From NCBI GenBank assembly GCA_024434165.1, contig QMIW01000039.1, forward strand, positions 1 through 64,000: a DNA stretch of 64,000 nt, given 5' to 3'. The DNA comes from Chloroflexota bacterium (GTDB taxonomy: Bacteria; Chloroflexota; Anaerolineae; Anaerolineales; Villigracilaceae). Made by a program: the position numbers and the translations under genes. The notes below the pieces were generated by a model. That model saw nothing but the letters and a program-made list of their open reading frames with translations. It had not been told where the DNA came from and ran no database searches. This document shows, one piece after another, positions 1-64,000 of this stretch. Position 1 is the stretch's first letter, and each line of letters starts with the position of its first letter.

Positions 1-97
1 TAAATTTTACAAAAATACGCTCCCGGCGGCGTCCCCGCCGCCGAGGACGGCGGCATGAGCAGGAATTTGTTTTCTAAAAACTTATGACCGACTACTT
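1..97 (+). repeat. Short palindromic mobile repeat, copy A (cut by window edge)
   Basis: The first 78 bases are identical to 37011-37088 and recur inverted at 53131-53212. The core is a GC-rich hairpin (about 22-54) flanked by AT-rich arms. The right end carries GACCGACTACTT (86-97), the reverse complement of the AAGTAGTCGGTC found at an end of the other two copies, so it looks like a terminal inverted repeat. The left end lies outside the window. Confidence 0.85.
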
Positions 98-1220
98 ACC
101 AAGAGACATGAGCGCTTTGGCTGACCTTCTCGATAGGCTGACTGTGGAAGGAGAGTTGTACGAAAAACTCCCCGACGGTGCCGTGCGCTGTTTCGCCTGC
201 GGGCATCGCTGCCTGATCCGCGAAGGGAAGCGGGGGATTTGCCAGGTGCGCTTCAATCGCGGGGGGAAGTTGTTCGTGCCGCACAGCTACGTGGCGGCGT
301 TGCAAAGCGACCCCATCGAGAAAAAACCCTTTTCACACGTCATGCCCGGCGCGAACGCGTTGACCTTCGGAATGCTGGGATGCGACTATCATTGTTCTTA
401 TTGTCAGAACTTTTTAACTTCGCAAGCCATGCGTGACCCGGCGTCGGATGCGTCCGTGAATTTGATCCGCGAGATGACGCCGCGAATGATGGTGGAATAT
501 GCGCGCAGGACGAAGGCTTCGGTGGTGGTCTCTTCCTATAACGAGCCGCTCATTACCAGCGAGTGGGCGGTGGAGATATTCAAGGAGGCAAAGGCGAACG
601 GGTTGATGTGCGCCTACGTTTCCAACGGGAATAACACCCCGGAAGTAATGGAATATTTGCGCCCGTACCTGGACGCTTACAAAGTGGACCTGAAGTGCAT
701 GGACGACAAGAACTACCGCAAATTGGGCGGGACGCTTCAACACACACTGGATGGAATCAAACGCGCGCACGAGATGGGTTTGTGGGTGGAGGTGGTTACC
801 TTGACGATTCCCGGTTTCAACGATTCCAATGAAGAGTTGTGGGAGGCAGCGCGCTTCCTGGCGGGGATTTCGGCGGATATTCCCTGGCACGTGACCGCGT
901 TCCATAAAGATTATAAGATGACCGAGCCGGATAACACCGATGCGAAGACGCTCATCCGCGCGGCGGAGATCGGGCGCGAGGCGGGGCTGAGATACGTCTA
1001 TGCGGGGAATTTGCCGGGCATGGTCGGGGAGTATGAAGATACCCGCTGCCCGAACTGCAACCACAGGCTGGTCAAGAGGCGGGGATACATCGTGCAGGAA
1101 TATCACATTACGGCGGATGGAAAATGCCCGAAATGCGGGGAAAAGATCGCCGGAGTCTGGCACAAGGACCCTGCCGCAGTACGGCTGAATGGAATTGGTT
1201 ATCCGGTAAGTTTGTATTAG
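84..1220 (+). CDS. amrS: AmmeMemoRadiSam-type radical SAM enzyme (AmrS/PflA-like)
   Basis: This is a 378-residue radical SAM protein. The CX3CX2C cluster motif is at Cys100, Cys104 and Cys107 (GCDYHCSYCQN) and would bind the [4Fe-4S] that cleaves S-adenosylmethionine. An N-terminal Cys set (CFACGHRC, residues 36-43, then GIC near 53) and two C-terminal CxxC pairs (CPNC, CPKC) are typical of the AmrS family, which is widespread but of poorly known function. The usual partners AmmeMemo are not adjacent. The first ATG (84) lies inside the end of repeat copy A and has no ribosome site. ATG 108 (MSALADLL) is an alternative start and still precedes the conserved region. The family call is firm and the start is not. 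Confidence 0.85.
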   Translation: MTDYLPRDMSALADLLDRLTVEGELYEKLPDGAVRCFACGHRCLIREGKRGICQVRFNRGGKLFVPHSYVAALQSDPIEKKPFSHVMPGANALTFGMLGCDYHCSYCQNFLTSQAMRDPASDASVNLIREMTPRMMVEYARRTKASVVVSSYNEPLITSEWAVEIFKEAKANGLMCAYVSNGNNTPEVMEYLRPYLDAYKVDLKCMDDKNYRKLGGTLQHTLDGIKRAHEMGLWVEVVTLTIPGFNDSNEELWEAARFLAGISADIPWHVTAFHKDYKMTEPDNTDAKTLIRAAEIGREAGLRYVYAGNLPGMVGEYEDTRCPNCNHRLVKRRGYIVQEYHITADGKCPKCGEKIAGVWHKDPAAVRLNGIGYPVSLY

Positions 1221-1285
1221 GTGTATAATCCCCCATCATTTTGCGCGGCAAAATGAAAACCCATTTTCAAACGGAGGAGAACCGT

Positions 1286-3043
1286 ATGAAACGAAATCTG
1301 TTCGCTTTGCTTTCGTTGCTGGTGATCGCCAGCGTTCTGCTCGCGGCTTGCGGCGGAGGACAAACCACCGCCGAGCCCGGTACCGAAGCAACGGAAGCGC
1401 CTGAAACCACTGAAGCAGCGCCCTCAGAAGACCTCAAGGTCGTCACCGGCGCCTGGTCTCAGGAACCTGACAACGTCGTCCCCTACTATACACAAATGTC
1501 ATACGCCATCTGGATCGCCCAGCTGACCCTCGTGGGTCTCGCGGAATGGGATGACCAGGGCAACTTTGTCCCCGAACTTGCCGCAGAAGTTCCTACTGCC
1601 GAAAACGGCGGCGTTTCCCCGGATGGTCTGACCATCACCTGGAAACTCAAGGAAGGTTTGAAGTGGTCGGACGGCGAACCCCTCACATCCGCAGATGTGA
1701 AGTTCACTTGGGAATCCGTGATGGATCCGAACAACGTTCCGCTCAGCCGCACCGGATATGACAAGATCGCCAGCGTGGAAACCCCCGACGATCTGACCGT
1801 GGTCATCACCTTCAAGGAACTGTACCCCGGCTGGCAGACCCTCTTCACCCAGGGTCCCAACAACCAAGGTTCGATCCTGCCGAAACACATTCTGGAAGGA
1901 CAGACCGGTCTTGAAAGCAACGACTTCATCCACATGCCGACTATCAGTTCAGGTCCGTATGTCATCACCGAATGGGTCCCCGGCGACCGCATGACCCTCG
2001 TCCGCAACGATAACTTCTACGGCAGCCGCCCGAACATTGACCAGATCAATATCAAGTTCGTGCCGACCCCTGAAGCCGCGCTTGCCGCTCTCCAGACCGG
2101 CGACGTGGACTGGTACCCGGATTTCTCCGAGTCCGATATCGAGACCGTGGGCGCTCTTGAACCCGCCGTTCACCTTAAGGTTGTTCCCGGCGCTGACTTC
2201 GAACACTACTTCTTCAACCTTGGTACCAAGGAAGGCGTGGATGGCAAGGGCAAGGCGGACCAGGACGGTTTCTGCCCGTTCAAGGACGTCCGTGTCCGCA
2301 AAGCCATCACCCTCGGCATCAATCGTCAGGCGTTCGTTGACAGCCTGCTCGCTGGCAAGACCACCGTTCCCGCCACCCAGTGGCCCAACTCGGAATGGGA
2401 AAACAAGAGCCTGAAGCCCGATGCCTACGATCCTGAAGCCGCCATGGCGCTGCTCGAGGAAGCTGGTTACACCGACGCTGACGGCGACGGCATCCGCGAA
2501 GGCAAATGCAACGGCGAAGATGTCAAACTCTCCTTCCGTTTCGATACCACCGACAAGCAGATCCGCGTGGACATCGCGCTCGCGGTGCAGTCTGACCTCG
2601 CCAAGATCGGCATCGAATTCAAGCCGAACCACACGCCCGCCGGTACCTTCTTCGCCGGTTATACCGACGGCGGCATCATGCCCACCGGCAACTACGATAT
2701 GGCTGGTTACACCACCGGTTTCTATCCCGACCCGATGACCGGTGTGTTGGACAGCTACTCCTGCGATACCGTGCCGAGCGCTGAATCTCCGGCTGGCGCC
2801 AACAACTATCTCATCTGCGACCCCGAACTGGATGAGTTGATGGCTGCCGTCAACGCCACCGCCGATCCCGCCGCCCGCAAAGCCGCGCTGGATAAGGTCC
2901 AGGAATACATCTTCAACCAGTACTACGTCATCATGATGTATGCCCGCGCCAACGTCTACGGCTACGTGGATCGCTTCGTGCCCGGACCCTTCGGCTTCTT
3001 CAGCAATATGAACTGGAACGCCGAAGTTTGGGATGTGAAGTAA
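1286..3043 (+). CDS. ABC transporter substrate-binding lipoprotein, family 5 (peptide/oligosaccharide type)
   Basis: A 585-residue solute-binding protein of the DppA/OppA family (SBP_bac_5). Starting at ATG 1286, preceded by GGAGGAGA, it has a basic N-terminus, a hydrophobic segment and a lipobox (LLAAC), so it is a membrane-anchored lipoprotein outside the membrane. A Thr/Glu/Ala-rich linker follows, then the binding domain with family-typical patches (WSDGEPLTSADVKFTWES, GDRMTLVRNDNFYG). An in-frame ATG at 1241 would bury the signal peptide and is rejected. Two permeases follow, but an intrinsic terminator after the stop probably makes the binding protein more abundant than they are. The ligand cannot be read; peptides, nickel or oligosaccharides are all possible. 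Confidence 0.9.
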   Translation: MKRNLFALLSLLVIASVLLAACGGGQTTAEPGTEATEAPETTEAAPSEDLKVVTGAWSQEPDNVVPYYTQMSYAIWIAQLTLVGLAEWDDQGNFVPELAAEVPTAENGGVSPDGLTITWKLKEGLKWSDGEPLTSADVKFTWESVMDPNNVPLSRTGYDKIASVETPDDLTVVITFKELYPGWQTLFTQGPNNQGSILPKHILEGQTGLESNDFIHMPTISSGPYVITEWVPGDRMTLVRNDNFYGSRPNIDQINIKFVPTPEAALAALQTGDVDWYPDFSESDIETVGALEPAVHLKVVPGADFEHYFFNLGTKEGVDGKGKADQDGFCPFKDVRVRKAITLGINRQAFVDSLLAGKTTVPATQWPNSEWENKSLKPDAYDPEAAMALLEEAGYTDADGDGIREGKCNGEDVKLSFRFDTTDKQIRVDIALAVQSDLAKIGIEFKPNHTPAGTFFAGYTDGGIMPTGNYDMAGYTTGFYPDPMTGVLDSYSCDTVPSAESPAGANNYLICDPELDELMAAVNATADPAARKAALDKVQEYIFNQYYVIMMYARANVYGYVDRFVPGPFGFFSNMNWNAEVWDVK

Positions 3044-3057
3044 CCCGCTTCAGCAAT

Positions 3058-3094
3058 AAAAATAGAGACAGGGATTTCCCTGTCTCTATTTTTA
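3058..3094 (+). terminator. Intrinsic terminator between binding protein and permease
   Basis: A near-perfect hairpin (AAAAATAGAGACAGGGA paired with its complement around a short loop) ends in a T run. It probably acts as a partial attenuator within the transporter operon. Confidence 0.8.
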
Positions 3095-3163
3095 TCCTTT
3101 CCTTGACTCATCCTGTTCCGTGTAGGATACTTGACATAATTTCCGCAAGACGAAGGAGTTGCT

Positions 3164-4123
3164 ATGTGGGCTTACATTGCTCGCCGTTTGATTCAGGCAA
3201 TATTCACCCTTCTTATCATCACCGTCCTTTGCTTCATCCTCACGCGCCTCTCCGCCGACCCGCTGGCGCAATATGCCACCAACCCCCGCATGAGCGAAGC
3301 GGACAGGGAGGCGCTCCGCGAACGGTTGGGTTTGAACGACCCCATGCCGGTACAGTACCTCCGCTGGCTTGGGTTGGCCGCGCAGGGAGACCTGGGATAC
3401 TCCTTCTTCTCCAAACAACCGGTGGCAAAGATGATCGGGGAACGCCTTCCCATGACCCTGATCCTGATGGTGACCGCCGAAATATTCACCATCATTGTCG
3501 CCCTGATTTTGGGAATTGTCTCCGCATTGAAGCAATACTCCTTCCTGGATAACGTCATCACGTCCGTTTCCTTTGTCGGCTTTTCCATGCCCATCTTCTT
3601 CATCGCGCTGGGCTTGATGTTGATCTTTGCAGTGCAATTCAAAGAGTGGGGGCTGCCCTACCTGCCCACCGGCGCGGATATCTGGGATCAAAAGAATCCG
3701 GTTGAACTGATCGAGCACATGATTCTGCCGGTTTCCGCCCTTGTCATCATCCTCTCCGCCGGTTACGCGCGTTACATCCGCTCCAGTATGTTGGAGGTGC
3801 TCGGGCTCGACTATGTCCGTACGGCGCGCGCCAAGGGGTTGAGTAACCGGGCGGTCATCTTCAAACATGCCTTGCGGAATGCGGCGCTGCCTTTCATCAC
3901 GATCATCGGTTTGGATATTCCCTTCATGCTGGCGGGGGCGCTGGTGACCGAGTCGGTCTATTCCTGGCCCGGCATGGGGCGTCTGTTCTGGGAATACGCC
4001 CAGCGCGGAGATTTCCCCGTTGTGCTTGGCGTGCTTCTGATCGTCTCCACCGCCGTCGTGTTATTGACCATTGTGGTGGATGTCCTCTATACGCTTATTG
4101 ACCCGCGCATCCGCCTGAGTTAG
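3164..4123 (+). CDS. ABC transporter permease, DppB/OppB type
   Basis: A 319-residue inner-membrane permease of the DppB family. It has an N-terminal membrane segment starting at residue 9, a periplasmic loop (GDLGYSFFSKQPV), five further membrane segments and the cytoplasmic coupling (EAA) loop DYVRTARAKGLSNRAVIFKH that docks on an ATPase. The start is supported by GAAGGAG 5-6 nt upstream. It pairs with the next gene (10-nt gap) to form the heterodimeric channel of a peptide-type importer. The matching ATPase genes (DppD/DppF) are not in this locus. Confidence 0.92.
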   Translation: MWAYIARRLIQAIFTLLIITVLCFILTRLSADPLAQYATNPRMSEADREALRERLGLNDPMPVQYLRWLGLAAQGDLGYSFFSKQPVAKMIGERLPMTLILMVTAEIFTIIVALILGIVSALKQYSFLDNVITSVSFVGFSMPIFFIALGLMLIFAVQFKEWGLPYLPTGADIWDQKNPVELIEHMILPVSALVIILSAGYARYIRSSMLEVLGLDYVRTARAKGLSNRAVIFKHALRNAALPFITIIGLDIPFMLAGALVTESVYSWPGMGRLFWEYAQRGDFPVVLGVLLIVSTAVVLLTIVVDVLYTLIDPRIRLS

Positions 4124-4133
4124 GAGAATTTCA

Positions 4134-5090
4134 ATGGCTACACAGACAGAAACCCTTAACATTCCCTCTCTCGGTTTGGAGTCAACCGGACCCGCCCTCA
4201 GCCCCTCGCAGTTGATCTGGAGGCGCTTCCGTAAACATACGATGGCGATGATTGGCTCCGGCGGGTTTATTCTGCTTTTGCTGTTCATTCTCGTCGGTTC
4301 GATCATCATTCCCGAACAAAAAGCCAACGAAGTGGACCTGGCGGCACGTCTCAGCGCGCCGTCGAACGTTCATCTAATGGGCACCGATAGCACCGGGCGC
4401 GATATCTTTGCGCGCATCATCTACGGCGGACAGATTTCGCTCGTGGTCGGCTTCCTTGCCGTGACGATCTCCGTCACGCTCGGCACCCTGCTTGGAGGAA
4501 TCGCCGGATACTTCGGCGGGTGGGTGGATTCCATTCTGATGCGCTTCACGGAAGCCATTCTTTCCATTCCGCAATTATTCCTGTTGATCGTGCTTGGGAA
4601 GTACTTCGGCAGGGACATCCAGACCATCACCCTGTTTGGACGAAGTTTCAGCGGCAGCGTGGGCATTGTCATCCTCGTCATTGGCATGACCTCCTGGATG
4701 GTGCTGGCACGCATCGTGCGCGCCAATGTGCTATCCCTGCGCGAAATGGAATACATCTCCGCCTCCAAAGCCTTGGGCGCCAGCGACAGCCGCATCTTTT
4801 TCCGCCACCTCATTCCGAACACGATGGGCGTGATTATCGTCGCATCCACTCTGGGGCTGGCGGGCGCAATTCTCAACGAGGCGTATGTTTCCTTCCTCGG
4901 CTTGGGGGTCCAGCCGCCGACATCCTCATGGGGCAATATGCTCACCAGCGCGCAGTCCTTCATCCAGCGCGGCGCATGGTGGATGTGGGTCTTCCCCAGT
5001 CTCTTCATCATCTTTACCATTTTGTGCATCAACCTGCTGGGCGACGGGTTGCGCGACGCCTTCGACCCGCGCAGCCAGCGCCACTTGTAA
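4134..5090 (+). CDS. ABC transporter permease, DppC/OppC type
   Basis: A 318-residue permease with the N-terminal OppC domain (first membrane segment about residues 40-60) and the binding-protein-dependent transport domain. The coupling loop is visible as MEYISASKALGASDSRIFFRH, and the DppC signature LNEAYVSFLGLGVQPP follows. AGGAGA precedes the ATG. It ends the operon: a bidirectional hairpin follows at 5107-5139 and the next gene is convergent, so no ATPase can be co-transcribed downstream. Confidence 0.92.
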   Translation: MATQTETLNIPSLGLESTGPALSPSQLIWRRFRKHTMAMIGSGGFILLLLFILVGSIIIPEQKANEVDLAARLSAPSNVHLMGTDSTGRDIFARIIYGGQISLVVGFLAVTISVTLGTLLGGIAGYFGGWVDSILMRFTEAILSIPQLFLLIVLGKYFGRDIQTITLFGRSFSGSVGIVILVIGMTSWMVLARIVRANVLSLREMEYISASKALGASDSRIFFRHLIPNTMGVIIVASTLGLAGAILNEAYVSFLGLGVQPPTSSWGNMLTSAQSFIQRGAWWMWVFPSLFIIFTILCINLLGDGLRDAFDPRSQRHL

Positions 5091-5106
5091 AACCGCCCCC
5101 GACTAC

Positions 5107-5139
5107 AAAAATGCCCATCCTCACGGACGGGCATTTTTT
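5107..5139. terminator. Bidirectional terminator between permease and rhomboid gene
   Basis: AAAAATGCCC pairs with GGGCATTTTT around an interrupted stem, with A/T tracts on both sides. It overlaps the rhomboid stop codon and can serve both convergent genes. Confidence 0.8.
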
Positions 5140-5920
5140 ATTGCATGAAGAACCCGGCGGCGGCGAGCGCGCCGAAAACGAGAATCACCATCCCAACCCC
5201 GGTGATGATCTCGCGCGGCTCGCGCTGGTCGTGCAAATCCATTTCCGGCGGGATGCCGACCACCGCCCAGCGCGGGCTGGCAAACCAGGCAAACATCGCG
5301 CCGCCCAGCAGCCCGCCCATGTGCCCCCAATTGTCAATGCCGGGGTACAACCCGATGAACAAATTGATGACGATGATGAACACGGCGTTTCCGATCGCCT
5401 GTTTGGCGTGCGAGCCGAAGAGACCGCGATTCTGGTAGAAGAAAACCGCCTCCGCTGCGATCAACCCAAACACCGCGGTGGAGGCGCCCAGCGAATAGCC
5501 GTTGCTGCCGGTGAAGAGGAAGGAAAATACATTCCCCGCGAATGCCCCCAGGAAATACAACAGGATGAACCTGCCGTGCCCCAACTGCCGTTCCAGAAAA
5601 CTGCCAATGGACAGCAGGGCATACATGTTGAAGAAGATGTGCGTCAGCGAGCCGTGCAGGAAGACCGGCGTGATGAAACGCCACAACTCCCCCGCGAGGA
5701 TCGCGCTGTTGATGCGTGCGCCCAGCAGCTCGAGCCAGCCGATGTCGTAGACGGCGTGTCCGAAGACCGCCGTCACCAGCATTTGCAGGATGTACATCAC
5801 AACGGTCACGCCGATCAGCACATACGTCGCAGTGGGAGGCGTGGAAGGCATCCGCACGCGCACGGTTTGGGGAGCGGGAACAGGCTCCGGGTCCGAAACG
5901 GAGGCGGGGGCTTCGTTCAC
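5138..5920 (-). CDS. Rhomboid family intramembrane serine protease
   Basis: A 260-residue polytopic protein of the rhomboid family, which cleaves substrates within the membrane. The catalytic serine is in GASTAVFG, and the catalytic histidine is in the GHMGGLLGG membrane helix. The conserved HIFFNMYAL stretch is the rhomboid HxxxN motif. A soluble Pro-rich N-terminus of about 30 residues precedes the first helix. The start is GTG at 5920, overlapping the gmk stop as GTGA, with AAGGTGG as ribosome site, so it is translationally coupled to gmk. The substrate is unknown. Confidence 0.93.
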   Translation of the reverse strand: MNEAPASVSDPEPVPAPQTVRVRMPSTPPTATYVLIGVTVVMYILQMLVTAVFGHAVYDIGWLELLGARINSAILAGELWRFITPVFLHGSLTHIFFNMYALLSIGSFLERQLGHGRFILLYFLGAFAGNVFSFLFTGSNGYSLGASTAVFGLIAAEAVFFYQNRGLFGSHAKQAIGNAVFIIVINLFIGLYPGIDNWGHMGGLLGGAMFAWFASPRWAVVGIPPEMDLHDQREPREIITGVGMVILVFGALAAAGFFMQ

Positions 5921-6534
5921 AGGTCCACCTTGCGGTGAGCCACCTTCAAATGTTCCGCTGTGATGATCGCGCGCACTTTTTCCACCGTTTCATCCAGGTG
6001 AAAATCCTGGTTGACGATCACATAATCGAACGCCTCGATGCGCTGGAGTTCCTTGCGGGCGGTGGCGATGCGCAGCGCCAGCGAATCCGCCGATTCGGTT
6101 TTGCGCAGGCGCAGCCGCCGTTCCAGTTCCTCTTCGGTTTCGCAGGTGATGAAAATGAGCAGAGCGCCGGGCGCAAGTTTTCGCACGGTCTCCGCGCCCT
6201 GCACGTCCAGCCGCATGACCACGTCCTTTCCGCTTGCCAGCGCTTCGCGCACCTGCGCTTTCGGGATGCCCTTGTAATCGCCGTACACGATCGCGTATTC
6301 GATCAATTCGTTTTGCTCGATCATACGCGCAAATTCATCCTTCGAGACGAACCAGTAATCCCGTCCGTGCACCTCAGCGGGTCGTTTTTCGCGCGTGGTG
6401 GCGGTGACGACAAAATGAAAGGGGAAGCCGCGCTCCTTCATGCGCTGGACGATGGTGTCCTTCCCGACGCCGGAGGGACCTGAGATGACGATCAACAATG
6501 GATTGGGCTTGCGGAGATTGAATTCGTGGGTCAT
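5917..6534 (-). CDS. gmk: Guanylate kinase
   Basis: A 205-residue guanylate kinase that phosphorylates GMP to GDP with ATP. The P-loop is GPSGVGKDT near residue 19. GMP-binding residues are in the TATTREKRPAEVHGRDYWFV region, and the lid and C-terminal helix look complete, matching the family length. No Shine-Dalgarno is present. A TACAAT -10 box lies 6 nt before the ATG, so the transcript is probably leaderless. It heads a two-gene operon with the rhomboid protease and is divergent from the FmdB-type gene. Confidence 0.96.
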   Translation of the reverse strand: MTHEFNLRKPNPLLIVISGPSGVGKDTIVQRMKERGFPFHFVVTATTREKRPAEVHGRDYWFVSKDEFARMIEQNELIEYAIVYGDYKGIPKAQVREALASGKDVVMRLDVQGAETVRKLAPGALLIFITCETEEELERRLRLRKTESADSLALRIATARKELQRIEAFDYVIVNQDFHLDETVEKVRAIITAEHLKVAHRKVDL

Positions 6535-6540
6535 TGGGAT

Positions 6541-6546
6541 ATTGTA
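6541..6546 (-). promoter_or_regulatory. -10 box of leaderless gmk
   Basis: TACAAT on the minus strand is separated from the gmk ATG by 6 nt, which places the transcription start at or next to the A of the start codon. No clear -35 hexamer is seen. Confidence 0.55.
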
Positions 6547-6587
6547 CCAAACGGCGCTTCGCCTCCGACCCGGCGGCTGATTCGGGT

Positions 6588-6593
6588 TAAAAT
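6588..6593 (+). promoter_or_regulatory. -10 box of leaderless FmdB-type gene
   Basis: TAAAAT lies 6 nt before the ATG at 6600, with no ribosome site between. It is back-to-back with the gmk promoter, and the two -10 boxes are about 41 bp apart. Confidence 0.55.
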
Positions 6594-6599
6594 AGACGC

Positions 6600-6977
6600 A
6601 TGCCCGCCTATGACTTTATCTGCAATGCCTGTCAGAAGCGTTTCGACGTATTCATGACCTACAGCGAATACGGCGTGAAAGCCGTGCACTGCACCCATTG
6701 CGGGAGCGGCAATGTGCGCCGCCGCATGACGAAGGTGCGCATTGCAAAAAGCGCGGAAAGCCGCATGGACGGACTTGAAAGCGAACTGACCTCCTTTGAA
6801 GGTTTGGAAGAAGACCCCCGCGCGCTCGGCAGGATGATGAAGAAACTCGGCAATGAAATGGGGGAAGACCTGCCCGCCGAGTTCGACGAAGTTGTGGACC
6901 GCCTGGAAGCAGGTCAAAGCCCGGAAGAGATCGAATCGGCTCTGCCGGACCTGGGCGAAAGCGCCGCAGACGAATAA
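6600..6977 (+). CDS. FmdB-family zinc ribbon regulatory protein
   Basis: A 125-residue protein with an N-terminal FmdB-type zinc ribbon (MPAYDFICNACQKRFDV, then CTHCGSGNVRRRMTK) giving two CxxC pairs for one zinc ion. The remaining 80 residues are acidic and helical (Glu/Asp-rich) with no recognised domain. The family is named for a putative regulator of formamidase genes; its role here is unknown. No ribosome site is present and the start appears leaderless. Conservation of the very first residues (PxYxFxC) in the family supports the ATG used. Confidence 0.85.
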   Translation: MPAYDFICNACQKRFDVFMTYSEYGVKAVHCTHCGSGNVRRRMTKVRIAKSAESRMDGLESELTSFEGLEEDPRALGRMMKKLGNEMGEDLPAEFDEVVDRLEAGQSPEEIESALPDLGESAADE

Positions 6978-7017
6978 ATTATCCTTTCTGTAATCCTACC
7001 AATTTCATCAGTTTTGT

Positions 7018-7033
7018 TGTGACTTTCGTCACA
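7018..7033. promoter_or_regulatory. Perfect CRP/FNR-family binding box
   Basis: TGTGA-CTTTCG-TCACA matches the classic CRP half-sites exactly. Its centre (7025.5) lies about 64 bp before the start site predicted from the promoter at 7055-7083, which is class-I activator geometry. The regulator gene is not in the window. Confidence 0.7.
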
Positions 7034-7054
7034 TCAGAATGAATACAAATTAAC

Positions 7055-7083
7055 TTGCCTTTAATCTTTGGCGTCATTAGAAT
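7055..7083 (+). promoter_or_regulatory. Sigma-70-type promoter of the decahaem cytochrome gene
   Basis: TTGCCT (7055-7060), a 17-bp spacer and TAGAAT (7078-7083) form a good vegetative promoter. Transcription would start near 7090, leaving a leader of about 87 nt. Confidence 0.65.
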
Positions 7084-7176
7084 TTGCAGGTAATTCCAAA
7101 AGTATGTAAAGGAGGCAGATTAACTCGAATTACTCCCAGACCTTCCCTACTCGATAGACCTAAGGAGAATGATGCA

Positions 7177-9375
7177 ATGAACCTAAAAAAATTCCTTGTC
7201 TTGCTCGGGGTTCTGGTAGTGCTTGGCGCAGTATTAGCGGCATGCGGCGGCACGGAACCCACCGAAGCAATCACTGAAACAGCGACGGAAGAAGCTCCCG
7301 CTGTTCCAGTTCCCGACACCCCCTACCTGGCAGAATGGCAAGGCTCCGGTCACGCTGATGTGGCGAGCGAACCCTTCCGCCATTGGGACGGGGATGATCC
7401 CGCCGAAGTTCCCACCTTCTGCGCCAAGTGTCACAGCACCGCCGGGTATCAGGATTTCCTCGGCGTGGATGGCTCTGAAGCCGGCACAGTGGATGCCGCC
7501 GTTCCCGCCGCCGAAGCCCAAGGCGTGCAGTGTGCGGCGTGCCACAATGCCGGGACCATTTCCAAGACCACAGTCGTGTTCCCCTCCGGCGTCGAGATCA
7601 CAGCCGGTGATGACGTCCGCTGTATGGAATGTCATCAGGGACGCGAGTCCAAGGTCAGTGTGGACGCGCAGATCGAAAAGTTCGGCGTTGCCGACAAGCC
7701 CGATGACACTGTCGCCCCCATCAAGGACGACCAGGGCAATGATGTCTTCTTCGGATTCCGCAACGTCCATTACTATGCCGCAGCCGCAACCCTCTACGGC
7801 GGCATGACGCACGGCGGGTATGAATACGAAGGCATGACCTACGACGCCAAGAACGAACATGTCGAAGGGTACAACACCTGCACAGGCTGTCACGACCCGC
7901 ACACCCTCGAGGTGAAGGTCGAACAGTGTGCGTTCTGCCACGAAGATGTTGCCAGCGTGGACGACCTCAAGAACATCCGCATGGTCAGCAGCAACCCGGA
8001 CTATGACGGCGACGGCGATGTGGAAGAAGGCATGTACTACGAAATCGAAGGCTTGCAGCAAGCCCTGTACGCCGAGATTCAGAAGTACGCCGCCGATACG
8101 GCTGGCGCGGCAATCGTGTACGAATCCGCCGCCTACCCCTATTGGTTCACAGACACCAATGCCAACGGCACCGTGGATGAAGGCGAAGCGGTCTTCCCGA
8201 ATGCCTACTCAACCTGGACCCCGCGCCTGCTCAAAGCCGCCTACAACTACCAGGTCTCTCTGAAGGACCCCGGCGCGTTTGCCCATGGCAACAAGTACAT
8301 CGTCCAACTGCTCTTCGACTCGATCGCCGACATTGGCGGTGACACCAGCGCACTCGCCCGCACCGATGCGGGACACTTCGCCGGCGACACCCTGCCCTTC
8401 CGCGATTGGGACTTCGATGACAAAGGCAACCCCAACTATATCGTTCCGTTTGGCTGTGTGAAATGCCACACGGCGGAAGGCGTTCCGACCTTCCTGAAAA
8501 GCGGCGGCTCCGTGGTCGTGACCGGCACCGGCACCACCGTCACCACGGGTCTCACCTCCGCTCCTTCGAGCAATGGCTTCCAATGCTCCACCTGTCACAA
8601 TGAAGAAGCCTGGCCCGAGCGCTATACCGTCGCTTCCGTCACCTTCCCCAGCGGCAAGACCGTTTCCTTCGGCGGCAAGGATGCCGACGGCAAATTCATT
8701 GCCGACGACTCCAACCTGTGCATCCTCTGCCACATGGGGCGCGAATCCACCACCAGTGTGAACAACGCCCTGCGCGGCAAGGACGCCGACGCCGTTGATC
8801 CGGGCATCCGCTTCAAGAACATTCACTACTTTGCCGCGGGCGCAACCATCTTCGGCGGAGAAACCCTCGGCGCCTACCAGTACGAGGGCAAGGAGTATGT
8901 GGGACAGAACATGCACGCCGACGAAGCAGCGGGCAAGCTGAACAAGTGCGCCGACTGTCACGACGTCCACGCGCTTGAGCCCAAGGTCGAAGCCTGCGAG
9001 ACCTGTCACGATACCACCGACCCGACCGCCATCCGTGAGACCGATGTGGATTACGACGGCGATGGCGACGTGACCGAAGGCATCAAGGGCGAGATTGACA
9101 CCCTGGCAGAAGCACTCTATGCCCAGATCCAGACCTACGCAGCCGCGAACGGCGGCGAGCTCAAGTACGACGGGCACGCCTATCCGTACTTCTTCGGAGC
9201 CGACGGCAAAGCCTACGCCGCCTGGACCCCGCGCCTGCTCCGCGCCGCATTCAACTACCAGTACAGCCAGAAAGACCCCGGCGCTTACGTGCACAACCCG
9301 AAATACATCATCCAGATCCTGATCGACTCGATCGAAGACCTGGGTGGCAGCGTGAGCGCGTACACGCGCCCGTAA
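7177..9375 (+). CDS. Decahaem c-type cytochrome lipoprotein with duplicated five-haem module
   Basis: A 732-residue exported lipoprotein. ATG 7177 is preceded by AAGGAG, and the lipobox is LAAC. There are ten CxxCH haem motifs: CAKCH, CAACH, CMECH, CTGCH, CAFCH in the first half and CVKCH, CSTCH, CILCH, CADCH, CETCH in the second. The halves are a tandem duplication: each has QGRES or MGRES, an NVHYYAA or NIHYFAA stretch, YDGDGDV and a C-terminal TPRLL block. YDGDGDV and DTNANGTVDEGE resemble calcium-binding loops. It probably conducts electrons at the outer face of the cell. It leads the plus-strand cytochrome genes but has its own promoter and terminator. No substrate-reducing site is recognisable. 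Confidence 0.9.
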   Translation: MNLKKFLVLLGVLVVLGAVLAACGGTEPTEAITETATEEAPAVPVPDTPYLAEWQGSGHADVASEPFRHWDGDDPAEVPTFCAKCHSTAGYQDFLGVDGSEAGTVDAAVPAAEAQGVQCAACHNAGTISKTTVVFPSGVEITAGDDVRCMECHQGRESKVSVDAQIEKFGVADKPDDTVAPIKDDQGNDVFFGFRNVHYYAAAATLYGGMTHGGYEYEGMTYDAKNEHVEGYNTCTGCHDPHTLEVKVEQCAFCHEDVASVDDLKNIRMVSSNPDYDGDGDVEEGMYYEIEGLQQALYAEIQKYAADTAGAAIVYESAAYPYWFTDTNANGTVDEGEAVFPNAYSTWTPRLLKAAYNYQVSLKDPGAFAHGNKYIVQLLFDSIADIGGDTSALARTDAGHFAGDTLPFRDWDFDDKGNPNYIVPFGCVKCHTAEGVPTFLKSGGSVVVTGTGTTVTTGLTSAPSSNGFQCSTCHNEEAWPERYTVASVTFPSGKTVSFGGKDADGKFIADDSNLCILCHMGRESTTSVNNALRGKDADAVDPGIRFKNIHYFAAGATIFGGETLGAYQYEGKEYVGQNMHADEAAGKLNKCADCHDVHALEPKVEACETCHDTTDPTAIRETDVDYDGDGDVTEGIKGEIDTLAEALYAQIQTYAAANGGELKYDGHAYPYFFGADGKAYAAWTPRLLRAAFNYQYSQKDPGAYVHNPKYIIQILIDSIEDLGGSVSAYTRP

Positions 9376-9390
9376 GCCGTACTGCAACAA

Positions 9391-9425
9391 AAAGATGGCG
9401 GGCAGGAATGCCTGCCATCTTTTTT
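9391..9425 (+). terminator. Intrinsic terminator after the decahaem gene
   Basis: GATGGCGGGCA pairs with TGCCTGCCATC (one mismatch) and a T run follows. It separates the decahaem gene from the next cytochrome gene. Confidence 0.85.
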
Positions 9426-9515
9426 AATCATACAATTTGTGTGATATTAGGCACTTCATTCGTCTGACAACCCCCCGTAAAATTGGGGCAATTCCCCCAT
9501 GACATTATTTGGGAA

Positions 9516-9521
9516 TATAAT
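9516..9521 (+). promoter_or_regulatory. Probable -10 box for the nonahaem/cytochrome b operon
   Basis: A perfect TATAAT lies 41 nt before the ATG of the next gene. No good -35 hexamer is found at 16-18 bp, which would fit an activator-dependent promoter. A partial TGTGA half-site lies at about 9437. Confidence 0.45.
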
Positions 9522-9562
9522 AACAGGAATTATCCGAATTTACTTTATCGAAGGAGAATGTG

Positions 9563-10732
9563 ATGCACCAAAGGAAAACAATTCGCCCGCCTCACATTTG
9601 GACCGTGAGCCTGCTCCTCGGACTTGGGCTTTTCGTCCTCGCCCTGGCAGTGTTTGCTTCGCCCGCCCAAGCAGCCCCCACAGCCGGTCCCGCGATGCAG
9701 GACAACAAACCCTCGAACGATTTTTGTCTCGCCTGCCACCAGCAGGAAGGACAGGATAAAACCCTGGGCAGCGAATCCCTCCCGGTCACCATCAACCCCA
9801 CGCAGTTCGGCTTGTCCATTCACGCCGAAGAAGGGCTGCTCTGTGTGGACTGTCACACCGCCATCAGCGATTACCCACACCCCGACGTCAAAGCGAGGTC
9901 CATCCGCTCTTACCAATTGACCTTCACAGAGACATGCAAGGAATGTCACGAAGACCAATACCAGGCCGCGCACGACAGCGTCCATCAAGCCGCCCTGGAT
10001 GCGGGCAATGAAAACGCCCCGATCTGCGCCGACTGCCATAACCCCCACACGCAGGGACGCGTCATCGGCAAGGAAAGCGGACAGTTGACCATCGCCGCCC
10101 GCAGAGACGTGCCCGCCACCTGCGCCAAGTGTCACACCGACGTGTACGATACCTACAAAAGCAGCGTGCATGGCAGCGCCCTCGCCGATGGCAACACCGA
10201 CGTGCCCACCTGCACCGATTGTCACGGTGTACACAACATTGGCGACCCCGCCGCCGCCGCCTTCCGCAACAACACCCCTGCCCTCTGCGCCGACTGTCAC
10301 GACAACGAAGAGATCATGAACAGGTACGGCGTCTCCACCGACGTGCTCGAAACCTACGTGGCAGACTTCCACGGCACCACCACGACCCTCTTTGAACAGC
10401 AGTTTCCCGGACAGGCTATCAACACCGCCGTCTGCACCGACTGCCACGGCGTGCACGACATCTCCAAGCCCGACAACCCCGAAACCGGCATCGCCATGCA
10501 GGAAAACCTGCTCGCAAAATGCCAGCGCTGCCACCCCGATGCCACCGCCAACTTCCCCGCCGCGTGGATGGGTCACTACCAGCCCAGCCCGGAGCATTAC
10601 CCCATCGTCTATTACGTCAACCTGTTCTACAAAATCTTCATCCCCGCAGTGCTTGGCGGCATGATCCTCTTTATTCTCACCGATATATATCGGCGCATCC
10701 TCGACCGCGTCAAAGGAGTCAGGCGCTCATGA
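9563..10732 (+). CDS. Membrane-anchored nonahaem cytochrome c
   Basis: A 389-residue exported cytochrome with an N-terminal signal (hydrophobic stretch ending ASPAQA), nine CxxCH motifs (CLACH, CVDCH, CKECH, CADCH, CAKCH, CTDCH, CADCH, CTDCH, CQRCH) and one C-terminal membrane helix followed by a basic tail. Abundant His residues outside the motifs suggest bis-His ligation. ATG 9563 is used because AAGGAG sits at correct spacing; a GTG one codon earlier is less likely. The stop overlaps the cytochrome b start (ATGA), so the two are surely co-translated and probably form a quinol-oxidising cytochrome bc-like complex like the Cbc complexes of Geobacter (inference from gene arrangement). Confidence 0.9.
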   Translation: MHQRKTIRPPHIWTVSLLLGLGLFVLALAVFASPAQAAPTAGPAMQDNKPSNDFCLACHQQEGQDKTLGSESLPVTINPTQFGLSIHAEEGLLCVDCHTAISDYPHPDVKARSIRSYQLTFTETCKECHEDQYQAAHDSVHQAALDAGNENAPICADCHNPHTQGRVIGKESGQLTIAARRDVPATCAKCHTDVYDTYKSSVHGSALADGNTDVPTCTDCHGVHNIGDPAAAAFRNNTPALCADCHDNEEIMNRYGVSTDVLETYVADFHGTTTTLFEQQFPGQAINTAVCTDCHGVHDISKPDNPETGIAMQENLLAKCQRCHPDATANFPAAWMGHYQPSPEHYPIVYYVNLFYKIFIPAVLGGMILFILTDIYRRILDRVKGVRRS

Positions 10733-11580
10733 ACAAGATAACACAAACCTACCTGCGCTTCCCGCTTGCGCGCCGCATCGAACATTGGATGATGATGCTC
10801 TCTTTCACCGTGCTCGGTCTCACCGGCCTGCCGCAGCGTTTCCCCGACGCCGGTCTTTCACAAGCCATCCTGGGCGCTTTGGGCGGCATCGAAGGTTTGC
10901 GCACCATTCACCACACCGCCGCCATCGTCATGATGTTCGGCACCGCCTGGCATATCCTGGTGATGGGGTACAGCGTCTTCGTCCTGCGCGACAAGATGTC
11001 CATGCTGCCCACCTTGCAGGATGCGAAAGATGCGATTCAGGCGTTGCTGTACAACATTGGGCTCGCCAAAACCTACCCGCAAATGGGGCGCTACACCTTT
11101 GAAGAAAAAATGGAATACTGGGCGTTCGTCTGGGGCGCGGTGGTCATGGGCATCACCGGCTTCATGATGTGGAACCCGATCACCGCCACCCGTTACCTGC
11201 CCGGCGAGTTCGTGCCCGCCGCAAAGGCGGCGCACGGCAACGAAGCCGTGCTGGCGGTGCTTGCCATCATCATCTGGCACATGTACGGCGTACACATCAA
11301 ACGCTTCAACAAAGCCATGTTCACCGGCAGGATGACCGAAGAGGAAATGCTCCACGAACATCCGCTCGAACTGGCGGATATCAAAGCCGGGATCACAGAC
11401 CGCCGTCCCGACGCGGCGACGCTTCGCAAGCGCAAGATGATCTACTACCCCATCGCCGCCGTCCTGACCCTGGGCATGCTCGCCGGAATCTTCGGCTTTA
11501 TCAACGCCGAAGAGACCGCCATCACCACCGTTGCCCCCATCACGGAATCGGCGCCGCAAGACCCCGGAACGACGCCATAA
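10729..11580 (+). CDS. Cytochrome b (b561/FdnI-type) membrane subunit
   Basis: A 283-residue di-haem b subunit of the formate dehydrogenase gamma / Ni-Fe hydrogenase b type. Candidate haem ligands are in RRIEHW (helix 1), TIHHTAA and TAWHILVMG (helix 2), and IIIWHMYGVHIKRF (helix 4). A fifth helix near the C-terminus is followed by a short Pro/Thr tail. The start overlaps the upstream cytochrome stop by 4 nt. It should pass electrons from the quinol pool to the nonahaem cytochrome. An intrinsic terminator follows directly. Confidence 0.88.
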   Translation: MNKITQTYLRFPLARRIEHWMMMLSFTVLGLTGLPQRFPDAGLSQAILGALGGIEGLRTIHHTAAIVMMFGTAWHILVMGYSVFVLRDKMSMLPTLQDAKDAIQALLYNIGLAKTYPQMGRYTFEEKMEYWAFVWGAVVMGITGFMMWNPITATRYLPGEFVPAAKAAHGNEAVLAVLAIIIWHMYGVHIKRFNKAMFTGRMTEEEMLHEHPLELADIKAGITDRRPDAATLRKRKMIYYPIAAVLTLGMLAGIFGFINAEETAITTVAPITESAPQDPGTTP

Positions 11581-11592
11581 CGTTGGAAACGA

Positions 11593-11629
11593 AACTGGGT
11601 GTGTGTTGCGCACGCCCGGTTTTTGTTTT
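11593..11629 (+). terminator. Intrinsic terminator after cytochrome b
   Basis: An 11-bp stem (AACTGGGTGTG with CACGCCCGGTT, two G-U pairs) is followed by TTTTGTTTT. Confidence 0.75.
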
Positions 11630-11680
11630 ACAGAAACGCCTCCCAACCCAGTTGTTCAGTTTTGCATATCGGAGGGCAAA

Positions 11681-13375
11681 ATGAAAATTCGGGAACGAGT
11701 AAAAAAGTTCTTCTTTCCTGCGCCGGATTCGCCGCGCTGGATCCTTCTGCTCCCATACATCACACTGATCGTTGCGGCGCTGGCGACTGCCTTCGGGGGA
11801 ATCCATGCGTGGGAATACACCAACTCCCCGGCGTTTTGCGGGACCACCTGCCACACCATGCCCCCGCAAAACACCGTCTATAAAGAGTCGCCGCACTCGA
11901 ATGTCACCTGCGAGGAATGTCACATCGGGCGCGCCTCCTTCCTCGATCAGGCTTCCCGAAAAACACAGGGCATCAAGGAGACCTATTACCAGATCTTCAA
12001 ACTCTACGAGTTTCCGATCCGCGCCAAGGCTCTGCGCCCCTCCCGCGACACATGCGAGACCTGCCACCGCCCCGAAACCTTTTCAGACGACAGCCTGCGC
12101 CGCATCAACCGCTTCGAGAGCGACCTTGAAAACACCGCCACGACCATCTACCTCATCATGAAAACCGGCGGCGGGGATGCGCGGCAGGGAAACGCCCGCG
12201 GCATTCACTGGCACATCACCAACAAGATCTTGTTCTACGCAGACGATGAGTTGAGCCAGGAAATTCCCTACGTCCGCGTGTACAACGAGGATGGCACGTA
12301 CATCGAATATACGGATATCGAGTCCGGCTTCGACCCGTCCACCGTGAAGGAAGAGGACCTCAAACAGATTGACTGTGTCACCTGCCATAACCGCGTCACC
12401 CATAACTTCCAGCCTCCGTACAAATCGGTGGATCAATCCATGGCGGCGGGGCGGATTGACCCCTCCATCCCTTTGATTCATGCCAAGGCGGTGGAGATCC
12501 TTTCCGCCGAATACGCCTCACGCGACGAGGCAATGAAAGCGATTGCAGACCTGGAAGAGGATTACAAACGCAACCTGTTCGATTACTACAGCCGGAACGG
12601 GGAGAAAATCAAAAGCGCGGTCGCCGAGATTCAAGCCATCTACGACCGGACGGTTTTCCACGACCAGAAAATTGATTGGACCACCTACCCCAACAACCTC
12701 GGACACATCGAATCGCCGGGTTGTTTCCGCTGTCATGATGGCAGGCACCTGAACGAAAACGAAGAAGCGATTCGCCTCGAATGTAATATCTGTCACGCCA
12801 TTCCGGTGGTGGCGGGCGTGGACGATTTCGTGACCAACATCGAAATCAGCAGCGGACCCGAACCCGAGAGCCATCTCAACCCCAACTGGATCAGCCTGCA
12901 TAACCAGGCGATCGGTCCCTCCTGCGCGAACTGCCATTCCACCAAGGACCCTGGCGGCACGAGCAATACTTCGTTCTGTTCGAACAGCGCATGTCACGGC
13001 AGCGTCTTCACCTTTGCGGGGTTTGACGCCCCCGCCTTGCGCGAGATCATCAAGAGCCAGCTGCCGCCGCCCGAGCCCGCGCTCGAAGTCCCGCCGCTGA
13101 CCGGCGACCCCACATACGAAAACTACATCGGCATCCTGTTCACGGTCAAATGCACGGAATGCCACACGGAAGGCGAAGCCGCGCCGGAGGGTCTCGATCT
13201 CTCTTCCTACGGCGCCGCCATGCGCGGCGGCGATAACGGACCGGTCATTCTCCCCGGCAGCCCGGCAAACAGTCCGCTGGTCATCGTGCAATCCGAAGAC
13301 CACTTCGTCAACTTTACGGCGGAGGAACTTCAGAACGTGATTGATTGGATCAATAATGGAGCGCCTGAAAAGTAA
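11681..13375 (+). CDS. NapC/NirT-like multihaem cytochrome with atypical haem motifs
   Basis: A 564-residue protein with an N-terminal membrane anchor and the NapC/NrfH-like start of the soluble part (ending CHTMPP). Seven canonical CxxCH motifs are present (CEECH, CETCH, CVTCH, CFRCH, CNICH, CANCH, CTECH). Two variants have longer spacing: CGTTCH (CX3CH, the first site) and CSNSACH (CX4CH, near residue 435). The C-terminal 80 residues resemble the cytochrome c domain seen in planctomycete proteins (GLDLSSYGAAMRGG, LPGSPANSPLV). GGAGGG precedes ATG 11681. It could oxidise quinol and hand electrons to the other cytochromes. A separate transcript is likely, since terminators lie on both sides. 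Confidence 0.85.
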   Translation: MKIRERVKKFFFPAPDSPRWILLLPYITLIVAALATAFGGIHAWEYTNSPAFCGTTCHTMPPQNTVYKESPHSNVTCEECHIGRASFLDQASRKTQGIKETYYQIFKLYEFPIRAKALRPSRDTCETCHRPETFSDDSLRRINRFESDLENTATTIYLIMKTGGGDARQGNARGIHWHITNKILFYADDELSQEIPYVRVYNEDGTYIEYTDIESGFDPSTVKEEDLKQIDCVTCHNRVTHNFQPPYKSVDQSMAAGRIDPSIPLIHAKAVEILSAEYASRDEAMKAIADLEEDYKRNLFDYYSRNGEKIKSAVAEIQAIYDRTVFHDQKIDWTTYPNNLGHIESPGCFRCHDGRHLNENEEAIRLECNICHAIPVVAGVDDFVTNIEISSGPEPESHLNPNWISLHNQAIGPSCANCHSTKDPGGTSNTSFCSNSACHGSVFTFAGFDAPALREIIKSQLPPPEPALEVPPLTGDPTYENYIGILFTVKCTECHTEGEAAPEGLDLSSYGAAMRGGDNGPVILPGSPANSPLVIVQSEDHFVNFTAEELQNVIDWINNGAPEK

Positions 13376-13522
13376 TTCGTAACCGATGCTGCGCAGTTTG
13401 CCCGCGCGCAAAATTTATTTTGCGATACTGGTTGCCAAAATCAATTTTGAAACTTCATCATGTTGCTTTGCACGGACGGGATGAATCTCGCGGCACGAGG
13501 CTGACGGCAGCCGAAACAATGC

Positions 13523-13558
13523 AAAAGAGCCGCCCGCAATGGAACGGCTCTTTTTGTT
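13523..13558. terminator. Bidirectional terminator between the two cytochrome gene sets
   Basis: AAAAGAGCCG pairs with CGGCTCTTTT, with an A tract before and a T run after. The rest of the 13376-13573 gap shows no gene. Confidence 0.85.
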
Positions 13559-13573
13559 TTCAGAAGTTACGCA

Positions 13574-14839
13574 TCACGCATTTCGGATTGCCTCCCCCGC
13601 CTGCACCGTCACCACGTCGTGTTCTTCGCTGGCAATGCGGTGATCCACGATCCGCAGGTATTTCACGCCGACGGAGAACGCCAGCAGACCGAAGGCGATG
13701 ATGCCGATGCCGGTCACCCATTCGACCAGCGCGGGCGTGTAGGTGGTGTAGTTCACGATCATCTCGCCGGGGGTGTACGGGATGACCGCCAGGAAGCCGA
13801 CGATGTTCGTATCGAAGCGGAAGGCAACCACGCCGCCCACGATCATTGCCAGGGCGAGCATCCGCCAAAGGGGAGTCTGACGCGCGGGATGATAGAGCAG
13901 CAAAATGGTGGGAAGAAGCGCACCCACGAGCATTTCACCGACCCAGAAGTTGAAGGAGAGCGTCCCCCTGGTGAGCAGTTCGAATCCTTCCGTCCTGCCG
14001 GGTTCGTAGGTGTAGGTTTGGGAGAGCCAGTCCCAGAAGCGCCAGTAGAGGTAGGCGATCATCATGTAGCCGAGGAACCGGGCAACGCGCTCGATTAACA
14101 CATCGTTGACTTTGGCTTTGGAGGTGAGCCGCGCCGCCAGCATGGACGCCAGCAGGGTGAGCGCAATTCCGCCGAGGATGGCGGTGAACATGAACAGTAC
14201 CGACATCTCCGGGCGATACCAGATCGGGCGGGCTTTGATGACGCCGTAAACCGCGCCCAGCGAGGATTGGTGCAGACTGGACAGCGCCAGGCCGAATATG
14301 GCAAGCACCGGCGCGTAGTGGTGAAGGTGTTCCATCCTTGCGGAAAGACGCGGGAACTTTTTTCGCAGCCATTCGAACGATGCCAGGATGGGCATGACCT
14401 CGAGCAGGAGCACGGTGAAGTACAAGCCCACGCACATGGTCACTTCCCAGAGCAGGGAGTGGGTGTTCCAGAAAACGAACGACTTCCAGAAACGATCGGG
14501 GCGCCCGATGTCGAGCAGGAGCGCCATCATCGCCATGCTGTAACCGGTGAAGCCGATGAAGGTGGCGGTGCGCGCAATGGGTTCGTAGCGTTTGAGCCCA
14601 AAGAGATAGACCGCCGCGCACATGCTGAACGCGCCCGCGCTCAAGGCGATGGCGGAGAGGTCAATGGTGATCCACAAGCCCCAGGGCACGAGGTCGGTCA
14701 GATTGGTGATGACCAGTCCCTTCCAAAAGACCAGGATGCCGCCGATAAGCGCCGAGAACAGAATCACACCGAGGAAGGCGAGCCATAGACCCCAGGGGGT
14801 GAAGATGTTTTCACGGATGGTTCTAATGATGGTTTTCAT
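13574..14839 (-). CDS. nrfD: NrfD/PsrC-type integral membrane quinol oxidoreductase subunit
   Basis: A 421-residue protein with about ten membrane helices of the NrfD/PsrC/HybB family. Recognisable patches include LTDLVPWGLWITIDLSAIAL and FWNTHSLLWEVTMCV. Such subunits bind menaquinol and work with an iron-sulphur partner, here the gene just upstream (1-nt gap). GGAGGG precedes the ATG. No molybdopterin catalytic subunit follows, so with the octahaem protein it resembles a reduced Nrf/Qrc-type complex that moves electrons between quinol and cytochromes. Direction of flow cannot be read. The symbol denotes the family only. Confidence 0.9.
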   Translation of the reverse strand: MKTIIRTIRENIFTPWGLWLAFLGVILFSALIGGILVFWKGLVITNLTDLVPWGLWITIDLSAIALSAGAFSMCAAVYLFGLKRYEPIARTATFIGFTGYSMAMMALLLDIGRPDRFWKSFVFWNTHSLLWEVTMCVGLYFTVLLLEVMPILASFEWLRKKFPRLSARMEHLHHYAPVLAIFGLALSSLHQSSLGAVYGVIKARPIWYRPEMSVLFMFTAILGGIALTLLASMLAARLTSKAKVNDVLIERVARFLGYMMIAYLYWRFWDWLSQTYTYEPGRTEGFELLTRGTLSFNFWVGEMLVGALLPTILLLYHPARQTPLWRMLALAMIVGGVVAFRFDTNIVGFLAVIPYTPGEMIVNYTTYTPALVEWVTGIGIIAFGLLAFSVGVKYLRIVDHRIASEEHDVVTVQAGEAIRNA

Positions 14840-14840
14840 G

Positions 14841-15614
14841 TCAGCCCTCCACGACCCTGTTTTCGGTCACGGGCAGGTAATACACTCGCGGATTGGTCCC
14901 CAGATTCTCGCGCAGGCGGTAGGAAGGATGTTTCTTCAAAACCTGGCTGACGTTTGAGTTCGGGTCGTTGAGGTCGCCGAAGATGCGCGCTCCCGTCGGG
15001 CAGCCGACCACACAGGCGGGGGTCGCGGCGGCATCCACGCCGGGCTTGAGCCCAAGCGACATGCCGCGGTCAATGCGCTGGTAGCAGAACGAGCATTTCT
15101 CCGGCACCCCGCGCGGACGGCGTTCCACATCCGGGTTGCCCCATTCGGGCACGGCGGGATTCTCGCCGGTGAAGGCTTCCCAGTTGAAGGCGCGCGCGTC
15201 GTACGGACACGCCACCATGCAATACCGGCAGCCGATGCACTTGTCATAGTCCATCATCACGATCCCATCGTCGCGGTAGTAACTGGCGCCCACCGGGCAG
15301 ACCTCCACGCAGGGCGCGTTTTCGCACTGCATACAGGGGCGCGGCAGGTAGACCATCCTGCCATCCACTTCGCCGGCTTCCAGCACTTTATTCCAATCCA
15401 GGTCCGGGTTGATGTCGTTGTTGGCGTGGCATACCAGGTTGCATTGTCCGCAGCCGGTGCACTTGGATTGGTCAATGACCATCGCCCACTGGTGTTCGCC
15501 TTGCGCACCGCCGGAGGCTTCCGCCTCCTGAACCAGGCGCGTGCCGGCGGCGACCGCCAGTCCAACCGCGGAGAGTTTGATGAAATCGCGGCGGTTGAAT
15601 TTATTTTCCGTCAT
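14841..15614 (-). CDS. Tat-exported four-cluster ferredoxin subunit (NrfC/PsrB/HybA-like)
   Basis: A 257-residue protein with a twin-arginine signal (NRRDFIKLSA), so it is exported folded. Four Cys groups for [4Fe-4S] clusters are visible: CTGCGQCNLVC, CMQCENAPCVEVC, CIGCRYCMVAC, and CSFC paired with CVVGCPTGA. The layout matches the electron-transfer subunits of NrfC, PsrB and HybA. GGAGGAGG precedes the ATG, which overlaps the end of the octahaem gene by 14 nt. It should wire the NrfD-type subunit to the octahaem cytochrome. Confidence 0.93.
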   Translation of the reverse strand: MTENKFNRRDFIKLSAVGLAVAAGTRLVQEAEASGGAQGEHQWAMVIDQSKCTGCGQCNLVCHANNDINPDLDWNKVLEAGEVDGRMVYLPRPCMQCENAPCVEVCPVGASYYRDDGIVMMDYDKCIGCRYCMVACPYDARAFNWEAFTGENPAVPEWGNPDVERRPRGVPEKCSFCYQRIDRGMSLGLKPGVDAAATPACVVGCPTGARIFGDLNDPNSNVSQVLKKHPSYRLRENLGTNPRVYYLPVTENRVVEG

Positions 15615-16581
15615 GGCGTACCTCCTCCGATTTCCTCAGCGCGGCGCGATACCCCTTCTCGAGCCAGGGCGCCAGCAGCATGCCTGCCGCGAGCCCCACC
15701 AGGGCGGCAATGCCTGCATAACCGATGGGCGAAACCGGGGTCGGTTCCGGTGTGATGGAAGATAACTCCGCGGCAGGCGTTGGCGCGGCGGCGGTCGGCT
15801 CCACAGCGATGGCGGTGGCGGATTGTTTCGTCGCCGCGGCTTCACCGTCGCCGTGCATTTGCTCGGCATGGCACGCCGTGCAGGTCTGGATGCTGGCTTT
15901 GAACGAGTGATCGGCGACCTGATGAATCTCGTTATCGCCGCTCTCCAGATGTTCGAGGTGGCAGTCAATGCAGTTGATGCCCTCCTTGCTGTGCACAGAA
16001 TACGGGAAGTCCATGCTGGCTTCCTCGTGACAGCTGATGCACAGGTTGGAGGCATCTTTGAAAGTCTGTTCCTTCAAGTTGACCGTGACTTTCAAAGAGG
16101 CGTTGTGCGGGTCGTGGCAGTTGGTGCAGTCCATGCCCGCCGCGTAGTGGGTGCTTCCCTCCCATTCCTCGAAACCAAAACGCGCGTCGGTGTGGCACGT
16201 TCCGCACGTCCCGCCGGTCACATCTGCACTCATGGTGGTGCGGGGGTGTTCGCCGCCTTCATCCACGTGGCAGGCGGCGCAGGTCACGCCGTCCTCCGCC
16301 CAGGTGCCGGTGGTTTCATCGTAGCCGGTCACATGGCAGGCAAGGCAGGCGGTGGGCTTGCCCTGGTCCGTCCAGGCATTGACAAAAATGGGATCGTTGG
16401 TGGCATTCCCATGCGCGCCGTTTTGCCAGCTCATCTGGAACGCCTCATGACAATCGGCGCAGGTTTCCTCACCGGCGGCGGGCGGGGTTGCATCCTGCGC
16501 CGAAGCGGCAACGAGAGTAACGCCCGCAAACACCAGGGCGACCAGCATGGCAAACAAAAACTTTTCAAAACGAGAGAACAT
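15601..16581 (-). CDS. Membrane-anchored octahaem cytochrome c
   Basis: A 326-residue exported cytochrome. ATG 16581 has AGGAGG upstream, a signal peptide ending ASAQ, then eight CxxCH motifs (CADCH, CLACH, CAACH, CGTCH, CTNCH, CISCH, CIDCH, CTACH). A low-complexity Ala/Pro/Thr linker and a C-terminal membrane helix with a charged tail follow. It is not the octahaem nitrite or hydroxylamine enzyme: it is too small and the catalytic CXXCK or cross-link features are absent. Together with the FeS and NrfD genes it resembles QrcA plus QrcC/QrcD without QrcB. Probably an electron carrier docked to that membrane complex. Confidence 0.88.
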   Translation of the reverse strand: MFSRFEKFLFAMLVALVFAGVTLVAASAQDATPPAAGEETCADCHEAFQMSWQNGAHGNATNDPIFVNAWTDQGKPTACLACHVTGYDETTGTWAEDGVTCAACHVDEGGEHPRTTMSADVTGGTCGTCHTDARFGFEEWEGSTHYAAGMDCTNCHDPHNASLKVTVNLKEQTFKDASNLCISCHEEASMDFPYSVHSKEGINCIDCHLEHLESGDNEIHQVADHSFKASIQTCTACHAEQMHGDGEAAATKQSATAIAVEPTAAAPTPAAELSSITPEPTPVSPIGYAGIAALVGLAAGMLLAPWLEKGYRAALRKSEEVRHDGK

Positions 16582-16595
16582 TATTGAACCTCCTA

Positions 16596-16943
16596 TTAAG
16601 CGTGGGATATGGCGGGTTTCGCTTCGGGAACCGGCGCGGCGAGGAAAACCTCGCACTCCAGGCACGCTTCCCGCAAATAACCGTTGGACAGGCGGTGCGT
16701 CTGCCAGCAGGGTATGCCGCTTTCGGCGGCTTTGGTTTTGATCTCCTCCACAGAAAGACCCTGCTCCTTCCAGCAGGGCGTTTCATCCTTCACCAACAGG
16801 CTGCGTTCCAGTTCGGCTTCCTTTTGCCAGCGCGCATCCAGCCGGCGCAGGGCAATCACGACCAATACAGTCAGCAGAAGAGGAACGCCCAGGCGAAGCA
16901 GAAGACCGACCACAAAGGCCAGAATGGGCGTCAGCGTATCCAT
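16596..16943 (-). CDS. Small membrane protein with Cys-rich tail, unknown function
   Basis: A 115-residue protein not recognised. Residues 5-30 form one membrane helix, followed by a charged segment and a tail with five Cys (PCWKE, IPCWQTHR, CLEC). Two CW motifs and a terminal CxxC could bind metal or form disulphides. It lies 14 nt before the octahaem gene and 8 nt after the stop of the 40-residue gene, so it belongs to the same operon and may help assemble or anchor the complex. ATG 16946 and GTG 16955 are other starts; GAGG favours 16943 or 16946. Confidence 0.7.
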   Translation of the reverse strand: MDTLTPILAFVVGLLLRLGVPLLLTVLVVIALRRLDARWQKEAELERSLLVKDETPCWKEQGLSVEEIKTKAAESGIPCWQTHRLSNGYLREACLECEVFLAAPVPEAKPAISHA

Positions 16944-16951
16944 CATGCACC

Positions 16952-17074
16952 TCACGACTTCAGCCAGTAATTGGCGTTATGACGGCGGAACCATTCACCC
17001 GCCAGCAGGAGCAACCCGAACGGGATGATCAGGCGGACCAGGAACAGCAGCAGGATAATCTCAATACCGTTCAT
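16952..17074 (-). CDS. 40-residue single-helix membrane protein, first gene of the NrfD operon
   Basis: A short reading frame with AAGGAG seven nt before its ATG. It encodes one hydrophobic helix (residues about 4-25) followed by a basic, aromatic tail ending NYWLKS. It is directly downstream of a good promoter and leads the octahaem/FeS/NrfD operon. Its size and topology fit an accessory subunit of a respiratory complex, which is inference. No family is recognised. Confidence 0.65.
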   Translation of the reverse strand: MNGIEIILLLFLVRLIIPFGLLLLAGEWFRRHNANYWLKS

Positions 17075-17101
17075 CGCAATCTCCTTTCTTTCTCTGCCCC
17101 C

Positions 17102-17130
17102 ACTATATGACTCCCTTAAAGGAAAGTAAA
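17102..17130 (-). promoter_or_regulatory. Promoter of the octahaem/FeS/NrfD operon
   Basis: On the minus strand TTTACT (17130-17125), a 17-bp spacer and TATAGT (17107-17102) stand about 28 nt before the first ATG. No CRP-type box is seen upstream. Confidence 0.6.
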
Positions 17131-17277
17131 TTCGTACTTAACCCCATTTTCAGATTGAACTCCCCGCATCTTTTTGGACCTCAAACCTGCGGCAAACACC
17201 CCATGCTTTTTTCACCCTTTGGGGTTTTCACCCCATTCGCTCCCGCGAAAAAAGACCCCCATCACCGGGAGCCTTCA

Positions 17278-17308
17278 CCTGCAACCTGTAACCTGTAACC
17301 TGCAACCC
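17278..17308. repeat. Octamer tandem repeat beside the response regulator stop codon
   Basis: About four units of CCTGTAAC/CCTGCAAC directly abut the minus-strand stop. The rest of the 17131-17277 gap shows no gene. Confidence 0.8.
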
Positions 17309-17958
17309 TACGCCTTGATAATCCCCTTCCGAATCGCATACCGTACCAGTTCGGAGCGCGAATGCAGGCTCAACTTGCGCATGATGTTCTCGCGGTGACG
17401 TTCCACCGTTTTCGGGCTGATGACCAGCGCGGCGGCGATCTCATCGTTGCTTGCGCCCTCCGCCAGTTGGGTCAACACCTCGCGTTCGCGTTCGGTCAGA
17501 CCGTCGAGGCTCACCTTTTCCTCCGCCGTCCGCTCGGCATTGAAGAAGTCGCGCACGAGCAGTTTGGCGAGGGATGGATACAGATACACCTCGCCCTTTG
17601 CCGCCGCGTTGATGGCGGTGATCAACTCTTCGGGCGCGGCGCGTTTGGGTACATAGCCCGAGGCGCCTGCGTTCAGCATTTGGAAGAAGTATTCCTCGTC
17701 CTCGTGAATGGTCAGCGCCACCACGCTCACTTCCGGGAATTTCGCCTTGATGACGCGCGTGGCTTCGATGCCGGTCTTGTCGGGCAGACCGATATCCATC
17801 AGGATGACGTCGGGTCGGACGCGCTCGGTCTCGGTCAGCGCCTCTGCCGCCGAACCAGCCTCGCCCACGATTTCCATATCCTTCTGCCCGCTGATGAGCA
17901 TCTTCAACCCCGAACGCACCACCGCGTGGTCGTCCACCAAAAGCAATCGAATCGTCAT
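17308..17958 (-). CDS. NarL/FixJ-family response regulator
   Basis: A 216-residue two-domain regulator. The receiver carries the phosphorylation site Asp55 (VILMD) with acidic DD at 9-10 and a conserved Lys in VPKR. The C-terminal LuxR-type helix-turn-helix includes LTEREREVLTQLAEGASN and SPKTVERHRENIM. Its start overlaps the kinase stop (ATGA), which marks it as the cognate partner. The position next to the cytochrome operons, like NarL beside nitrate genes, suggests control of respiration, but targets are not shown. Confidence 0.95.
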   Translation of the reverse strand: MTIRLLLVDDHAVVRSGLKMLISGQKDMEIVGEAGSAAEALTETERVRPDVILMDIGLPDKTGIEATRVIKAKFPEVSVVALTIHEDEEYFFQMLNAGASGYVPKRAAPEELITAINAAAKGEVYLYPSLAKLLVRDFFNAERTAEEKVSLDGLTEREREVLTQLAEGASNDEIAAALVISPKTVERHRENIMRKLSLHSRSELVRYAIRKGIIKA

Positions 17959-19421
17959 ATCGGTTCTCCCGTCTTCACCGCTTCATAGGGTATGACCGCT
18001 TCCACTTCCGTGCCATAATCGGGGCGCGAATGGATTTCCACCGTCCCGCCCAGCAGCGCGGCGCGTTCGCTCATGCCCGCCAGCCCAAGCGAGACCCGCC
18101 CGCCCCGATTTCGGACCGCGTCCATGTCGAAGCCGACGCCGTTATCGCGCACCAGAATATGCACCGATTTCTCCCGATATTCCAGGTGAATGCCCGCGTT
18201 CGTGGCGCGCGAATGTTTGATGATGTTGTTCATTGCCTCCTGGATGATGCGGAACACGGCGATCTTGACCGTTTCATCGAGCGGGCGTTCCTCGCCGGAA
18301 ATATCCAGCCGGATGCCCAGGTTGAACATTTCGTGCAGGCGGCTCGTGTACCACCTCAATGTGGAGGATAAGCCCAAATCGTCCAGGTGGGCGGGCCTGA
18401 GGTCCGCAATGATGCGCTGCAGTTCGCGCAGGGCATCCGAGGTGAGGGATTGCAGCTGGTCCAGCGTGTCGCGTTTCTCCGATCTGCTTTTTATTTCGTC
18501 GGAAAGTCCGCGCAGACCCATGCCGATGGCAGTAAGCGACTGGCCCGTCTCATCGTGCAGGTCGCGCGCAATGCGCTGGCGTTCCGCCTCCTGCGCCGCC
18601 ACCACCTTGCGGAATAACTCCGCCCGCAGGGCTTCCCGTTCGCGCGCTTCGTGCAGACGCGCCTCCTGCAGGTCTGCAATCTTGCGGTCGCTTTCCACCT
18701 GGAACGCCCGCAAAAAACGGATGACGAACACCGCCGCAAAGACCGCCGTCACCGCGCGCAGGAGTTGGATGGGAAAACCGAAGACCTCAAGAAATAGATC
18801 TGAGTTGATGATGGTGGAGGGCGGCAGTGCGCTTGGTTTTGTGAAGAGCTGCCCCACCAGGCTGTACCAGCCGAACGCCACCGAAGCCCACAGACTGTCG
18901 CGCCCGAAGCGCACCAGCCCGGCGCGGCGGAATGCGCGCTGCTGGACGACCAGCCCCGCCGCGGCGAGCAGACCCGCCGGTATCGCCAGCGAATAGCGCG
19001 TCCACACATCGGTGATGTCGGCGATGGCTTCGGTCGGATACATATTCCTGAATTGGAGCAAGCCCGCCACCCACACCGCCTCCAGCGCGAGCGGAATGAT
19101 GAGACTCACCCGCCAGGTGGATTCGCTCCCCAGAACAAGGTAGGAGCCGAATGCCGCCAGCGAGAGAAAGGAGAACGCCAGGATCGAAAGTTCGATGACC
19201 GGCATCAGCGCGAAAAAGACGCTGTCGAAATGCCCCATGACTTTGAACATTTCCAGCCACTCGTGCGCCGCATGGACCAGCCCAAACCCCGCCAGCGGGC
19301 GCAGCGCCATGCGCAGGCGCGCATCGGTGGAACGCCCGCCCTCCATTGCCACCAACAGACCCATGCTGAAGAAAGCGAGTCCGTAAAAAAAGTAAATGAC
19401 AATGAAAGGGATGGGGGTCAT
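17955..19421 (-). CDS. Membrane sensor histidine kinase, HisKA_3 (NarX/DesK) class
   Basis: A 488-residue kinase from ATG 19421. The N-terminal 235 residues form about seven membrane helices with no large outside domain. A coiled coil (residues 240-285) leads to the HisKA_3 box RIARDLHDETGQSL with the phospho-acceptor His289, then an HATPase domain (DNGVGFDMD; SLGLAGMSERA). The multi-helix input suggests sensing within the membrane, perhaps redox or quinone state (inference). ATG 19421 lies 28 nt after the stop of the zinc-ribbon gene. An upstream in-frame start would overlap that gene and add an Arg/Ala-rich stretch, so it is rejected. Confidence 0.9.
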   Translation of the reverse strand: MTPIPFIVIYFFYGLAFFSMGLLVAMEGGRSTDARLRMALRPLAGFGLVHAAHEWLEMFKVMGHFDSVFFALMPVIELSILAFSFLSLAAFGSYLVLGSESTWRVSLIIPLALEAVWVAGLLQFRNMYPTEAIADITDVWTRYSLAIPAGLLAAAGLVVQQRAFRRAGLVRFGRDSLWASVAFGWYSLVGQLFTKPSALPPSTIINSDLFLEVFGFPIQLLRAVTAVFAAVFVIRFLRAFQVESDRKIADLQEARLHEAREREALRAELFRKVVAAQEAERQRIARDLHDETGQSLTAIGMGLRGLSDEIKSRSEKRDTLDQLQSLTSDALRELQRIIADLRPAHLDDLGLSSTLRWYTSRLHEMFNLGIRLDISGEERPLDETVKIAVFRIIQEAMNNIIKHSRATNAGIHLEYREKSVHILVRDNGVGFDMDAVRNRGGRVSLGLAGMSERAALLGGTVEIHSRPDYGTEVEAVIPYEAVKTGEPI

Positions 19422-19449
19422 GGGCGTTCGGAAAGGGGCGAAGCGCTTC

Positions 19450-20355
19450 CTATTCCTCCTGGCGGCGCAGGCGCGCGCCGCAGGTACGGCAGAAGCGGTC
19501 GCCCGCTTTGGCGCGCGTGCCGCACTGCGGACAGTAATGTTCCGCACTGCCCTCTTCGGATTCGTCGCGTGAATGACTGCGGCGGCGCGGACGTTTTGAA
19601 GTGAAGCGCCCCGCCTGCCAGTAATAGATAAAGCCGCCCAAAATCATCACCACGCCCAACCCGCCGATGATGTACGGCAGGGTGTTGTTCAAGGAAACCC
19701 TGCCCGGCGTATTTTCATCCACAGGCGCGGCGGGCTGAACCTCGAACCTGGAAGCGCTCAACGCATCGGTGGTCTTCTCGTAACTCAACTGAAACGAAAA
19801 ACGTTCCCCTGCCGGGACGGCGCCCACCGCGGAAAAGTAATATTGCATCTCATCGGGATGTACGCCGTCGTCCTGCAACGGAAGCGAACTGGTAAATTGG
19901 GTCGCGTCGAACGGCACCTGGAAGATGACCGTCAGTTCTTCGACCGCATAGTCGCCTGTCCACTCGTACGAGAACGAACGCGCGGGACCTTCCTTTATCA
20001 ATTGCGGGTCGTAATATTCCAGTTGAATCGCAGGTCCTGTGACGTTTACGGTCAGCACCAGCCCCTCGTCTGCGATGCGGGTCGTATATTCCACCCCTTG
20101 ATCTGTTACGGTTTCCAGGGTTTGTCCGATGGCAATGGTGTGCAGAGAGGCGTCAGCCGGGAGGCGGAAATCCATCTGGACGGGAAATGAAGGCGCATTG
20201 ACAAGCGCATGATAGATCACCAGCATATCCGCCCTGTCGTATTCGGGCCACAGGCTGATATCCAAACGTTGAATCGTGACTTGTCCCTGTGCGGCGGCGG
20301 CATGGGGGAAGAGCAGGGCAATCCCCAGCACGATCATCAAAACCCATTTGCGCAT
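19450..20355 (-). CDS. Exported membrane protein with C-terminal zinc ribbon
   Basis: A 301-residue protein. ATG 20355 is preceded by GGAGG and followed by a signal peptide (residues 1-22, ending AAAAQG). A beta-rich extracellular domain of about 200 residues follows, then one membrane helix (about 230-250), a basic stretch (RPRRRSHSR) and a cytoplasmic zinc ribbon (YCPQCGTRAKAGDRFC and RTCG). No family beyond the zinc ribbon is recognised. It lies just before the sensor kinase and may be co-transcribed with it, so a role in signal input is possible but unproven. Confidence 0.75.
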   Translation of the reverse strand: MRKWVLMIVLGIALLFPHAAAAQGQVTIQRLDISLWPEYDRADMLVIYHALVNAPSFPVQMDFRLPADASLHTIAIGQTLETVTDQGVEYTTRIADEGLVLTVNVTGPAIQLEYYDPQLIKEGPARSFSYEWTGDYAVEELTVIFQVPFDATQFTSSLPLQDDGVHPDEMQYYFSAVGAVPAGERFSFQLSYEKTTDALSASRFEVQPAAPVDENTPGRVSLNNTLPYIIGGLGVVMILGGFIYYWQAGRFTSKRPRRRSHSRDESEEGSAEHYCPQCGTRAKAGDRFCRTCGARLRRQEE

Positions 20356-20465
20356 GGCTGGAACCTCCAATAAAAGAGTTTCCAATATCTTACCATGCGC
20401 CATTTTCAACGTGGGCAAATGAAATCACCAAGTATTGCGGATAAATGTCACCCTTTTTGACCGGT

Positions 20466-20489
20466 AGGGGCGCAAGCCGCTGCGCCCCT
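20466..20489 (-). terminator. Hairpin after panE
   Basis: AGGGGCGCA pairs perfectly with TGCGCCCCT around a six-base loop. The T run is weak, so it may be a strong hairpin rather than a classic terminator. Confidence 0.5.
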
Positions 20490-20494
20490 TTCGA

Positions 20495-21391
20495 TCACAT
20501 TGCCTTCACCAGCTGCCAGCACGCACGGTTGTACGGCGTGGGGATGCCGTGCTCCTCGCCGCGTTTGGCTACTGCGCCGCTGATGGCGTCAATCTCGGTG
20601 GGGGCGCCGCGCCGCACATCCTGGAACATGGACGAGAGATTCTTCGCCGTCTTGCGCGCCACTTCCTCCACCGCTTCGATCGGATTGCTGAACGGCAAAT
20701 GGACGCGCTCTGCCTGCGCCACTTCCGCCGTCTCGCGCGCCAGCGCAGACATCGCCTTCCGCGCCCACGGGTGCGACAACAGCTCGCCGTTCGGAACCCG
20801 GAGCAGCGCCGTCAGCGGGTTGATTGCCGCATTGATCACCAGTTTGCCCCACATGAGCGAGCGGGTATCCTGGACGATCTGCAAATTGAAGTTGGACGAC
20901 CGAAGAGCCGCCTCGAGCGGACCGAGAGCCTGATTCTGTTCCAGCGAGAGGATTCCCTCGCCGCCGATTTTCACCAGACCCGGTCCCACCAGCGTGGCTC
21001 CGGTGGTGGTCACGCCGAGGGCGACGCGCTCCGCCCCGAGGTCCCGCGCGAGCGTTTCGCGGTTGCCGAGTCCGTTTTGCAGGGTCAACGCCACGCCCTC
21101 GGGGGCGAGAACATCCTTCAACTGACGGGCGACGCGCTCCGTCTGCCATGATTTGACGAGCACAATGGCGTGCTTCGCGCCGCTCACTTCGCGCGGGTCG
21201 TTCGTCGCATGGACGCGAAAGGCGTGTTCCTTCCCGTCCGCATCCACGATGCGCGCGCCCTTCTCCTTCAGCGACGCCAGCCCGTCCTTCCACGTCCCCA
21301 GCATGGACACGTTATGCCCCGCCTCGCTCAACCGCGCCGCGAAGAGCGTGGCAAGCGCGCCGGTGCCTACTAATAAAATCGAGTGTTTCAT
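20495..21391 (-). CDS. panE: 2-dehydropantoate 2-reductase
   Basis: A 298-residue ketopantoate reductase of the PanE/ApbA family, which uses NADPH to make pantoate for coenzyme A. The Rossmann motif is VGTGALATLFAARL near the N-terminus; the conserved VLVKSWQT region carries the family Lys, and the C-terminal helical domain (LVINAAINPLTALLRVPNGE) includes the Asn of the active site. It follows panB on the same strand after a 209-nt spacer, so this is a two-gene pantoate locus. The spacer holds repeats, so co-transcription is uncertain. Confidence 0.92.
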   Translation of the reverse strand: MKHSILLVGTGALATLFAARLSEAGHNVSMLGTWKDGLASLKEKGARIVDADGKEHAFRVHATNDPREVSGAKHAIVLVKSWQTERVARQLKDVLAPEGVALTLQNGLGNRETLARDLGAERVALGVTTTGATLVGPGLVKIGGEGILSLEQNQALGPLEAALRSSNFNLQIVQDTRSLMWGKLVINAAINPLTALLRVPNGELLSHPWARKAMSALARETAEVAQAERVHLPFSNPIEAVEEVARKTAKNLSSMFQDVRRGAPTEIDAISGAVAKRGEEHGIPTPYNRACWQLVKAM

Positions 21392-21415
21392 TTCGACATC
21401 CTTTTATGCGTCACG

Positions 21416-21443
21416 AATTACCCAATTACGTAATTGGGTAATT
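21416..21443. repeat. 28-bp perfect palindrome between panB and panE
   Basis: Two 14-base arms without a loop (AATTACCCAATTAC and its complement) lie 25 nt upstream of panE. It could be an operator or a slippable hairpin. Confidence 0.8.
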
Positions 21444-21475
21444 AACCCGAGTTGCTGCCTTGGTTTCAAGAGGCT

Positions 21476-21552
21476 TCCCTCACCCCAAACTAGGTTATAC
21501 CTTCTGGGATGACTTCCCCCTCTCCCGATGGGAGAGGGCAGGGTGAGGGCTT
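21476..21552. repeat. Inverted repeat, CCCTCACCC...CCCTCTCCC class
   Basis: CCCTCACCCC opens and CAGGGTGAGGG closes the element. An inner hairpin pairs CCCTCTCCC with GGGAGAGGG. Similar intergenic palindromes are dispersed in many bacterial genomes. Confidence 0.7.
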
Positions 21553-21600
21553 TGGGCGGGAAACCTAGAAAATCTATTGGAAGGTGGCAACTTGAGTTAA

Positions 21601-22476
21601 TTATGTAATTCGCAGGAACTCATTCCACTCCTCATCGCTCATTTCAACGGTGTGTTCCTCGGCGGGAAAGCGTTTGGTTTCCACGTCGTCAATGTATTCA
21701 ACGAATGCCTGCTTCATGACCTCGTGCAGGTTCGCATACTTCTTGACGAATTTGGGCGTGAAGCGGTCGAACAGACCCAGCAGGTCGTGCGTGACCAGCA
21801 CCTGACCGTCGCAGCCCGCGCCCGCACCGATGCCGATGGTTGGAATGGAAATCTGTTTGGAGATCACCTCCGCCAGCCGCGCCGGGACCGACTCGAGCAC
21901 CAGGCTGAACGCGCCCGCTTCTTCGAGGATCTTCGCATCTTCGAGCAGGCGTTTCGCCGCCGAGGCGGTTTTGCCCTGCGCACGGAATCCACCCAGCTGG
22001 TTCACAGATTGCGGCGTCAGCCCGAGGTGTCCCATTACGGGTATGCCTGCGCCCACAATCGCGCGGACGGCATCCGCCCGCTCGCGTCCGCCCTCGAGTT
22101 TGACCGCATCCATGCCGCCCTGCTGCAGGAAGCGCCCGGCGTTGCGCACGGCTTCGTCCACGGAAACCTGGTAGGACATGAACGGCATGTCGCCGATGAG
22201 CAGGGACGACTTTGCGCCGCGAGCCACCGCACGCGCGTGATGGAGCATCTCCTCCATCGTGACGGGCAGGGTGTTCTCGTAGCCCAGCACCACCATCGCG
22301 AGCGAATCGCCCACGAGAATGGCATCCACTCCCGCCTTGTCCATCGCCAATGCGGTGGGATAGTCGTAGGCGGTGAGCATCGTGATCGGCTCGCCGCGTT
22401 CCTTCTTCTGGCGGAACGTGAGAGTCGTCACTTTCTTTCGTTGTGACGTGCTTGTGGAAATGGTTGTGGTTGACAT
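21601..22476 (-). CDS. panB: 3-methyl-2-oxobutanoate hydroxymethyltransferase
   Basis: A 291-residue PanB, which transfers a hydroxymethyl group from methylene-tetrahydrofolate to ketoisovalerate, the first step to pantothenate. Family motifs are clear: MLTAYDYPTALAMDKAG, VGDSLAMVVLGYENTLPVT, the Mg-binding and active-site regions VKLEGGRER and GHLGLTPQS, and PTIGIGAGAGCDGQVLV. ATG 22476 is preceded by GGAGGG; the frame extends upstream without support. A Ser/Thr-rich 10-residue head precedes the barrel. It sits upstream of panE. Confidence 0.95.
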   Translation of the reverse strand: MSTTTISTSTSQRKKVTTLTFRQKKERGEPITMLTAYDYPTALAMDKAGVDAILVGDSLAMVVLGYENTLPVTMEEMLHHARAVARGAKSSLLIGDMPFMSYQVSVDEAVRNAGRFLQQGGMDAVKLEGGRERADAVRAIVGAGIPVMGHLGLTPQSVNQLGGFRAQGKTASAAKRLLEDAKILEEAGAFSLVLESVPARLAEVISKQISIPTIGIGAGAGCDGQVLVTHDLLGLFDRFTPKFVKKYANLHEVMKQAFVEYIDDVETKRFPAEEHTVEMSDEEWNEFLRIT

Positions 22477-22722
22477 GGTACCCTCCGGTAAAGGTAGAGT
22501 CCGATTTTTGCCCTGTTCCAATCCTTTGATTTTTACAGGATGAACGGGGTGCGTGCCATGCCCCTGGTTTGCACGCGGCTTCGGTTGGATACGATTCGCC
22601 GTCGCGTTCGCGCGGATACGTGCGGCACTCCCATTATTCCATATTTTTGTTTTTTCGCCTATAATAAATTTATCAGAACTTTGTCTCAAAAACTATCACG
22701 CTTCCACGAAGGAGAATCATCC

Positions 22723-22941
22723 ATGCGTAGAATGTTCGGCTTCTTAATGGGAATTTTTGTGGGCGGGCTGGTCGGCGCCGTGGTGGCGCTTCTGCTTGCC
22801 CCCGAGTCCGGTGAAACCCTGCGCGGACAATTGCGCGAGCGCGGACAGAACTTCCTCAATGACATTCGCCACTCGGCAGATGCACGCCGCATCGAACTGC
22901 GCCGCCGCCTGGATACTCTGAGAGCGCCAAGGGAATTTTGA
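22723..22941 (+). CDS. YtxH-like small membrane protein
   Basis: A 72-residue protein with GAAGGAG before ATG 22723. It has one N-terminal membrane helix rich in Gly (FLMGIFVGGLVGAVVALLLA), then PESGETLRGQLRERG, the hallmark of the YtxH/gas-vesicle-GvpP-like family, and an amphipathic basic helix. These proteins are often stress-induced, but the function is unclear. It is a single gene convergent with the glycosyltransferase. Confidence 0.8.
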   Translation: MRRMFGFLMGIFVGGLVGAVVALLLAPESGETLRGQLRERGQNFLNDIRHSADARRIELRRRLDTLRAPREF

Positions 22942-22954
22942 GGCGCGGGCAGGG

Positions 22955-23020
22955 AAACAGGTGGACAAGTAAACAGGTAAACAGGTAGACAAGGAAGCAA
23001 GTACACAGGTGGATAAACAC
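22955..23020. repeat. Imperfect ACAGGT-type tandem tract between convergent stops
   Basis: Repeated units of the ACAGGTAAAC/ACAGGTAGAC type fill the short gap between two convergent genes and pair with a CACCTG...CCTGTG segment at its end. Confidence 0.7.
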
Positions 23021-23024
23021 CTGA

Positions 23025-24203
23025 CTATCTGTGTGCCTGTGTACTCACCATCACCGCCCTGTAAAACTCTCCCACCCTCTTCATATTTGCCCCGAACTCC
23101 GCCCGGGCGGAGATGATGTTCGCATTGAGACCTGCAGCTTCGCGCCGCAGGTCTTCTCTTTCCAAGCCGAGCAGAATCGCATCTGCAATGGACTGCGGGT
23201 CGGCGGGATTCACCAGCAAGCCGTTTTGCCCGTGCGTGATCCACTCGCGAATGGACTCCAGATCGCCCGCGACCGGAAAACAGCCGCACGCCATCGCTTC
23301 GAGCAGGGAATTCGGCGTGCCGTCGTGAACGCTCGGCGAAACCACGACCTGCGCGCCGCGAAAGACCTCGCCCATCTTCTCGTGCGGGAAGGCGGGTAAT
23401 AATTCCACTGCATGTTCGATTCCAAGTTCTTTTACCCAGCTCATCGCCTGCGGCTCGCCCTGCATTCCCGTGCAAAGGAACTTCGTCTCCGGGCGTTTTG
23501 CCAGCGCCAGCGGGATGGCTTTGAAGAACGAATCATTGCGGACATATGGACGTACCCCGCGCGGATTGATCACAACCGGATTCTTTACCGGCTCCTCCGG
23601 CGGATAAAAAACCCCGCCTCGGACTCCGCCGTTGCCTGGCGCGACCAACGCGGGCTTTTCCCCGCTCAAGCCCCACTCCCGCGCAAGCCGCACATCGCGC
23701 TGCGTATCGGCATGGAGCGCATCTGCCGCCTTCATCACCTGTTTGGTGTACAGCCTCATCAGCGGCGTGGATGGCGCGTGCAGGGTGAAGTCGTTGCCCC
23801 AGATGGAGACGAGAAAGGCAGGGCGGATAACGAGACCTTGCAGGGCAGAGGCGGTCAGCATCCCTTCATACGGCACACGCATGGCGTGGACGAGATCGGG
23901 GCGGACCTCGTTGATGAAGGCGCGTAACCTGCGCGCGGATGCGGGAATGGTCAAGGGACCGAGCCACTGCCGGATTTGGGTGCGCAGGCTCAGGGTCCGG
24001 GAGGAGGCGGTGGAGGGGGCGGAGGTGCGCTTTTTGGCGGCAGAAAAAGCAACGGGCGTAAATTCCAGCCGCTGAACCGGAAAGTCCAAATCGTCGCAGG
24101 CGAAGGTGGAGGCTATGAATACTTCGTCGCCCCGTCCGGCAAAATAGCGCATCCAACTGCGGGAAATAGGCGAACGGGCGTCAGTTACGAAAAGCAGGCG
24201 CAT
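23025..24203 (-). CDS. Glycosyltransferase family 4 (GT-B fold)
   Basis: A 392-residue GT-B enzyme. The N-terminal domain starts MRLLFVTDARSPISRSW. The C-terminal donor-binding domain includes the Glyco_transf_1 patch VVSPSVHDGTPNSLLEAMAC with the nucleotide-sugar binding Glu, then VAGDLESIREWITHGQNGLLV. It transfers a sugar from a nucleotide donor, probably for envelope polysaccharide; acceptor unknown. It starts leaderless: TATAAT lies 7 nt before the ATG. The neighbouring UDP-glucose dehydrogenase may supply a donor. Confidence 0.88.
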   Translation of the reverse strand: MRLLFVTDARSPISRSWMRYFAGRGDEVFIASTFACDDLDFPVQRLEFTPVAFSAAKKRTSAPSTASSRTLSLRTQIRQWLGPLTIPASARRLRAFINEVRPDLVHAMRVPYEGMLTASALQGLVIRPAFLVSIWGNDFTLHAPSTPLMRLYTKQVMKAADALHADTQRDVRLAREWGLSGEKPALVAPGNGGVRGGVFYPPEEPVKNPVVINPRGVRPYVRNDSFFKAIPLALAKRPETKFLCTGMQGEPQAMSWVKELGIEHAVELLPAFPHEKMGEVFRGAQVVVSPSVHDGTPNSLLEAMACGCFPVAGDLESIREWITHGQNGLLVNPADPQSIADAILLGLEREDLRREAAGLNANIISARAEFGANMKRVGEFYRAVMVSTQAHR

Positions 24204-24210
24204 CTCTCAA

Positions 24211-24216
24211 ATTATA
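24211..24216 (-). promoter_or_regulatory. -10 box of the leaderless glycosyltransferase gene
   Basis: TATAAT on the minus strand is 7 nt from the start codon. It is back-to-back with the promoter at 24221-24249. Confidence 0.6.
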
Positions 24217-24220
24217 CTCA

Positions 24221-24249
24221 TTGCCCTCCTTCATGAGACGTAGTATATT
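24221..24249 (+). promoter_or_regulatory. Promoter of the leaderless receiver gene
   Basis: TTGCCC (24221-24226), 17-bp spacer, TATATT (24244-24249), then 6 nt to the ATG. The start site should fall on or next to the start codon. Confidence 0.65.
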
Positions 24250-24255
24250 TAAGCC

Positions 24256-24639
24256 ATGAGCAAGGGACGCGTTCTTATTGTTGAAGATAATATGGATACC
24301 TACGAGTTGGTGAAATTCATTCTCGAGAAGAGCGGGTATGATACTTTCCTCGCAATGAATGGACGCGACGGTGTGAACGCTGCCAGCAAACAAAAACCGG
24401 ACCTGATCATCATGGACCTGCAAATGCCCGAGATGGACGGCTGGACGGCGACGCGCCTGATCAAAGGAAATATCCACACAGCAGATATCCCATTGATTGC
24501 GTTGACTGCGCACGCCCTGCCCGGCGACCGTCAGCGCGCGATGGATTCAGGCTGCGATGAGTACATTACCAAACCGATGGATTTACTCGAATTGGTGGAA
24601 ACCGTGGACCGCTGGATGACCCGGCAACATTCCACGTAA
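24256..24639 (+). CDS. Single-domain response regulator (CheY-like receiver)
   Basis: A 127-residue stand-alone receiver. It has the acidic pair ED near the N-terminus (VLIVEDN), the phospho-accepting Asp in [13 protein letters not shown], the Thr in ALTAHAL and the Lys in ITKPMD, so it should be functional. There is no output domain; such proteins act by protein contact, often within a phosphorelay. No kinase is adjacent, and the orphan LacI-sensor kinase 4 kb downstream is one possible partner (speculative). Confidence 0.93.
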
Positions 24640-24761
24640 TCTTTTTCGACCCCTGGCTCCTTCATCCGCAGAGGGCGCAGAAGGCATTGTCTCTGCATCA
24701 GGAACATTTGCGGAACATTCAATTTCAAGAGCCAAATCTTTCAATCAAGAGGAAACAAAGC

Positions 24762-26057
24762 ATGAAACAAATTTGTGTCGTCGGCGTGGGATACGTCGGT
24801 CTGGTAACTGCGGCATGTTTTGCCGACCTGGGGAACCGTGTTGTTGCGCTGGATGTGAACGAACACCGGGTGGAAAATCTCAAAAAGGGCATCATGCCCA
24901 TCTACGAACCGGGGCTGGATGAATTGGTCAAACGCAACATGAAGGCGGGACGCATCCGTTTCACCACCTCCTACCAGGAAGCCTTGAAAGGCGCGGAATA
25001 TGCCTTCATTGCAGTGGGCACACCCTCCGGCTCCGATGGCGCGGCGGATTTGCAGTATGTCGCCGCCGCCGCACGATCCATTGCGGAGAATATGACCGCA
25101 CCGCTCGTCATCATCAACAAATCCACGGTTCCGATCGGAACCGGCGACTGGGTGGCGGACATTGTGAAAGGCGCCCAGCCGAAGCCGATTGACTTTTCGG
25201 TGGTCTCGTGCCCGGAATTTTTACGCGAAGGTTCCGCCATCGGCGATTTTATGAATCCGCACCGCACGGTGATCGGTTCGCTCGACCGCGACGCCGCGAA
25301 CAAGGTGGCGCACCTGCACCTGCCCCTGCGCGCGCCCATCGTCATCACCGATTTGCGCACGGCGGAGATGATCAAGTACGCCAGCAACGCCTTCCTCGCC
25401 ACCAAGATCTCGTTCATTAACGAACTCGCCGATCTGTGCGAACGGGTCGGCGCGGATGTGAAGGAGGTGGCGGCGGGCATGGGCTACGACGCGCGCATCG
25501 GGCGTCACTTTTTGGATGCCGGGCTGGGCTGGGGCGGTTCGTGTTTCCCCAAGGACGTGGAGGCGCTCGCCTTCATGGCAAAGGAGGAAAACCTGGAGCC
25601 TGTCATCCTCAACAGCGTGATGAAGGTCAACTATGACCGCCGCAAAACCGCCGTGAAACATGTGGAAGCCATGCTGGGCGGCAGTTTGAAAGGCAAAACC
25701 ATCGGGCTGCTTGGGCTGGCGTTCAAGCCCAACACCGACGACATGCGCGATGCGCCGTCCATCACCATCGCCGAGACGCTGGTGGAGGCGGGCGCGAAAG
25801 TCCGCGCGTATGACCCGGTGGCGGTGGAGGTTGCGCGCCCCATCCTGCCGGCGGTGGATATGTTTGATGAGCCGTACAGGATGGCGCAGGGCTGCGACGC
25901 GTTGATGGTCATCACGGAATGGAACGAGTTCAAACAACTCGACCTCGAAAAGGTCAAAAGCCTGCTTAAATCTCCGGTGATATACGATGGGCGCAACATC
26001 TATGAACCTGCCCTGATGAATGAAATGGGCTTCACCTACCGCGCTGTTGGACGTTAG
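24762..26057 (+). CDS. ugd: UDP-glucose 6-dehydrogenase
   Basis: A 431-residue UDP-glucose/GDP-mannose dehydrogenase. The NAD-binding motif is [19 protein letters not shown] at the start, the catalytic Cys is in GGSCFPKD, and the C-terminal domain ([17 protein letters not shown]) matches UDP-glucose dehydrogenases. It oxidises UDP-glucose to UDP-glucuronate for polysaccharides. ATG 24762 is chosen because the Rossmann fold begins there and AGAGG lies 9 nt upstream. The preceding 120 nt hold no gene. A repeat array begins right after the stop. Confidence 0.95.
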
Positions 26058-26088
26058 TCAATTCGTTTGTTAGCCTGATAGTCTGTTG

Positions 26089-26256
26089 GTCGAATAGTCG
26101 GATAGTCGAATGGTCGAATAGTCGGATAGTCTGTTGGTCGAATGGTTGGATAGTCTGTTGGTCGAATAGTCGGATAGTCTGTTGGTCGAATAGTCGGATA
26201 GTCGAATGGTCGAATAGTCGGATAGTCTGTTGGTCGAATGGTTGGATAGTCTGACC
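26089..26256. repeat. Minisatellite, seven 24-bp units
   Basis: Seven consecutive 24-base units start GTCGAATAGTCGGATAGTC (variants GTCGAATGGTTGG), each ending CTGTTG or GAATG. Two alternating unit types give a higher-order pattern. It begins about 30 nt after the ugd stop. Confidence 0.95.
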
Positions 26257-26410
26257 AAGCGGCTACAAGACCATTCGACCAAGCGACTACAAGACTAAGC
26301 GACCACCCGACCATTCGACCAAATGACCAAGCGACTACAAGACTAAACGACCACCCGACCAAATGACCAAGCGACTACGAGACTAAGCGACCACCAGACC
26401 ACCCAACTAC
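26253..26410. repeat. Second tandem tract, inverted relative of the 24-bp array
   Basis: About three units of 40-50 bases (GACCAAGCGACTACAAGACT, then CGACCACCCGACC) run up to the methyltransferase start. Read on the other strand it resembles the first array (GGTCGAATGGTC). Together the tracts fill the whole 353-nt gap, and no gene is seen. Confidence 0.85.
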
Positions 26411-27313
26411 ATGACTCATCCTCCTGTTTGCAATTACGAAGGCTCCGATTACCAGCAATCCTTCTGGGAGCAGGGCGGGCGCGAATACGAAGACCGCGCC
26501 GAAGCCATCGCCTTGAAGCGGCTGCTGCCCAAAAGCGGACGCCTCCTGCTCGAACTGGGCGCGGGCGCCGGGCGCAACACGCCGCGTTATGCCGGGTTTG
26601 AACGCATCGTCGTCCTGGATTATTCGACCACGCAACTGGCGCAAGCCCAGCAGAGATTGGGACGCTCCGAAAAATACGTCTACGTCGCGGCAGACGTGTA
26701 CCGCCTCCCTTTTCGGGACGGGTTGTTCGATTCCGCGACGATGATCCGCGTCCTCCATCACATGGCGGATGCGCCCCGGGCGCTGGCACAGGTGAGGAAC
26801 ATTTTACAGCCGGGGGCGGTCTTTATTCTCGAATTCGCCAACAAACTCAACCTCAAGGCAATTCTGCGCTACCTGCTCGGCAGACAAGCGTGGAACCCCT
26901 TCACGCCGGAACCGGTGGAGTTTGTGGAATTGAATTTCGACTTTCACCCTGGAGCCGTCCGCGATTGGCTTCGCGGGCTTGGCTTCACCATCGAAAAAAC
27001 GCTGACGGTTTCGCATTTCCGGCTGGGGATGTTGAAGCGCATCGTCCCGGCGGGATGGCTCGCCGCGTTGGACGGTCTCTTCCAGCCGACGGGCGCGTTC
27101 ATGCAGCTCACGCCGAGCGTGTTTATGAAGGCAAAGGTCGAAGGCGCTTTGCAAACCATGGATATTCCCCCGAACATACTCCACTGGTTCAAATGCCCAG
27201 ACTGCGGAGGCACTGACCTGCGCGAAAAGGCAGACCGTCTCTTGTGCGCATCCTGTCACGCCCAATGGGGAATCCGCGACGGGATTTACGATTTCCGCGA
27301 AAAGATGAATTAG
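26411..27313 (+). CDS. SAM-dependent methyltransferase with C-terminal zinc ribbon
   Basis: A 300-residue class I methyltransferase. Motif I is LLELGAGAGRNTP, the acidic ribose-binding residue is in VVLDYST, and the later motif is FDSATMIRVLHH (Methyltransf_11 type). The last 45 residues form a Trm112-like or zinc-ribbon domain with two CxxC pairs (KCPDCGG, CASCHAQW). The substrate is unknown. The ATG directly follows the repeat tract with no ribosome site, so the array borders or supplies its leader. The following gene starts 28 nt later. Confidence 0.85.
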   Translation: MTHPPVCNYEGSDYQQSFWEQGGREYEDRAEAIALKRLLPKSGRLLLELGAGAGRNTPRYAGFERIVVLDYSTTQLAQAQQRLGRSEKYVYVAADVYRLPFRDGLFDSATMIRVLHHMADAPRALAQVRNILQPGAVFILEFANKLNLKAILRYLLGRQAWNPFTPEPVEFVELNFDFHPGAVRDWLRGLGFTIEKTLTVSHFRLGMLKRIVPAGWLAALDGLFQPTGAFMQLTPSVFMKAKVEGALQTMDIPPNILHWFKCPDCGGTDLREKADRLLCASCHAQWGIRDGIYDFREKMN

Positions 27314-27341
27314 TCGCTTCAAAAGGCTGGGAGATACAGAC

Positions 27342-28076
27342 ATGACCATACCTCAAAGACAACTTCCACACGTTCCGCCGTTCAAGGAGCCGCAGACCCA
27401 ACCGCCGCGTAAAAACGGCGTGGATACGCGCGGCATGTTGAGCATCGTCACCATGCTGGTCAGTCTCGCCGCCCTGACAGTCTCCATGCTGGGGGCGGCA
27501 AAACTGGTTTTCGCCGTGTTCGATGACGGATTGGAAAACAGCCTCGACGGATTGTTCGTCAAATTAGTCGTGCTGGGTCTGGCGTTCTTCTTCGGTTGGG
27601 GCGTGGGGCTGGCAAGCATTCGCGGGTTTGGCAATTTGGTATACCCGATGGTGATCAACTTTTATGCCTGGGTGTGCCTTGGGGCGGTGAGCATCCTGTA
27701 CCTGAAGGTGATTCAAAAACTGTACATGCAGCAGTACGACGCCCTGCGCTTCTGGGCGTACCTCGTCATCCTGCTGGGCGGGTTGTTCGTGTTGATCTGC
27801 CTGCACCTGCTGGTGGAAAACCACGACCTGCGCCCGTTCGCCATTCCGCTCCTGATCATCAGCGTATTGCAGTTGTTCGTGATCGTATACCGTTACGTCT
27901 TTACCGCCGGCGCAAACGGCTGGATGGTCATCGGCGATTTTGCCGTCTTCTTCGTCATGATCTCCATCTCCGCGCTGATGTTGATGCACATCGGCATCCT
28001 CTCGCCGCTGAGGGGGCAGATTGACGTCATATTCGTGAAGAATGGAAATTCAGGGAGTCGTAAACCCCGTGCGTAA
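27342..28076 (+). CDS. Polytopic membrane protein, unknown
   Basis: A 244-residue protein not recognised. A Pro-rich cytoplasmic head (residues 1-28) is followed by about six membrane helices and a short basic tail (SGSRKPRA). GGGAG precedes the ATG. It lies 28 nt after the methyltransferase and is probably co-transcribed with it. No conserved motif for transport or catalysis was seen. Confidence 0.75.
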   Translation: MTIPQRQLPHVPPFKEPQTQPPRKNGVDTRGMLSIVTMLVSLAALTVSMLGAAKLVFAVFDDGLENSLDGLFVKLVVLGLAFFFGWGVGLASIRGFGNLVYPMVINFYAWVCLGAVSILYLKVIQKLYMQQYDALRFWAYLVILLGGLFVLICLHLLVENHDLRPFAIPLLIISVLQLFVIVYRYVFTAGANGWMVIGDFAVFFVMISISALMLMHIGILSPLRGQIDVIFVKNGNSGSRKPRA

Positions 28077-28155
28077 GGGTGGAATTTTCACCGCTGCAAT
28101 TTGGAACTTTTACAGGAAGTCCGGTAGAAAAATCAGGTGATGGGTCAAAATAAAT

Positions 28156-28188
28156 AACGTGGAGCAAGATACTACCTCGCTCTACGTT
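28156..28188. terminator. Hairpin between convergent genes
   Basis: AACGTGGAGC pairs with GCTCTACGTT (one G-T pair). An outer TGGGTC/GACCCA pair (28141-28146, 28195-28200) could extend it. Confidence 0.55.
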
Positions 28189-28213
28189 TACGCAGACCCA
28201 CTACCAGAAATTC

Positions 28214-31200
28214 CTATTCCTTCACCAACGGCAGGCGGATGAAGAAGGTGCTGCCGGGGAAGGTTTCTTCGTTCCGCCCTTCGCTTTCCACCCAGATGCT
28301 CCCCTGCAGGGCTTTGACAATGCCCGAAGCGACCGCCAGTCCCAGCCCTGCGCCGCCGCCCTTGTAAAACGTGCGGCTGGAGGAATGCAGTTTCACCTCT
28401 CCCAGTTGATACAACTTCTCGAAGATGATCTTATGATGTTCCGGGTCAATGCCGATGCCGGTATCTTTCACGCGCAGCTCCGCCATTTTGCCGAGGCGCC
28501 GGTCTTCCACCACGCTGGCAGAAATGGTGATCGTGCCGCCGTCGGGCGTGTATTTGATGGCGTTGACGATGACGTGGTCCAGCGCCTTCTTGAGCAGTTC
28601 CGGGTCAGCCAGCAGCGGGGGAATATCCCGAATGGCATCGTCCAGCACAAAGGTCAGGCTGCGATGCGCGAGGTCTTCCACGTAATCCTTGTGGATGAGG
28701 CGCAGGATCAATCCCAGGTTCACCGATTCGATGTGCGGGGTGATGACCTGGCTTTCGAGGCGCGCCACGTCCAACATGCTGTCCACGATCTGGTGCAGGC
28801 GGTTGGTGCCGCGCAGCACGCCGTTGATCGCCTCCAGCAGCATGGGGTTGGCTTGAATGGCGGCGTCTGTGCGCAGCATGCCGAGATAGCCTTTGATGAC
28901 CGTGAGCGGGGTGCGGAGTTCGTGCGCGGCAACCTGAATGAAGGCGGATTTGTTCTTGTCGTGTTTTTCGAGCGTTTTGTAGGCGTTGTTCAATTCCTCG
29001 ACGCGCTCGGAGACCATGCGCTCCATCATCTGGTTGATGTCGGTCATCTCGCGGTAGAGGCGCGCGTTTTCCAGCGCCACGGTTGCCTGCATGGCAAAGG
29101 TGGTCGTCAACAATGCGTCGTCGTCGGTGAAGGCGCGGGCGGCGCGGCTGAGCATCATCAAGCCGATGACGTTGCCCTGCGCGTACAGCGGCACGCCCAG
29201 CCAGGACCTGTCGCGGGGGAGCCATTCGGGCTGCATCCAGCCGTCGGCGGTGTTGATGTCGCGCACCAGCAGGGTCTCGCCCTTTCGTGCGACGGTCGTG
29301 TAAAAATCCATGCCCTTGATCTTCAAACGGAAGGTTTCCAAATCTGCATGGTCGGGCATGCCGTGATGTGCGAGCGGATGCGGGCTGCCGTTGACGTCTT
29401 CCATGAAAAGAATGCCGCGGTCGTACGGCACGACCTGGCATAACTGGTCGAGAATCTGGTCGTGCAGGTTTTCGACCGCCTTCAGCGAGGAGAGCTGCCG
29501 CGCCGAACGCGCCAGCGCTTCAGCGCCCCGGCGCCGTTCCTGCTCGGACTCGAAGAGTTTTGCGTTTTGGGCGGCGGTTTTTTCCGCCACATCGCGCGCG
29601 CGCGCCAGTTCCGCGGCACGGTCGCGCGCCTCGTTCAGCAGGCGTTCCACCTCGTTTTGAGCCTGCTCGCGCTGTTGGACGAGCATCGTGCGCAGGAGCG
29701 CGCTGGAAAGCAGGTTCTTCACGCGCACGTATACATCCCAGTCCGTGGGACCCATCTCCGCCCACATGAAACCGAAGCGGTTGCTCGCCAGCGCCAGCGG
29801 CATGACCACGGCGTCGTAGCGGCGGTCTTCCGGCGTTTTGCCGCGTGGAACGAGCCGCCCAGTGGCGGGCATGAATTTTTCCTGCGGAATGTTGAAGCGG
29901 TTCTTTTCGTATTCCAGCAGGAGGCGGTAACTTTGAGGCGGCGGGGAAGACACCGAGCCGGGCGCGCTGACATCGCCGAAGAACATCACATACCAGCGTT
30001 CCAGCCCGAGGATCGGAAAATGCCTGGAGATCGCATCGCCAATGGCTTCGAACGACATGGCGGAAGCCATCGAGAAACTGAAATTGTTCAGCAGTTCTTC
30101 CTGTTTTTCGAATTGCAGGCGGCGGTACGCCTGCGCCCGCTGGGATAGTTCTCCCACCAGCATGCGCGCCTGTTGGAAGAGGTTCTCCGCCCTCAGCATG
30201 GTGGTGGTGCTGGTGATGCCGCCCAGCGCATACTTGCGGAAAGTGGAGATCACATTCTGCCAGGCGTAAAAATCATGCCCGTACCGCTGGAGCACCTCCA
30301 CCGTGGTTTGCATCATTTTAAGGAAGGCATCGCTCCTGTCCGTTTCGCGCAGGCTGGCAAGGAAGACATCCCACGTGCGCCCGAACACATCTTCATACAG
30401 CGGCTTTGCCGGGTCGCTCTCCGAAATGCCTGCGGACAAAAACAGGGCGCGGATCGCCGCGCTGCGTTTGTTTTCCAGCCTGCCGGTCTGCGCCACTTCC
30501 TTCGGCAGGACGATGGCGCGCTGGACGCCCTCCGGCAGGCAGCCGCACGACCAGCGCACCACCAGCCGCGAAGGCAGGATGACATCCTCCACCGTCTCGC
30601 CCTGGATGCGTTTCAGCAAGCCTTCGAGCGAACGCCTGCCCACCTCGTAAAACGACTGGTGGACGGTGGTCAACGGCACACCCATGGACTGCGCTTCACT
30701 GACATCGTCGAAGCCGGTCAGGGCAATTTCATCCGGCACGCGAATGCCGCGCTGCTGCAATGCCTCCAGCACGCCGAACGCCATGCGGTCGTTGGCGGCG
30801 GCGATGGCTTGCAGTTTCATGCCGCGCTCGTCGAGCAGGGTGCGCACGGCGGCGCGCCCGCTCTCCGGCGAATAATCGCCCTCCGCGACGAGATGTTCTT
30901 CAAAACGGATGTTATGCGCCTTTAATTCATCCCGATAGGCTTGGTAACGCTGCTCGGCTTCGACCTGTCCGCGAGGTCCGCGGATGAAGGCGATGCGGGC
31001 GTAATGATGTTCCTCGATCAAATGGCGGACGATGGCGCGCATTCCGCCTTCGTTATCCGCCATGTAGGAGACGGCATCCCCGCCTTGCACGGCAAAGGAT
31101 GCGATCGGCATGGGGGAAAAGGAACGGCAGAAATGCCCGACCTCTTCGGGGGAAAGACCGTGAGCAATATCGGCAGCGAGCAGGATTCCATCGAACTGTC

Positions 31201-31417
31201 CCGGCTTGATCAGGTCGTACAAGCCGTAGGAACGTCCCCCGTTTTGCGCGGGAATGGACACGGGCTTCCCGCCGGAAAAGCAAACCACGTTGACGTCGTT
31301 CGTCCGGGCGGCGTCCAACACGCCTGCCATGAACTCTCCGCCCCATGTGCGGGTGAACTGCGCGCCAAGCACCGCGATGGTTGTGCGCCTGCCTTTGATG
31401 CTCTGAGTTTCAGCCAT
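28214..31417 (-). CDS. Cytoplasmic histidine kinase with LacI-type ligand-binding sensor and GAF domain
   Basis: A 1067-residue kinase without membrane helices. Residues about 10-290 form a LacI/PBP1-type sugar-binding domain (AVLGAQFTRTWGGEF; AIAAANDRMAFGVLEALQQR; VPDEIALTGFDDVSEA) lacking the DNA-binding helix-turn-helix. A long helical middle (about 300-640) follows, with a coiled coil rich in Arg/Glu/Ala. A GAF domain comes next (about 650-790), then HisKA with the phospho-acceptor His in AAHELRTPLTVIKGYLGML, and an HATPase domain (DTGIGIDPEHH; GAGLGLAVASGIV). It probably senses a small intracellular ligand, perhaps a sugar. No response regulator is adjacent. The start is nearly leaderless: TATAAT lies 11 nt before the ATG. 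Confidence 0.88.
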   Translation of the reverse strand: MAETQSIKGRRTTIAVLGAQFTRTWGGEFMAGVLDAARTNDVNVVCFSGGKPVSIPAQNGGRSYGLYDLIKPGQFDGILLAADIAHGLSPEEVGHFCRSFSPMPIASFAVQGGDAVSYMADNEGGMRAIVRHLIEEHHYARIAFIRGPRGQVEAEQRYQAYRDELKAHNIRFEEHLVAEGDYSPESGRAAVRTLLDERGMKLQAIAAANDRMAFGVLEALQQRGIRVPDEIALTGFDDVSEAQSMGVPLTTVHQSFYEVGRRSLEGLLKRIQGETVEDVILPSRLVVRWSCGCLPEGVQRAIVLPKEVAQTGRLENKRSAAIRALFLSAGISESDPAKPLYEDVFGRTWDVFLASLRETDRSDAFLKMMQTTVEVLQRYGHDFYAWQNVISTFRKYALGGITSTTTMLRAENLFQQARMLVGELSQRAQAYRRLQFEKQEELLNNFSFSMASAMSFEAIGDAISRHFPILGLERWYVMFFGDVSAPGSVSSPPPQSYRLLLEYEKNRFNIPQEKFMPATGRLVPRGKTPEDRRYDAVVMPLALASNRFGFMWAEMGPTDWDVYVRVKNLLSSALLRTMLVQQREQAQNEVERLLNEARDRAAELARARDVAEKTAAQNAKLFESEQERRRGAEALARSARQLSSLKAVENLHDQILDQLCQVVPYDRGILFMEDVNGSPHPLAHHGMPDHADLETFRLKIKGMDFYTTVARKGETLLVRDINTADGWMQPEWLPRDRSWLGVPLYAQGNVIGLMMLSRAARAFTDDDALLTTTFAMQATVALENARLYREMTDINQMMERMVSERVEELNNAYKTLEKHDKNKSAFIQVAAHELRTPLTVIKGYLGMLRTDAAIQANPMLLEAINGVLRGTNRLHQIVDSMLDVARLESQVITPHIESVNLGLILRLIHKDYVEDLAHRSLTFVLDDAIRDIPPLLADPELLKKALDHVIVNAIKYTPDGGTITISASVVEDRRLGKMAELRVKDTGIGIDPEHHKIIFEKLYQLGEVKLHSSSRTFYKGGGAGLGLAVASGIVKALQGSIWVESEGRNEETFPGSTFFIRLPLVKE

Positions 31418-31428
31418 AGTCCGCTGAA

Positions 31429-31434
31429 ATTATA
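31429..31434 (-). promoter_or_regulatory. -10 box of the LacI-sensor kinase
   Basis: TATAAT on the minus strand lies 11 nt from the ATG, leaving a leader of about 5 nt. Confidence 0.5.
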
Positions 31435-31483
31435 AGTCAGGAACACTCGCGCCAAAATTGCAATTTTGCAAGAATTCCAGGGT

Positions 31484-33490
31484 TTACTTGATTTCGATCT
31501 GATACGCCGCTTCCTCGCGCGTAAAGCGTGTGGTGCCCGCCACAACCAGATAGGCGGTCTCACCCGGTTTCAATGAAATCGGAATTTCAGCGGTCTGGTC
31601 TTCGTTGAGCGGAATCATCGTCACACTGGAATCGCCCGAATGGACGAGCGCCAGCCCGAACGTCTGCGGAAGCGCGTTTTGGATTCGCACAAAGCCTTCG
31701 GCAAGCCATCCGCCGTCGTCCGCCTCAAAATCGGACCGATACCCTGCCGCTTCGACCGCGACATCGTCCACCATGAAGCCTTCCCCGTTGACCGCTGCGT
31801 CGGTGATGTATTCAAACCGGATGAATACTTTTTTACCCGCATACTGCGAAAGATCAACCTGCTCCTCGATCCAGCCGTTCGTCCCGCCGGTGTAGCCCCA
31901 GCCGTAGGAGTTGCCGCTGGGGTCTGTGCCTGTGCCGGAAGGCGTGGGCAGAATTTCCCAAGCCTTGCCGTCTTCCGAGGCTTCCACATAGACGTAATCC
32001 CAGTCGGTTTCGATATCGTACCAGGCGCGGAAGGACAACTCGATGGGCGCGCTCACGTTCGTGAAGTCGAACTCGCGCGTGAGCGTCGTGTTCGATTCAT
32101 CGCCCTTGTTCGACCAGAAGGCGTATTGCCCGGAATACGGGTCAACCGGCAGGAGGCTGGTGACGGTGGAGCCGGTGAAGCGAAGCGTGTAATCGCCCTC
32201 GCATTCGATGGCAATGTAGTCCACGCCGTATTGATGCACCGAACGGGTGAGCGGCTCCTGCGGGCAATCGTAAATGGTCTCCGTGACGTAGGCGCGCTGT
32301 GCGCCGGGGTAATTGTTGTAAACATAGCGCCCGTCGCCCACGGATTTATCGAGCAGGAAGTTGGCTAACGCCCAGTCCATGAAGAACGCATCGGCGGTGA
32401 TGGGCTGACCGGTGAGCGGGTCCACGGCTTGAATCTGCCGGAGAACGTCGTCCACGCTTTCGAGTCCGTTGGCGGGATCTTTGACGAGCAGTTGGGTCGC
32501 CTCCTCGCCGAAGCGGTCGAGGAAGTACGCCATGAACAGGAAACTCGCGCCGTAATGCGGGGGACGCGAATCCTGGTCGTTGGGCCAGTCGTTCAATTGC
32601 AGGTCGGTATCAATGATGTATGCCCTGTCTGCGCCGCCGGGGTCGAAGCCGTTGATGAACGACGCCAGTTCGGAGGAGCCTTCGTTCAGCCAGGAGGTTT
32701 CGTTCAGGTCATTGTGCCAGTGGATCATGTGCTGGAACTCGTGCGCCAGCACGCCATAGGTGAAAGTGCTGCTGAGGAAAGTGTTATCTGCACTGAACAG
32801 GAACATCTCGTGCGCGTTGGAATATTCGTTGACCAGCGGGTGATAAGAGTCCTTCGAGGAAAAATACCCGGCGATGGAAGACCCCAGTCCGCGCGCGTAC
32901 AGGATGTAAATGTGTTCGTCCCCGTCAATGCCGGGCGACCACTCCCCGCCGAAGAATTCGCGGTTGGTCGGGTAGATGTCGTTCTCGAAGGCTTCCATCA
33001 ACGCCCGCACTTCGGATGAGTCCACCTCCACGCCGTCCTGAACCCAGAAATAAGCGTGCGGAGTGACGTATTGCAAGACAGCCGTGACGCGGTTGTTCTT
33101 GTTCGTGTCGAGGTTATGTACCCAGAATTCATCCCGCTCGCCTGCGGTGCGCGGCGCGGCATCCGCTGCCATCACCTCCGGCACGCTGCAAATGCCGTTC
33201 AAGCGGCAGGCAATTTCACGCGGATTGTTGACCGGGACGATGGTGTTCTCCAGGGTTTCGAGCGTGCCGTTTTGAATCGTCTCGACGGGCGGTCTTGTGA
33301 CCTCAGGCTCCCGCGTAACGGTAAAGGGCGTGACGAAAACCGGGTCGGCGGAGGGGGAGGACAGCGAGCCGTAGATGTTGAAATAGGCAAACCCGCCCAG
33401 CCCGGCAAGCACCAGGCAGGCAAAACCTAATAGAACGATAATGCCAATCACCAGCCAAACGCCCCCTGTTTTGTTTTGTGTGTTTTCCAT
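31484..33490 (-). CDS. Secreted, membrane-tethered zinc metallopeptidase (gluzincin type)
   Basis: A 668-residue protein from ATG 33490 with an N-terminal membrane anchor (residues about 11-40). The catalytic motif HEFQHMIHW is at residues 250-258, with a downstream Glu in WLNEGSSEL about 16 residues later, giving the HEXXH + E zinc site of gluzincins. The C-terminal half holds a beta-sandwich domain like that of immune inhibitor A or MAM proteins (WDYVYVEASEDGKAWEIL; QYAGKKVFIRFEYITD; GFMVDDVAVE) and a second beta domain. It probably degrades protein outside the membrane. The gene stands alone; AAGGA precedes the start. Confidence 0.82.
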   Translation of the reverse strand: MENTQNKTGGVWLVIGIIVLLGFACLVLAGLGGFAYFNIYGSLSSPSADPVFVTPFTVTREPEVTRPPVETIQNGTLETLENTIVPVNNPREIACRLNGICSVPEVMAADAAPRTAGERDEFWVHNLDTNKNNRVTAVLQYVTPHAYFWVQDGVEVDSSEVRALMEAFENDIYPTNREFFGGEWSPGIDGDEHIYILYARGLGSSIAGYFSSKDSYHPLVNEYSNAHEMFLFSADNTFLSSTFTYGVLAHEFQHMIHWHNDLNETSWLNEGSSELASFINGFDPGGADRAYIIDTDLQLNDWPNDQDSRPPHYGASFLFMAYFLDRFGEEATQLLVKDPANGLESVDDVLRQIQAVDPLTGQPITADAFFMDWALANFLLDKSVGDGRYVYNNYPGAQRAYVTETIYDCPQEPLTRSVHQYGVDYIAIECEGDYTLRFTGSTVTSLLPVDPYSGQYAFWSNKGDESNTTLTREFDFTNVSAPIELSFRAWYDIETDWDYVYVEASEDGKAWEILPTPSGTGTDPSGNSYGWGYTGGTNGWIEEQVDLSQYAGKKVFIRFEYITDAAVNGEGFMVDDVAVEAAGYRSDFEADDGGWLAEGFVRIQNALPQTFGLALVHSGDSSVTMIPLNEDQTAEIPISLKPGETAYLVVAGTTRFTREEAAYQIEIK

Positions 33491-33590
33491 AGATTGTTCC
33501 TTGAATCGGATTCGTTCGATAATACTCGTTCTGTCTGAAAAACGGATTAGGAAATTCGGGTCAACGCGGCTTGCGCCAGTCCCAAAAGAA

Positions 33591-33621
33591 CACACCCCCG
33601 AACTGCCTGTTCGAGGGTGTG
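33591..33621 (-). terminator. Terminator after clpC
   Basis: CACACCCCCGAAC pairs with GTTCGAGGGTGTG (one mismatch), followed on the minus strand by TTCTTTT. Confidence 0.75.
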
Positions 33622-33628
33622 ATGCCGT

Positions 33629-36106
33629 TTACACATTCACTTTCTCTTTGGTTTTTTTCTTCACACTCGCATCGGACGTGTGGAAGATGATCTTGTTTTC
33701 CTTCGCGTCCACATCCACGACCACTTCGGCGCCTTCCTTGAACCTGCCGCCCAGTAATTCCACCGAAAGCGGACTCTCGACATGCTTTTGAATCGCCCTG
33801 CGCAGCGGACGCGCGCCAAAGGCGGGATCGTAGCCTTCTTTGGCGATCCAGGCGCGGGCGGCGTCGGTCAACTGCACGGTAATGTTGTGTTCGTTGAGGC
33901 GGTCCTGCACTTCCTTCATTTGCAGGACGACGATTTCTTCCATCTGTTTGAGCGAGAGCGGCGAGAACATGATGATCTCGTCAATACGGTTGAGGAACTC
34001 GGGGCGGAAGGCTTCCTTGAGCGCCTTCTCGATCTTGGCGTGCGCGTCGCGGTCGGAGTCGTCCGATTTTTGCGGTAAAAAGCCCAGGGTGCCACCCTTC
34101 CTCACATACTCGGTGCCCAGGTTCGAGGTCATGATCAGAACCGTGTTGCGGAAATCCACCACGTTGCCCTGACCATCGGTCATGCGCCCGTCGTCGAGGA
34201 TTTGCAGCAGCGCGTTCCAAACTTCGGGGTGCGCCTTCTCGATCTCGTCGAAGAGCAGCACGCGGTACGGTCTGCGGCGGACGGCTTCGGTGAGTTGACC
34301 GCCTTCCTCATAGCCGACGTATCCCGGAGGCGCGCCGAACAAACGCGAGACCGTGTGCTGTTCGCGGTACTCGGACATGTCAATGCGGACGAGCGCGTCT
34401 TCATCGTCGAACATGAACCAGGCGAGGGCTTTGGCAAGTTCGGTCTTGCCCACGCCGGAGGGACCGATGAAGATGAACGAACCGATCGGGCGGCTTGGGT
34501 CTTTGAGCCCGGAGCGCGCGCGGCGGATCGCATCCGAAATGGCGTGGATGGCTTCCTCCTGCCCGATGATGCGCTCGTGCAAACGCGCCTCCATGTGCAG
34601 GAGTTTTTCGGCTTCGGTTTCCATCATCTGCGAAACGGGGATGCCCGTCCACTGGTGCACAACGGCGGCGATGTCGTCCACATCCACCACTTCGTCCAGC
34701 TGATGTTCGGATTCCCATTTGTCGCGCTTGGCGATGTATTCCTGTTCGAGGCGCAGGCGTTCGGCTTTCTTTTGCGCAGCGCGTTCGTAATCGCGCTCCA
34801 AGCCCGCCTGTTCCTCTTCGGCTTGCAGTTTGTCAATCTCGCTTTTCATCGCCTTGAGGTCGGGCGGCATGGAGTAGAGCGCCACGCGCAGTTTTGCCGC
34901 GGCTTCGTCCATCAGGTCAATGGCTTTATCGGGCAGGTGACGGTCGGTCACGTAGCGGTCGGCAAGGCGGGCGGCGGCTTCCAGCGCATCGTCCGCAAAA
35001 CGGACTTTGTGATGCGCCTCGTAACGGTCGCGCAGTCCGTGCAGCATTTTGATGGTATCGTCCACGCTCGGCTCGTCCACATAGATCGGCGCGAAGCGGC
35101 GTTCGAGCGCGGCGTCTTTTTCGATGTATTTGTGGAACTCGTCCAGCGTGGTCGCGCCGATACATTGCAGTTCGCCGCGCGCCAGCGCCGGCTTGAGCAT
35201 GTTGCTCGCATCCATCGCGCCCTGGGCGGCTCCCGCGCCCACGACCGTGTGCAGCTCGTCAATCATCAGGATGATGTCGCCCTTCGCCCGCTGGACTTCC
35301 TCCATTACGGCTTTGAGGCGTTCCTCGAACTCGCCTCTGAATCTGGACCCGGCGATCATCGCGCCCAAATCGAGCGCCACCACCCGTTTGCCGGAGAGAA
35401 TCTCCGGCACGTCGTTGGAGGCGATCTTCTGCGCCAGACCTTCGGCGATGGCGGTCTTGCCCACGCCCGCTTCACCGATGAGGACCGGGTTGTTCTTCGT
35501 GCGGCGGGAGAGGATCTGAATCAGGCGCAGGATTTCGTTGTCGCGCCCGATGACGGGATCGAGTTTGCCTTCGCGCGCCAGTTGGGTCAGGTCGCGCGAG
35601 TATTTTTCGAGCGTGCGGTAGCGCGTCTCGGCTTGCGGGTCGGTCACGCGTTGACCGCCGCGCAAATCCTGAATGGCATCATAGACGCGGTCGCGCGTCA
35701 GCCCGGCGGATTCCAATATGCGCGCGGCGGGCGTGTTGCGCTCGGTGAGAATTGCCAGGAAGATATGTTCCGTCGAAATGTACTCGTCCTTCAGGCGGTT
35801 CGCCTCTTCGTTGGCAAGGTCAATGATCCGCTTGACGCGCGGCGTGATGAAGATCTGTCCCGCGCCGCCGCCGAAGATGTTCGCCTTCGGGCTGGCGCGC
35901 AGGGTGGCGTCGAGACGCTCGGTGAGCGCTTGCGCGCTGACGCTCAGTTTTTCCAAAATCTGGGGAATGACCCCGCCGGGCTGTTCGATCAGCGCCAGCA
36001 GGATGTGTTCGGTGTCAATCTGGTTGTGTCCGTAACGCTGGATGATCTCCGCGGCGCGCTGGGCGGCTTCCTGGGCTCTCTCTGTAAATCGGTCAAATCG
36101 CATCAT
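33629..36106 (-). CDS. clpC: ClpC-type AAA+ unfoldase
   Basis: An 825-residue HSP100 ATPase that unfolds substrates for ClpP. It has the double Clp-N repeat (residues 1-150), a first AAA+ module with Walker [10 protein letters not shown] and DEX box [13 protein letters not shown], and a mid-domain with a UVR-like motif ([20 protein letters not shown]) that marks ClpC rather than ClpB. The second AAA+ module has [15 protein letters not shown] and ends in the ClpB-D2-small domain. GGAGG lies 9 nt before ATG 36106. The leader contains an 18-bp perfect palindrome that may bind a heat-shock repressor. CtsR/McsA/McsB genes are not adjacent. Confidence 0.95.
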
Positions 36107-36124
36107 GGGGATAAACCTCCGTAG

Positions 36125-36142
36125 GACGAAATTAATTTCGTC
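36125..36142. promoter_or_regulatory. 18-bp perfect palindrome in the clpC leader (putative operator)
   Basis: GACGAAATTAATTTCGTC lies between the TATAAT box (36161-36156, minus strand) and the clpC ribosome site. It does not match CIRCE or the CtsR heptad repeat. Confidence 0.55.
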
Positions 36143-36155
36143 TTACAATGCGGGC

Positions 36156-36188
36156 ATTATAACAAAAGCCGCATTGGCGGGCTGTCAA
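36156..36188 (-). promoter_or_regulatory. Possible clpC promoter
   Basis: TATAAT (36161-36156) is a perfect -10. A perfect TTGACA (36188-36183) lies 21 bp upstream, longer than the usual spacer, so either the -35 is not used or an activator is needed. Confidence 0.45.
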
Positions 36189-36221
36189 TGCGGCGTAAGA
36201 GGAGTGTTAGATTTTGGGGAG

Positions 36222-36902
36222 TCAGGCGGAGAGCAGGCGGCTTTGTTCCACCACAGCCGCCGGGGAAAACAACCGGACGTGCTCCTCGATCTTCCCCAGT
36301 TGGGATTCCACCGCTTCCAGCGGGACGCCGTTGGGCGCATAGACCACATAGAGCGCGTGTGTCGTTTCGGGCGCGATCGGCGAGCGGTCGTCCTGCCCGT
36401 GAATGATCGAGCAACACAGTCCCAGTGCGTCGCGCATGACCATATCGCCCGGAAGCGCGGATTTGACCGCCCCGCCCATTTGCGTGAACTGGTCGCCCGC
36501 CCGCGCCGCATCCATGACGATGGGTCCGCGCAATTTGGAGACGTCATGCCCGGCTGTGAGCGCGAAAGTCTCCACCTCGGCGGCAAAGTTGGCATCCACC
36601 AGCGGCGAAACGTTCGGCAGGCTTTTGCCCTTCAACACGATGGATTCGAGTTGCAGCAGGACGTGATACGTCTTGCTGAATTTCTTGTAATACTTTTGGT
36701 AAGCCGCCATTGCCGGCAGCGAGAGAAAGTCCTGCCGGGTGAAACCCTTGTACCGTTCCCGCAGATGCGCTTCCACCTCCCGTTTTCGGTCATCCAACAG
36801 CGGGGCAGAGGCGGAATTATCCACGCCGGAGACTTCCAACAAACCGATCACCGCCCCGGGGTGGGCAGTGCGCCATTCATCCGTTCCTGAAATTAAAAGC
36901 AT
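36222..36902 (-). CDS. Solo B3/B4-domain protein (phenylalanyl-tRNA synthetase beta-like)
   Basis: A 226-residue protein of the free-standing B3/4 domain family, related to the editing/tRNA-binding region of PheT. Recognisable patches are QLESIVLKGKSLPNVSPLVD, GHDVSKLRGPIVMDAARAGD and DALGLCCSIIHGQDDRS. The family may edit misacylated tRNA or bind nucleic acid, but its role is unproven. It lies just upstream of clpC on the same strand with a promoter between them. Its own leader holds a stable hairpin at 36921-36956. Confidence 0.82.
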   Translation of the reverse strand: MLLISGTDEWRTAHPGAVIGLLEVSGVDNSASAPLLDDRKREVEAHLRERYKGFTRQDFLSLPAMAAYQKYYKKFSKTYHVLLQLESIVLKGKSLPNVSPLVDANFAAEVETFALTAGHDVSKLRGPIVMDAARAGDQFTQMGGAVKSALPGDMVMRDALGLCCSIIHGQDDRSPIAPETTHALYVVYAPNGVPLEAVESQLGKIEEHVRLFSPAAVVEQSRLLSA

Positions 36903-36920
36903 GTTTCACCGTTAGTCTGT

Positions 36921-36956
36921 CCAAGTGACAGTCACTTGCAGATGACTGCCACTTGG
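36921..36956. repeat. Hairpin in the leader of the B3/B4 gene
   Basis: CCAAGTGACAGTCA pairs with TGACTGCCACTTGG (one mismatch). The left arm also contains the smaller palindrome AAGTGACAGTCACTT. It lies 19-54 nt upstream of the ATG. Confidence 0.65.
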
Positions 36957-36994
36957 ATTCTTATAAGACATGTTTCGGCTTGTTTGGGTCAACT

Positions 36995-37088
36995 AAGTAG
37001 TCGGTCGAAATAAATTTTACAAAAATACGCTCCCGGCGGCGTCCCCGCCGCCGAGGACGGCGGCATGAGCAGGAATTTGTTTTCTAAA
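36995..37088 (+). repeat. Short palindromic mobile repeat, copy B
   Basis: AAGTAGTCGGTC (36995-37006) plus GAAA is followed by the 78-base core identical to window positions 1-78. The right terminal motif is missing; the core runs into unique DNA after TTTCTAAA. The rest of the gap 36957-37160 shows no gene. Confidence 0.9.
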
Positions 37089-37160
37089 CCAAATAAGGAA
37101 GCCTAACGCATTATCTCTGAAGGGAAAAAGCGGCAATATTAGCGGCTACACAAGTGGAAA

Positions 37161-40013
37161 TTAGGGGGCGCTTTGGTATGTGGGATCGGTACGCACCTGA
37201 CGCAGGAGATTATCCCAAACCTCATGTGGAGTTTTTCCTGTCCACTCTGGTAAGCGTTCCCGCCACCATGCCGCTTCATCTTGCAATTCCGCACTTCCTT
37301 TTTCGGTCAATTTTGCCAACAGGGTATCCATGCGTTTTATCCAATTTTCAGTGAAACGCCACTGTTCTTTTGTTTCTTCAAGCAGGGATTGAATACCCGG
37401 CTTGACTTCCAGCAGTAGGGATTCTGCTTCTTTTCGTAGCGCTTCATCTCCAAGCAAAATCCCCGTCACTTCAGGTGTGTAGCGATATACCAAAGCCACA
37501 TAGACTTCACCACCTTTGTTGGGACGCATCACTTCATCGCGTACACGGCTCAACAGACGTCCAAAAGCGCGCGCATCCTCGGCGGAAAGGCTCTGCAAAA
37601 TTAGCTCTTCCGGATTGCCTTCTGTGCGTGGGAGAGTGCCCACTGTACGCAACGGGAGCATTTCCCAAATTTCCCTGCCGGTCTTGTTTTCAAAGCGAGG
37701 CAGCCAGATACGCCACCAGCGGATTTCCCGCTTCAGGCTTGGGCTGGATTTCGTTTCGACCTGTTTTAGCAACGAAAGTGAGCGTTTGACCCAAGCAGCG
37801 GGGAGACGCGCCCCATCTGTCTTGCCATCAAGCATATCTTCCAGCAAAGGACGAACTTCCAGCATCAATGTCCGTGTGTCTTGACGCAGATTAGCGTCAT
37901 TCAATAATATCGTAGTGACTTCTGGCGCGTGGCGATAGATCAGGCGGATGTAGGCATCCCCCTTCGGGTCGGGAAGCATTACTTCATCCCGAGTGCGACT
38001 GAGCAAATTGGAATATTCTTCGCGTACCTGTGGAGACTCATCTTGCAAGGCGGCTTCTTCAGCGGCAAACCATTGTCCCCATGGTTCCGGCGTTGGCGGA
38101 ATGGATGAGGTGGGTGTGACGGCGCTGGTCGGTGTAGCCAACTGAATAGGAGTGGGTGTCATGAAAGGCGTTGCGGTAGGTTGCCCAGGGATTACGCCAG
38201 ATGCTCCGATGACCTCTTTGGAGAAACCGGGGCCTTCCCAACACACGCTTAACCCTGCTTCCTCGCCTGGACCCTGAGCATATTCCACTCGGACTGAGTG
38301 TAAACCCTGTGACAGGTCAAGCAATGGGCTGAAATACTCGTGAGGGCCTTGTACGACCCAGCTTTCGATGCGAGTTGTCCCGTCAATTTTCAGCCGCCCG
38401 CCGTCGTCCAACCCACCAAGATAGAAGCGGTATTGTCCCGTTTGAGGCACATACAGATTGCCGTCCCAAACAGCGCTCCAGAATGTGCTATTTACACCGG
38501 GGGCGGGCGAGGACATATCGGTGTCGAAATTGATGGAGGGTTCAACGCCAGAAAATATAATGGGGGGTGAGAAAGTCTGCCAGGTGATTGGACCGCCAAT
38601 TTGCCACTGCCCGTCATCCTGGTCGTTGTAATAGTACACGCCCAATCCATCAGAGTAATAGCCACGCCCGTTGGCAGGCAGCAGCGGGGTCAACGTCACG
38701 CTGACATCAATCCGTGCCTCCGGCCAGCCGCCTGTTGAGAACCAGTTGCCGCCTGTTCGTTTCAAATCCAGATGTAGGGTATATTCGCCTGTACCGCAAG
38801 GGGCGGGGATGGAAACTGTAAAAGGTGACGCGCTCCTATCCGGCGTGGAATCGCCTTTTTCCAACGCCAGAAGCGTGGTCAATTCCAGCCAGTTTGCAGG
38901 GTCTGCGTCTGCGCCGCGCACCGTCCACTGATAGCCAAGGGTGATTTCGTCTGCTACCCAATCAGAGACGGACGTGTTCTGGAGTTGCAGTTGCAGGGGG
39001 CGGGGTTGGGCATTGTTCAGGATGGGAATTTCTCCAACGGGAAGGCCGAAGTTGTCATGCCAGAGCAGGCTCCAGCGGTCGTCTGGGGCAACTTTGTTGC
39101 CGCTCCCATCCAGAATGTCTATACCAGTATAGTAGTGGACGAGAATTTGACGGTGGTCATCCCAGCGGACAGACCAAGGATCGCCTTCACCTAATCGGCT
39201 AGAATTGCCCCACGCCCAACGATTTGCCCCATTCTGACTCATACCCCTTTGATGAGCTCCGGTACTGGATATAATGCCTGGAATTGCCGGGTCGTAACTG
39301 ATGGGATCTTGTATGCTTTTTAGATAGTTGTAATCGCCCGCCGCTGTTGTCAAGTAAGCGTCCGCCGAGAATTCGGCGAAAATAGCCCCTCTATTCGGTT
39401 CGGCGGCGTCTCCCATGTATAGGATGTTCGCTACTGCGTTTTGAATCCGTGTTTGATCGTCTGCGGAAAGTGTATCGAAATAGTGGGGGACGAAGACCTG
39501 AAAGGTGTTCGAGTTGTTGATTTCGCGGTTGCAATTGTTCCAAGAATCTAAGCCTTGCGAATAACGAATGGCACAATAAGCATAAGTACGGGCGGCAATT
39601 GCCTGCGCTTGCAATCCCAAGTCGTGATGTCCTGCAGTTCCCATTTCCCGAGGAATGACATCCAAAAGATAATCTGTTTCAATGGACACGGTGGTGGGAT
39701 TGGTAGAGTAAGGATAAGCGAGGGTTTCATCTCCTGGGTATGCTGTACATCCCCAGCGAGTGTCTGCCTCATTTTGCTCTGTTGATGGATTATCCATCTG
39801 ACACAGTGGTTCTTCTGAATTGCTTGTATCAATCCCGCCGGATGCCGTTAATGGATACATCTTCACCGTAACATCCAAATATGGTTCTTCTAACTGCGCC
39901 ACTGCCGATTGAGGAAAGAGAATATGGAGCCCAAAGATGATAGAAAATATCAGAGCAAGCCTAATGAAAGATGATCTTGGCTTCTTTGTTTCACCTCCAC
40001 CGCGATAGCGCAA
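37161..40013 (-). CDS. Secreted SpoIID/LytB-PA14 protein with duplicated helical C-terminal domain
   Basis: A 950-residue exported protein. After the signal peptide (ending SAVAQ), residues about 45-305 form a SpoIID/LytB amidase-like domain (QAQAIAARTYAYCAIRYSQG and GAHQRGMSQNGANRWAWG), which acts on cell-wall glycans. A beta domain follows, then a PA14 carbohydrate-binding domain (about 475-620; YRFYLGGLDDGGRLKIDG), a Pro/Thr linker and two tandem ~150-residue helical repeats (LLSRTRDEVMLP near 674; LLSRVRDEVMRP near 824) not recognised. The start is TTG 40013 with GGGGAG upstream, overlapping the preceding gene by 64 nt. Base composition is lower in GC than its neighbours. Confidence 0.78.
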   Translation of the reverse strand: MRYRGGGETKKPRSSFIRLALIFSIIFGLHILFPQSAVAQLEEPYLDVTVKMYPLTASGGIDTSNSEEPLCQMDNPSTEQNEADTRWGCTAYPGDETLAYPYSTNPTTVSIETDYLLDVIPREMGTAGHHDLGLQAQAIAARTYAYCAIRYSQGLDSWNNCNREINNSNTFQVFVPHYFDTLSADDQTRIQNAVANILYMGDAAEPNRGAIFAEFSADAYLTTAAGDYNYLKSIQDPISYDPAIPGIISSTGAHQRGMSQNGANRWAWGNSSRLGEGDPWSVRWDDHRQILVHYYTGIDILDGSGNKVAPDDRWSLLWHDNFGLPVGEIPILNNAQPRPLQLQLQNTSVSDWVADEITLGYQWTVRGADADPANWLELTTLLALEKGDSTPDRSASPFTVSIPAPCGTGEYTLHLDLKRTGGNWFSTGGWPEARIDVSVTLTPLLPANGRGYYSDGLGVYYYNDQDDGQWQIGGPITWQTFSPPIIFSGVEPSINFDTDMSSPAPGVNSTFWSAVWDGNLYVPQTGQYRFYLGGLDDGGRLKIDGTTRIESWVVQGPHEYFSPLLDLSQGLHSVRVEYAQGPGEEAGLSVCWEGPGFSKEVIGASGVIPGQPTATPFMTPTPIQLATPTSAVTPTSSIPPTPEPWGQWFAAEEAALQDESPQVREEYSNLLSRTRDEVMLPDPKGDAYIRLIYRHAPEVTTILLNDANLRQDTRTLMLEVRPLLEDMLDGKTDGARLPAAWVKRSLSLLKQVETKSSPSLKREIRWWRIWLPRFENKTGREIWEMLPLRTVGTLPRTEGNPEELILQSLSAEDARAFGRLLSRVRDEVMRPNKGGEVYVALVYRYTPEVTGILLGDEALRKEAESLLLEVKPGIQSLLEETKEQWRFTENWIKRMDTLLAKLTEKGSAELQDEAAWWRERLPEWTGKTPHEVWDNLLRQVRTDPTYQSAP

Positions 40014-41266
40014 AGGGCTCCCCGCTCAGGCGTTGCGCAGTTGATAAGGATTGTTTTTCCGTCAGGCGACCATCCGAAATAAATTCCTCCTACTTCGGCA
40101 TCCCACAAATTCACTTTTCGTTCCTGTCCGGTCATAAGGTCAAGCAGACGGTATTCGATGATTGGGTATCCTTTTTGTGTTATGCCAACTTCCCCGGACA
40201 ACAAGAGATATCGTCCGCCAGGAGACCATGCCACCTCGTGTGTATAGAAGGGGCGCGATACAGACACTTCCCACATACATTCATTTTTAACATCCACTAT
40301 TAACAAGGAACTGTATGGATTGGGCAGCCTGCCCGCTGTGGCGCGCACTGCCAGATATTTCCCGTTCGGACTCCATTGAACGTCCAGCGCCCAGCGATAT
40401 TCTTCCTGCCATTTTCCCAGCTTGAACTCCGTTGTCTCTCCTGTCTTCAACTCCATTATCACGAATGACGTATCGTTGTATAGTACTACCGACTGAGAAT
40501 CTGGGGATTGAGCTGCGCGCAAAAGCCGAAGGCTTCGCATTGTAAGCTGCGAAATATTACTCAGCGTAGAGGCGACCTTTGCTGGGCCAATTCTCATCAA
40601 TCTTTGTTGACCGGTCCCCAGAGTAACTACATCTTCGCCATCCGGCATTGCAAAAAGCGGCTGCGTCACTTCTTCTGCCATTACTTCCGCAGGCTGTTTG
40701 TCTAATCCAATCATCATCAAACGACTGCGATTCTTTGCTTGGTTTGTGAACAGGTCGTATGCTATATATATTACAGTTCTTTTGTTTGGCAACCAAAGAG
40801 GATCACCAGAAATTGTGTTATCTTCAGCCAGACGTATAGTCTGACCGTTTTTAATGTTCAGAACTTCAATAGCTACCCTTGAGCCTCCAGGCTTCAAATT
40901 TCTCAATACTAGCACTTCTTCATTCGAGATCCACTGTACGATGCGCAGACCGAAGTCATTGGTCGCTACTACTTTGGGCTCGGAAAAAATATAGCTTTCC
41001 ACACTGGGCACATCGTCCCTGCCGGCAAGAGCATTCGATAATGGGGAAGCACATTGAGATAGCGGTTTCCCAGTTGCCGATGTAGGAGAGGGCGGCAGCG
41101 TTTGTGTAGGAAGGGGTGGGGTGGCAGTTATTCTGGACACCGGCACTGTTTGAGTGGCTGCGGCTAGGGATGTGCTGCCGGGAGAAGCGCTTGATCGGGC
41201 TGCGGAGAATATGGAGATGATTAACCCAATGGCAAGTACGATAGGGAGCAAATTCTTTTTATTCAT
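39950..41266 (-). CDS. Exported TolB-like beta-propeller protein
   Basis: A 438-residue protein with a signal peptide or anchor (residues 5-25), a Ser/Thr/Pro-rich linker (about 30-70) and a repeat domain resembling TolB/WD40-like propeller blades (WSPNGKYLAVRA; AWSPGGRYLLLSG; GWSPDGKTILINC). Each such motif marks one blade. AAGGAGA precedes ATG 41266. It overlaps the SpoIID-PA14 gene by 64 nt in another frame, so they form an operon and may act together at the envelope. The propeller probably mediates protein contact; no enzyme site is seen. Confidence 0.75.
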   Translation of the reverse strand: MNKKNLLPIVLAIGLIISIFSAARSSASPGSTSLAAATQTVPVSRITATPPLPTQTLPPSPTSATGKPLSQCASPLSNALAGRDDVPSVESYIFSEPKVVATNDFGLRIVQWISNEEVLVLRNLKPGGSRVAIEVLNIKNGQTIRLAEDNTISGDPLWLPNKRTVIYIAYDLFTNQAKNRSRLMMIGLDKQPAEVMAEEVTQPLFAMPDGEDVVTLGTGQQRLMRIGPAKVASTLSNISQLTMRSLRLLRAAQSPDSQSVVLYNDTSFVIMELKTGETTEFKLGKWQEEYRWALDVQWSPNGKYLAVRATAGRLPNPYSSLLIVDVKNECMWEVSVSRPFYTHEVAWSPGGRYLLLSGEVGITQKGYPIIEYRLLDLMTGQERKVNLWDAEVGGIYFGWSPDGKTILINCATPERGALCAIAVEVKQRSQDHLSLGLL

Positions 41267-41481
41267 GAGATTCTCCTTTCACTTGTTGCGACACAGATAT
41301 ATTATCTTCTCAACTATGACTTGACAAGCCAACGACTTTGAATTGCCCAATTTGGAATGATACACAGCCATCGGCTGTATAACTCTTTATACCAAAATTA
41401 TACAATCGCCGTTCTTTCCCCGGCAAGATAGCGCATTCCACAACTCTCTCCTTCAAGAGCGCAATTTGTGCCCGTGCTGGG

Positions 41482-41487
41482 TATAAT
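41482..41487 (+). promoter_or_regulatory. -10 box of the leaderless GNAT gene
   Basis: TATAAT lies 8 nt before the ATG with only TCCCCCCA-like sequence between and no ribosome site. The rest of the 41267-41495 gap shows no gene. Confidence 0.6.
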
Positions 41488-41495
41488 TCCCCCCA

Positions 41496-42476
41496 ATGGC
41501 AACCATCACCATCCCCGCGCGGGAGGACGCGAACGCGCATCCCAACCTGCGCCCGCTCAACATCCTGCGCGACCTGCCCGCCGTGGCAGACCTGATCGAA
41601 CTGTGCTTCGCAGACACCATGGACAGCGAAGGCAGGCGCTACGTGCAGGATATGCGCCGCGCCAGCGGCGATAACTCCTTCCTCAAATGGGCAAAGCGCG
41701 TCGCAGAGACCACCTCCCTGCCGCTCACCGGCTACATCTGGGAGGAGGATGGGCGTATCGTCGGCAACGTCAGCCTCGTGCCGTTCCGCCACAAGGGCCG
41801 CCGCCTCTACCTCATCGCCAACGTCGCCGTCCAGCCTGAATACCGCCGCAAGGGCATTGCGCGCGCCCTCACCGAACGCGCCATGCGTCATGCCCGCGAG
41901 AAAAAAGTGAACGACCTCTGGCTGCACGTCCGCGCGGACAACCCCGAAGCCATCCAACTTTACGCCTCGCTCGGTTTCGTCGAACGCGCCCGCCGCACCA
42001 GCTGGCAGGCAGGCACCGACAACCAGATTCCATTGCCGGATACGGACATCGCCGTCACAAAGCGGCATCCGCGCTTTTGGGGGAGACAACTCCACTGGCT
42101 TTCCCGCCTCTACCCGGACCCGTTAGCCTGGCACGTCAACTGGAACTTCAACCCGCTCAAGCCGGGTCTATGGATGTGGCTCCACCTGTTCTTCGTGGAT
42201 ATGAACATCCGTCAGTGGGCGGCGGTCCGAAAAGATACCCTGCTCGCCACGCTTTCGTGGATTCCCACCGGGCGTGGAGAAAGTCTCTTTGCCGCAGCAG
42301 GCGAGAGGTCCGACCCCGAAGCGCTTACCCGGCTGCTGCTCCAGGCGCGGCGCGACCTCTATCATCTCTACCCATCCATCTCACTTGATTTTCCCGCCGG
42401 CGAATTCGACGAGGCCATCCAGGCTGCGGGCTTCAAGCCGCAGCGCACCCTGATCTGGATGCAGGCAACTTCATGA
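41496..42476 (+). CDS. GNAT family N-acetyltransferase
   Basis: A 326-residue protein whose N-terminal 170 residues form a GNAT fold: beta4 with VRPF-like VSLVPFRHKGRRLYLIANVAV, the acetyl-CoA pyrophosphate loop VQPEYRRKGIARAL (R/Q-x-x-G-x-A) and the C-terminal NPEAIQLYASLGFVE. The second half is longer than typical and may be a degenerate second GNAT domain (inference from length and fold pattern). The substrate is unknown. It appears leaderless. The next gene follows after 34 nt with its own ribosome site. Confidence 0.87.
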   Translation: MATITIPAREDANAHPNLRPLNILRDLPAVADLIELCFADTMDSEGRRYVQDMRRASGDNSFLKWAKRVAETTSLPLTGYIWEEDGRIVGNVSLVPFRHKGRRLYLIANVAVQPEYRRKGIARALTERAMRHAREKKVNDLWLHVRADNPEAIQLYASLGFVERARRTSWQAGTDNQIPLPDTDIAVTKRHPRFWGRQLHWLSRLYPDPLAWHVNWNFNPLKPGLWMWLHLFFVDMNIRQWAAVRKDTLLATLSWIPTGRGESLFAAAGERSDPEALTRLLLQARRDLYHLYPSISLDFPAGEFDEAIQAAGFKPQRTLIWMQATS

Positions 42477-42510
42477 TGGATCCTGCGTAATTAAAGCAAA
42501 AGGAGTCAAA

Positions 42511-42885
42511 ATGACAAAGTTTGCAATTCGCTGGTTGATCAACGCGGTCGCGTTGTATGCGGCGGTGTGGATCGTGCCGGGCATCGAATACATCGGCGAC
42601 TGGACGGGCATCCTTTGGCTTGCGCTCATCATCGGTCTGCTGAACGCCCTGGTGCGCCCCCTGCTCAAATTCCTCACCTGCCCGCTCATCATCCTCACGC
42701 TGGGGTTGTTCACCATCGTCATCAACACCGTCATGCTCCTGCTCACCCGCACCATTGGGCAGTCCTTCGGCATCGGCCTCATGGTGGATGGGTTTTGGTC
42801 TGCCCTGCTCGGCAGTCTGGTCATGAGCGTCGTCAGCGTGGTAATGAGCGTCATCTTCCGCGACGAGTTGAAAGGCAGGAAGTAA
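42511..42885 (+). CDS. YvlD-like membrane protein (phage holin family 4 superfamily)
   Basis: A 124-residue protein with four membrane helices and the family pattern IIGLLNALVRPLLKFLTCPL followed by LGLFTIVINTVML. Despite the database name, these are ordinary chromosomal membrane proteins, not evidence of a prophage. AAAGGAG precedes the ATG. A strong terminator follows the stop. Confidence 0.88.
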   Translation: MTKFAIRWLINAVALYAAVWIVPGIEYIGDWTGILWLALIIGLLNALVRPLLKFLTCPLIILTLGLFTIVINTVMLLLTRTIGQSFGIGLMVDGFWSALLGSLVMSVVSVVMSVIFRDELKGRK

Positions 42886-42890
42886 CCCGA

Positions 42891-42929
42891 AAAACAACAG
42901 CCGCCTTCAAAGACGGCTGTTGTTTTTTT
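42891..42929 (+). terminator. Intrinsic terminator after the YvlD-like gene
   Basis: AAAACAACAGCCG pairs perfectly with CGGCTGTTGTTTT and a T run follows. Confidence 0.9.
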
Positions 42930-42936
42930 AATCATT

Positions 42937-43026
42937 AGACTTCTTGCAAAAGTCACTTTTTTACCTTGCTCAAGGCGGCGTCCCCGCCGCCGAGGACTGC
43001 GGCGGGAGCACTTATACAAGAGGTCT
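42937..43026. mobile_element. 90-bp palindromic element with other inverted ends (relative of copies A-C)
   Basis: AGACTTCTTGCAAAAGT (42937-42953) and ACTTATACAAGAGGTCT (43010-43026) are inverted repeats with four mismatches. The centre carries the same GC-rich hairpin (GGCGGCGTCCCCGCCGCCGA) as copies A-C but with different arms. It has no coding capacity, so it would depend on an outside transposase. The remaining gap to 43179 shows no gene. Confidence 0.7.
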
Positions 43027-43179
43027 ACTGATGTTACGCGGCAGGGGCGACCCTTTCTTGCAGATGGGCTGCCCGATTTACTCAAACAGGTCGTCCCCGC
43101 GACGAAATCGCGTAAGGTGAGAATTAAGTTTTTTCAATCAAGCCTTTGAGATGGCACGTACCTCCCGATCTGCCGCGAT

Positions 43180-44859
43180 CTATCTCCAGACGGGGAAAGG
43201 CACCGAGGGCGCGGAAATTTCCATCATCGTCCGGTACATTTGCGAGTTGTTGACCAGCAGGAACAGCACGAAGACCAATAGCAGAATTTGGAACCAGCGT
43301 TTCTCCGCCAGTTCGCGCCATGCCAGGGCAAGGAAGAGCGTGATGGCATACGTCCAGTTTGCGGCGTAGAGGAAGACGTCCTTGCCGTATTGCAGGTGCA
43401 GGGCGAAATAAAACAGCACAGTAAAGAGAAAGGCGAGGAAATATCCGTTATCCTGCTTGAAGAGGTTTTTCAGGAACAGCGCTCCGCCCAATGCCATCAA
43501 ACCGACCCATGCAAGCGCCAGTCCATCGCCCAGCGGGGTTTCGTAATTCGCCAGCAGCATCGGGTCTTTTTTGATGGAAGCGCGGAACATCCACACTTTC
43601 GGGAAGGGCCACCCATCGCGGATGACCAACGGCTCCGGCGCGACGAAGCTATGCAGGACGATCACCCGCGCCAGGTATTCCGCGCGCTGGAGGGTGGGCG
43701 GGAACTGGTTATGTCCCTCGCCCTCCAGCGTGGCGATGTCCCAAAAATACGGCTGGGATTCCGGGTAGATGAAGTTGTTCAACAGCGAGAGCGGCACAAC
43801 CAGCGCGCCGACGATAAGTCCATAGACAATGATTTGCCTGAGATTGCGCTTGACGAAGAAATGCGCGATGAACGTCTGCCCGACGTTGGAGATGGTGATG
43901 CCGAAGGCGATCAATCCCGCGATCACCTGCATGTAAAGCGGTTTATCCTTTAAGAGGAGGACGAGGAACACCAGGGCAACCGCTGCAAGGTAGATGTAAC
44001 TCTCGATGATGGAGCCAAACGCCAGTTGAGTCGAAGAGGCGCCGAAGAGGCCCGCAATCAAAAGCGCGTAAAGCGGATTCCCCGCCGAATTCCTCACAAA
44101 ATACCAGACGAGAAACACACACAGCGCGCCGGTCAGGGCATTCAAGGTGAAAGCGGCAAAAAGCGCATCCCCTTTGAAGAGAAAAGCGAGAATGCCCACC
44201 AGCGGTCGGATGATGATGAGGATAAAGGGATGCGCCGGACGCCAGTAGTAATCGCGGTATTTTTCCGTGGCAAACCGCCAGCGGTAGAGGTTGCCATCGG
44301 CGTCGAAGAAGATGTCGTCGGCGTCGTAGGAGGGACGGTTGAAGATGGAGGCGAAGATCAGGTAAACAGCGGAGAAGAGTAAGGCAATGACCAGGCCGTC
44401 CAGGTTCTCGTCCACGAACTTGAAGAAGCGGGTTTCCTTCCAGCCCCGTTGTTGGGCGAGGGAGAACAGCCAAAACGTCAATGGAAGCGCCAAAGTCAGC
44501 GCAGCGGAAAAGGACAGCCATTGTCCTGCCGGAAGGTGGAAGGCGTTCGCATCGAACAGTTTCGGGAAGGGTTTCGCCATACTGTATGCAGCGGGAATAA
44601 AGAGGAATACCGCCGCATACACCACAGCAGACAGGGCCGCATTGGTCGGATCGGAGCGGAATGCGCGGAGGATTCTGCCGGACAAGTGATGGACGAAAAG
44701 CCCCGCCAGCGCATGAACGGGAAGGGCAAGCAGGAAAATCTCGAACGCTGACTGGTAGAAATTCTCCAGATACCCGACCACAAAATAGGAGAGTGGAACA
44801 CCCAGGAACCAGGCGGAGAGGAGACGCTTATTGATCGGTTTCAAGATACGGACACCCAT
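43180..44859 (-). CDS. GT-C-like polytopic membrane protein, paralogue 1
   Basis: A 559-residue protein with about 13 membrane helices. The first 160 residues form a six-helix block; then comes a helix followed by the outside loop with YDADDIFFDAD, YRDYYWRPAHPF and a membrane-dipping IIIRPLV. An Asp-Asp motif after a first helix and an HP motif are features of GT-C glycosyltransferases that use lipid-linked sugars, so a transferase role is likely but not proven. Its closest relatives here are the genes at 44931 and 48374. It ends near 43180 with no clear terminator. Confidence 0.65.
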   Translation of the reverse strand: MGVRILKPINKRLLSAWFLGVPLSYFVVGYLENFYQSAFEIFLLALPVHALAGLFVHHLSGRILRAFRSDPTNAALSAVVYAAVFLFIPAAYSMAKPFPKLFDANAFHLPAGQWLSFSAALTLALPLTFWLFSLAQQRGWKETRFFKFVDENLDGLVIALLFSAVYLIFASIFNRPSYDADDIFFDADGNLYRWRFATEKYRDYYWRPAHPFILIIIRPLVGILAFLFKGDALFAAFTLNALTGALCVFLVWYFVRNSAGNPLYALLIAGLFGASSTQLAFGSIIESYIYLAAVALVFLVLLLKDKPLYMQVIAGLIAFGITISNVGQTFIAHFFVKRNLRQIIVYGLIVGALVVPLSLLNNFIYPESQPYFWDIATLEGEGHNQFPPTLQRAEYLARVIVLHSFVAPEPLVIRDGWPFPKVWMFRASIKKDPMLLANYETPLGDGLALAWVGLMALGGALFLKNLFKQDNGYFLAFLFTVLFYFALHLQYGKDVFLYAANWTYAITLFLALAWRELAEKRWFQILLLVFVLFLLVNNSQMYRTMMEISAPSVPFPVWR

Positions 44860-44930
44860 CGAAAAAATAAAAGCGGCTCAAGTCTACCATAAGGGATTGA
44901 CCGACCGCTTTTGCTTTCGAGACCGGGTTT

Positions 44931-46586
44931 TCAGCGAATGTGCATGAACGACGCCCAGAGCATGATCAGAATTAAGCGTGAATTGTTGACCAGCAGCAGC
45001 AGGATGAAACCCAGCAGGGAAACCTGGAACCAGCGCCTGCCCGCCAGGTCCTGCCATGCCAGCGCCAGCAGAAGGGTGATGGCGTACGTCCAGTTGGCGG
45101 AATACAGGAAGACATCCCTGCCGTACCGCATGTGAAAGACGAAGTAGAACAGGATGGTCAGGATGAAGGCGAAAGCGAATCGGTTGTCGCGTTTGAACAG
45201 GTTTTTCAGGAACAGCGCGCCGCCCAGCGCAGCAAACCCAAGCCAGATGACGACGAGGGTTTTACCGAGGTCCGTTTCGTAGCGGGAGATTTGCAGGGGC
45301 GCTTTTTTCAGGGCGGCGCGGAACATCCACACCTTGAGGAAGGGAATATCCTCCTTCAAAAGCAGCGGGTCCGGCGCGATGAAACTATGCAGAAGCATCA
45401 CCCGTCCAAGAAAATTGGCGCGCTGCAGCGTGGACGGAAAGACGTTCTTTTCCTCCCATTGCAACGTATCCACCTGCCACAGGTAGGGATGCGCGTTTGG
45501 GTAGATGAAATTATTGAGCAGGTTCAGGGGGATGATCAGCGCGGCGACGATTAAACCGTATTTGACCAGCTGCGCGAGGTTTCGTTTCACCATGAAGTGC
45601 GCGATCGCCGTCTGCGCCAGGTTCGAGATGGTGATGCCAAACGCCGCCAGCCCGGCAAGGACCAGCGCGTAGGTTGGGCTGTCCTTGAGCAGCAGCACGA
45701 TGAAGATCAACGCCACCGCTCCAAGGAAGATATAACTCTCGATAATGGAGCCAAACGCCAGTTGAGTCGAAGAGGCGCCGAAGAGGGTTGCAATCAACAG
45801 CGCGTAGAGCGGATTCCCCACCGAATTTCTTACAAAATACCAGACGAGAAACACGCACAACGCGCCGGTCAGGGCGGTCAGTGCGAAGGCGGCGTAGAGC
45901 ATATCCCCTTTCAGGAGGAGGGAGATCAGCCAGACCCATGGGCGGACGACGATCAGCACGAACGGATGGACGGTGCGTCCGTAATAATCCTCGTAGTGTT
46001 CCGTCCCAAAACGGAACCGCCAGAGTTTGGCGTCGGTGTCGAAGAAAATATCGTCGAAGTTGAAAACCGGCTGGTTAAAGATGGAGGCGAGCAGGAAATA
46101 AACGCAGAAGAAAAGCGCAGCGATGACCAGACCGCCCAGGTTCGAATCCACAAACCTGTAAAAGCGGCTTTGCCGAATATCTGCGCGCCGCAGTGTGGAG
46201 ATTATCCACGCCGAAGCGGGGAACGCAGCAGCCAGCCCAATGACGAAGGGAATCAACGCCGCAGGCGGGAGGAGATATGACGCCGCGTCGAACATGCGCG
46301 GGAATCGGCTTGCCATGTTGACGAGCGCGGCGAAAAATGCGATGACTGCAACCCCAAGCGCAGCGGAGACGAGCGCATCAACGGGCTGGAATCGAAACTT
46401 CCCCATCAATTTGCCTAAAACCAGATAAATTGCCAGCGAGACCGGGACGTGAACGAGAAGCGCAGCCAGGAGTATCTCGATTGACGATTGATAATAGTTA
46501 TCCAGGAAGCCAAGCAAAAGATAACCGGGCGGGATGCCCAGCGCCCAGGCGGAGAGGAAGCGTTTATTCAGTGTGAGCATCTTCAT
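44931..46586 (-). CDS. GT-C-like polytopic membrane protein, paralogue 2
   Basis: A 551-residue paralogue of the preceding protein, same topology. It carries FNFDDIFFDTD, HYEDYYGRTVHPFVLIVVRP and the shared stretch FGASSTQLAFGSIIESYI. DNA identity to paralogue 1 is very high over the central segment (45735-45860 against 43990-44115) but lower at the ends, suggesting tandem duplication followed by local gene conversion. It lies 71 nt from paralogue 1 and is divergent from the GT39 gene. Confidence 0.65.
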   Translation of the reverse strand: MKMLTLNKRFLSAWALGIPPGYLLLGFLDNYYQSSIEILLAALLVHVPVSLAIYLVLGKLMGKFRFQPVDALVSAALGVAVIAFFAALVNMASRFPRMFDAASYLLPPAALIPFVIGLAAAFPASAWIISTLRRADIRQSRFYRFVDSNLGGLVIAALFFCVYFLLASIFNQPVFNFDDIFFDTDAKLWRFRFGTEHYEDYYGRTVHPFVLIVVRPWVWLISLLLKGDMLYAAFALTALTGALCVFLVWYFVRNSVGNPLYALLIATLFGASSTQLAFGSIIESYIFLGAVALIFIVLLLKDSPTYALVLAGLAAFGITISNLAQTAIAHFMVKRNLAQLVKYGLIVAALIIPLNLLNNFIYPNAHPYLWQVDTLQWEEKNVFPSTLQRANFLGRVMLLHSFIAPDPLLLKEDIPFLKVWMFRAALKKAPLQISRYETDLGKTLVVIWLGFAALGGALFLKNLFKRDNRFAFAFILTILFYFVFHMRYGRDVFLYSANWTYAITLLLALAWQDLAGRRWFQVSLLGFILLLLVNNSRLILIMLWASFMHIR

Positions 46587-46754
46587 TACACCCGTTTCAA
46601 ATTGAGCGTTTGGAGTCTACCACACGCGCTGCGGCGCGGCGTCACATCGTTGCGTAATACACCAGGACCGGAAGATTACGCCAATGGCGCAAATGCCCCC
46701 GCGCTTCATCAGCCGTTCCCGGAGCGGGAGGTTATCAAATCCTTTCGAGAATGG

Positions 46755-46760
46755 TATATT
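46755..46760 (+). promoter_or_regulatory. -10 box of the GT39 gene
   Basis: TATATT lies 9 nt before the ATG, with no ribosome site; nearly leaderless. Confidence 0.45.
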
Positions 46761-46769
46761 CCCATCCGC

Positions 46770-48347
46770 ATGGATGCGCTCAACACCTTCTTCGCCCGCT
46801 GGAAATCCCCCATCTTATTTGCCCTCATTCTCGGTATCGGCGTCTTTGCCCGCACATGGGAATACGCCGCTCTGCCGCCCGGCTTGAACGTGGACGAAGC
46901 CTCGATTGGCACGGAGGCATACTATCTCTACAAATTCGGCACGGACCGTTACGGCTTGTCCTACCCGGTGCATCTCATCTCATGGGGGAGCGGACAAAAC
47001 GCGCTCTATGCTTACCTGCTGATTCCATTCGTGGCGCTGAAGGGTATCAACGCCTTCGCCGTGCGTTTGCCGATGATGCTGGCGGGGATTTTATCCCTTC
47101 CGCTGATTTTCATTGCAGGCAAACGCCTGCTCGGCGAAAAGTTTGGGCTGTTGGCGATGTTCTTCATGGCGGTCTCTCCCTGGCATATCGTCAACTCGCG
47201 TTGGGCGGTCGAGTCGAACATCATGCCGTTTCTGTTTCTGGCTGGGTTCACCGCGCTCACGCTTGCGAACCCGGGGAACGGTTGGTTCCTTGTATCGTCC
47301 GTGTTCTTTGCGCTGTGCCTGTACGCCTATGGGACCGCTTACGTCGGCGTGCCGGTCTTCCTCCTGCTGACTGTTCCACTGCTTCTCAAAATCAAACGCA
47401 TCACAATTGGACAAGCCGTCATCGGAGCGATTGCCTTCATTTTGATCGCCTTTCCGATCGGGCTTTTCCTCGCCGTCAATACGCTTCAACTGACGACCAT
47501 GCAGTTGGGCGCTGTGACCATACCCCGTCTGCCCGTGGAAGCGCGTTACGAGACGATGGCGGCGGTCTTCGGCGAGAATCCCTTTGCGGCGGTTGCGGAA
47601 AATGCAAGGATCATGTTCGACGTCCTGTGGACTCAATCCGACGCCTACCCGTGGAACTTCGTGGAACCGTTTGGTTATTTCTACAAATACACGTTTCCTC
47701 TGGCGCTGGGCGGGTTCCTTTTCGCCCTGCCGTTCAAATCCATCGAGGAGAATCGAGTCGAACGCTGGCTGATCGCCGCGTGGATGCTCGCTGCCTTCGC
47801 GGTCGGCATCCTCCACCCGGTCAACCTGACGCGCTTCAACCTCGTCTTCACGCCCATCCTGTTTTGCATTGTCCTGTTTCTTCTTCGTTTCGAGAGGCGC
47901 CTGCCGCAAATCCTCCCCGTTGCGGTCGTCGTCTTTTCGGTTGGCTTTGTCTTTTTCAACAGGGCTTATCACGGCGGGGAATACCGCAGAGTGACCAGCG
48001 CCCTCTTCAATGAGGGCGTCATTTCCGCCATCGAGTACGCCGCCGAAAACAGCGATTCGCTCATCTGCTTCACGAAGGAGCATTACTCGCTTTACATCTA
48101 CGTCCTGTTGACCCAGAAATATCATCCATCCGAATATGTGGACGACATGGAATGGATCAACCCCGAAGACCCCGCCGACCCCGCCCGGACGCTGCTCGCC
48201 CTCAAACGGTTCCGCTTCAAGCCGGACGATTGCCTGAGCGACCCCCGCGCGGCTTATATTCTCACCTTGCGGGAATCACCCCCCAATTCCGCCGTCGAAT
48301 ACAAGGAAAAGAAGTTCGTCAAGTTCGTGGTGCATTTGCCGAAATAG
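46770..48347 (+). CDS. GT39-type membrane glycosyltransferase (PMT/ArnT superfamily)
   Basis: A 525-residue GT-C protein with about 11 helices. The first outside loop carries the catalytic-type acidic pair in LNVDEASIGTEAYYL, followed by YPVHLISWGSGQNALYAYL, matching the PMT_2/ArnT pattern (Asp-Glu motif, then a ligand loop). It should transfer a sugar from a polyprenyl-phosphate carrier to an outside acceptor. ATG 46770 is chosen because the first helix starts there; the frame upstream overlaps the divergent gene. It is embedded among three GT-C-like paralogues on the other strand, so the locus may build or modify one glycan. Confidence 0.85.
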   Translation: MDALNTFFARWKSPILFALILGIGVFARTWEYAALPPGLNVDEASIGTEAYYLYKFGTDRYGLSYPVHLISWGSGQNALYAYLLIPFVALKGINAFAVRLPMMLAGILSLPLIFIAGKRLLGEKFGLLAMFFMAVSPWHIVNSRWAVESNIMPFLFLAGFTALTLANPGNGWFLVSSVFFALCLYAYGTAYVGVPVFLLLTVPLLLKIKRITIGQAVIGAIAFILIAFPIGLFLAVNTLQLTTMQLGAVTIPRLPVEARYETMAAVFGENPFAAVAENARIMFDVLWTQSDAYPWNFVEPFGYFYKYTFPLALGGFLFALPFKSIEENRVERWLIAAWMLAAFAVGILHPVNLTRFNLVFTPILFCIVLFLLRFERRLPQILPVAVVVFSVGFVFFNRAYHGGEYRRVTSALFNEGVISAIEYAAENSDSLICFTKEHYSLYIYVLLTQKYHPSEYVDDMEWINPEDPADPARTLLALKRFRFKPDDCLSDPRAAYILTLRESPPNSAVEYKEKKFVKFVVHLPK

Positions 48348-48349
48348 CA

Positions 48350-48367
48350 AGCGGGAAATATCCCGCT
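48350..48367. terminator. Small hairpin between convergent glycosyltransferase genes
   Basis: AGCGGGA pairs with TCCCGCT around a four-base loop in a 26-nt gap. No T run, so only a weak terminator. Confidence 0.4.
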
Positions 48368-48373
48368 CTGCGT

Positions 48374-50428
48374 CTACACTTGCGACCCCAGCACATCCAG
48401 AATCGTCAGGAGCAGAATCCCGTTGTTCCAAATCAGGAGGGATAGCAGGACCAGCAGAACCGCCTGGAACCACCTCCGGTTGGATACGCTCCCCCACGCC
48501 AGCCCCAAAAACAGAACCAGCGCATACGTCCAGTTGGGCGAATAGAGGAACAACTCCTTGCCGTAGCGAAGATGCAGGACGATGTTCAGCGTAAAGCAGC
48601 CCGCCAGCGCCAGCGAATAACGCAGGTATGGATTCTTTCGGAAGTTCAACACAAAAAGCGCGCCCGCAAAGAGCAGCAGCCCCAGCCATACCCAGGCTGT
48701 GACGGTTTGCACCGGCAGGGTGTATTGACTCAACTCCCCGATCTCCGGTTTGAAGAAGCGGAATTGGATGAACGGAATGTCCTGGTCGTAAAAGATGGGC
48801 GTCGGCGCGGCGATGTTGTGGAAGAAGAAGCCGCCTGCCAGCGCTTGAATTCGCAGGTTGTTCAACGGAAATAGATTCTGCTGTTCCGCCTGCAATGTGG
48901 ACGGTACAAAGAAGAAGGGATGCGCGTCCGGGTAGAGCAGGTTGTTCAGCATGGTGAACAGAACCAAAAAGACGAGCACGGTGGCAATAAAGCGCATCGT
49001 CTGCCTGACGTTCGGCTTGACCGTGAACAGCGCAATCACGTTTTGCGCAAAGTTCGAGTGCGTAATGCCGATGGGCGTCAGGCTGGCGGCGATGAGCGCG
49101 GGCAGGGGTTTGTCCTTTATCAACAGTACGTGGAATAGCAGCAAACTCGCAGCGAGGAAAATGTACGATTCGAGGAGCGAGCCAAAAATCAGGTGTGAGG
49201 CGGTGAATCCCAGCAGGGCGGCGATGAGCGAGGCATAGGCGGAGTTCCCCGTGGCGGACTTGATGAACGTCCATGCGAGATAGACGCACGCCGCGCCGCC
49301 CAGCGCAGTGAACACGTATGCCCCCCAGAGCTTGTTCCCTTTCAGCAGAACGCCAAGCAAATCCACCGGCGGTTTGAGGAGCAGAATCATAAAGGGATGC
49401 ACCGACCGCCAGTAGTAATCGCGCCAATTGTCGGTGGTGAGGCGGATGCGGTAAATGAAATGATCGGCGTCGAAATAAATATCGTCCACGTCGAAATGCG
49501 GGTCGTTGACCACCGAGGCAAACAGCAGGTACAAAACGAAAAAGCCCAGCGCCAGCGAAAGCCCTGCGAGATTTGCGCTCACGTACGCGTAGACCTTTGT
49601 GTGTTTGATGCGGTTGTAAAAACCGCCGAACTTCAGTTGGATGTGCATCCACGCCTGCCACGGCAGCGCAATGAGGCTGACGAATGTGAATACCCCGCGC
49701 GTGTCTTCATCCAGCACGAAATATTCGGCTAGGAACAGCGCCACGCGCCGGTTGGCTTGAAACAACCAGATAATGAAGCCGGTCAGCATCAGGAACAACG
49801 CGCCGTGCAGGATGGCGTCGAACAGCCGCTCGCCCGCCACCCGCCGCACCCTGCCCATGAAGAAATATCCGCCCACGCCCAGAGCCGCCTGTAAAAGAAG
49901 CGTCAGCAGAATGATCTCGATTGGGCTGGCGTAGAAATTATCCAGGAAACTGGCGATGAAAAAACCGAAGAATGAAGCGAACAGCCATGCGCCAAACGCC
50001 CGCAATTGTCCGCCTGCCTCCAGCATGATCTGCACGGAGGAAGCGGCAGGCATGGTCAGCAAAAGGGATACGATGAAAAGCGAAGACAGGGTGAGGAGCG
50101 GGGAATGAGCGATGAACGACAAGGGATTTGAGACGAAAGATGAGAAATAAGGGACGAAAAACGAGAGCAGGGCAGTGATGAACGCCCAAAGGAAGACGAT
50201 CCGGCGTGCCGGGGCGGATATACCCGCCGCGGCTTTTTCCATTGCGGGAAATAAATACAGCAGGCAGACAAACACCGCCGCCGCAGGGACAAGCGCCAGG
50301 AACAAACGATCCATGAACGCGCGGGAGGCGAAGTCGAAATACGCCTGCACCAGCGTGAGCGAAATTACAATTCCCGCCAAAGCGCTGATTAAGATGCGCC
50401 CTGCCGTTGCAAGTCGTTGCTTGATCAT
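48374..50428 (-). CDS. GT-C-like polytopic membrane protein, paralogue 3 (with extra N-terminal helices)
   Basis: A 684-residue member of the same family with FDVDDIYFDAD, WRDYYWRSVHPFMILLLKPP and a homologous C-terminal half. It is about 130 residues longer than the other two at the N-terminus, with four extra membrane helices. ATG 50428 overlaps the P1 peptidase stop (ATGA), so the genes are translationally coupled. Identity to the other two is moderate, which suggests an older duplication. Confidence 0.65.
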   Translation of the reverse strand: MIKQRLATAGRILISALAGIVISLTLVQAYFDFASRAFMDRLFLALVPAAAVFVCLLYLFPAMEKAAAGISAPARRIVFLWAFITALLSFFVPYFSSFVSNPLSFIAHSPLLTLSSLFIVSLLLTMPAASSVQIMLEAGGQLRAFGAWLFASFFGFFIASFLDNFYASPIEIILLTLLLQAALGVGGYFFMGRVRRVAGERLFDAILHGALFLMLTGFIIWLFQANRRVALFLAEYFVLDEDTRGVFTFVSLIALPWQAWMHIQLKFGGFYNRIKHTKVYAYVSANLAGLSLALGFFVLYLLFASVVNDPHFDVDDIYFDADHFIYRIRLTTDNWRDYYWRSVHPFMILLLKPPVDLLGVLLKGNKLWGAYVFTALGGAACVYLAWTFIKSATGNSAYASLIAALLGFTASHLIFGSLLESYIFLAASLLLFHVLLIKDKPLPALIAASLTPIGITHSNFAQNVIALFTVKPNVRQTMRFIATVLVFLVLFTMLNNLLYPDAHPFFFVPSTLQAEQQNLFPLNNLRIQALAGGFFFHNIAAPTPIFYDQDIPFIQFRFFKPEIGELSQYTLPVQTVTAWVWLGLLLFAGALFVLNFRKNPYLRYSLALAGCFTLNIVLHLRYGKELFLYSPNWTYALVLFLGLAWGSVSNRRWFQAVLLVLLSLLIWNNGILLLTILDVLGSQV

Positions 50429-51387
50429 CGAGTGTTCCGTGATTTTCCCGCCAGCCCGGGCAGCCCGCCTGCCGAAACCGAAGCCCGCACCGCGCGGACG
50501 ATTGCCGCCGCGAAGACCTCCGCCGCAAACGCTCCCACTGTGGAAAGGTCGGCGCGCTTCCCGCCGGTGGCGAGCGCAAAAATGGCGTCGCCGTCCCACT
50601 GGGTATGCGCCGGGCGTACTGCGCGCGCCATACCGTCCTGCGCCATCTGTGCCACGCGCATCATCTCCGTCTTGGAAAAATCCGCATTGACCGCCACCAC
50701 GCCGATCACCGTGTTTCTGCGCGGCGCAGATTCGAACGAATGTTTGCGCATCAACTCCAGAGTTTTCTCCCCGGTGCGAATGCCAGCCGCGAACTCGCCG
50801 GTGTTCGGATCATACACATCGCCCAGGGCATTGACCGCGGCGATTGCGCCCACCACAATTCCCCTGCCGATGTGAACGCTTGCGCCTCCAATCCCGGACT
50901 TCATGGCCCGGCTCTGCCCATAGAATTTTCCCACACTCGCGCCGGTTCCCGCTCCCACCACGCCCTCCGCCGTCTCATCCCGCGAGGCATTGACACATGC
51001 CCGGTAGCCCATTTTCGCATCCGGGCGGATGTTGGAACGCCCGATATCGAGGTCGTAGAGAATCGCGGAAGGCACAATGGGGACCAGCGCATCGCGGGTC
51101 TGATAGCCGATCTGGTGTTCTTCGAGATAGCGCATCACCCCCGAAGCCGCATCCAGCCCAAAGGCGGAGCCGCCCGCCAGAAGAACCGCGTGAATCCGCT
51201 GGACCAGATTGCCCGGGTTCAGCAAATCCGTTTCGCGGGTGCCGGGCGCGCCGCCGCGCACATCCACCCCGGCGGCGGCTCCGGTGCGGCAGAGAATCAC
51301 GGTACAGCCGGTCAACGCTCTTTTATTCTGCGCGTGTCCCACTTCGATGCCGGGCACATCCGTAATGGAGTTGCGTAGTTTCATCAT
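50425..51387 (-). CDS. P1 family peptidase (DmpA/S58, L-aminopeptidase/D-esterase type)
   Basis: A 320-residue Ntn-hydrolase-like protein of the DmpA family. Family patches are ITDVPGIEVGHAQN, CTVILCRTGAAAGVDVRGG, LLAGGSAFGLDAASGV, GTGASVGK and VVAVNADFSKTEM. Members of this family are cleaved within the chain to expose a nucleophile; the exact site is not assigned here. It would cleave N-terminal residues or esters. Two ATG codons (51387, 51384) are possible. It is coupled to GT-C-like paralogue 3, with no obvious functional link. Confidence 0.88.
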   Translation of the reverse strand: MMKLRNSITDVPGIEVGHAQNKRALTGCTVILCRTGAAAGVDVRGGAPGTRETDLLNPGNLVQRIHAVLLAGGSAFGLDAASGVMRYLEEHQIGYQTRDALVPIVPSAILYDLDIGRSNIRPDAKMGYRACVNASRDETAEGVVGAGTGASVGKFYGQSRAMKSGIGGASVHIGRGIVVGAIAAVNALGDVYDPNTGEFAAGIRTGEKTLELMRKHSFESAPRRNTVIGVVAVNADFSKTEMMRVAQMAQDGMARAVRPAHTQWDGDAIFALATGGKRADLSTVGAFAAEVFAAAIVRAVRASVSAGGLPGLAGKSRNTR

Positions 51388-51435
51388 TGCGAAAAGGCGG
51401 CGCCCGCTTTCTCACGAGCGGCAGCCGCCCATGGC

Positions 51436-51621
51436 TTATTTGCTCAGTTCGCGCACGAGTTGCAGGAACTCCGCCCACTCCTCCTGGAAGAAGTGCACAG
51501 TGACGTTGTTCATTTCGATATGGTAGGTGGTTTCGCCGTCGGGTTCTTCGGCTTTCCATGCCATGAAGTTCTCCGTCTCTGCAAGGGTCTCGGTGCGGGG
51601 TTCGTGGTTGTTATTGCTCAT
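51436..51621 (-). CDS. Small conserved-looking cytoplasmic protein, unknown
   Basis: A 61-residue protein with AGGAGA eight nt before ATG 51621. It is acidic and soluble, with a charged N-terminus and two predicted beta strands (TTYHIEMNNVTVHFFQEEW) before a short helix (AEFLQLVRELSK). No family is recognised. It lies between the permease and peptidase genes on the same strand, so it may be part of that transcript. Confidence 0.65.
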   Translation of the reverse strand: MSNNNHEPRTETLAETENFMAWKAEEPDGETTYHIEMNNVTVHFFQEEWAEFLQLVRELSK

Positions 51622-51668
51622 CGAATTCTCCTGTGGGATGATGTTTTTTGAATCAGGTTCAGGGGAGG

Positions 51669-52883
51669 TCATTTTCCCTTTTTGAATCTCAGGCTCAGGG
51701 TCCGAAAGAAGCGGCGGATCGCCACCACAAGGCGGGAACCCGGCGCGGGCGGCGCGTGGCTCACTTCCTTTTCGGGCCACGGGTCCAAATCCAGCATCTT
51801 TCGCATGGTGTAGCGCCACAAGAGCATGGCGGTGGCGAGGATGGGCGCGGCAACCACCACGCCGAGAATGCCGAACAGGTTGGCGGCGACGATGGCGGCG
51901 ACCAATACGGCGGCGGGATGAACCTTCAGCGCATCCGAGAGAATGCGCGGGGAAACGATGTTATCGAAGATCTGGTCAATGATGAGGGCGACCGCCAGGA
52001 CCAGCAGCGTGTAATACAACGGCGGCAGGCCGAATAATTTGTAGGCTTGAAAATATGCGATGATGACCAGCACGCCCCAGTTCACCGCCGGACCCACATA
52101 CGGGACGAAGCGTGCCAGCCCCGCGAGCAGCGCCAGCACAATCGCGTAATGAACGCCCAGGATGCTGAGCGCAATCGAATAGACGATGACGGTCAGGAAA
52201 AAGATGATGACCTGTCCGCGCAGGAAGGCGTTCCAAATGCGCCCGAGTTCGCGGCTGAGGCGCGCAAAATCCAGGTTGTAGCCGGGAATTTCCACGGTCA
52301 GGATGCGGTCGCGCAGCCCGCCGCTTTCCACAAGCACAAAATAGGAAATCAACAGGACGAAGAGCGTCCAGCCGAGGAAGTTGGCGGCGCTGCCCGCCAC
52401 CGTGCCGAGCAGGGTGCCGGTGCGGCTGAGCAGAGGCTGTACCATGCCAAGCACCTGACTGCTGAGATCGTTCAGGTCGAGCGCGCTGAAATCCAGTTTG
52501 AAGGGACCGAATTCGTACACGCGCCCGGAGACGCTCTCGATCAGTTCGGGCAGGTTGCGAAGCGCATCCTGCACGATGATCACCAGGCTTTGAATCTGCT
52601 GTACCAGACCAACGCCGCCGAGCGTGAGCAGACCGAGCAGGAGCAGGACGATAATGCCGTAAATGATCCCCACCGCCGCCCCCCACGATACATGAAGCCT
52701 GCGCTGGAGGAAATCGGCAATGGGGTGGAAAAGGTATGCAAGCACAAGCCCGATCACCAGCGGCGTGATGATGAACTGGAATTTGACCAGCAGCGCGCCG
52801 ATGATGACAACGATCGTAAGCGCGACGACCAGTTTGGTGTTGGTGCCCCAGGATGGGGAGGAGGAATTGGTTGTCTGTTCCAT
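51669..52883 (-). CDS. AI-2E family transporter (PerM/YdiK type)
   Basis: A 404-residue membrane protein with about eight helices. The central extracytoplasmic region (about residues 95-150) and the C-terminal pattern RFVPYVGPAVNWG, then DNIVSPRILSDALKVHP, are typical of the family. Members export autoinducer-2 or act as Na+/H+ antiporters or permeases; substrate not assignable. No clear ribosome site precedes the ATG. Confidence 0.9.
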   Translation of the reverse strand: MEQTTNSSSPSWGTNTKLVVALTIVVIIGALLVKFQFIITPLVIGLVLAYLFHPIADFLQRRLHVSWGAAVGIIYGIIVLLLLGLLTLGGVGLVQQIQSLVIIVQDALRNLPELIESVSGRVYEFGPFKLDFSALDLNDLSSQVLGMVQPLLSRTGTLLGTVAGSAANFLGWTLFVLLISYFVLVESGGLRDRILTVEIPGYNLDFARLSRELGRIWNAFLRGQVIIFFLTVIVYSIALSILGVHYAIVLALLAGLARFVPYVGPAVNWGVLVIIAYFQAYKLFGLPPLYYTLLVLAVALIIDQIFDNIVSPRILSDALKVHPAAVLVAAIVAANLFGILGVVVAAPILATAMLLWRYTMRKMLDLDPWPEKEVSHAPPAPGSRLVVAIRRFFRTLSLRFKKGK

Positions 52884-53117
52884 GAAGGAAATCCGTTTCG
52901 AAAGCGGAGATGGGGAGAAGCGGTCAATTCGATTCTATCAAAGTTGGGCGATTTTACAACACAAATGAGATTCCCCGGCGGCGCGCTGCGCGGGAAACCC
53001 TGCGCCGGGGAAAGTGCCATTATGCCCGGAATAGGTACGAAGTGGTACGGCGCAGGGAGCAGTAAGAAAATTACCGATACTTTTGCGCCATACCCTTTTG
53101 AAAGCCGGGCGTGAACT

Positions 53118-53212
53118 AAGTAGTCGGTCATAAGTTTTTAGAAAACAAATTCCTGCTCATGCCGCCGTCCTCGGCGGCGGGGACGCCGCCGGGAGCGTAT
53201 TTTTGTAAAATT
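53118..53212 (-). repeat. Short palindromic mobile repeat, copy C (inverted)
   Basis: AAGTAGTCGGTC (53118-53129), then ATAAGTTTTT and the complement of the 78-base core. It matches copy A including its right flank, while the other end stops after GTAAAATT. The rest of the 52884-53396 gap has a GC-rich hairpin near 52974-53010 but no gene. Confidence 0.9.
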
Positions 53213-53354
53213 AGATGAACAAAAAGAGAAACGGAGAGACGGCTTGATGAAGCGGGACAAACGTTTTTCGACCGTCAAATGCGGAGAACGGGGGGTATGG
53301 AAACCTCCCGGCGTTCCGGCTGTTTCGTGCGTTGGCTGCGCCGATAAAACAAAA

Positions 53355-53382
53355 CACCCCGCGAAACGATGTTCGCGGGGTG
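53355..53382 (-). terminator. Terminator of the FHA/kinase/sirtuin operon
   Basis: CACCCCGCGAA pairs perfectly with TTCGCGGGGTG, followed on the minus strand by TTTTGTTTTA. Confidence 0.8.
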
Positions 53383-53396
53383 CGGAACAGGCTCGG

Positions 53397-53957
53397 CTAA
53401 CAGCCGGAAATGAACGGGAAGAAAACACACCAGCGGTAGGTCGCATCCACCCACCAGAAGAAACCGGCGCAAACACAAATGAACAACAGCACGCCCACGC
53501 CGATCAGGATCGGAACCATGTTGGTCTTCTTTGCCGGCGGCGGGGCGGAATAGGCGGCGGCAGGCGGCGGGGCGTAACCGGTGGAGGTGGATTGAACCGG
53601 CGGGGGGACAGCCTGCAACCCCTTGCGCGAGACGGCAACCGTCGCGCCGGGGTCGGAGGCAATCGCATCATACATCAGGACGATTTGCTCGCCCAGCGAA
53701 ATGACATCGCCCGGTTTGAGCACCACCGGACCCGCGAGGCGCTGCCCGTTTACGAATGTGCCGTTTGTGGAACCGAGGTCTTCGAGGACGTATTTCCCGC
53801 CCTGGAACATCAAGCGTGCGTGTTTGCGCGAGACTTCCGCATCGTTGATCGCAACCCCGTTGGATGAATCGCGCCCAATGGTGAGCTGCTCGCCTTCGAG
53901 CGGGAAGGTGACCCCCGGTGTGGGTCCCGACCTCATCACGAATTGAAACTGTGCCAT
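53397..53957 (-). CDS. FHA-domain protein with C-terminal membrane helix
   Basis: A 186-residue protein. Residues 1-100 form a forkhead-associated domain that binds phospho-threonine: IGRDSSNGVAINDAEVSRKH carries the conserved GR, S and H residues, and LGSTNGTFVNGQ the conserved NG. A Pro/Ala/Tyr-rich linker follows, then one membrane helix (about 155-178). GGAGGAAG precedes the ATG. It is the last gene of a signalling operon and probably reads phosphorylation by a Ser/Thr kinase encoded elsewhere. Confidence 0.92.
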   Translation of the reverse strand: MAQFQFVMRSGPTPGVTFPLEGEQLTIGRDSSNGVAINDAEVSRKHARLMFQGGKYVLEDLGSTNGTFVNGQRLAGPVVLKPGDVISLGEQIVLMYDAIASDPGATVAVSRKGLQAVPPPVQSTSTGYAPPPAAAYSAPPPAKKTNMVPILIGVGVLLFICVCAGFFWWVDATYRWCVFFPFISGC

Positions 53958-54028
53958 CTTCTTCCTCCAAACATAATTTCAAGTAAAAAACTTCGCCAAG
54001 TGTACAGGCTTAGGACAAAAAAGTCAAT

Positions 54029-55273
54029 TCATCCCTTTTTGACGACTTTCTTCAGTTCGCCCGTCACGCCTTCGCGGGGAATCGTCTTGCCGGAGCGCGG
54101 CAGGGAAATCATGAACACCGTCCCCACGCCCATCCTGCTCCTGACCTCGATGCGCCCGCCGTGCCCGTAGACGATCTGCTTGCAGATGGAAAGTCCGAGC
54201 CCGGTGCCGGAGGCGCGCGCTTCATGCTCGCGCACGCGATAGAACTTCTGGAACAGATGCGGCAGGGCTTCCTCCGGGATGCCGATTCCCGTGTCCTGCA
54301 CGTAGATGGCGATGTCGTGCTCGCGCGCTTCCGCCCTCAAGATCACCGTCCCGTTCGGACGGTTGTATTTGATGGCGTTGCTCAGCAGGTTCAGCAGCAC
54401 CTGCTTGATCTTGTCCCTGTCCGCTTCCAGCAGGGGCAATCCTTCGGGCGATTCCACGCGCAATTGAATGTCGTCCTCGATGGCTTTGGACGCCATGACA
54501 TCCTTGCACTCGTACATCAGATCCGCCAGGCTGAAGGTCGTCTTGCGGAATTGAACGCGCCCCGATTCCAGCCTTGCCAGGTCGAGGAAGGAAGACGCCA
54601 GCGCGTTCAGGCGCATAGTCTCATTATGGATGTTGTTGATGATCTGGTCGCGCTGTTCCTGCGACATTTCCGGGCGCAGGAGCAGATAAGTGGCGGTGCT
54701 CAGCGAGGAGAGCGGCGTGCGCAGTTCGTGGACGAATTCGGAGATCAGGTCCGATTGCTGGAACAGGCGGGTGTTCTCGATGGCGACCGCCGCCTGCGCG
54801 CCCAGCACCAACAGCATGGATTCATCGGTTTCGGAGAACTTGCCCCTGTGTTTGTTCAGGGCTTCGAGCACCCCCACCACCTTGTTCTTGGTGATCAGCG
54901 GAATGCCGAGCAGGGATTGTGTGGAAAGCCCCGTGATCGCCTCGACGTTCGAATAGAAGCGCGGGTCTTCGTGCGCATTCGTGATGCGCACCGCCTTGCG
55001 GTTGGTCACGATCCAGCCGGCAATGCTTCCGTCCAGCGGGACGATGATTCCCCGGCGGGTGGATTCATCCATGTTGGTCGAAACCTGGAAGTACAACTGG
55101 CGCGAGGTATCGTCGTACAGCAGAATGGAGGCGGCTTCCGCGCCGCTGATCTCCGCCGCGGCATGCACGATGCGGGAAAGCAGAATATCGAGGTCCAGGG
55201 TGGAGGCGAGGTCGCGGGCAATGTCAATCAGGCGACGATAACCGTCCAGCCGCTCGGTTTTAATCTCAGCCAT
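54029..55273 (-). CDS. Cytoplasmic GAF-domain sensor histidine kinase
   Basis: A 414-residue kinase without membrane helices. The N-terminal GAF domain (residues about 15-160; GAEAASILLYDD, VGVLEALNKHRGKF) leads to HisKA with the phospho-acceptor His in EFVHELRTPLSSLSTATYLL and an HATPase domain (LLSNAIKYNRPNGTV; DTGIGIPEEAL; GTGLGLSICKQIVYGHGG). ATG 55273 overlaps the sirtuin gene by 8 nt. The receiver-CpaE protein upstream in the same operon is the likely partner. Confidence 0.93.
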   Translation of the reverse strand: MAEIKTERLDGYRRLIDIARDLASTLDLDILLSRIVHAAAEISGAEAASILLYDDTSRQLYFQVSTNMDESTRRGIIVPLDGSIAGWIVTNRKAVRITNAHEDPRFYSNVEAITGLSTQSLLGIPLITKNKVVGVLEALNKHRGKFSETDESMLLVLGAQAAVAIENTRLFQQSDLISEFVHELRTPLSSLSTATYLLLRPEMSQEQRDQIINNIHNETMRLNALASSFLDLARLESGRVQFRKTTFSLADLMYECKDVMASKAIEDDIQLRVESPEGLPLLEADRDKIKQVLLNLLSNAIKYNRPNGTVILRAEAREHDIAIYVQDTGIGIPEEALPHLFQKFYRVREHEARASGTGLGLSICKQIVYGHGGRIEVRSRMGVGTVFMISLPRSGKTIPREGVTGELKKVVKKG

Positions 55274-56042
55274 GTAAAACTCTCTCCATGATCGCGGGGA
55301 GGATCGCGGCAACATCTTCCAGGATGGTCACATCCGCGCGAACGTTCAGGTAGGTCGGCGTATTGTTAATGATGATCAGGTGCGCGCCGCGGTCCAGCGC
55401 CTGCATGGGCAGCCCTGCCACGGGCAGTACCTCCAGCGATGACCCCACCACCAGCATCAGGTCGCATTGACGCGCTTCCTTCTGCGCTTTGGACCATGCC
55501 GCCTGCGGCAGCTGCTCTCCAAACAGGATTACATCCGGTTTGAGGATTTGTCCGCACTTCGGACAGAGGGGGATTTCCCCGGTGGCGACGAACGGCGTCA
55601 GGTAGGGTTCCGCCTGCACCTGATGATAACACTGGGAGCAGGTTAGAGTTTGCATCGAGCCGTGCATTTCAATTACAGTTTTCGACCCCGCTTTTTGGTG
55701 GAGCGCGTCAATGTTCTGGGTGATGACGGCTTTGACGTAACCGCGCCGCTCCAGTTCGGCGAGCGATTGATGCGCCGGGTTGGGCTGGGCGTAAAAAATC
55801 TGGCTCGCCAGCGGGCGGAACCATGCAAAGAACTTTTCGGGATGGGTGCGAAACGTGCCGAGCGAGGCGACTTCCAGCGGTTCATCCCTGGACCATAAGC
55901 CTGTGCCCGTGGAGCGGAAATCGGGAATCCCCGACGGCGTGGAGAGCCCCGCGCCGCTCAAAATGACAGAGTGTTTCGAGTTGCGGAATAAATCTGCGGC
56001 AAATTCGATGCTGGTCTGCGTCTGGGATGAAAAGGAGATCAT
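55266..56042 (-). CDS. cobB: Sir2-family NAD-dependent protein deacylase
   Basis: A 258-residue sirtuin. NAD-binding motifs are GAGLSTPSGIPDFRS and TQNIDALHQKAGS, with the catalytic His in EMHGSMQTL and the zinc site formed by CSQC and CPKC. It removes acyl groups from lysines using NAD+. It starts with an ATGA overlap with the receiver-CpaE gene and overlaps the kinase by 8 nt, so all three are tightly coupled. This suggests that protein acylation and two-component signalling are linked here (inference). Confidence 0.94.
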   Translation of the reverse strand: MISFSSQTQTSIEFAADLFRNSKHSVILSGAGLSTPSGIPDFRSTGTGLWSRDEPLEVASLGTFRTHPEKFFAWFRPLASQIFYAQPNPAHQSLAELERRGYVKAVITQNIDALHQKAGSKTVIEMHGSMQTLTCSQCYHQVQAEPYLTPFVATGEIPLCPKCGQILKPDVILFGEQLPQAAWSKAQKEARQCDLMLVVGSSLEVLPVAGLPMQALDRGAHLIIINNTPTYLNVRADVTILEDVAAILPAIMERVLHG

Positions 56043-57205
56043 CGAGCCTTTTCGCGTTCAATGACCGCTTCGGCGATCTTCAAGAACTGCTGGGAGGTCA
56101 TGTTGGTGGGCTGCGCCATCACGGCGGGCGTTTGCAGGCGCGAGGCTTGCAGGAACAGTTCCGGCGCCGGGGTGACGGTGGCGGCAATCGAATGCCCCAG
56201 TTTTTCCTGCACCTGCGCCCAGGGCATCTGCGCTTCGGAGCGCTGACGGTTGTTCAGAACCGCCGTGATGCTCTTGCGGTCAATGCCCAGCGCGGCGATT
56301 TCATCGAGCAGGAATTTGGTTTGCTGAATGGTGGCGGGCATGCCCTCCAGAACGATAATTCGCTCGTGGCAGATCGGGAGGAGTTTTTGCACAAATACGG
56401 GCAGCCCGGCGCCGAGGTCCAGGATGACGAAGCGCGCCAGTGAAGCCAGCCGCGCCGCCAGCGCCTCGAAATTCTGCACGTTCGAGACCAAAATCACATC
56501 GCGCGGATTCTCGGAGGCAAGGAGAAGTCTTAAACCGGAACTGTGATGCACAATCGAAGACTGGACCTTCTCGCGCGTCACCTCGACCACCGCGCCCTGC
56601 AAAATTTCGCTCAATCCTTTTTGATTTGGAATCCCAAGTTCCAAGCCCAGCGTGCCTTGTCCCGGGGTCAATTCAGCCAGAAGCACATCAGATTGGTCAC
56701 GGGCTAACAGGCTTGCAGCCAGGTTGGTGGCAAGTGTGGTAACCCCCAGCCCGCCGCGCGCGGAAAGCACGCCGATCACATACGCGGGGCGTTCGTTGAC
56801 GGCGGTCTTGAACTCGTCCGTGGGTTTTTTCTGCGCCGCACGCGCCAGCAGCGCCTTGACGTGCGCCTGCAATTCGGTGGGATGGGTCGGTTTGGTGAGG
56901 TAATCGTCCGCTCCCGACTCGAACCCCGTGACTTTATCGTCGAGTTGCGTCTTTGCCGTAAACATGAGGATCGGGATGCCGGCCGTCGCTGGGTTCTTGC
57001 GCAGGCGGCGGGTGACTTCGTATCCATCCATATCCGGCATCATGACATCGAGCAGGATCAAATCCGGTCGCTCCTCGAGCGCCTTGGCAAGACCCTGCGA
57101 GCCGTTGGAAGCCGCGCTGATCTGATACCCCTGCCGCTGAAGCATCAACCCCACCAGCCGCAATGTATCCACATCGTCGTCAATAATCAGGATGCGTTCT
57201 GCCAT
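56039..57205 (-). CDS. Receiver-CpaE/MinD-like fusion with degenerate Walker A
   Basis: A 388-residue fusion. Residues 1-120 are a receiver domain with acidic DDD, phospho-Asp in LILLDVMMPDMDGY and Lys in LTKPTHP. Residues about 145-388 resemble the CpaE/ParA/MinD ATPase fold (SARGGLGVTTLATNLAASLL; VILDLGAGLPVF). The deviant Walker A has Arg in place of the first Lys and Val in place of the second, so ATP hydrolysis is doubtful. CpaE proteins localise pilus machinery in Tad systems, but no Tad genes are nearby. ATG 57205 with AGAGGTG is preferred to a GTG two codons earlier. Confidence 0.88.
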   Translation of the reverse strand: MAERILIIDDDVDTLRLVGLMLQRQGYQISAASNGSQGLAKALEERPDLILLDVMMPDMDGYEVTRRLRKNPATAGIPILMFTAKTQLDDKVTGFESGADDYLTKPTHPTELQAHVKALLARAAQKKPTDEFKTAVNERPAYVIGVLSARGGLGVTTLATNLAASLLARDQSDVLLAELTPGQGTLGLELGIPNQKGLSEILQGAVVEVTREKVQSSIVHHSSGLRLLLASENPRDVILVSNVQNFEALAARLASLARFVILDLGAGLPVFVQKLLPICHERIIVLEGMPATIQQTKFLLDEIAALGIDRKSITAVLNNRQRSEAQMPWAQVQEKLGHSIAATVTPAPELFLQASRLQTPAVMAQPTNMTSQQFLKIAEAVIEREKAR

Positions 57206-57325
57206 GTTCACCTCTTAGCCGGCTGCGATTGAGACCCTGAAAGCCAGCACGCTCCGGCTTACGAGCCGTTCAAATGCCTTCATAGCGACTAATTATACCG
57301 GACAAGTTCTTACATTTCATTAATC

Positions 57326-57343
57326 GTCCCGCCCGGGCGGGAC
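57326..57343. promoter_or_regulatory. 18-bp perfect palindrome in the tmRNA promoter
   Basis: GTCCCGCCCGGGCGGGAC ends 4 bp before the -10 box and covers the place where a -35 hexamer would lie. It may be an operator. Confidence 0.6.
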
Positions 57344-57347
57344 ATGC

Positions 57348-57353
57348 TATAAT
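57348..57353 (+). promoter_or_regulatory. -10 box of tmRNA
   Basis: A perfect TATAAT about 56 nt before the mature 5' end. A small hairpin (CCCGGAG/CTCCGGG, 57375-57392) lies in the removed leader. Confidence 0.6.
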
Positions 57354-57408
57354 GACGACGCAACGGGATGAACTCCCGGAGTGACCTCCGGGAAACGCCT
57401 TCCGACAC

Positions 57409-57793
57409 GGGGATGACAGGCTTCGACGGGAGAGGCTGGTCCCGGAATGCGAGCCGAGAGCGCACCGAACTCGATAAATCAGTGCAACCATTAAGTGCCA
57501 ACAGCACTTCCTATGCTGCTATGCCCCTCGCCGCCTAGTGTGGTGATTGCATAACAGTTGCGGCGCCAGTCGCCGCACGTCCGCCGTCCCCGCTCTCCAC
57601 CCGGTGACGGACCGGGCGAGACAAAGGTGCGAGTGCCGCGCGCGATTCTGCTAAGCGCGCGAAAGACCAGCAGATGGTCACAGGCTTACCAGCCCGCCGG
57701 GATGCCTGTGATGACGACTAACGGCAGGCTACGCTCGTAGAGTTCCGAGGGTCGAATCTTTCGGACCCGGGTTCAATTCCCGGCATCTCCACC
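57409..57793 (+). ncRNA. ssrA: Transfer-messenger RNA (tmRNA)
   Basis: This 385-nt one-piece tmRNA rescues stalled ribosomes. The 5' end GGGGATGACAGGCTTCGAC and the 3' end (TTCAATTCCCGGCATCTCCA) are the conserved tRNA-like halves; GGGGATG pairs with CATCTCC as the acceptor stem. The tag frame starts at GCC 57497 and encodes ANSTSYAAMPLAA before TAG 57536. The end PLAA differs from the common ALAA. The 3' CCA is not fully encoded (ACC then T). A promoter lies upstream and a hairpin downstream. Confidence 0.96.
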
Positions 57794-57798
57794 TCCTT

Positions 57799-57826
57799 CA
57801 CTGCCCGGCTGTTTCGCTGGGCAGTG
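57799..57826 (+). terminator. Hairpin after tmRNA
   Basis: CACTGCCC pairs with GGGCAGTG; the following ATTGTCATTG is only mildly T-rich. A second hairpin (AAATGCCC/GGGCATTT, 57853-57878) follows. Confidence 0.6.
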
Positions 57827-57882
57827 ATTGTCATTGCATCTGACCTCAAATCAAATGCCCAGCTTTGCGCGGGCATTTATGT

Positions 57883-57888
57883 TATAAG
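57883..57888 (+). promoter_or_regulatory. -10 box of the next lipoprotein gene
   Basis: TATAAG lies 7 nt before ATG 57896 with no ribosome site. Confidence 0.45.
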
Positions 57889-57895
57889 AAGCGCC

Positions 57896-58639
57896 ATGAA
57901 ACGTATCCTTTATGTTGGATTCCTCCTCCTCACCTCTGCCTGCACCATGGGGACTCCTCCGCCTGCGGCTGAACCTGCCCCCACACAAGCGCCTCTTCCA
58001 ACGCCTCTGCCTGCCACATCCACCCCGACCTTAATTCCCACCGAAACCGCCTCCCCCACGCCCGCACCGCCGCCGTTATTCTTCACGGAGGAGTTTGACG
58101 CCCCCTCGCCGTATTGGGAATTCCTGCAAGCCGGCGGGCTGGTCCCCCCAACCCCGGCGGTCGAAAACGGCTTTCTCCGCATCGCTATCCCAACCGCAGA
58201 TACATGGGGCGTCGGCGTTTACAATGCGCACGCCTATTCAAACGTATTCGTGCGCGCCAAAATCTCCTTCAGCCCATCGGGCTCGGCCGGCTTGATCTGC
58301 CGCTACGACGGAGAGGACGGCTGGTTCGAATACAACCTCGCCAGCGATGGCACGTACAGCGTCCTGCTTGGTCAATGGCTGGCGGAGGGCATCGCTCAAT
58401 ACCAGCCCATCGTCACGGATGAAGACAGCCGCTTCTTCGACACCGGCAGTTTGACCGGCGAGATCGGGCTGTTCTGCGAAGACGGCTTCCTCCGCCTGTA
58501 CGTGAACGATACCTTGATCCGCAACCTGGATGTTGCAAACTACGGCTTGACCCAGGGCGGGATCGGCGTCACAGCGGCATCCTTCGCCGAGGCGCCCATG
58601 AATGCGGTGTTTGAATGGCTCAGGGTAAGCGACAAATGA
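57896..58639 (+). CDS. Exported lipoprotein with jelly-roll (LamG-like) domain
   Basis: A 247-residue lipoprotein: signal peptide with lipobox LTSAC, a Pro/Thr/Ala linker (residues about 22-60), then a beta-rich domain resembling concanavalin A-like folds (FFTEEFDAPSPYWEF; AGLICRYDGEDGWFEYNL; GEIGLFCEDGFLRLYVNDTL; FEWLRVSD). Such domains commonly bind sugar, and no catalytic residues are evident. ATG 57896 is preferred to the earlier in-frame codon because the signal peptide starts there. Probably leaderless. Confidence 0.78.
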   Translation: MKRILYVGFLLLTSACTMGTPPPAAEPAPTQAPLPTPLPATSTPTLIPTETASPTPAPPPLFFTEEFDAPSPYWEFLQAGGLVPPTPAVENGFLRIAIPTADTWGVGVYNAHAYSNVFVRAKISFSPSGSAGLICRYDGEDGWFEYNLASDGTYSVLLGQWLAEGIAQYQPIVTDEDSRFFDTGSLTGEIGLFCEDGFLRLYVNDTLIRNLDVANYGLTQGGIGVTAASFAEAPMNAVFEWLRVSDK

Positions 58640-58662
58640 ACAACAGCGTCTTTTTGCAGTGC

Positions 58663-58688
58663 GAGCCGCCCTGGAGGCGGCTCTTTTA
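58663..58688 (+). terminator. Terminator after the lipoprotein gene
   Basis: GAGCCGCC pairs with GGCGGCTC, followed by TTTTATT. Confidence 0.85.
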
Positions 58689-58772
58689 TTAAAAACCTAT
58701 GCGATGTTAACAGAATTCTTGCACTCATCGCTTAAGATGTGGGCATGATATTTTCCAGCAAGGAGATTTCTC

Positions 58773-60656
58773 ATGGGCAAAATCATCGGAATTGACCTCG
58801 GCACAACCAACAGCGTTGTTGCCGTCATCGAAGGCGGCACACCCACCGTAATCACTACGGCGGAGGGCGGTCGTCTGTGCCCGTCTGTGGTGGCGTTCAA
58901 CAAGAACGGCGAACGCATGGTCGGGCAGACCGCCAAACGGCAGGCGGTTGTGAACCCGGATAACACCATTTACTCCATCAAGCGATTTATCGGACGGCAT
59001 TACGAAGAGACCGAAGCCGAACGCGCCATGGTTCCCTACCAGGTCGTCAAGGGACCGGCGGGCGACGTGCGCGTCAAAATCCCGGTCAATGGCAGGGAAT
59101 ACTCTCCGCAGGAGATCAGCGCGATGGTGTTGAGCAAGCTCAAGGCGGATGCCGAAGCGTATCTCGGCGAACCCGTCACCCAGGCGGTCATCACCGTTCC
59201 CGCATACTTCAACGACAGCCAGCGTCAAGCCACCAAGGACGCGGGCAAGATCGCGGGTTTGGAGGTTCTGCGCATCATCAACGAACCGACGGCTTCCGCG
59301 CTGGCATACGGACTCGATAAAAAGAAGAACGAAACCATTCTCGTCTTCGACCTCGGCGGCGGCACGTTCGACGTGTCCATCCTCGAAGTGGGCGAAGGCG
59401 TGATCGAAGTGAAAGCCACCAACGGCGACACCCACCTCGGCGGCGACGACTGGGATCAGCGCATCGTCAACTGGGCGGCGGATGAATTCAAGAAAGACCA
59501 GGGCATTGACCTGCGCCAGGACCGCCAGGCGTTGCAGCGTCTGCGCGAAGCGGCGGAGAAGGCGAAGATCGAACTCTCGACCGTGATGGAAACGGAGATC
59601 AACCTGCCGTACATCACCGCCGACGCCAACGGTCCGAAACACCTGCAATTGAAACTCACCCGCGCGAAATTCGAGCAGATGACCGAAGACCTGCTGCAGC
59701 GCTGCCGCAAGCCGTTCGAAGCCGCGCTGAAAGACGCGGGCTTGACCCCGGATAAGCTCGATGAAATCGTACTGGTCGGCGGTTCCACCCGCATGCCGAT
59801 GGTGCAGGACCTGGTCCGCAAACTGACGCAGAAAGAACCGAACAAAGGCGTCAACCCGGATGAAGTCGTGGCAATCGGCGCGGCGATTCAGGGCGGCGTG
59901 CTGGGCGGCGAAGTCAAAGACATCCTGTTGCTCGACGTGACCCCGCTCTCGCTCGGCGTGGAAACCATGGGCGGCGTGATGACCGTGATGATCGAACGCA
60001 ACACGACCATCCCCGTCCGCAAGACCGAGGTGTATTCCACCGCCGCCGACAACCAGACCGCCGTGGACATCCACGTTTTGCAGGGCGAACGCCCGCTTGC
60101 CGCGGATAACATGTCGCTTGGGCGCTTCCGCCTCGACGGAATCCCGCCGGCGCCGCGCGGCATTCCGCAGATCGAAGTGACCTTCGATATTGACGCCAAC
60201 GGCATCCTGCATGTGACTGCGAAGGATAAAGCCACTGGCAAGGAACAGAAGGTGACCATCACCGCCTCGACCAACCTGAACAAGAGCGATATCGAGCGCA
60301 TGGTGCAGGAGGCGCGCCAGAACGAAGCCGCCGACAGGAAACGCCGCGAGGTCATCGAAGTCAGGAACAACGCCGACAACCTCGCCTACCAGATCGAAAA
60401 AGCGCTGCGCGAACTCGGCGACAAGGTTCCTTCGGCGGAACGCAGCGCCATCGAATCCAGGGTCAGCGAACTGAAGCAAGCCGCGCAGGGCGACGACGTG
60501 GAAAAGATCAAGAGGCTTTCGGAAGAATTGCAGAACACCTTCCATGCCCTGAGCCAGCAGATGTACGCCCAGAATCAGGGGCAGCAGCCCCAGCCCGAAG
60601 GCGGACCATCGGCGCCGCGCGACGGCGACGTGATTGACGGCGAAGTGAAAGAGTAA
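58773..60656 (+). CDS. dnaK: Hsp70 chaperone DnaK
   Basis: A 627-residue DnaK. It starts [18 protein letters not shown], with the phosphate-binding motifs [14 protein letters not shown] and [14 protein letters not shown]; the interdomain linker [16 protein letters not shown] and the substrate domain follow. The tail ends [11 protein letters not shown], as in many bacterial DnaK proteins. AAGGAG precedes the ATG. GrpE and DnaJ are not adjacent. The upstream region has TTGCACTC, one half of a CIRCE-like sequence, but no proper second half. Confidence 0.98.
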
Positions 60657-60676
60657 AAAAAATAATAAAGAGTTTA

Positions 60677-60711
60677 GACCCTAAAGGTTTTCGAAACCTT
60701 TAGGGTCTTTT
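60677..60711 (+). terminator. Terminator after dnaK
   Basis: GACCCTAAAGGTTT pairs perfectly with its complement around TCG, followed by TTTTG. It abuts the -10 box of the next gene. Confidence 0.92.
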
Positions 60712-60715
60712 GTTA

Positions 60716-60721
60716 TATAAT
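60716..60721 (+). promoter_or_regulatory. -10 box of the leaderless C39-TPR gene
   Basis: A perfect TATAAT lies 7 nt before the ATG with no ribosome site. The region where the -35 would be lies inside the dnaK terminator. Confidence 0.55.
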
Positions 60722-60728
60722 CCTTTTC

Positions 60729-62078
60729 ATGAATAGATTTGGAAATATTAATAAACGCTGGCTGGTGTTGGGTGTCGTTGCGTTTGGTATTCTCATCGCG
60801 CTCCTGCCGCCCGTGCGCGCGCGCCTCTCGACCCAATTCGAACTCCTGCGCACGCGCGTGGTTTATTTCTTCAACCCGCCGAGCGAAGCCGTTTTTGAAC
60901 CGAGCGAACAAATCCCTTTTACCGTTGAAACCGCCGTCGGGACCGCCCGCGCCGAAATGCTGTTGACCTTGACTCCCAAAGCGACTCCTACGCCGAAGGC
61001 GGGTCCCACCGCCAAGCCGACGGTCACTCCCACGCCCTTGCCTGCCTCTGTTATTCTCCCGGGCGTCGTCTACGTTGACCAGCACGGACGCTGGAATTAC
61101 TGCGGTCCCGCCAACCTGACCATGGCGCTCAACTTCTGGGGCTGGACGGGAAACCGCGACGACGTGGCAAAGGTCATCAAGCCCGGCTCGCCGGATACCA
61201 AACTGAACTTCATCGAGCGCGGCTTGCCGGATAAAAATGTGATGCCGTACGAAATGGTGGACTTCGTCAACCTCCACACGGAATTCCGCGCCCTCTCGCG
61301 CTATGGCGGCGATATGGACCTGCTCAAGCGTCTCATCGCCGCTGGGTTTCCTGTCGTCGTGGAAAAGGGATATTACGAACGCGATTACACGGGAAAGATT
61401 GACTGGCTCGGTCACTATCTGTTCACCACCGGCTACGACGACGCGCGCGGCGGCTTTATCGTGCAGGATGCCTACCTCAAACCCGGCAAGGACCTGCTGA
61501 GCAGGTATCAGGATTACAACGACGGCTGGCGTTCCTTCAATTATCTGTTTATCGTGGTCTATCCCGCCGACCGCGAAGCCGAGGTTTTGAATTTGCTCGG
61601 TCCCTGGGCGGATGAAACCTGGGCGGCTCAACATGCGCTCGAAGCAGCGGAGCAGGAAATCCAAACCATAAAAGATAACAACCTGTTCTTCGCCTGGTTC
61701 AACAAAGGGACGAGCCTCGTCGCTTTGAACCAGTATGCCGATGCATCCTTCGCATACGACCAAGCGTTCCGCCAGTATTCCAGTTGGGATACCAAAAAGG
61801 GCAACCGCCCCTTCCGCATGATGTGGTATCAGACCGGTCCGTATTTTGCCTACTATTATTCCGCCCGCTATCAGGACGTCATCAACCTCGCAAACACAAC
61901 GCTGTACGACACCATCTCCAAGCCCACCCTCGAAGAATCCCTGCTCTGGCGCGGACGCGCCTACTACATGCTCGGCGATACCGAAGCCGCCATCGCAGAT
62001 TACCGCGCCGCGCTTCAAGTCCACGCCAACTGGTTCCCCGCCGTGCAGGCGCTGCAGGAACTTGGGGTGCAGCCGTAG
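60729..62078 (+). CDS. Membrane-anchored C39-type peptidase with TPR repeats
   Basis: A 449-residue protein with one N-terminal membrane helix (residues about 12-30) and a Pro/Thr linker. A papain-like C39 domain follows (about 115-285): catalytic Cys in WNYCGPANLTMAL and His in WLGHYLFTTGYDD, with Asp in VQDAYL. The C-terminal part has TPR-like repeats (WFNKGTSLVALNQYADASFA; LLWRGRAYYMLGDTEAAIAD). The C39 fold usually cleaves after double-Gly leaders in exporters, but free-standing versions have unknown substrates. It is probably outside the membrane and leaderless. Confidence 0.85.
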   Translation: MNRFGNINKRWLVLGVVAFGILIALLPPVRARLSTQFELLRTRVVYFFNPPSEAVFEPSEQIPFTVETAVGTARAEMLLTLTPKATPTPKAGPTAKPTVTPTPLPASVILPGVVYVDQHGRWNYCGPANLTMALNFWGWTGNRDDVAKVIKPGSPDTKLNFIERGLPDKNVMPYEMVDFVNLHTEFRALSRYGGDMDLLKRLIAAGFPVVVEKGYYERDYTGKIDWLGHYLFTTGYDDARGGFIVQDAYLKPGKDLLSRYQDYNDGWRSFNYLFIVVYPADREAEVLNLLGPWADETWAAQHALEAAEQEIQTIKDNNLFFAWFNKGTSLVALNQYADASFAYDQAFRQYSSWDTKKGNRPFRMMWYQTGPYFAYYYSARYQDVINLANTTLYDTISKPTLEESLLWRGRAYYMLGDTEAAIADYRAALQVHANWFPAVQALQELGVQP

Positions 62079-62096
62079 TTCGATTACCTACTATGC

Positions 62097-62102
62097 TATA
62101 CT
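62097..62102 (+). promoter_or_regulatory. -10 box of the toxin-antitoxin-like pair
   Basis: TATACT lies 6 nt before ATG 62109; no ribosome site. Confidence 0.5.
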
Positions 62103-62108
62103 TGATTT

Positions 62109-62318
62109 ATGGACGATAACCAATTTCCCAAAATAGACCGAACCGTTCTTTCGGTTGTATCGTCGTTTCAGGAAGCAGATATGAAAGATCGGGAGTACTG
62201 GCATTCCAAAACCCCGCGCGAACGCCTGCAACACATGCAACTTTTGCGGAGAATTAATTATGGAACTAACTCTGCCGCCCGACTTCAAAGAGTTCTTGAG
62301 ATTGCTGAAAGAACATGA
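62109..62318 (+). CDS. Small partner protein of a nucleotidyltransferase (putative antitoxin)
   Basis: A 69-residue protein with patches DREYWHSKTPRERLQHMQLL and RLQRVLEIAE. It is helical and soluble. Similar short proteins commonly precede AbiEii-like nucleotidyltransferases with a frame overlap, as here (59 nt), which supports a two-component unit. An antitoxin role is inferred from context only. Confidence 0.72.
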   Translation: MDDNQFPKIDRTVLSVVSSFQEADMKDREYWHSKTPRERLQHMQLLRRINYGTNSAARLQRVLEIAERT

Positions 62319-62706
62319 CGTTCGTTATTTGCTGATCGGGGGATACGCTGTTGGTTATCATGGTTATCCCCGCGCCACAGAGGATATGGATATTTGGGTC
62401 GCCATACATCCCGATAATGCTCAAAAATTGGTCTCCGCGCTGAAAGACTTTGGGTTCGATAACCCTGCATTAAAACCCGAATTGTTCTTGCAAAAGCCAA
62501 AAATTGTCCGCATGGGTTACCCTCCCATGAGGCTTGAAATTACGACGTTCATTTCAGGTGTTGAGTTTGACGATTGCTACAAAACACGAATTGTGGACAA
62601 GTTGGATGGGGTTGAAGTCAACTTGATTGATCTGGAAAACCTCAAAAAGAACAAAAGAGCCAGCGGAAGGGCAAAAGATATCGCCGACGTTGAAGAGTTG
62701 CCCTGA
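62260..62706 (+). CDS. AbiEii-like nucleotidyltransferase (putative toxin)
   Basis: A 148-residue protein of the nucleotidyltransferase fold. Its motif GGYAVGYHGYPRATEDMDIWV includes the GG...DxD metal-binding residues. Related proteins act as toxins that modify tRNA or NTPs. GCGGAG precedes ATG 62260, which lies in another frame inside the partner gene. The 3' end stops 16 nt before sbcD. Confidence 0.85.
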   Translation: MELTLPPDFKEFLRLLKEHDVRYLLIGGYAVGYHGYPRATEDMDIWVAIHPDNAQKLVSALKDFGFDNPALKPELFLQKPKIVRMGYPPMRLEITTFISGVEFDDCYKTRIVDKLDGVEVNLIDLENLKKNKRASGRAKDIADVEELP

Positions 62707-62721
62707 CACATAATAAGATAT

Positions 62722-63948
62722 ATGAAACTATTGCACTTCGCCGACGCGCATATTGACATGGCAAACTACGGGCGGCACGACCCGGTTTCGGGCTTGCCGC
62801 TGCGCGTGCTGGATTTCCTCAAATCGCTCGATACCATCGTGGATACCGCCATCGAACGCAAGGTGGACATGGTCATCTTCGCGGGCGATGCCTACAAAGA
62901 CCGCTCGCCCGCGCCGACCTTCCAGCGCGAGTGGGGCAGGCGCATCATGCGGCTTTCGCAGGCGAAGATTCCAACGCTGCTATTGGTCGGCAATCATGAC
63001 ATTTCTCCAGCCATCGGGCGCGCCCACGCCTTGCAGGAATTCAAGACGCTGCAGGTGCCATTCGTCAAAGTGCTGGATGAGCCCGCGCTTCTCAAACCGG
63101 ACGAGTTGTGGGGTCTGCCCATTCAAGTCATTGCCATGCCGTGGATCGCGCGCTCCGGCTTGATGGCTGCCCTTGAAATGAGCGCGGAGCAAACCGAGGA
63201 AATCTACTCGAATATCGAAGAACGAATATCGAACCTTTTGGAGAACATGCTTGCCGAGACGGATCCATCCCTGCCGGTCATTCTCACCGCGCATGCCTCC
63301 ATCGAAGGGGCGAAGTTCGGCGGCGAGCGGCTCGTCATGCTCGGCAATGACCTGGTTTTATCGGGCAGCCTCGTGAAAAACCCGAAATTCAATTATGTGG
63401 CGATGGGACACATTCACAAGCCGCAGGACGTAAATGAGGGCAATCAGCCGCCGGTCGTTTACCCCGGCTCCATCGAGCGCGTGGATTTTGGCGAAGCGAA
63501 GGAAGACCGCTTCTTCGTCATCGCGGAGGTGGGGCAGGGACGGGATACAAAAGTAGAGTGGATTCAACTCACGGGGGTGAGAAAGTTCATAGACTGCCGG
63601 GCAGTCCTCAGGTTCAGCGAGAACGCGACCGAGGCTCTTAAGGCGGCGATGCCCGCAGCCGGTGAAATGTCCGATGCCATCATCCGCCTTACAGTCGAAT
63701 ATCCAAGAGAATGGGACTCGTTGATTGACGAATCTGCCCTGCGAAAACATGCCGGGGGCGCGTTTGAGTTCCATCTCGTTAAACGCCCGCAAATCGAGTC
63801 GCGGGTGCGCATTCCGGAGGGGCAGGCAGTGAGCAGTTTGAGCCCTCTCGATTTGCTGGCGCAATATTTTGACTCGACGAAGACAGGCGGCAGGGACGAA
63901 CTGCTGACCCTCGCACAGAATATCCTCTCTGAACCGGAAGAAAGGTAA
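62722..63948 (+). CDS. sbcD: SbcD/Mre11-like DNA repair exonuclease subunit
   Basis: A 408-residue metallophosphoesterase. Metal-binding motifs are in order: LLHFADAHID, IFAGDAYKDRS, LLVGNHDIS, LTAHAS and MGHIHKPQ, as in SbcD/Mre11 nucleases that process hairpins and broken ends with SbcC. A capping domain follows. The next gene starts 40 nt later and is cut by the window edge; SbcC would be expected there. Confidence 0.9.
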   Translation: MKLLHFADAHIDMANYGRHDPVSGLPLRVLDFLKSLDTIVDTAIERKVDMVIFAGDAYKDRSPAPTFQREWGRRIMRLSQAKIPTLLLVGNHDISPAIGRAHALQEFKTLQVPFVKVLDEPALLKPDELWGLPIQVIAMPWIARSGLMAALEMSAEQTEEIYSNIEERISNLLENMLAETDPSLPVILTAHASIEGAKFGGERLVMLGNDLVLSGSLVKNPKFNYVAMGHIHKPQDVNEGNQPPVVYPGSIERVDFGEAKEDRFFVIAEVGQGRDTKVEWIQLTGVRKFIDCRAVLRFSENATEALKAAMPAAGEMSDAIIRLTVEYPREWDSLIDESALRKHAGGAFEFHLVKRPQIESRVRIPEGQAVSSLSPLDLLAQYFDSTKTGGRDELLTLAQNILSEPEER

Positions 63949-63987
63949 AATACATCCGCCACTCTATTATCGAAAGGAGAAACTGAT

Positions 63988-64000
63988 ATGAAACTGAATA
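63988..64000 (+). CDS. Start of the next gene, truncated by the window
   Basis: AAAGGAG precedes an ATG followed by AAA CTG AAT, giving M-K-L-N. Too little is visible to identify it; SbcC is a guess from position only. Confidence 0.4.

Follow-up and report, generated by a model that had tools for sequence, protein, structure and literature searches.

Described systems closest to the island

Extracellular electron transfer (EET) has been described mainly in Geobacter and in a small number of Gram-positive bacteria. In Geobacter, CbcL/CbcBA (Cbc5) combines nine c-haems with a HydC/FdnI-type dihaem cytochrome b, CbcL being a single polypeptide, and Cbc4 (CbcSTU), like NhcABCD of Desulfovibrio, comprises a multihaem cytochrome c, a four-cluster FeS protein and an NrfD-family protein, with no catalytic subunit. 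ImcH, a third Geobacter system, has a NapC/NirT-like N-terminal region and three N-terminal transmembrane (TM) helices, and is defined by an atypical CX3CH motif next to a TM helix together with five to nine CX2CH motifs (PMC6295460). In one survey, only Fe(III) reducers were found to have ImcH homologues, and a homologue with one TM helix and the CX3CH motif has already been described for Anaerolinea thermophila (PMC6295460). At the cell surface, OcwA serves as the terminal reductase of Thermincola (PMC6703420); this protein consists of a c554-like tetrahaem unit fused to a pentahaem unit and has two open haems. Within the Chloroflexota, the isolate Ardenticatena maritima is capable of both anodic and cathodic EET (PMC5808234). 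Members of the Anaerolineales are filamentous and abundant in wastewater and sediments, and their respiration is poorly known. Their genomes are rich in multihaem cytochromes (PMC7399161), and a literature search revealed no described EET gene set for the Anaerolineae.

Gene content and layout of the island

The window analysed is a stretch of 64,000 nucleotides (contig QMIW01000039.1) from an uncultured, presumably monoderm member of the Chloroflexota (Anaerolineales, Villigracilaceae). The island (7177-17074) and its neighbours comprise the following features:

7177..9375, + strand: A, decahaem lipoprotein, predicted to be at the surface, with two tandem pentahaem halves modelled with an NrfA fold (10 CXXCH, lipobox)
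9401..9416, + strand: A/B intergenic terminator-like stem-loop that has a T tail (pattern match)
9560..10732, + strand: B, nonahaem cytochrome c carrying a signal peptide and, at its C terminus, a membrane helix (9 CXXCH)
10729..11580, + strand: C, FdnI/HydC-type dihaem cytochrome b (PF01292, E 1.6e-15)
11591..11623, + strand: terminator-like stem-loop, between C and D (pattern match only)
11681..13375, + strand: D, ImcH-like nonahaem cytochrome (PF03264, E 1.6e-10; PF07635, E 8e-8)
13523..13554, - strand: terminator-like stem-loop where the convergent genes D and E meet (pattern match only)
13574..14839, - strand: E, NrfD/QrcD-type quinone-binding membrane subunit (PF03916, E 4.9e-29)
14841..15614, - strand: F, Tat-exported four-[4Fe-4S] ferredoxin of the DsrO/QrcC/TtrB type (16 cluster Cys)
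15601..16581, - strand: G, octahaem cytochrome c with a membrane helix at its C terminus (8 CXXCH)
16596..16946, - strand: H, small single-TM protein of about 117 aa (conserved in about 20 related operons)
16952..17074, - strand: I, single-TM protein of 40 aa, at the head of the I-H-G-F-E operon (tblastn)
17308..17958, - strand: NarL/LuxR-type response regulator (PF00072, PF00196; synteny)
17955..19547, - strand: HisKA_3-type membrane histidine kinase, paired with the response regulator (PF07730, PF02518; synteny)

Gene B starts at GTG 9560 or ATG 9563. Overall, shuffles contained terminator-like sites at least as often as the real sequence. The two gene sets are convergent, as stated in the initial annotation, and meet at about 13.5 kb; the response regulator and histidine kinase are conserved neighbours of the H-G-F-E genes in relatives. 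Motif counts for each ORF gave 36 haem sites (A 10, B 9, D 9, G 8). Every haem-motif Cys and His was retained in all aligned sequences from relatives, so these sites are real rather than due to chance. The inventory initially drawn up, with its 10-, 9-, 9- and 8-haem proteins, one cytochrome b (PF01292), one NrfD-type subunit (PF03916) and one four-cluster ferredoxin (16 invariant Cys), was therefore correct, with the addition of the small membrane ORFs H and I, which also belong to the second gene set and were absent from the earlier count. Profile searches with Pfam and NCBIfam likewise confirmed that the island contains no NrfA, molybdopterin or other catalytic subunit.

Protein A is a duplicated decahaem cytochrome

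The two halves of A are 40% identical (E 1.9e-65), indicating a tandem duplication. In 18 sequences, the ten motif His residues are matched by exactly ten invariant non-motif His, five per half, and the lipobox residue Cys23 is invariant, from which A is predicted to be directed to the cell surface. The order of motifs and His residues is that of the NrfA of the same genome, with the CXXCK motif of NrfA replaced by CXXCH, and with one extra invariant His per half (His198 and His550). The structure model of A (pLDDT 78, pTM 0.74) matched OmhA, a cytochrome active in EET at the cell surface, with a Z score of 10.2 and several NrfA structures with Z scores of about 10; Foldseek alone yielded no match to this model below E 0.16. 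Judged from these Z scores and from the motif/His order, the modelled core of A is an NrfA-like pentahaem fold.

Because the lysine-ligated catalytic haem motif is missing from A and each haem can be paired with one invariant spare His, A reads as a wire rather than an enzyme. Its catalytic haem is apparently capped and we infer the capping of every haem, the distal ligands having been assigned from conservation and order on a model without haems. If A is such a capped wire, it would clearly exemplify how duplication of a reductase fold, with its active-site haem capped, can yield a conductor. Like the surface cytochromes OcwA and OmhA (Carboxydothermus), A, which is predicted to be surface-directed, is a multihaem protein with an NrfA-like pentahaem core, in a presumably monoderm cell, but it differs from them in having two tandem pentahaem units and a lipobox, and in apparently lacking any open haem. 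The fold match suggests that A is unrelated to MtrC/OmcA, and its organisation is not that of OcwA. The surface cytochrome studied in A. maritima is a seven-haem protein that may be unrelated to A.

Three candidate quinone-reactive units

The initial annotation recognised two quinol modules, whereas three candidate quinone-reactive units (B-C, D and E-F) can be distinguished. In the first, B has nine invariant spare His residues beside its nine CXXCH motifs, and His19, 61, 75, 169 and 184 of C are invariant; C scored 58 bits against TIGR01583, under the cutoff of 115.85. This candidate unit has the layout of a split CbcL/CbcBA, a likeness of layout only, with nine c-haems and a dihaem cytochrome b encoded by two separate ORFs (9560-10732 and 10729-11580), the start of C overlapping the stop of B, rather than by the single polypeptide of CbcL.

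The nine haem motifs of D (seven CXXCH, one CX3CH and one CX4CH) are invariant among aligned relatives. The CX3CH motif (CGTTCH, at 53-58) lies in a NapC/NrfH head (CX3CH-T-M) that matches PF03264 (E 1.6e-10) and the NrfH structure 2j7a (E 1.7e-12). A structure model of D was unusable (pLDDT 52). In a comparison by motifs only, D resembles ImcH in its NapC/NirT-like head, its CX3CH motif at a TM helix, its several CXXCH motifs and its location in a cluster of other c-type cytochromes, but differs in having one N-terminal hydrophobic helix rather than three, nine haem sites including CX4CH, and a C-terminal PSCyt1 domain (PF07635). Since D has one TM helix, as in the published Anaerolinea homologue, we classify it as ImcH-like only.

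In the I-H-G-F-E operon, residues D60, Y100, D110, S128 and Y140 of E are invariant and fit D70, Y110, D120, S138 and Y150 of QrcD at a constant offset of 10; D70, Y110, S138 and Y150 have been shown to be essential in QrcD. QrcD is the best NCBIfam model for E (212.8 bits, cutoff 570), and a PDB profile search with E gave no match. All 16 cluster Cys of F are invariant, and its best NCBIfam model is DsrO (216 bits, over the cutoff of 200), followed by QrcC (190 bits, under the cutoff of 400). A DsrMKJOP identity was nevertheless rejected for the island, as only F passes the DsrO cutoff, E falls far below that of DsrP (56 against 350) and NCBIfam detected no DsrM or DsrK in the island. The island is not a Qrc either, in agreement with the initial annotation: E is closest to QrcD, with the key residues apparently conserved, and F second-closest to QrcC, but no molybdopterin-fold subunit of the QrcB type was found in the island, its cytochrome is different and both scores are under the curated cutoffs. 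Octahaem protein G has seven invariant spare His and one conserved at 93%, and the best match to its profile was OcwA (6i5b, E 6.2e-14). Protein H has conserved cysteines (CW...PCW...C(L)xC) and no match in Pfam or NCBIfam; at some 20 related loci, tblastn placed a match to I just ahead of H, on its upstream side. In layout only, G-F-E corresponds to Cbc4/Nhc, in that genes for a cytochrome c, a four-cluster FeS protein and an NrfD-family protein stand together and no catalytic subunit is present; it differs in the octahaem nature and C-terminal tether of G, and in the extra small membrane proteins H and I.

Proposed electron flow and alternative explanations

On balance, we favour the view that the island couples menaquinol oxidation to a surface cytochrome for EET. 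This reading is based on gene content, conservation, haem and cluster ligands, the lipobox, the duplication of A and module co-occurrence, and it supports the earlier suggestion that EET is the simplest reading of a quinone/multihaem system without a local terminal reductase. The dihaem cytochrome b C would pass quinol electrons to the membrane-tethered nonahaem protein B, as in CbcL/CbcBA; D would oxidise quinol via its NrfH-like head and, like ImcH, pass the electrons along its own series of haems; and E would bind quinone, the four FeS clusters of F carrying electrons to the tethered octahaem protein G, as in Cbc4. This cytochrome network would empty into A, which would conduct instead of catalysing, and hand the electrons on to minerals, electron shuttles, electrodes or partner cells. 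Here, the module-to-module flow, the outward direction and the external acceptor are what we infer. Entry modules of different midpoint potential may render acceptors of different potential usable, as in Geobacter.

NrfD/FeS modules can run either way, and Qrc reduces quinone. Electron uptake, in which A would accept electrons from Fe(II), from partner cells or from cathode-like minerals outside the cell and the NrfD/FeS module would reduce menaquinone, as Qrc does, for nitrate, nitrite or oxygen reductases elsewhere, is consistent with the NCBIfam ranking of E and F, with the apparent conservation in E of the QrcD residues required for quinone reduction, with the presence in the genome of NarGHI, NrfAH and haem-copper oxidases that could use the quinol, and with the coupling of cathodic EET to nitrate in A. 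maritima (PMC5808234). We nevertheless consider uptake unlikely, given that D carries the signature of ImcH, a protein confined to Fe(III) reducers in the survey mentioned above (PMC6295460), and that two of the three modules are of the quinol-oxidase type by layout.

The genome encodes NrfA, NarGHI, other molybdenum enzymes and haem-copper oxidases, all outside the island, and NrfA and NarGHI have their own quinol subunits. It is quite improbable that the island is a detached Nrf-type system feeding a soluble-acceptor reductase elsewhere, above all NrfA, with G-F-E as the equivalent of NrfBCD. The island does share with NrfABCD/NrfHA the NrfC/NrfD-type subunits, the NrfB-C-D layout, the NrfH head in D and the NrfA-like fold modelled for A, but it has no catalytic NrfA, A lacks CXXCK, and all scores are below the curated cutoffs, far so for the match of F to TIGR03149 (NrfC; 147 bits against 378) and for NrfD (40 against 348). 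Within the genus, NrfA was present in 16 of the 19 members with E and in 8 of the 18 without (p = 0.014), a weak co-occurrence uncorrected for kinship, and no NrfA was found in three island-bearing assemblies, which are incomplete or fragmented. NrfA (at G000:C126) has its own adjacent NrfH, as in most relatives in which both were located. NrfA was rejected as the missing catalytic subunit on the grounds of this weak co-occurrence and adjacent NrfH, and it is not the consistently co-occurring catalytic subunit that the initial annotation had named as a potential refutation. A molybdenum enzyme was also rejected as a partner, as Mo-pterin oxidoreductases are present in 60 of 61 relatives, irrespective of the island.

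Least probable of all is a bc1-like role in oxygen respiration, with the modules acting as quinol:cytochrome c oxidoreductases feeding haem-copper oxidases: such oxidases occur in 53/61 relatives, this genome included, and in some relatives D lies next to a Rieske/cytochrome b complex whose subunit IV bears haem, but oxidases were present in all the genus members searched, with or without the island, none lies within the island, and a ten-haem surface lipoprotein would be superfluous.

Modularity and distribution in relatives

The convergent gene sets are conserved across the genus (Ca. Villigracilaceae relatives). In support of the EET reading, E and B co-occur within the genus (18/19 versus 5/18, p = 2.7e-5). 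In two genomes, A, G-F-E and variants of B-C-D form one co-directional set, and the association of the modules persists across families despite different gene orders. Counting against the EET reading, D stands without a nearby A, B, C, E, F or G gene at nine of the 39 loci that have good flanking sequence. Subsets of modules also occur alone in relatives. The occurrence of these subsets alone implies that the cluster consists of at least three separable modules, each with a Geobacter-type counterpart in layout. The single candidate undescribed complex initially proposed is thus abandoned, but the system as a whole remains unclassified.

We tentatively propose that the island may constitute a separate EET system of Chloroflexota type, made up of a new surface conduit, A, as a tandem NrfA-fold ten-haem wire, three quinone modules and the I-H-G-F-E operon, with H and I as undescribed small membrane subunits. 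If it serves EET, the island would be a distinct version of the capability known from Geobacter and Gram-positive bacteria, and it provides a concrete, testable EET gene set in which counterparts of the Geobacter quinol-oxidation routes lie side by side. Homologues of A, B, C and D are also carried by an Ardenticatenaceae MAG (L167). A protein of about 670-750 aa with 11-13 TM helices, encoded beside the cluster in relatives, was considered as cytochrome oxidase subunit I and rejected; Pfam identified it as CcmF, with CcmH adjacent, and in several relatives the cluster lies next to an operon for cytochrome c maturation.

Gene content and layout of the island

The multihaem island (7177–17074) lies on contig C107 of a 4.4 Mb genome assembled in 173 contigs. 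It contains the following genes:

A, 7177–9375, + strand: lipoprotein with 10 CXXCH motifs
B, 9560–10732, + strand: 9 CXXCH motifs, C-terminal TM helix
C, 10729–11580, + strand: cytochrome b, Ni_hydr_CYTB (Pfam, NCBIfam)
D, 11681–13375, + strand: ImcH-like, one TM helix; CX3CH, CX4CH and 7 CXXCH motifs; NapC/NirT head and PSCyt1 tail (Pfam, NCBIfam)
E, 13574–14839, - strand: NrfD class (Pfam, NCBIfam)
F, 14841–15614, - strand: Tat signal, ferredoxin with four FeS clusters (Pfam, NCBIfam)
G, 15601–16581, - strand: 8 CXXCH motifs, C-terminal TM helix
H, 16596–16946, - strand: about 117 aa, one TM helix
I, 16952–17074, - strand: 40 aa, one TM helix

Motifs, Pfam and NCBIfam thus agreed with the set of 10-, 9-, 9- and 8-haem proteins, cytochrome b, NrfD subunit and four-cluster ferredoxin of the initial annotation. 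The B/C and F/G ORFs overlap and a single base separates E from F, so that B/C and E-F-G look like translation-coupled operons. Terminator-like stem-loops were found in the A-B, C-D and D-E intervals, such sites as a class being no commoner than in shuffled sequence. In about 20 related operons, H and I are encoded ahead of G. The cysteines of H form a conserved CW...PCW...CLxC pattern, and the protein lacks any known domain. Both may belong to the NrfD module as subunits not yet described.

Conserved ligands

In relatives, the Cys and His that bind haem are invariant in all four c-type cytochromes (A, B, D and G), each of which also has other invariant His, about one per haem: 10 for 10 in A, 9 for 9 in B, 9 for 9 in D (plus Met60, in an NrfH-type CX3CH-T-M), and, for the eight haems of G, seven invariant and one conserved at 93%. 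Five His are invariant in the cytochrome-b domain of C, enough for two b-haems, and all 16 cluster Cys of F are kept. E residues D60, Y100, D110, S128 and Y140 are kept in relatives and correspond, by a constant offset of 10 rather than by alignment with QrcD itself, to QrcD D70, Y110, D120, S138 and Y150; changes at D70, Y110, S138 and Y150 fully compromise Qrc function (PMC13059093). The C homologues of several relatives (L127:9035–10258, L081, L083 and L085) have a C-terminal haem-c (PSCyt1) domain, which the C of the window lacks.

Distribution and gene order

Among named relatives, those with the closest D homologues (82%) include Candidatus Villigracilaceae AMX68 and other Chloroflexota MAGs. 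D is patchy across the phylum (22/301 genomes at E 1e-50). Within the genus, B was present in 18 of 19 members with E and 5 of 18 without it (Fisher p = 2.7e-5) and, among genomes at least 90% complete, in 12/12 and 3/12, respectively, kinship being ignored in both counts. The convergence of the two gene sets noted initially holds for most same-genus genomes with E, in which A-B-C-D converges on E-F-G-H, but not for G007 and G008, which carry variants of A, G-F-E and B-C-D as a single co-directional set. The co-directional arrangement argues that the two halves work together. The modules are nonetheless separable, since three genomes (G016, G019 and G022) have H-G-F-E alone with a two-component system, and G021 has A, D and a variant G-F-E without B-C. 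A NarL-type regulator and a HisKA_3 membrane kinase (17308–19547, - strand) adjoin I-H-G-F-E, and such a pair adjoins the E-H set in most same-genus genomes with E.

Partner order around D differs between Chloroflexota MAGs. Partners within 8 kb of D were counted at 39 loci from many such MAGs, each flanked by 5 kb or more in both directions: B was there at 25 loci, A at 20, E or F at 13, and no partner at nine. Proteins with six or eight haems adjoin D at L119, L120, L121, L125, L126, L134, L135, L131:12431–13471 and L151:8640–9950; those read (L121, L131 and L151) have a lipobox and a GPxGP-type stretch before the cytochrome. They are possible alternative surface conduits replacing A.

Beside the D cluster, a complex recurs that comprises a Rieske protein, cytochrome b6 (219 aa) and a protein of roughly 700 aa (L066, L133, L147, L148, L156, L157, L159 and L180; Pfam assignment from the L133 copy). 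The last of these, a haem-bearing subunit IV, joins the C-terminal part of cytochrome b to several domains of the cytochrome c type (7 CXXCH), suggesting an unusual bc-type complex. A cytochrome c maturation operon also recurs beside the cluster in several Anaerolineae loci, with CcmF and CcmH identified by Pfam in L131 and the genes at L127, L133, L135, L136, L142, L151, L156 and L163 recognised by similar size and order; Pfam ruled out an oxidase for the CcmF protein.

Protein A

The two halves of A share 40% identity across 361 aa (E 1.9e-65). Its AlphaFold2 model (pLDDT 78, pTM 0.74) matched the S-layer undecahaem OmhA (Z 10.2) and many NrfA chains (Z 8–10), with no unrelated chain near these Z levels in the structural alignment; the Foldseek match was weak (E 0.16). 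Each half has haem motifs and spare His in the linear order of the NrfA of the same genome, but CXXCH replaces CXXCK, and motifs 3 and 4 flank one extra invariant His (198 in the first half, 550 in the second). The distal ligands among the His of NrfA are taken from established knowledge of that enzyme. On the simplest reading, A would be a duplicated NrfA-type unit with its catalytic haem capped. In fold and probable location A is like OcwA and OmhA, but its haem chemistry differs, because OcwA retains two open haems (PMC6703420).

Proposed electron flow

The lack of a terminal reductase noted initially was confirmed: no NrfA, Mo enzyme or haem-copper oxidase lies within 7177–17074. All are encoded elsewhere in the genome. 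NrfA has its own NrfH next to it; one Mo enzyme has the size of NarG and lies ahead of NarH-, NarJ- and NarI-like genes; further Mo enzymes and two oxidases of the haem-copper type are also present. None of these enzymes co-occurred closely with the island: the link with NrfA is weak (p = 0.014), and Mo enzymes and oxidases occur in every genus member searched and therefore do not track it. Contig C61 of this genome also carries a 998-codon ORF with 3 CXXCH (L105:3261–6266), directly 3' of a gene set for a Mo enzyme, an FeS protein and a membrane anchor.

Outward transfer from menaquinol to an extracellular acceptor is most likely; we infer flow, direction and acceptor, whereas gene content, the conservation of genes and ligands, and co-occurrence are observed. 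The two quinol modules first proposed become three putative quinol-oxidising routes: C would pass electrons to B, the NrfH-like head of D would oxidise menaquinol itself, and E-F would deliver to G. The tethered cytochromes would then carry electrons across the cell-wall space to A, which would hand them to the acceptor. In layout, each with some differences, D resembles ImcH, B and C resemble CbcL/CbcBA, and G, F and E resemble Cbc4/Nhc (layouts of Cbc4 and Cbc5, PMC11434368; Nhc and Qrc, PMC8076601). A single-helix (one TM) ImcH homologue has already been reported from Anaerolinea thermophila (PMC6295460), extracellular electron transfer (EET) potential has been proposed for Anaerolineales from cytochrome-rich genomes (PMC7399161), and Ardenticatena maritima, of the same phylum, carries out EET (PMC5808234).

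The main rival is electron uptake, in which flow would be reversed and a Qrc-like pair would reduce quinone. 

Outside the island, a tmRNA gene lies at 57409–57793 (+ strand), with the tag ANSTSYAAMPLAA.
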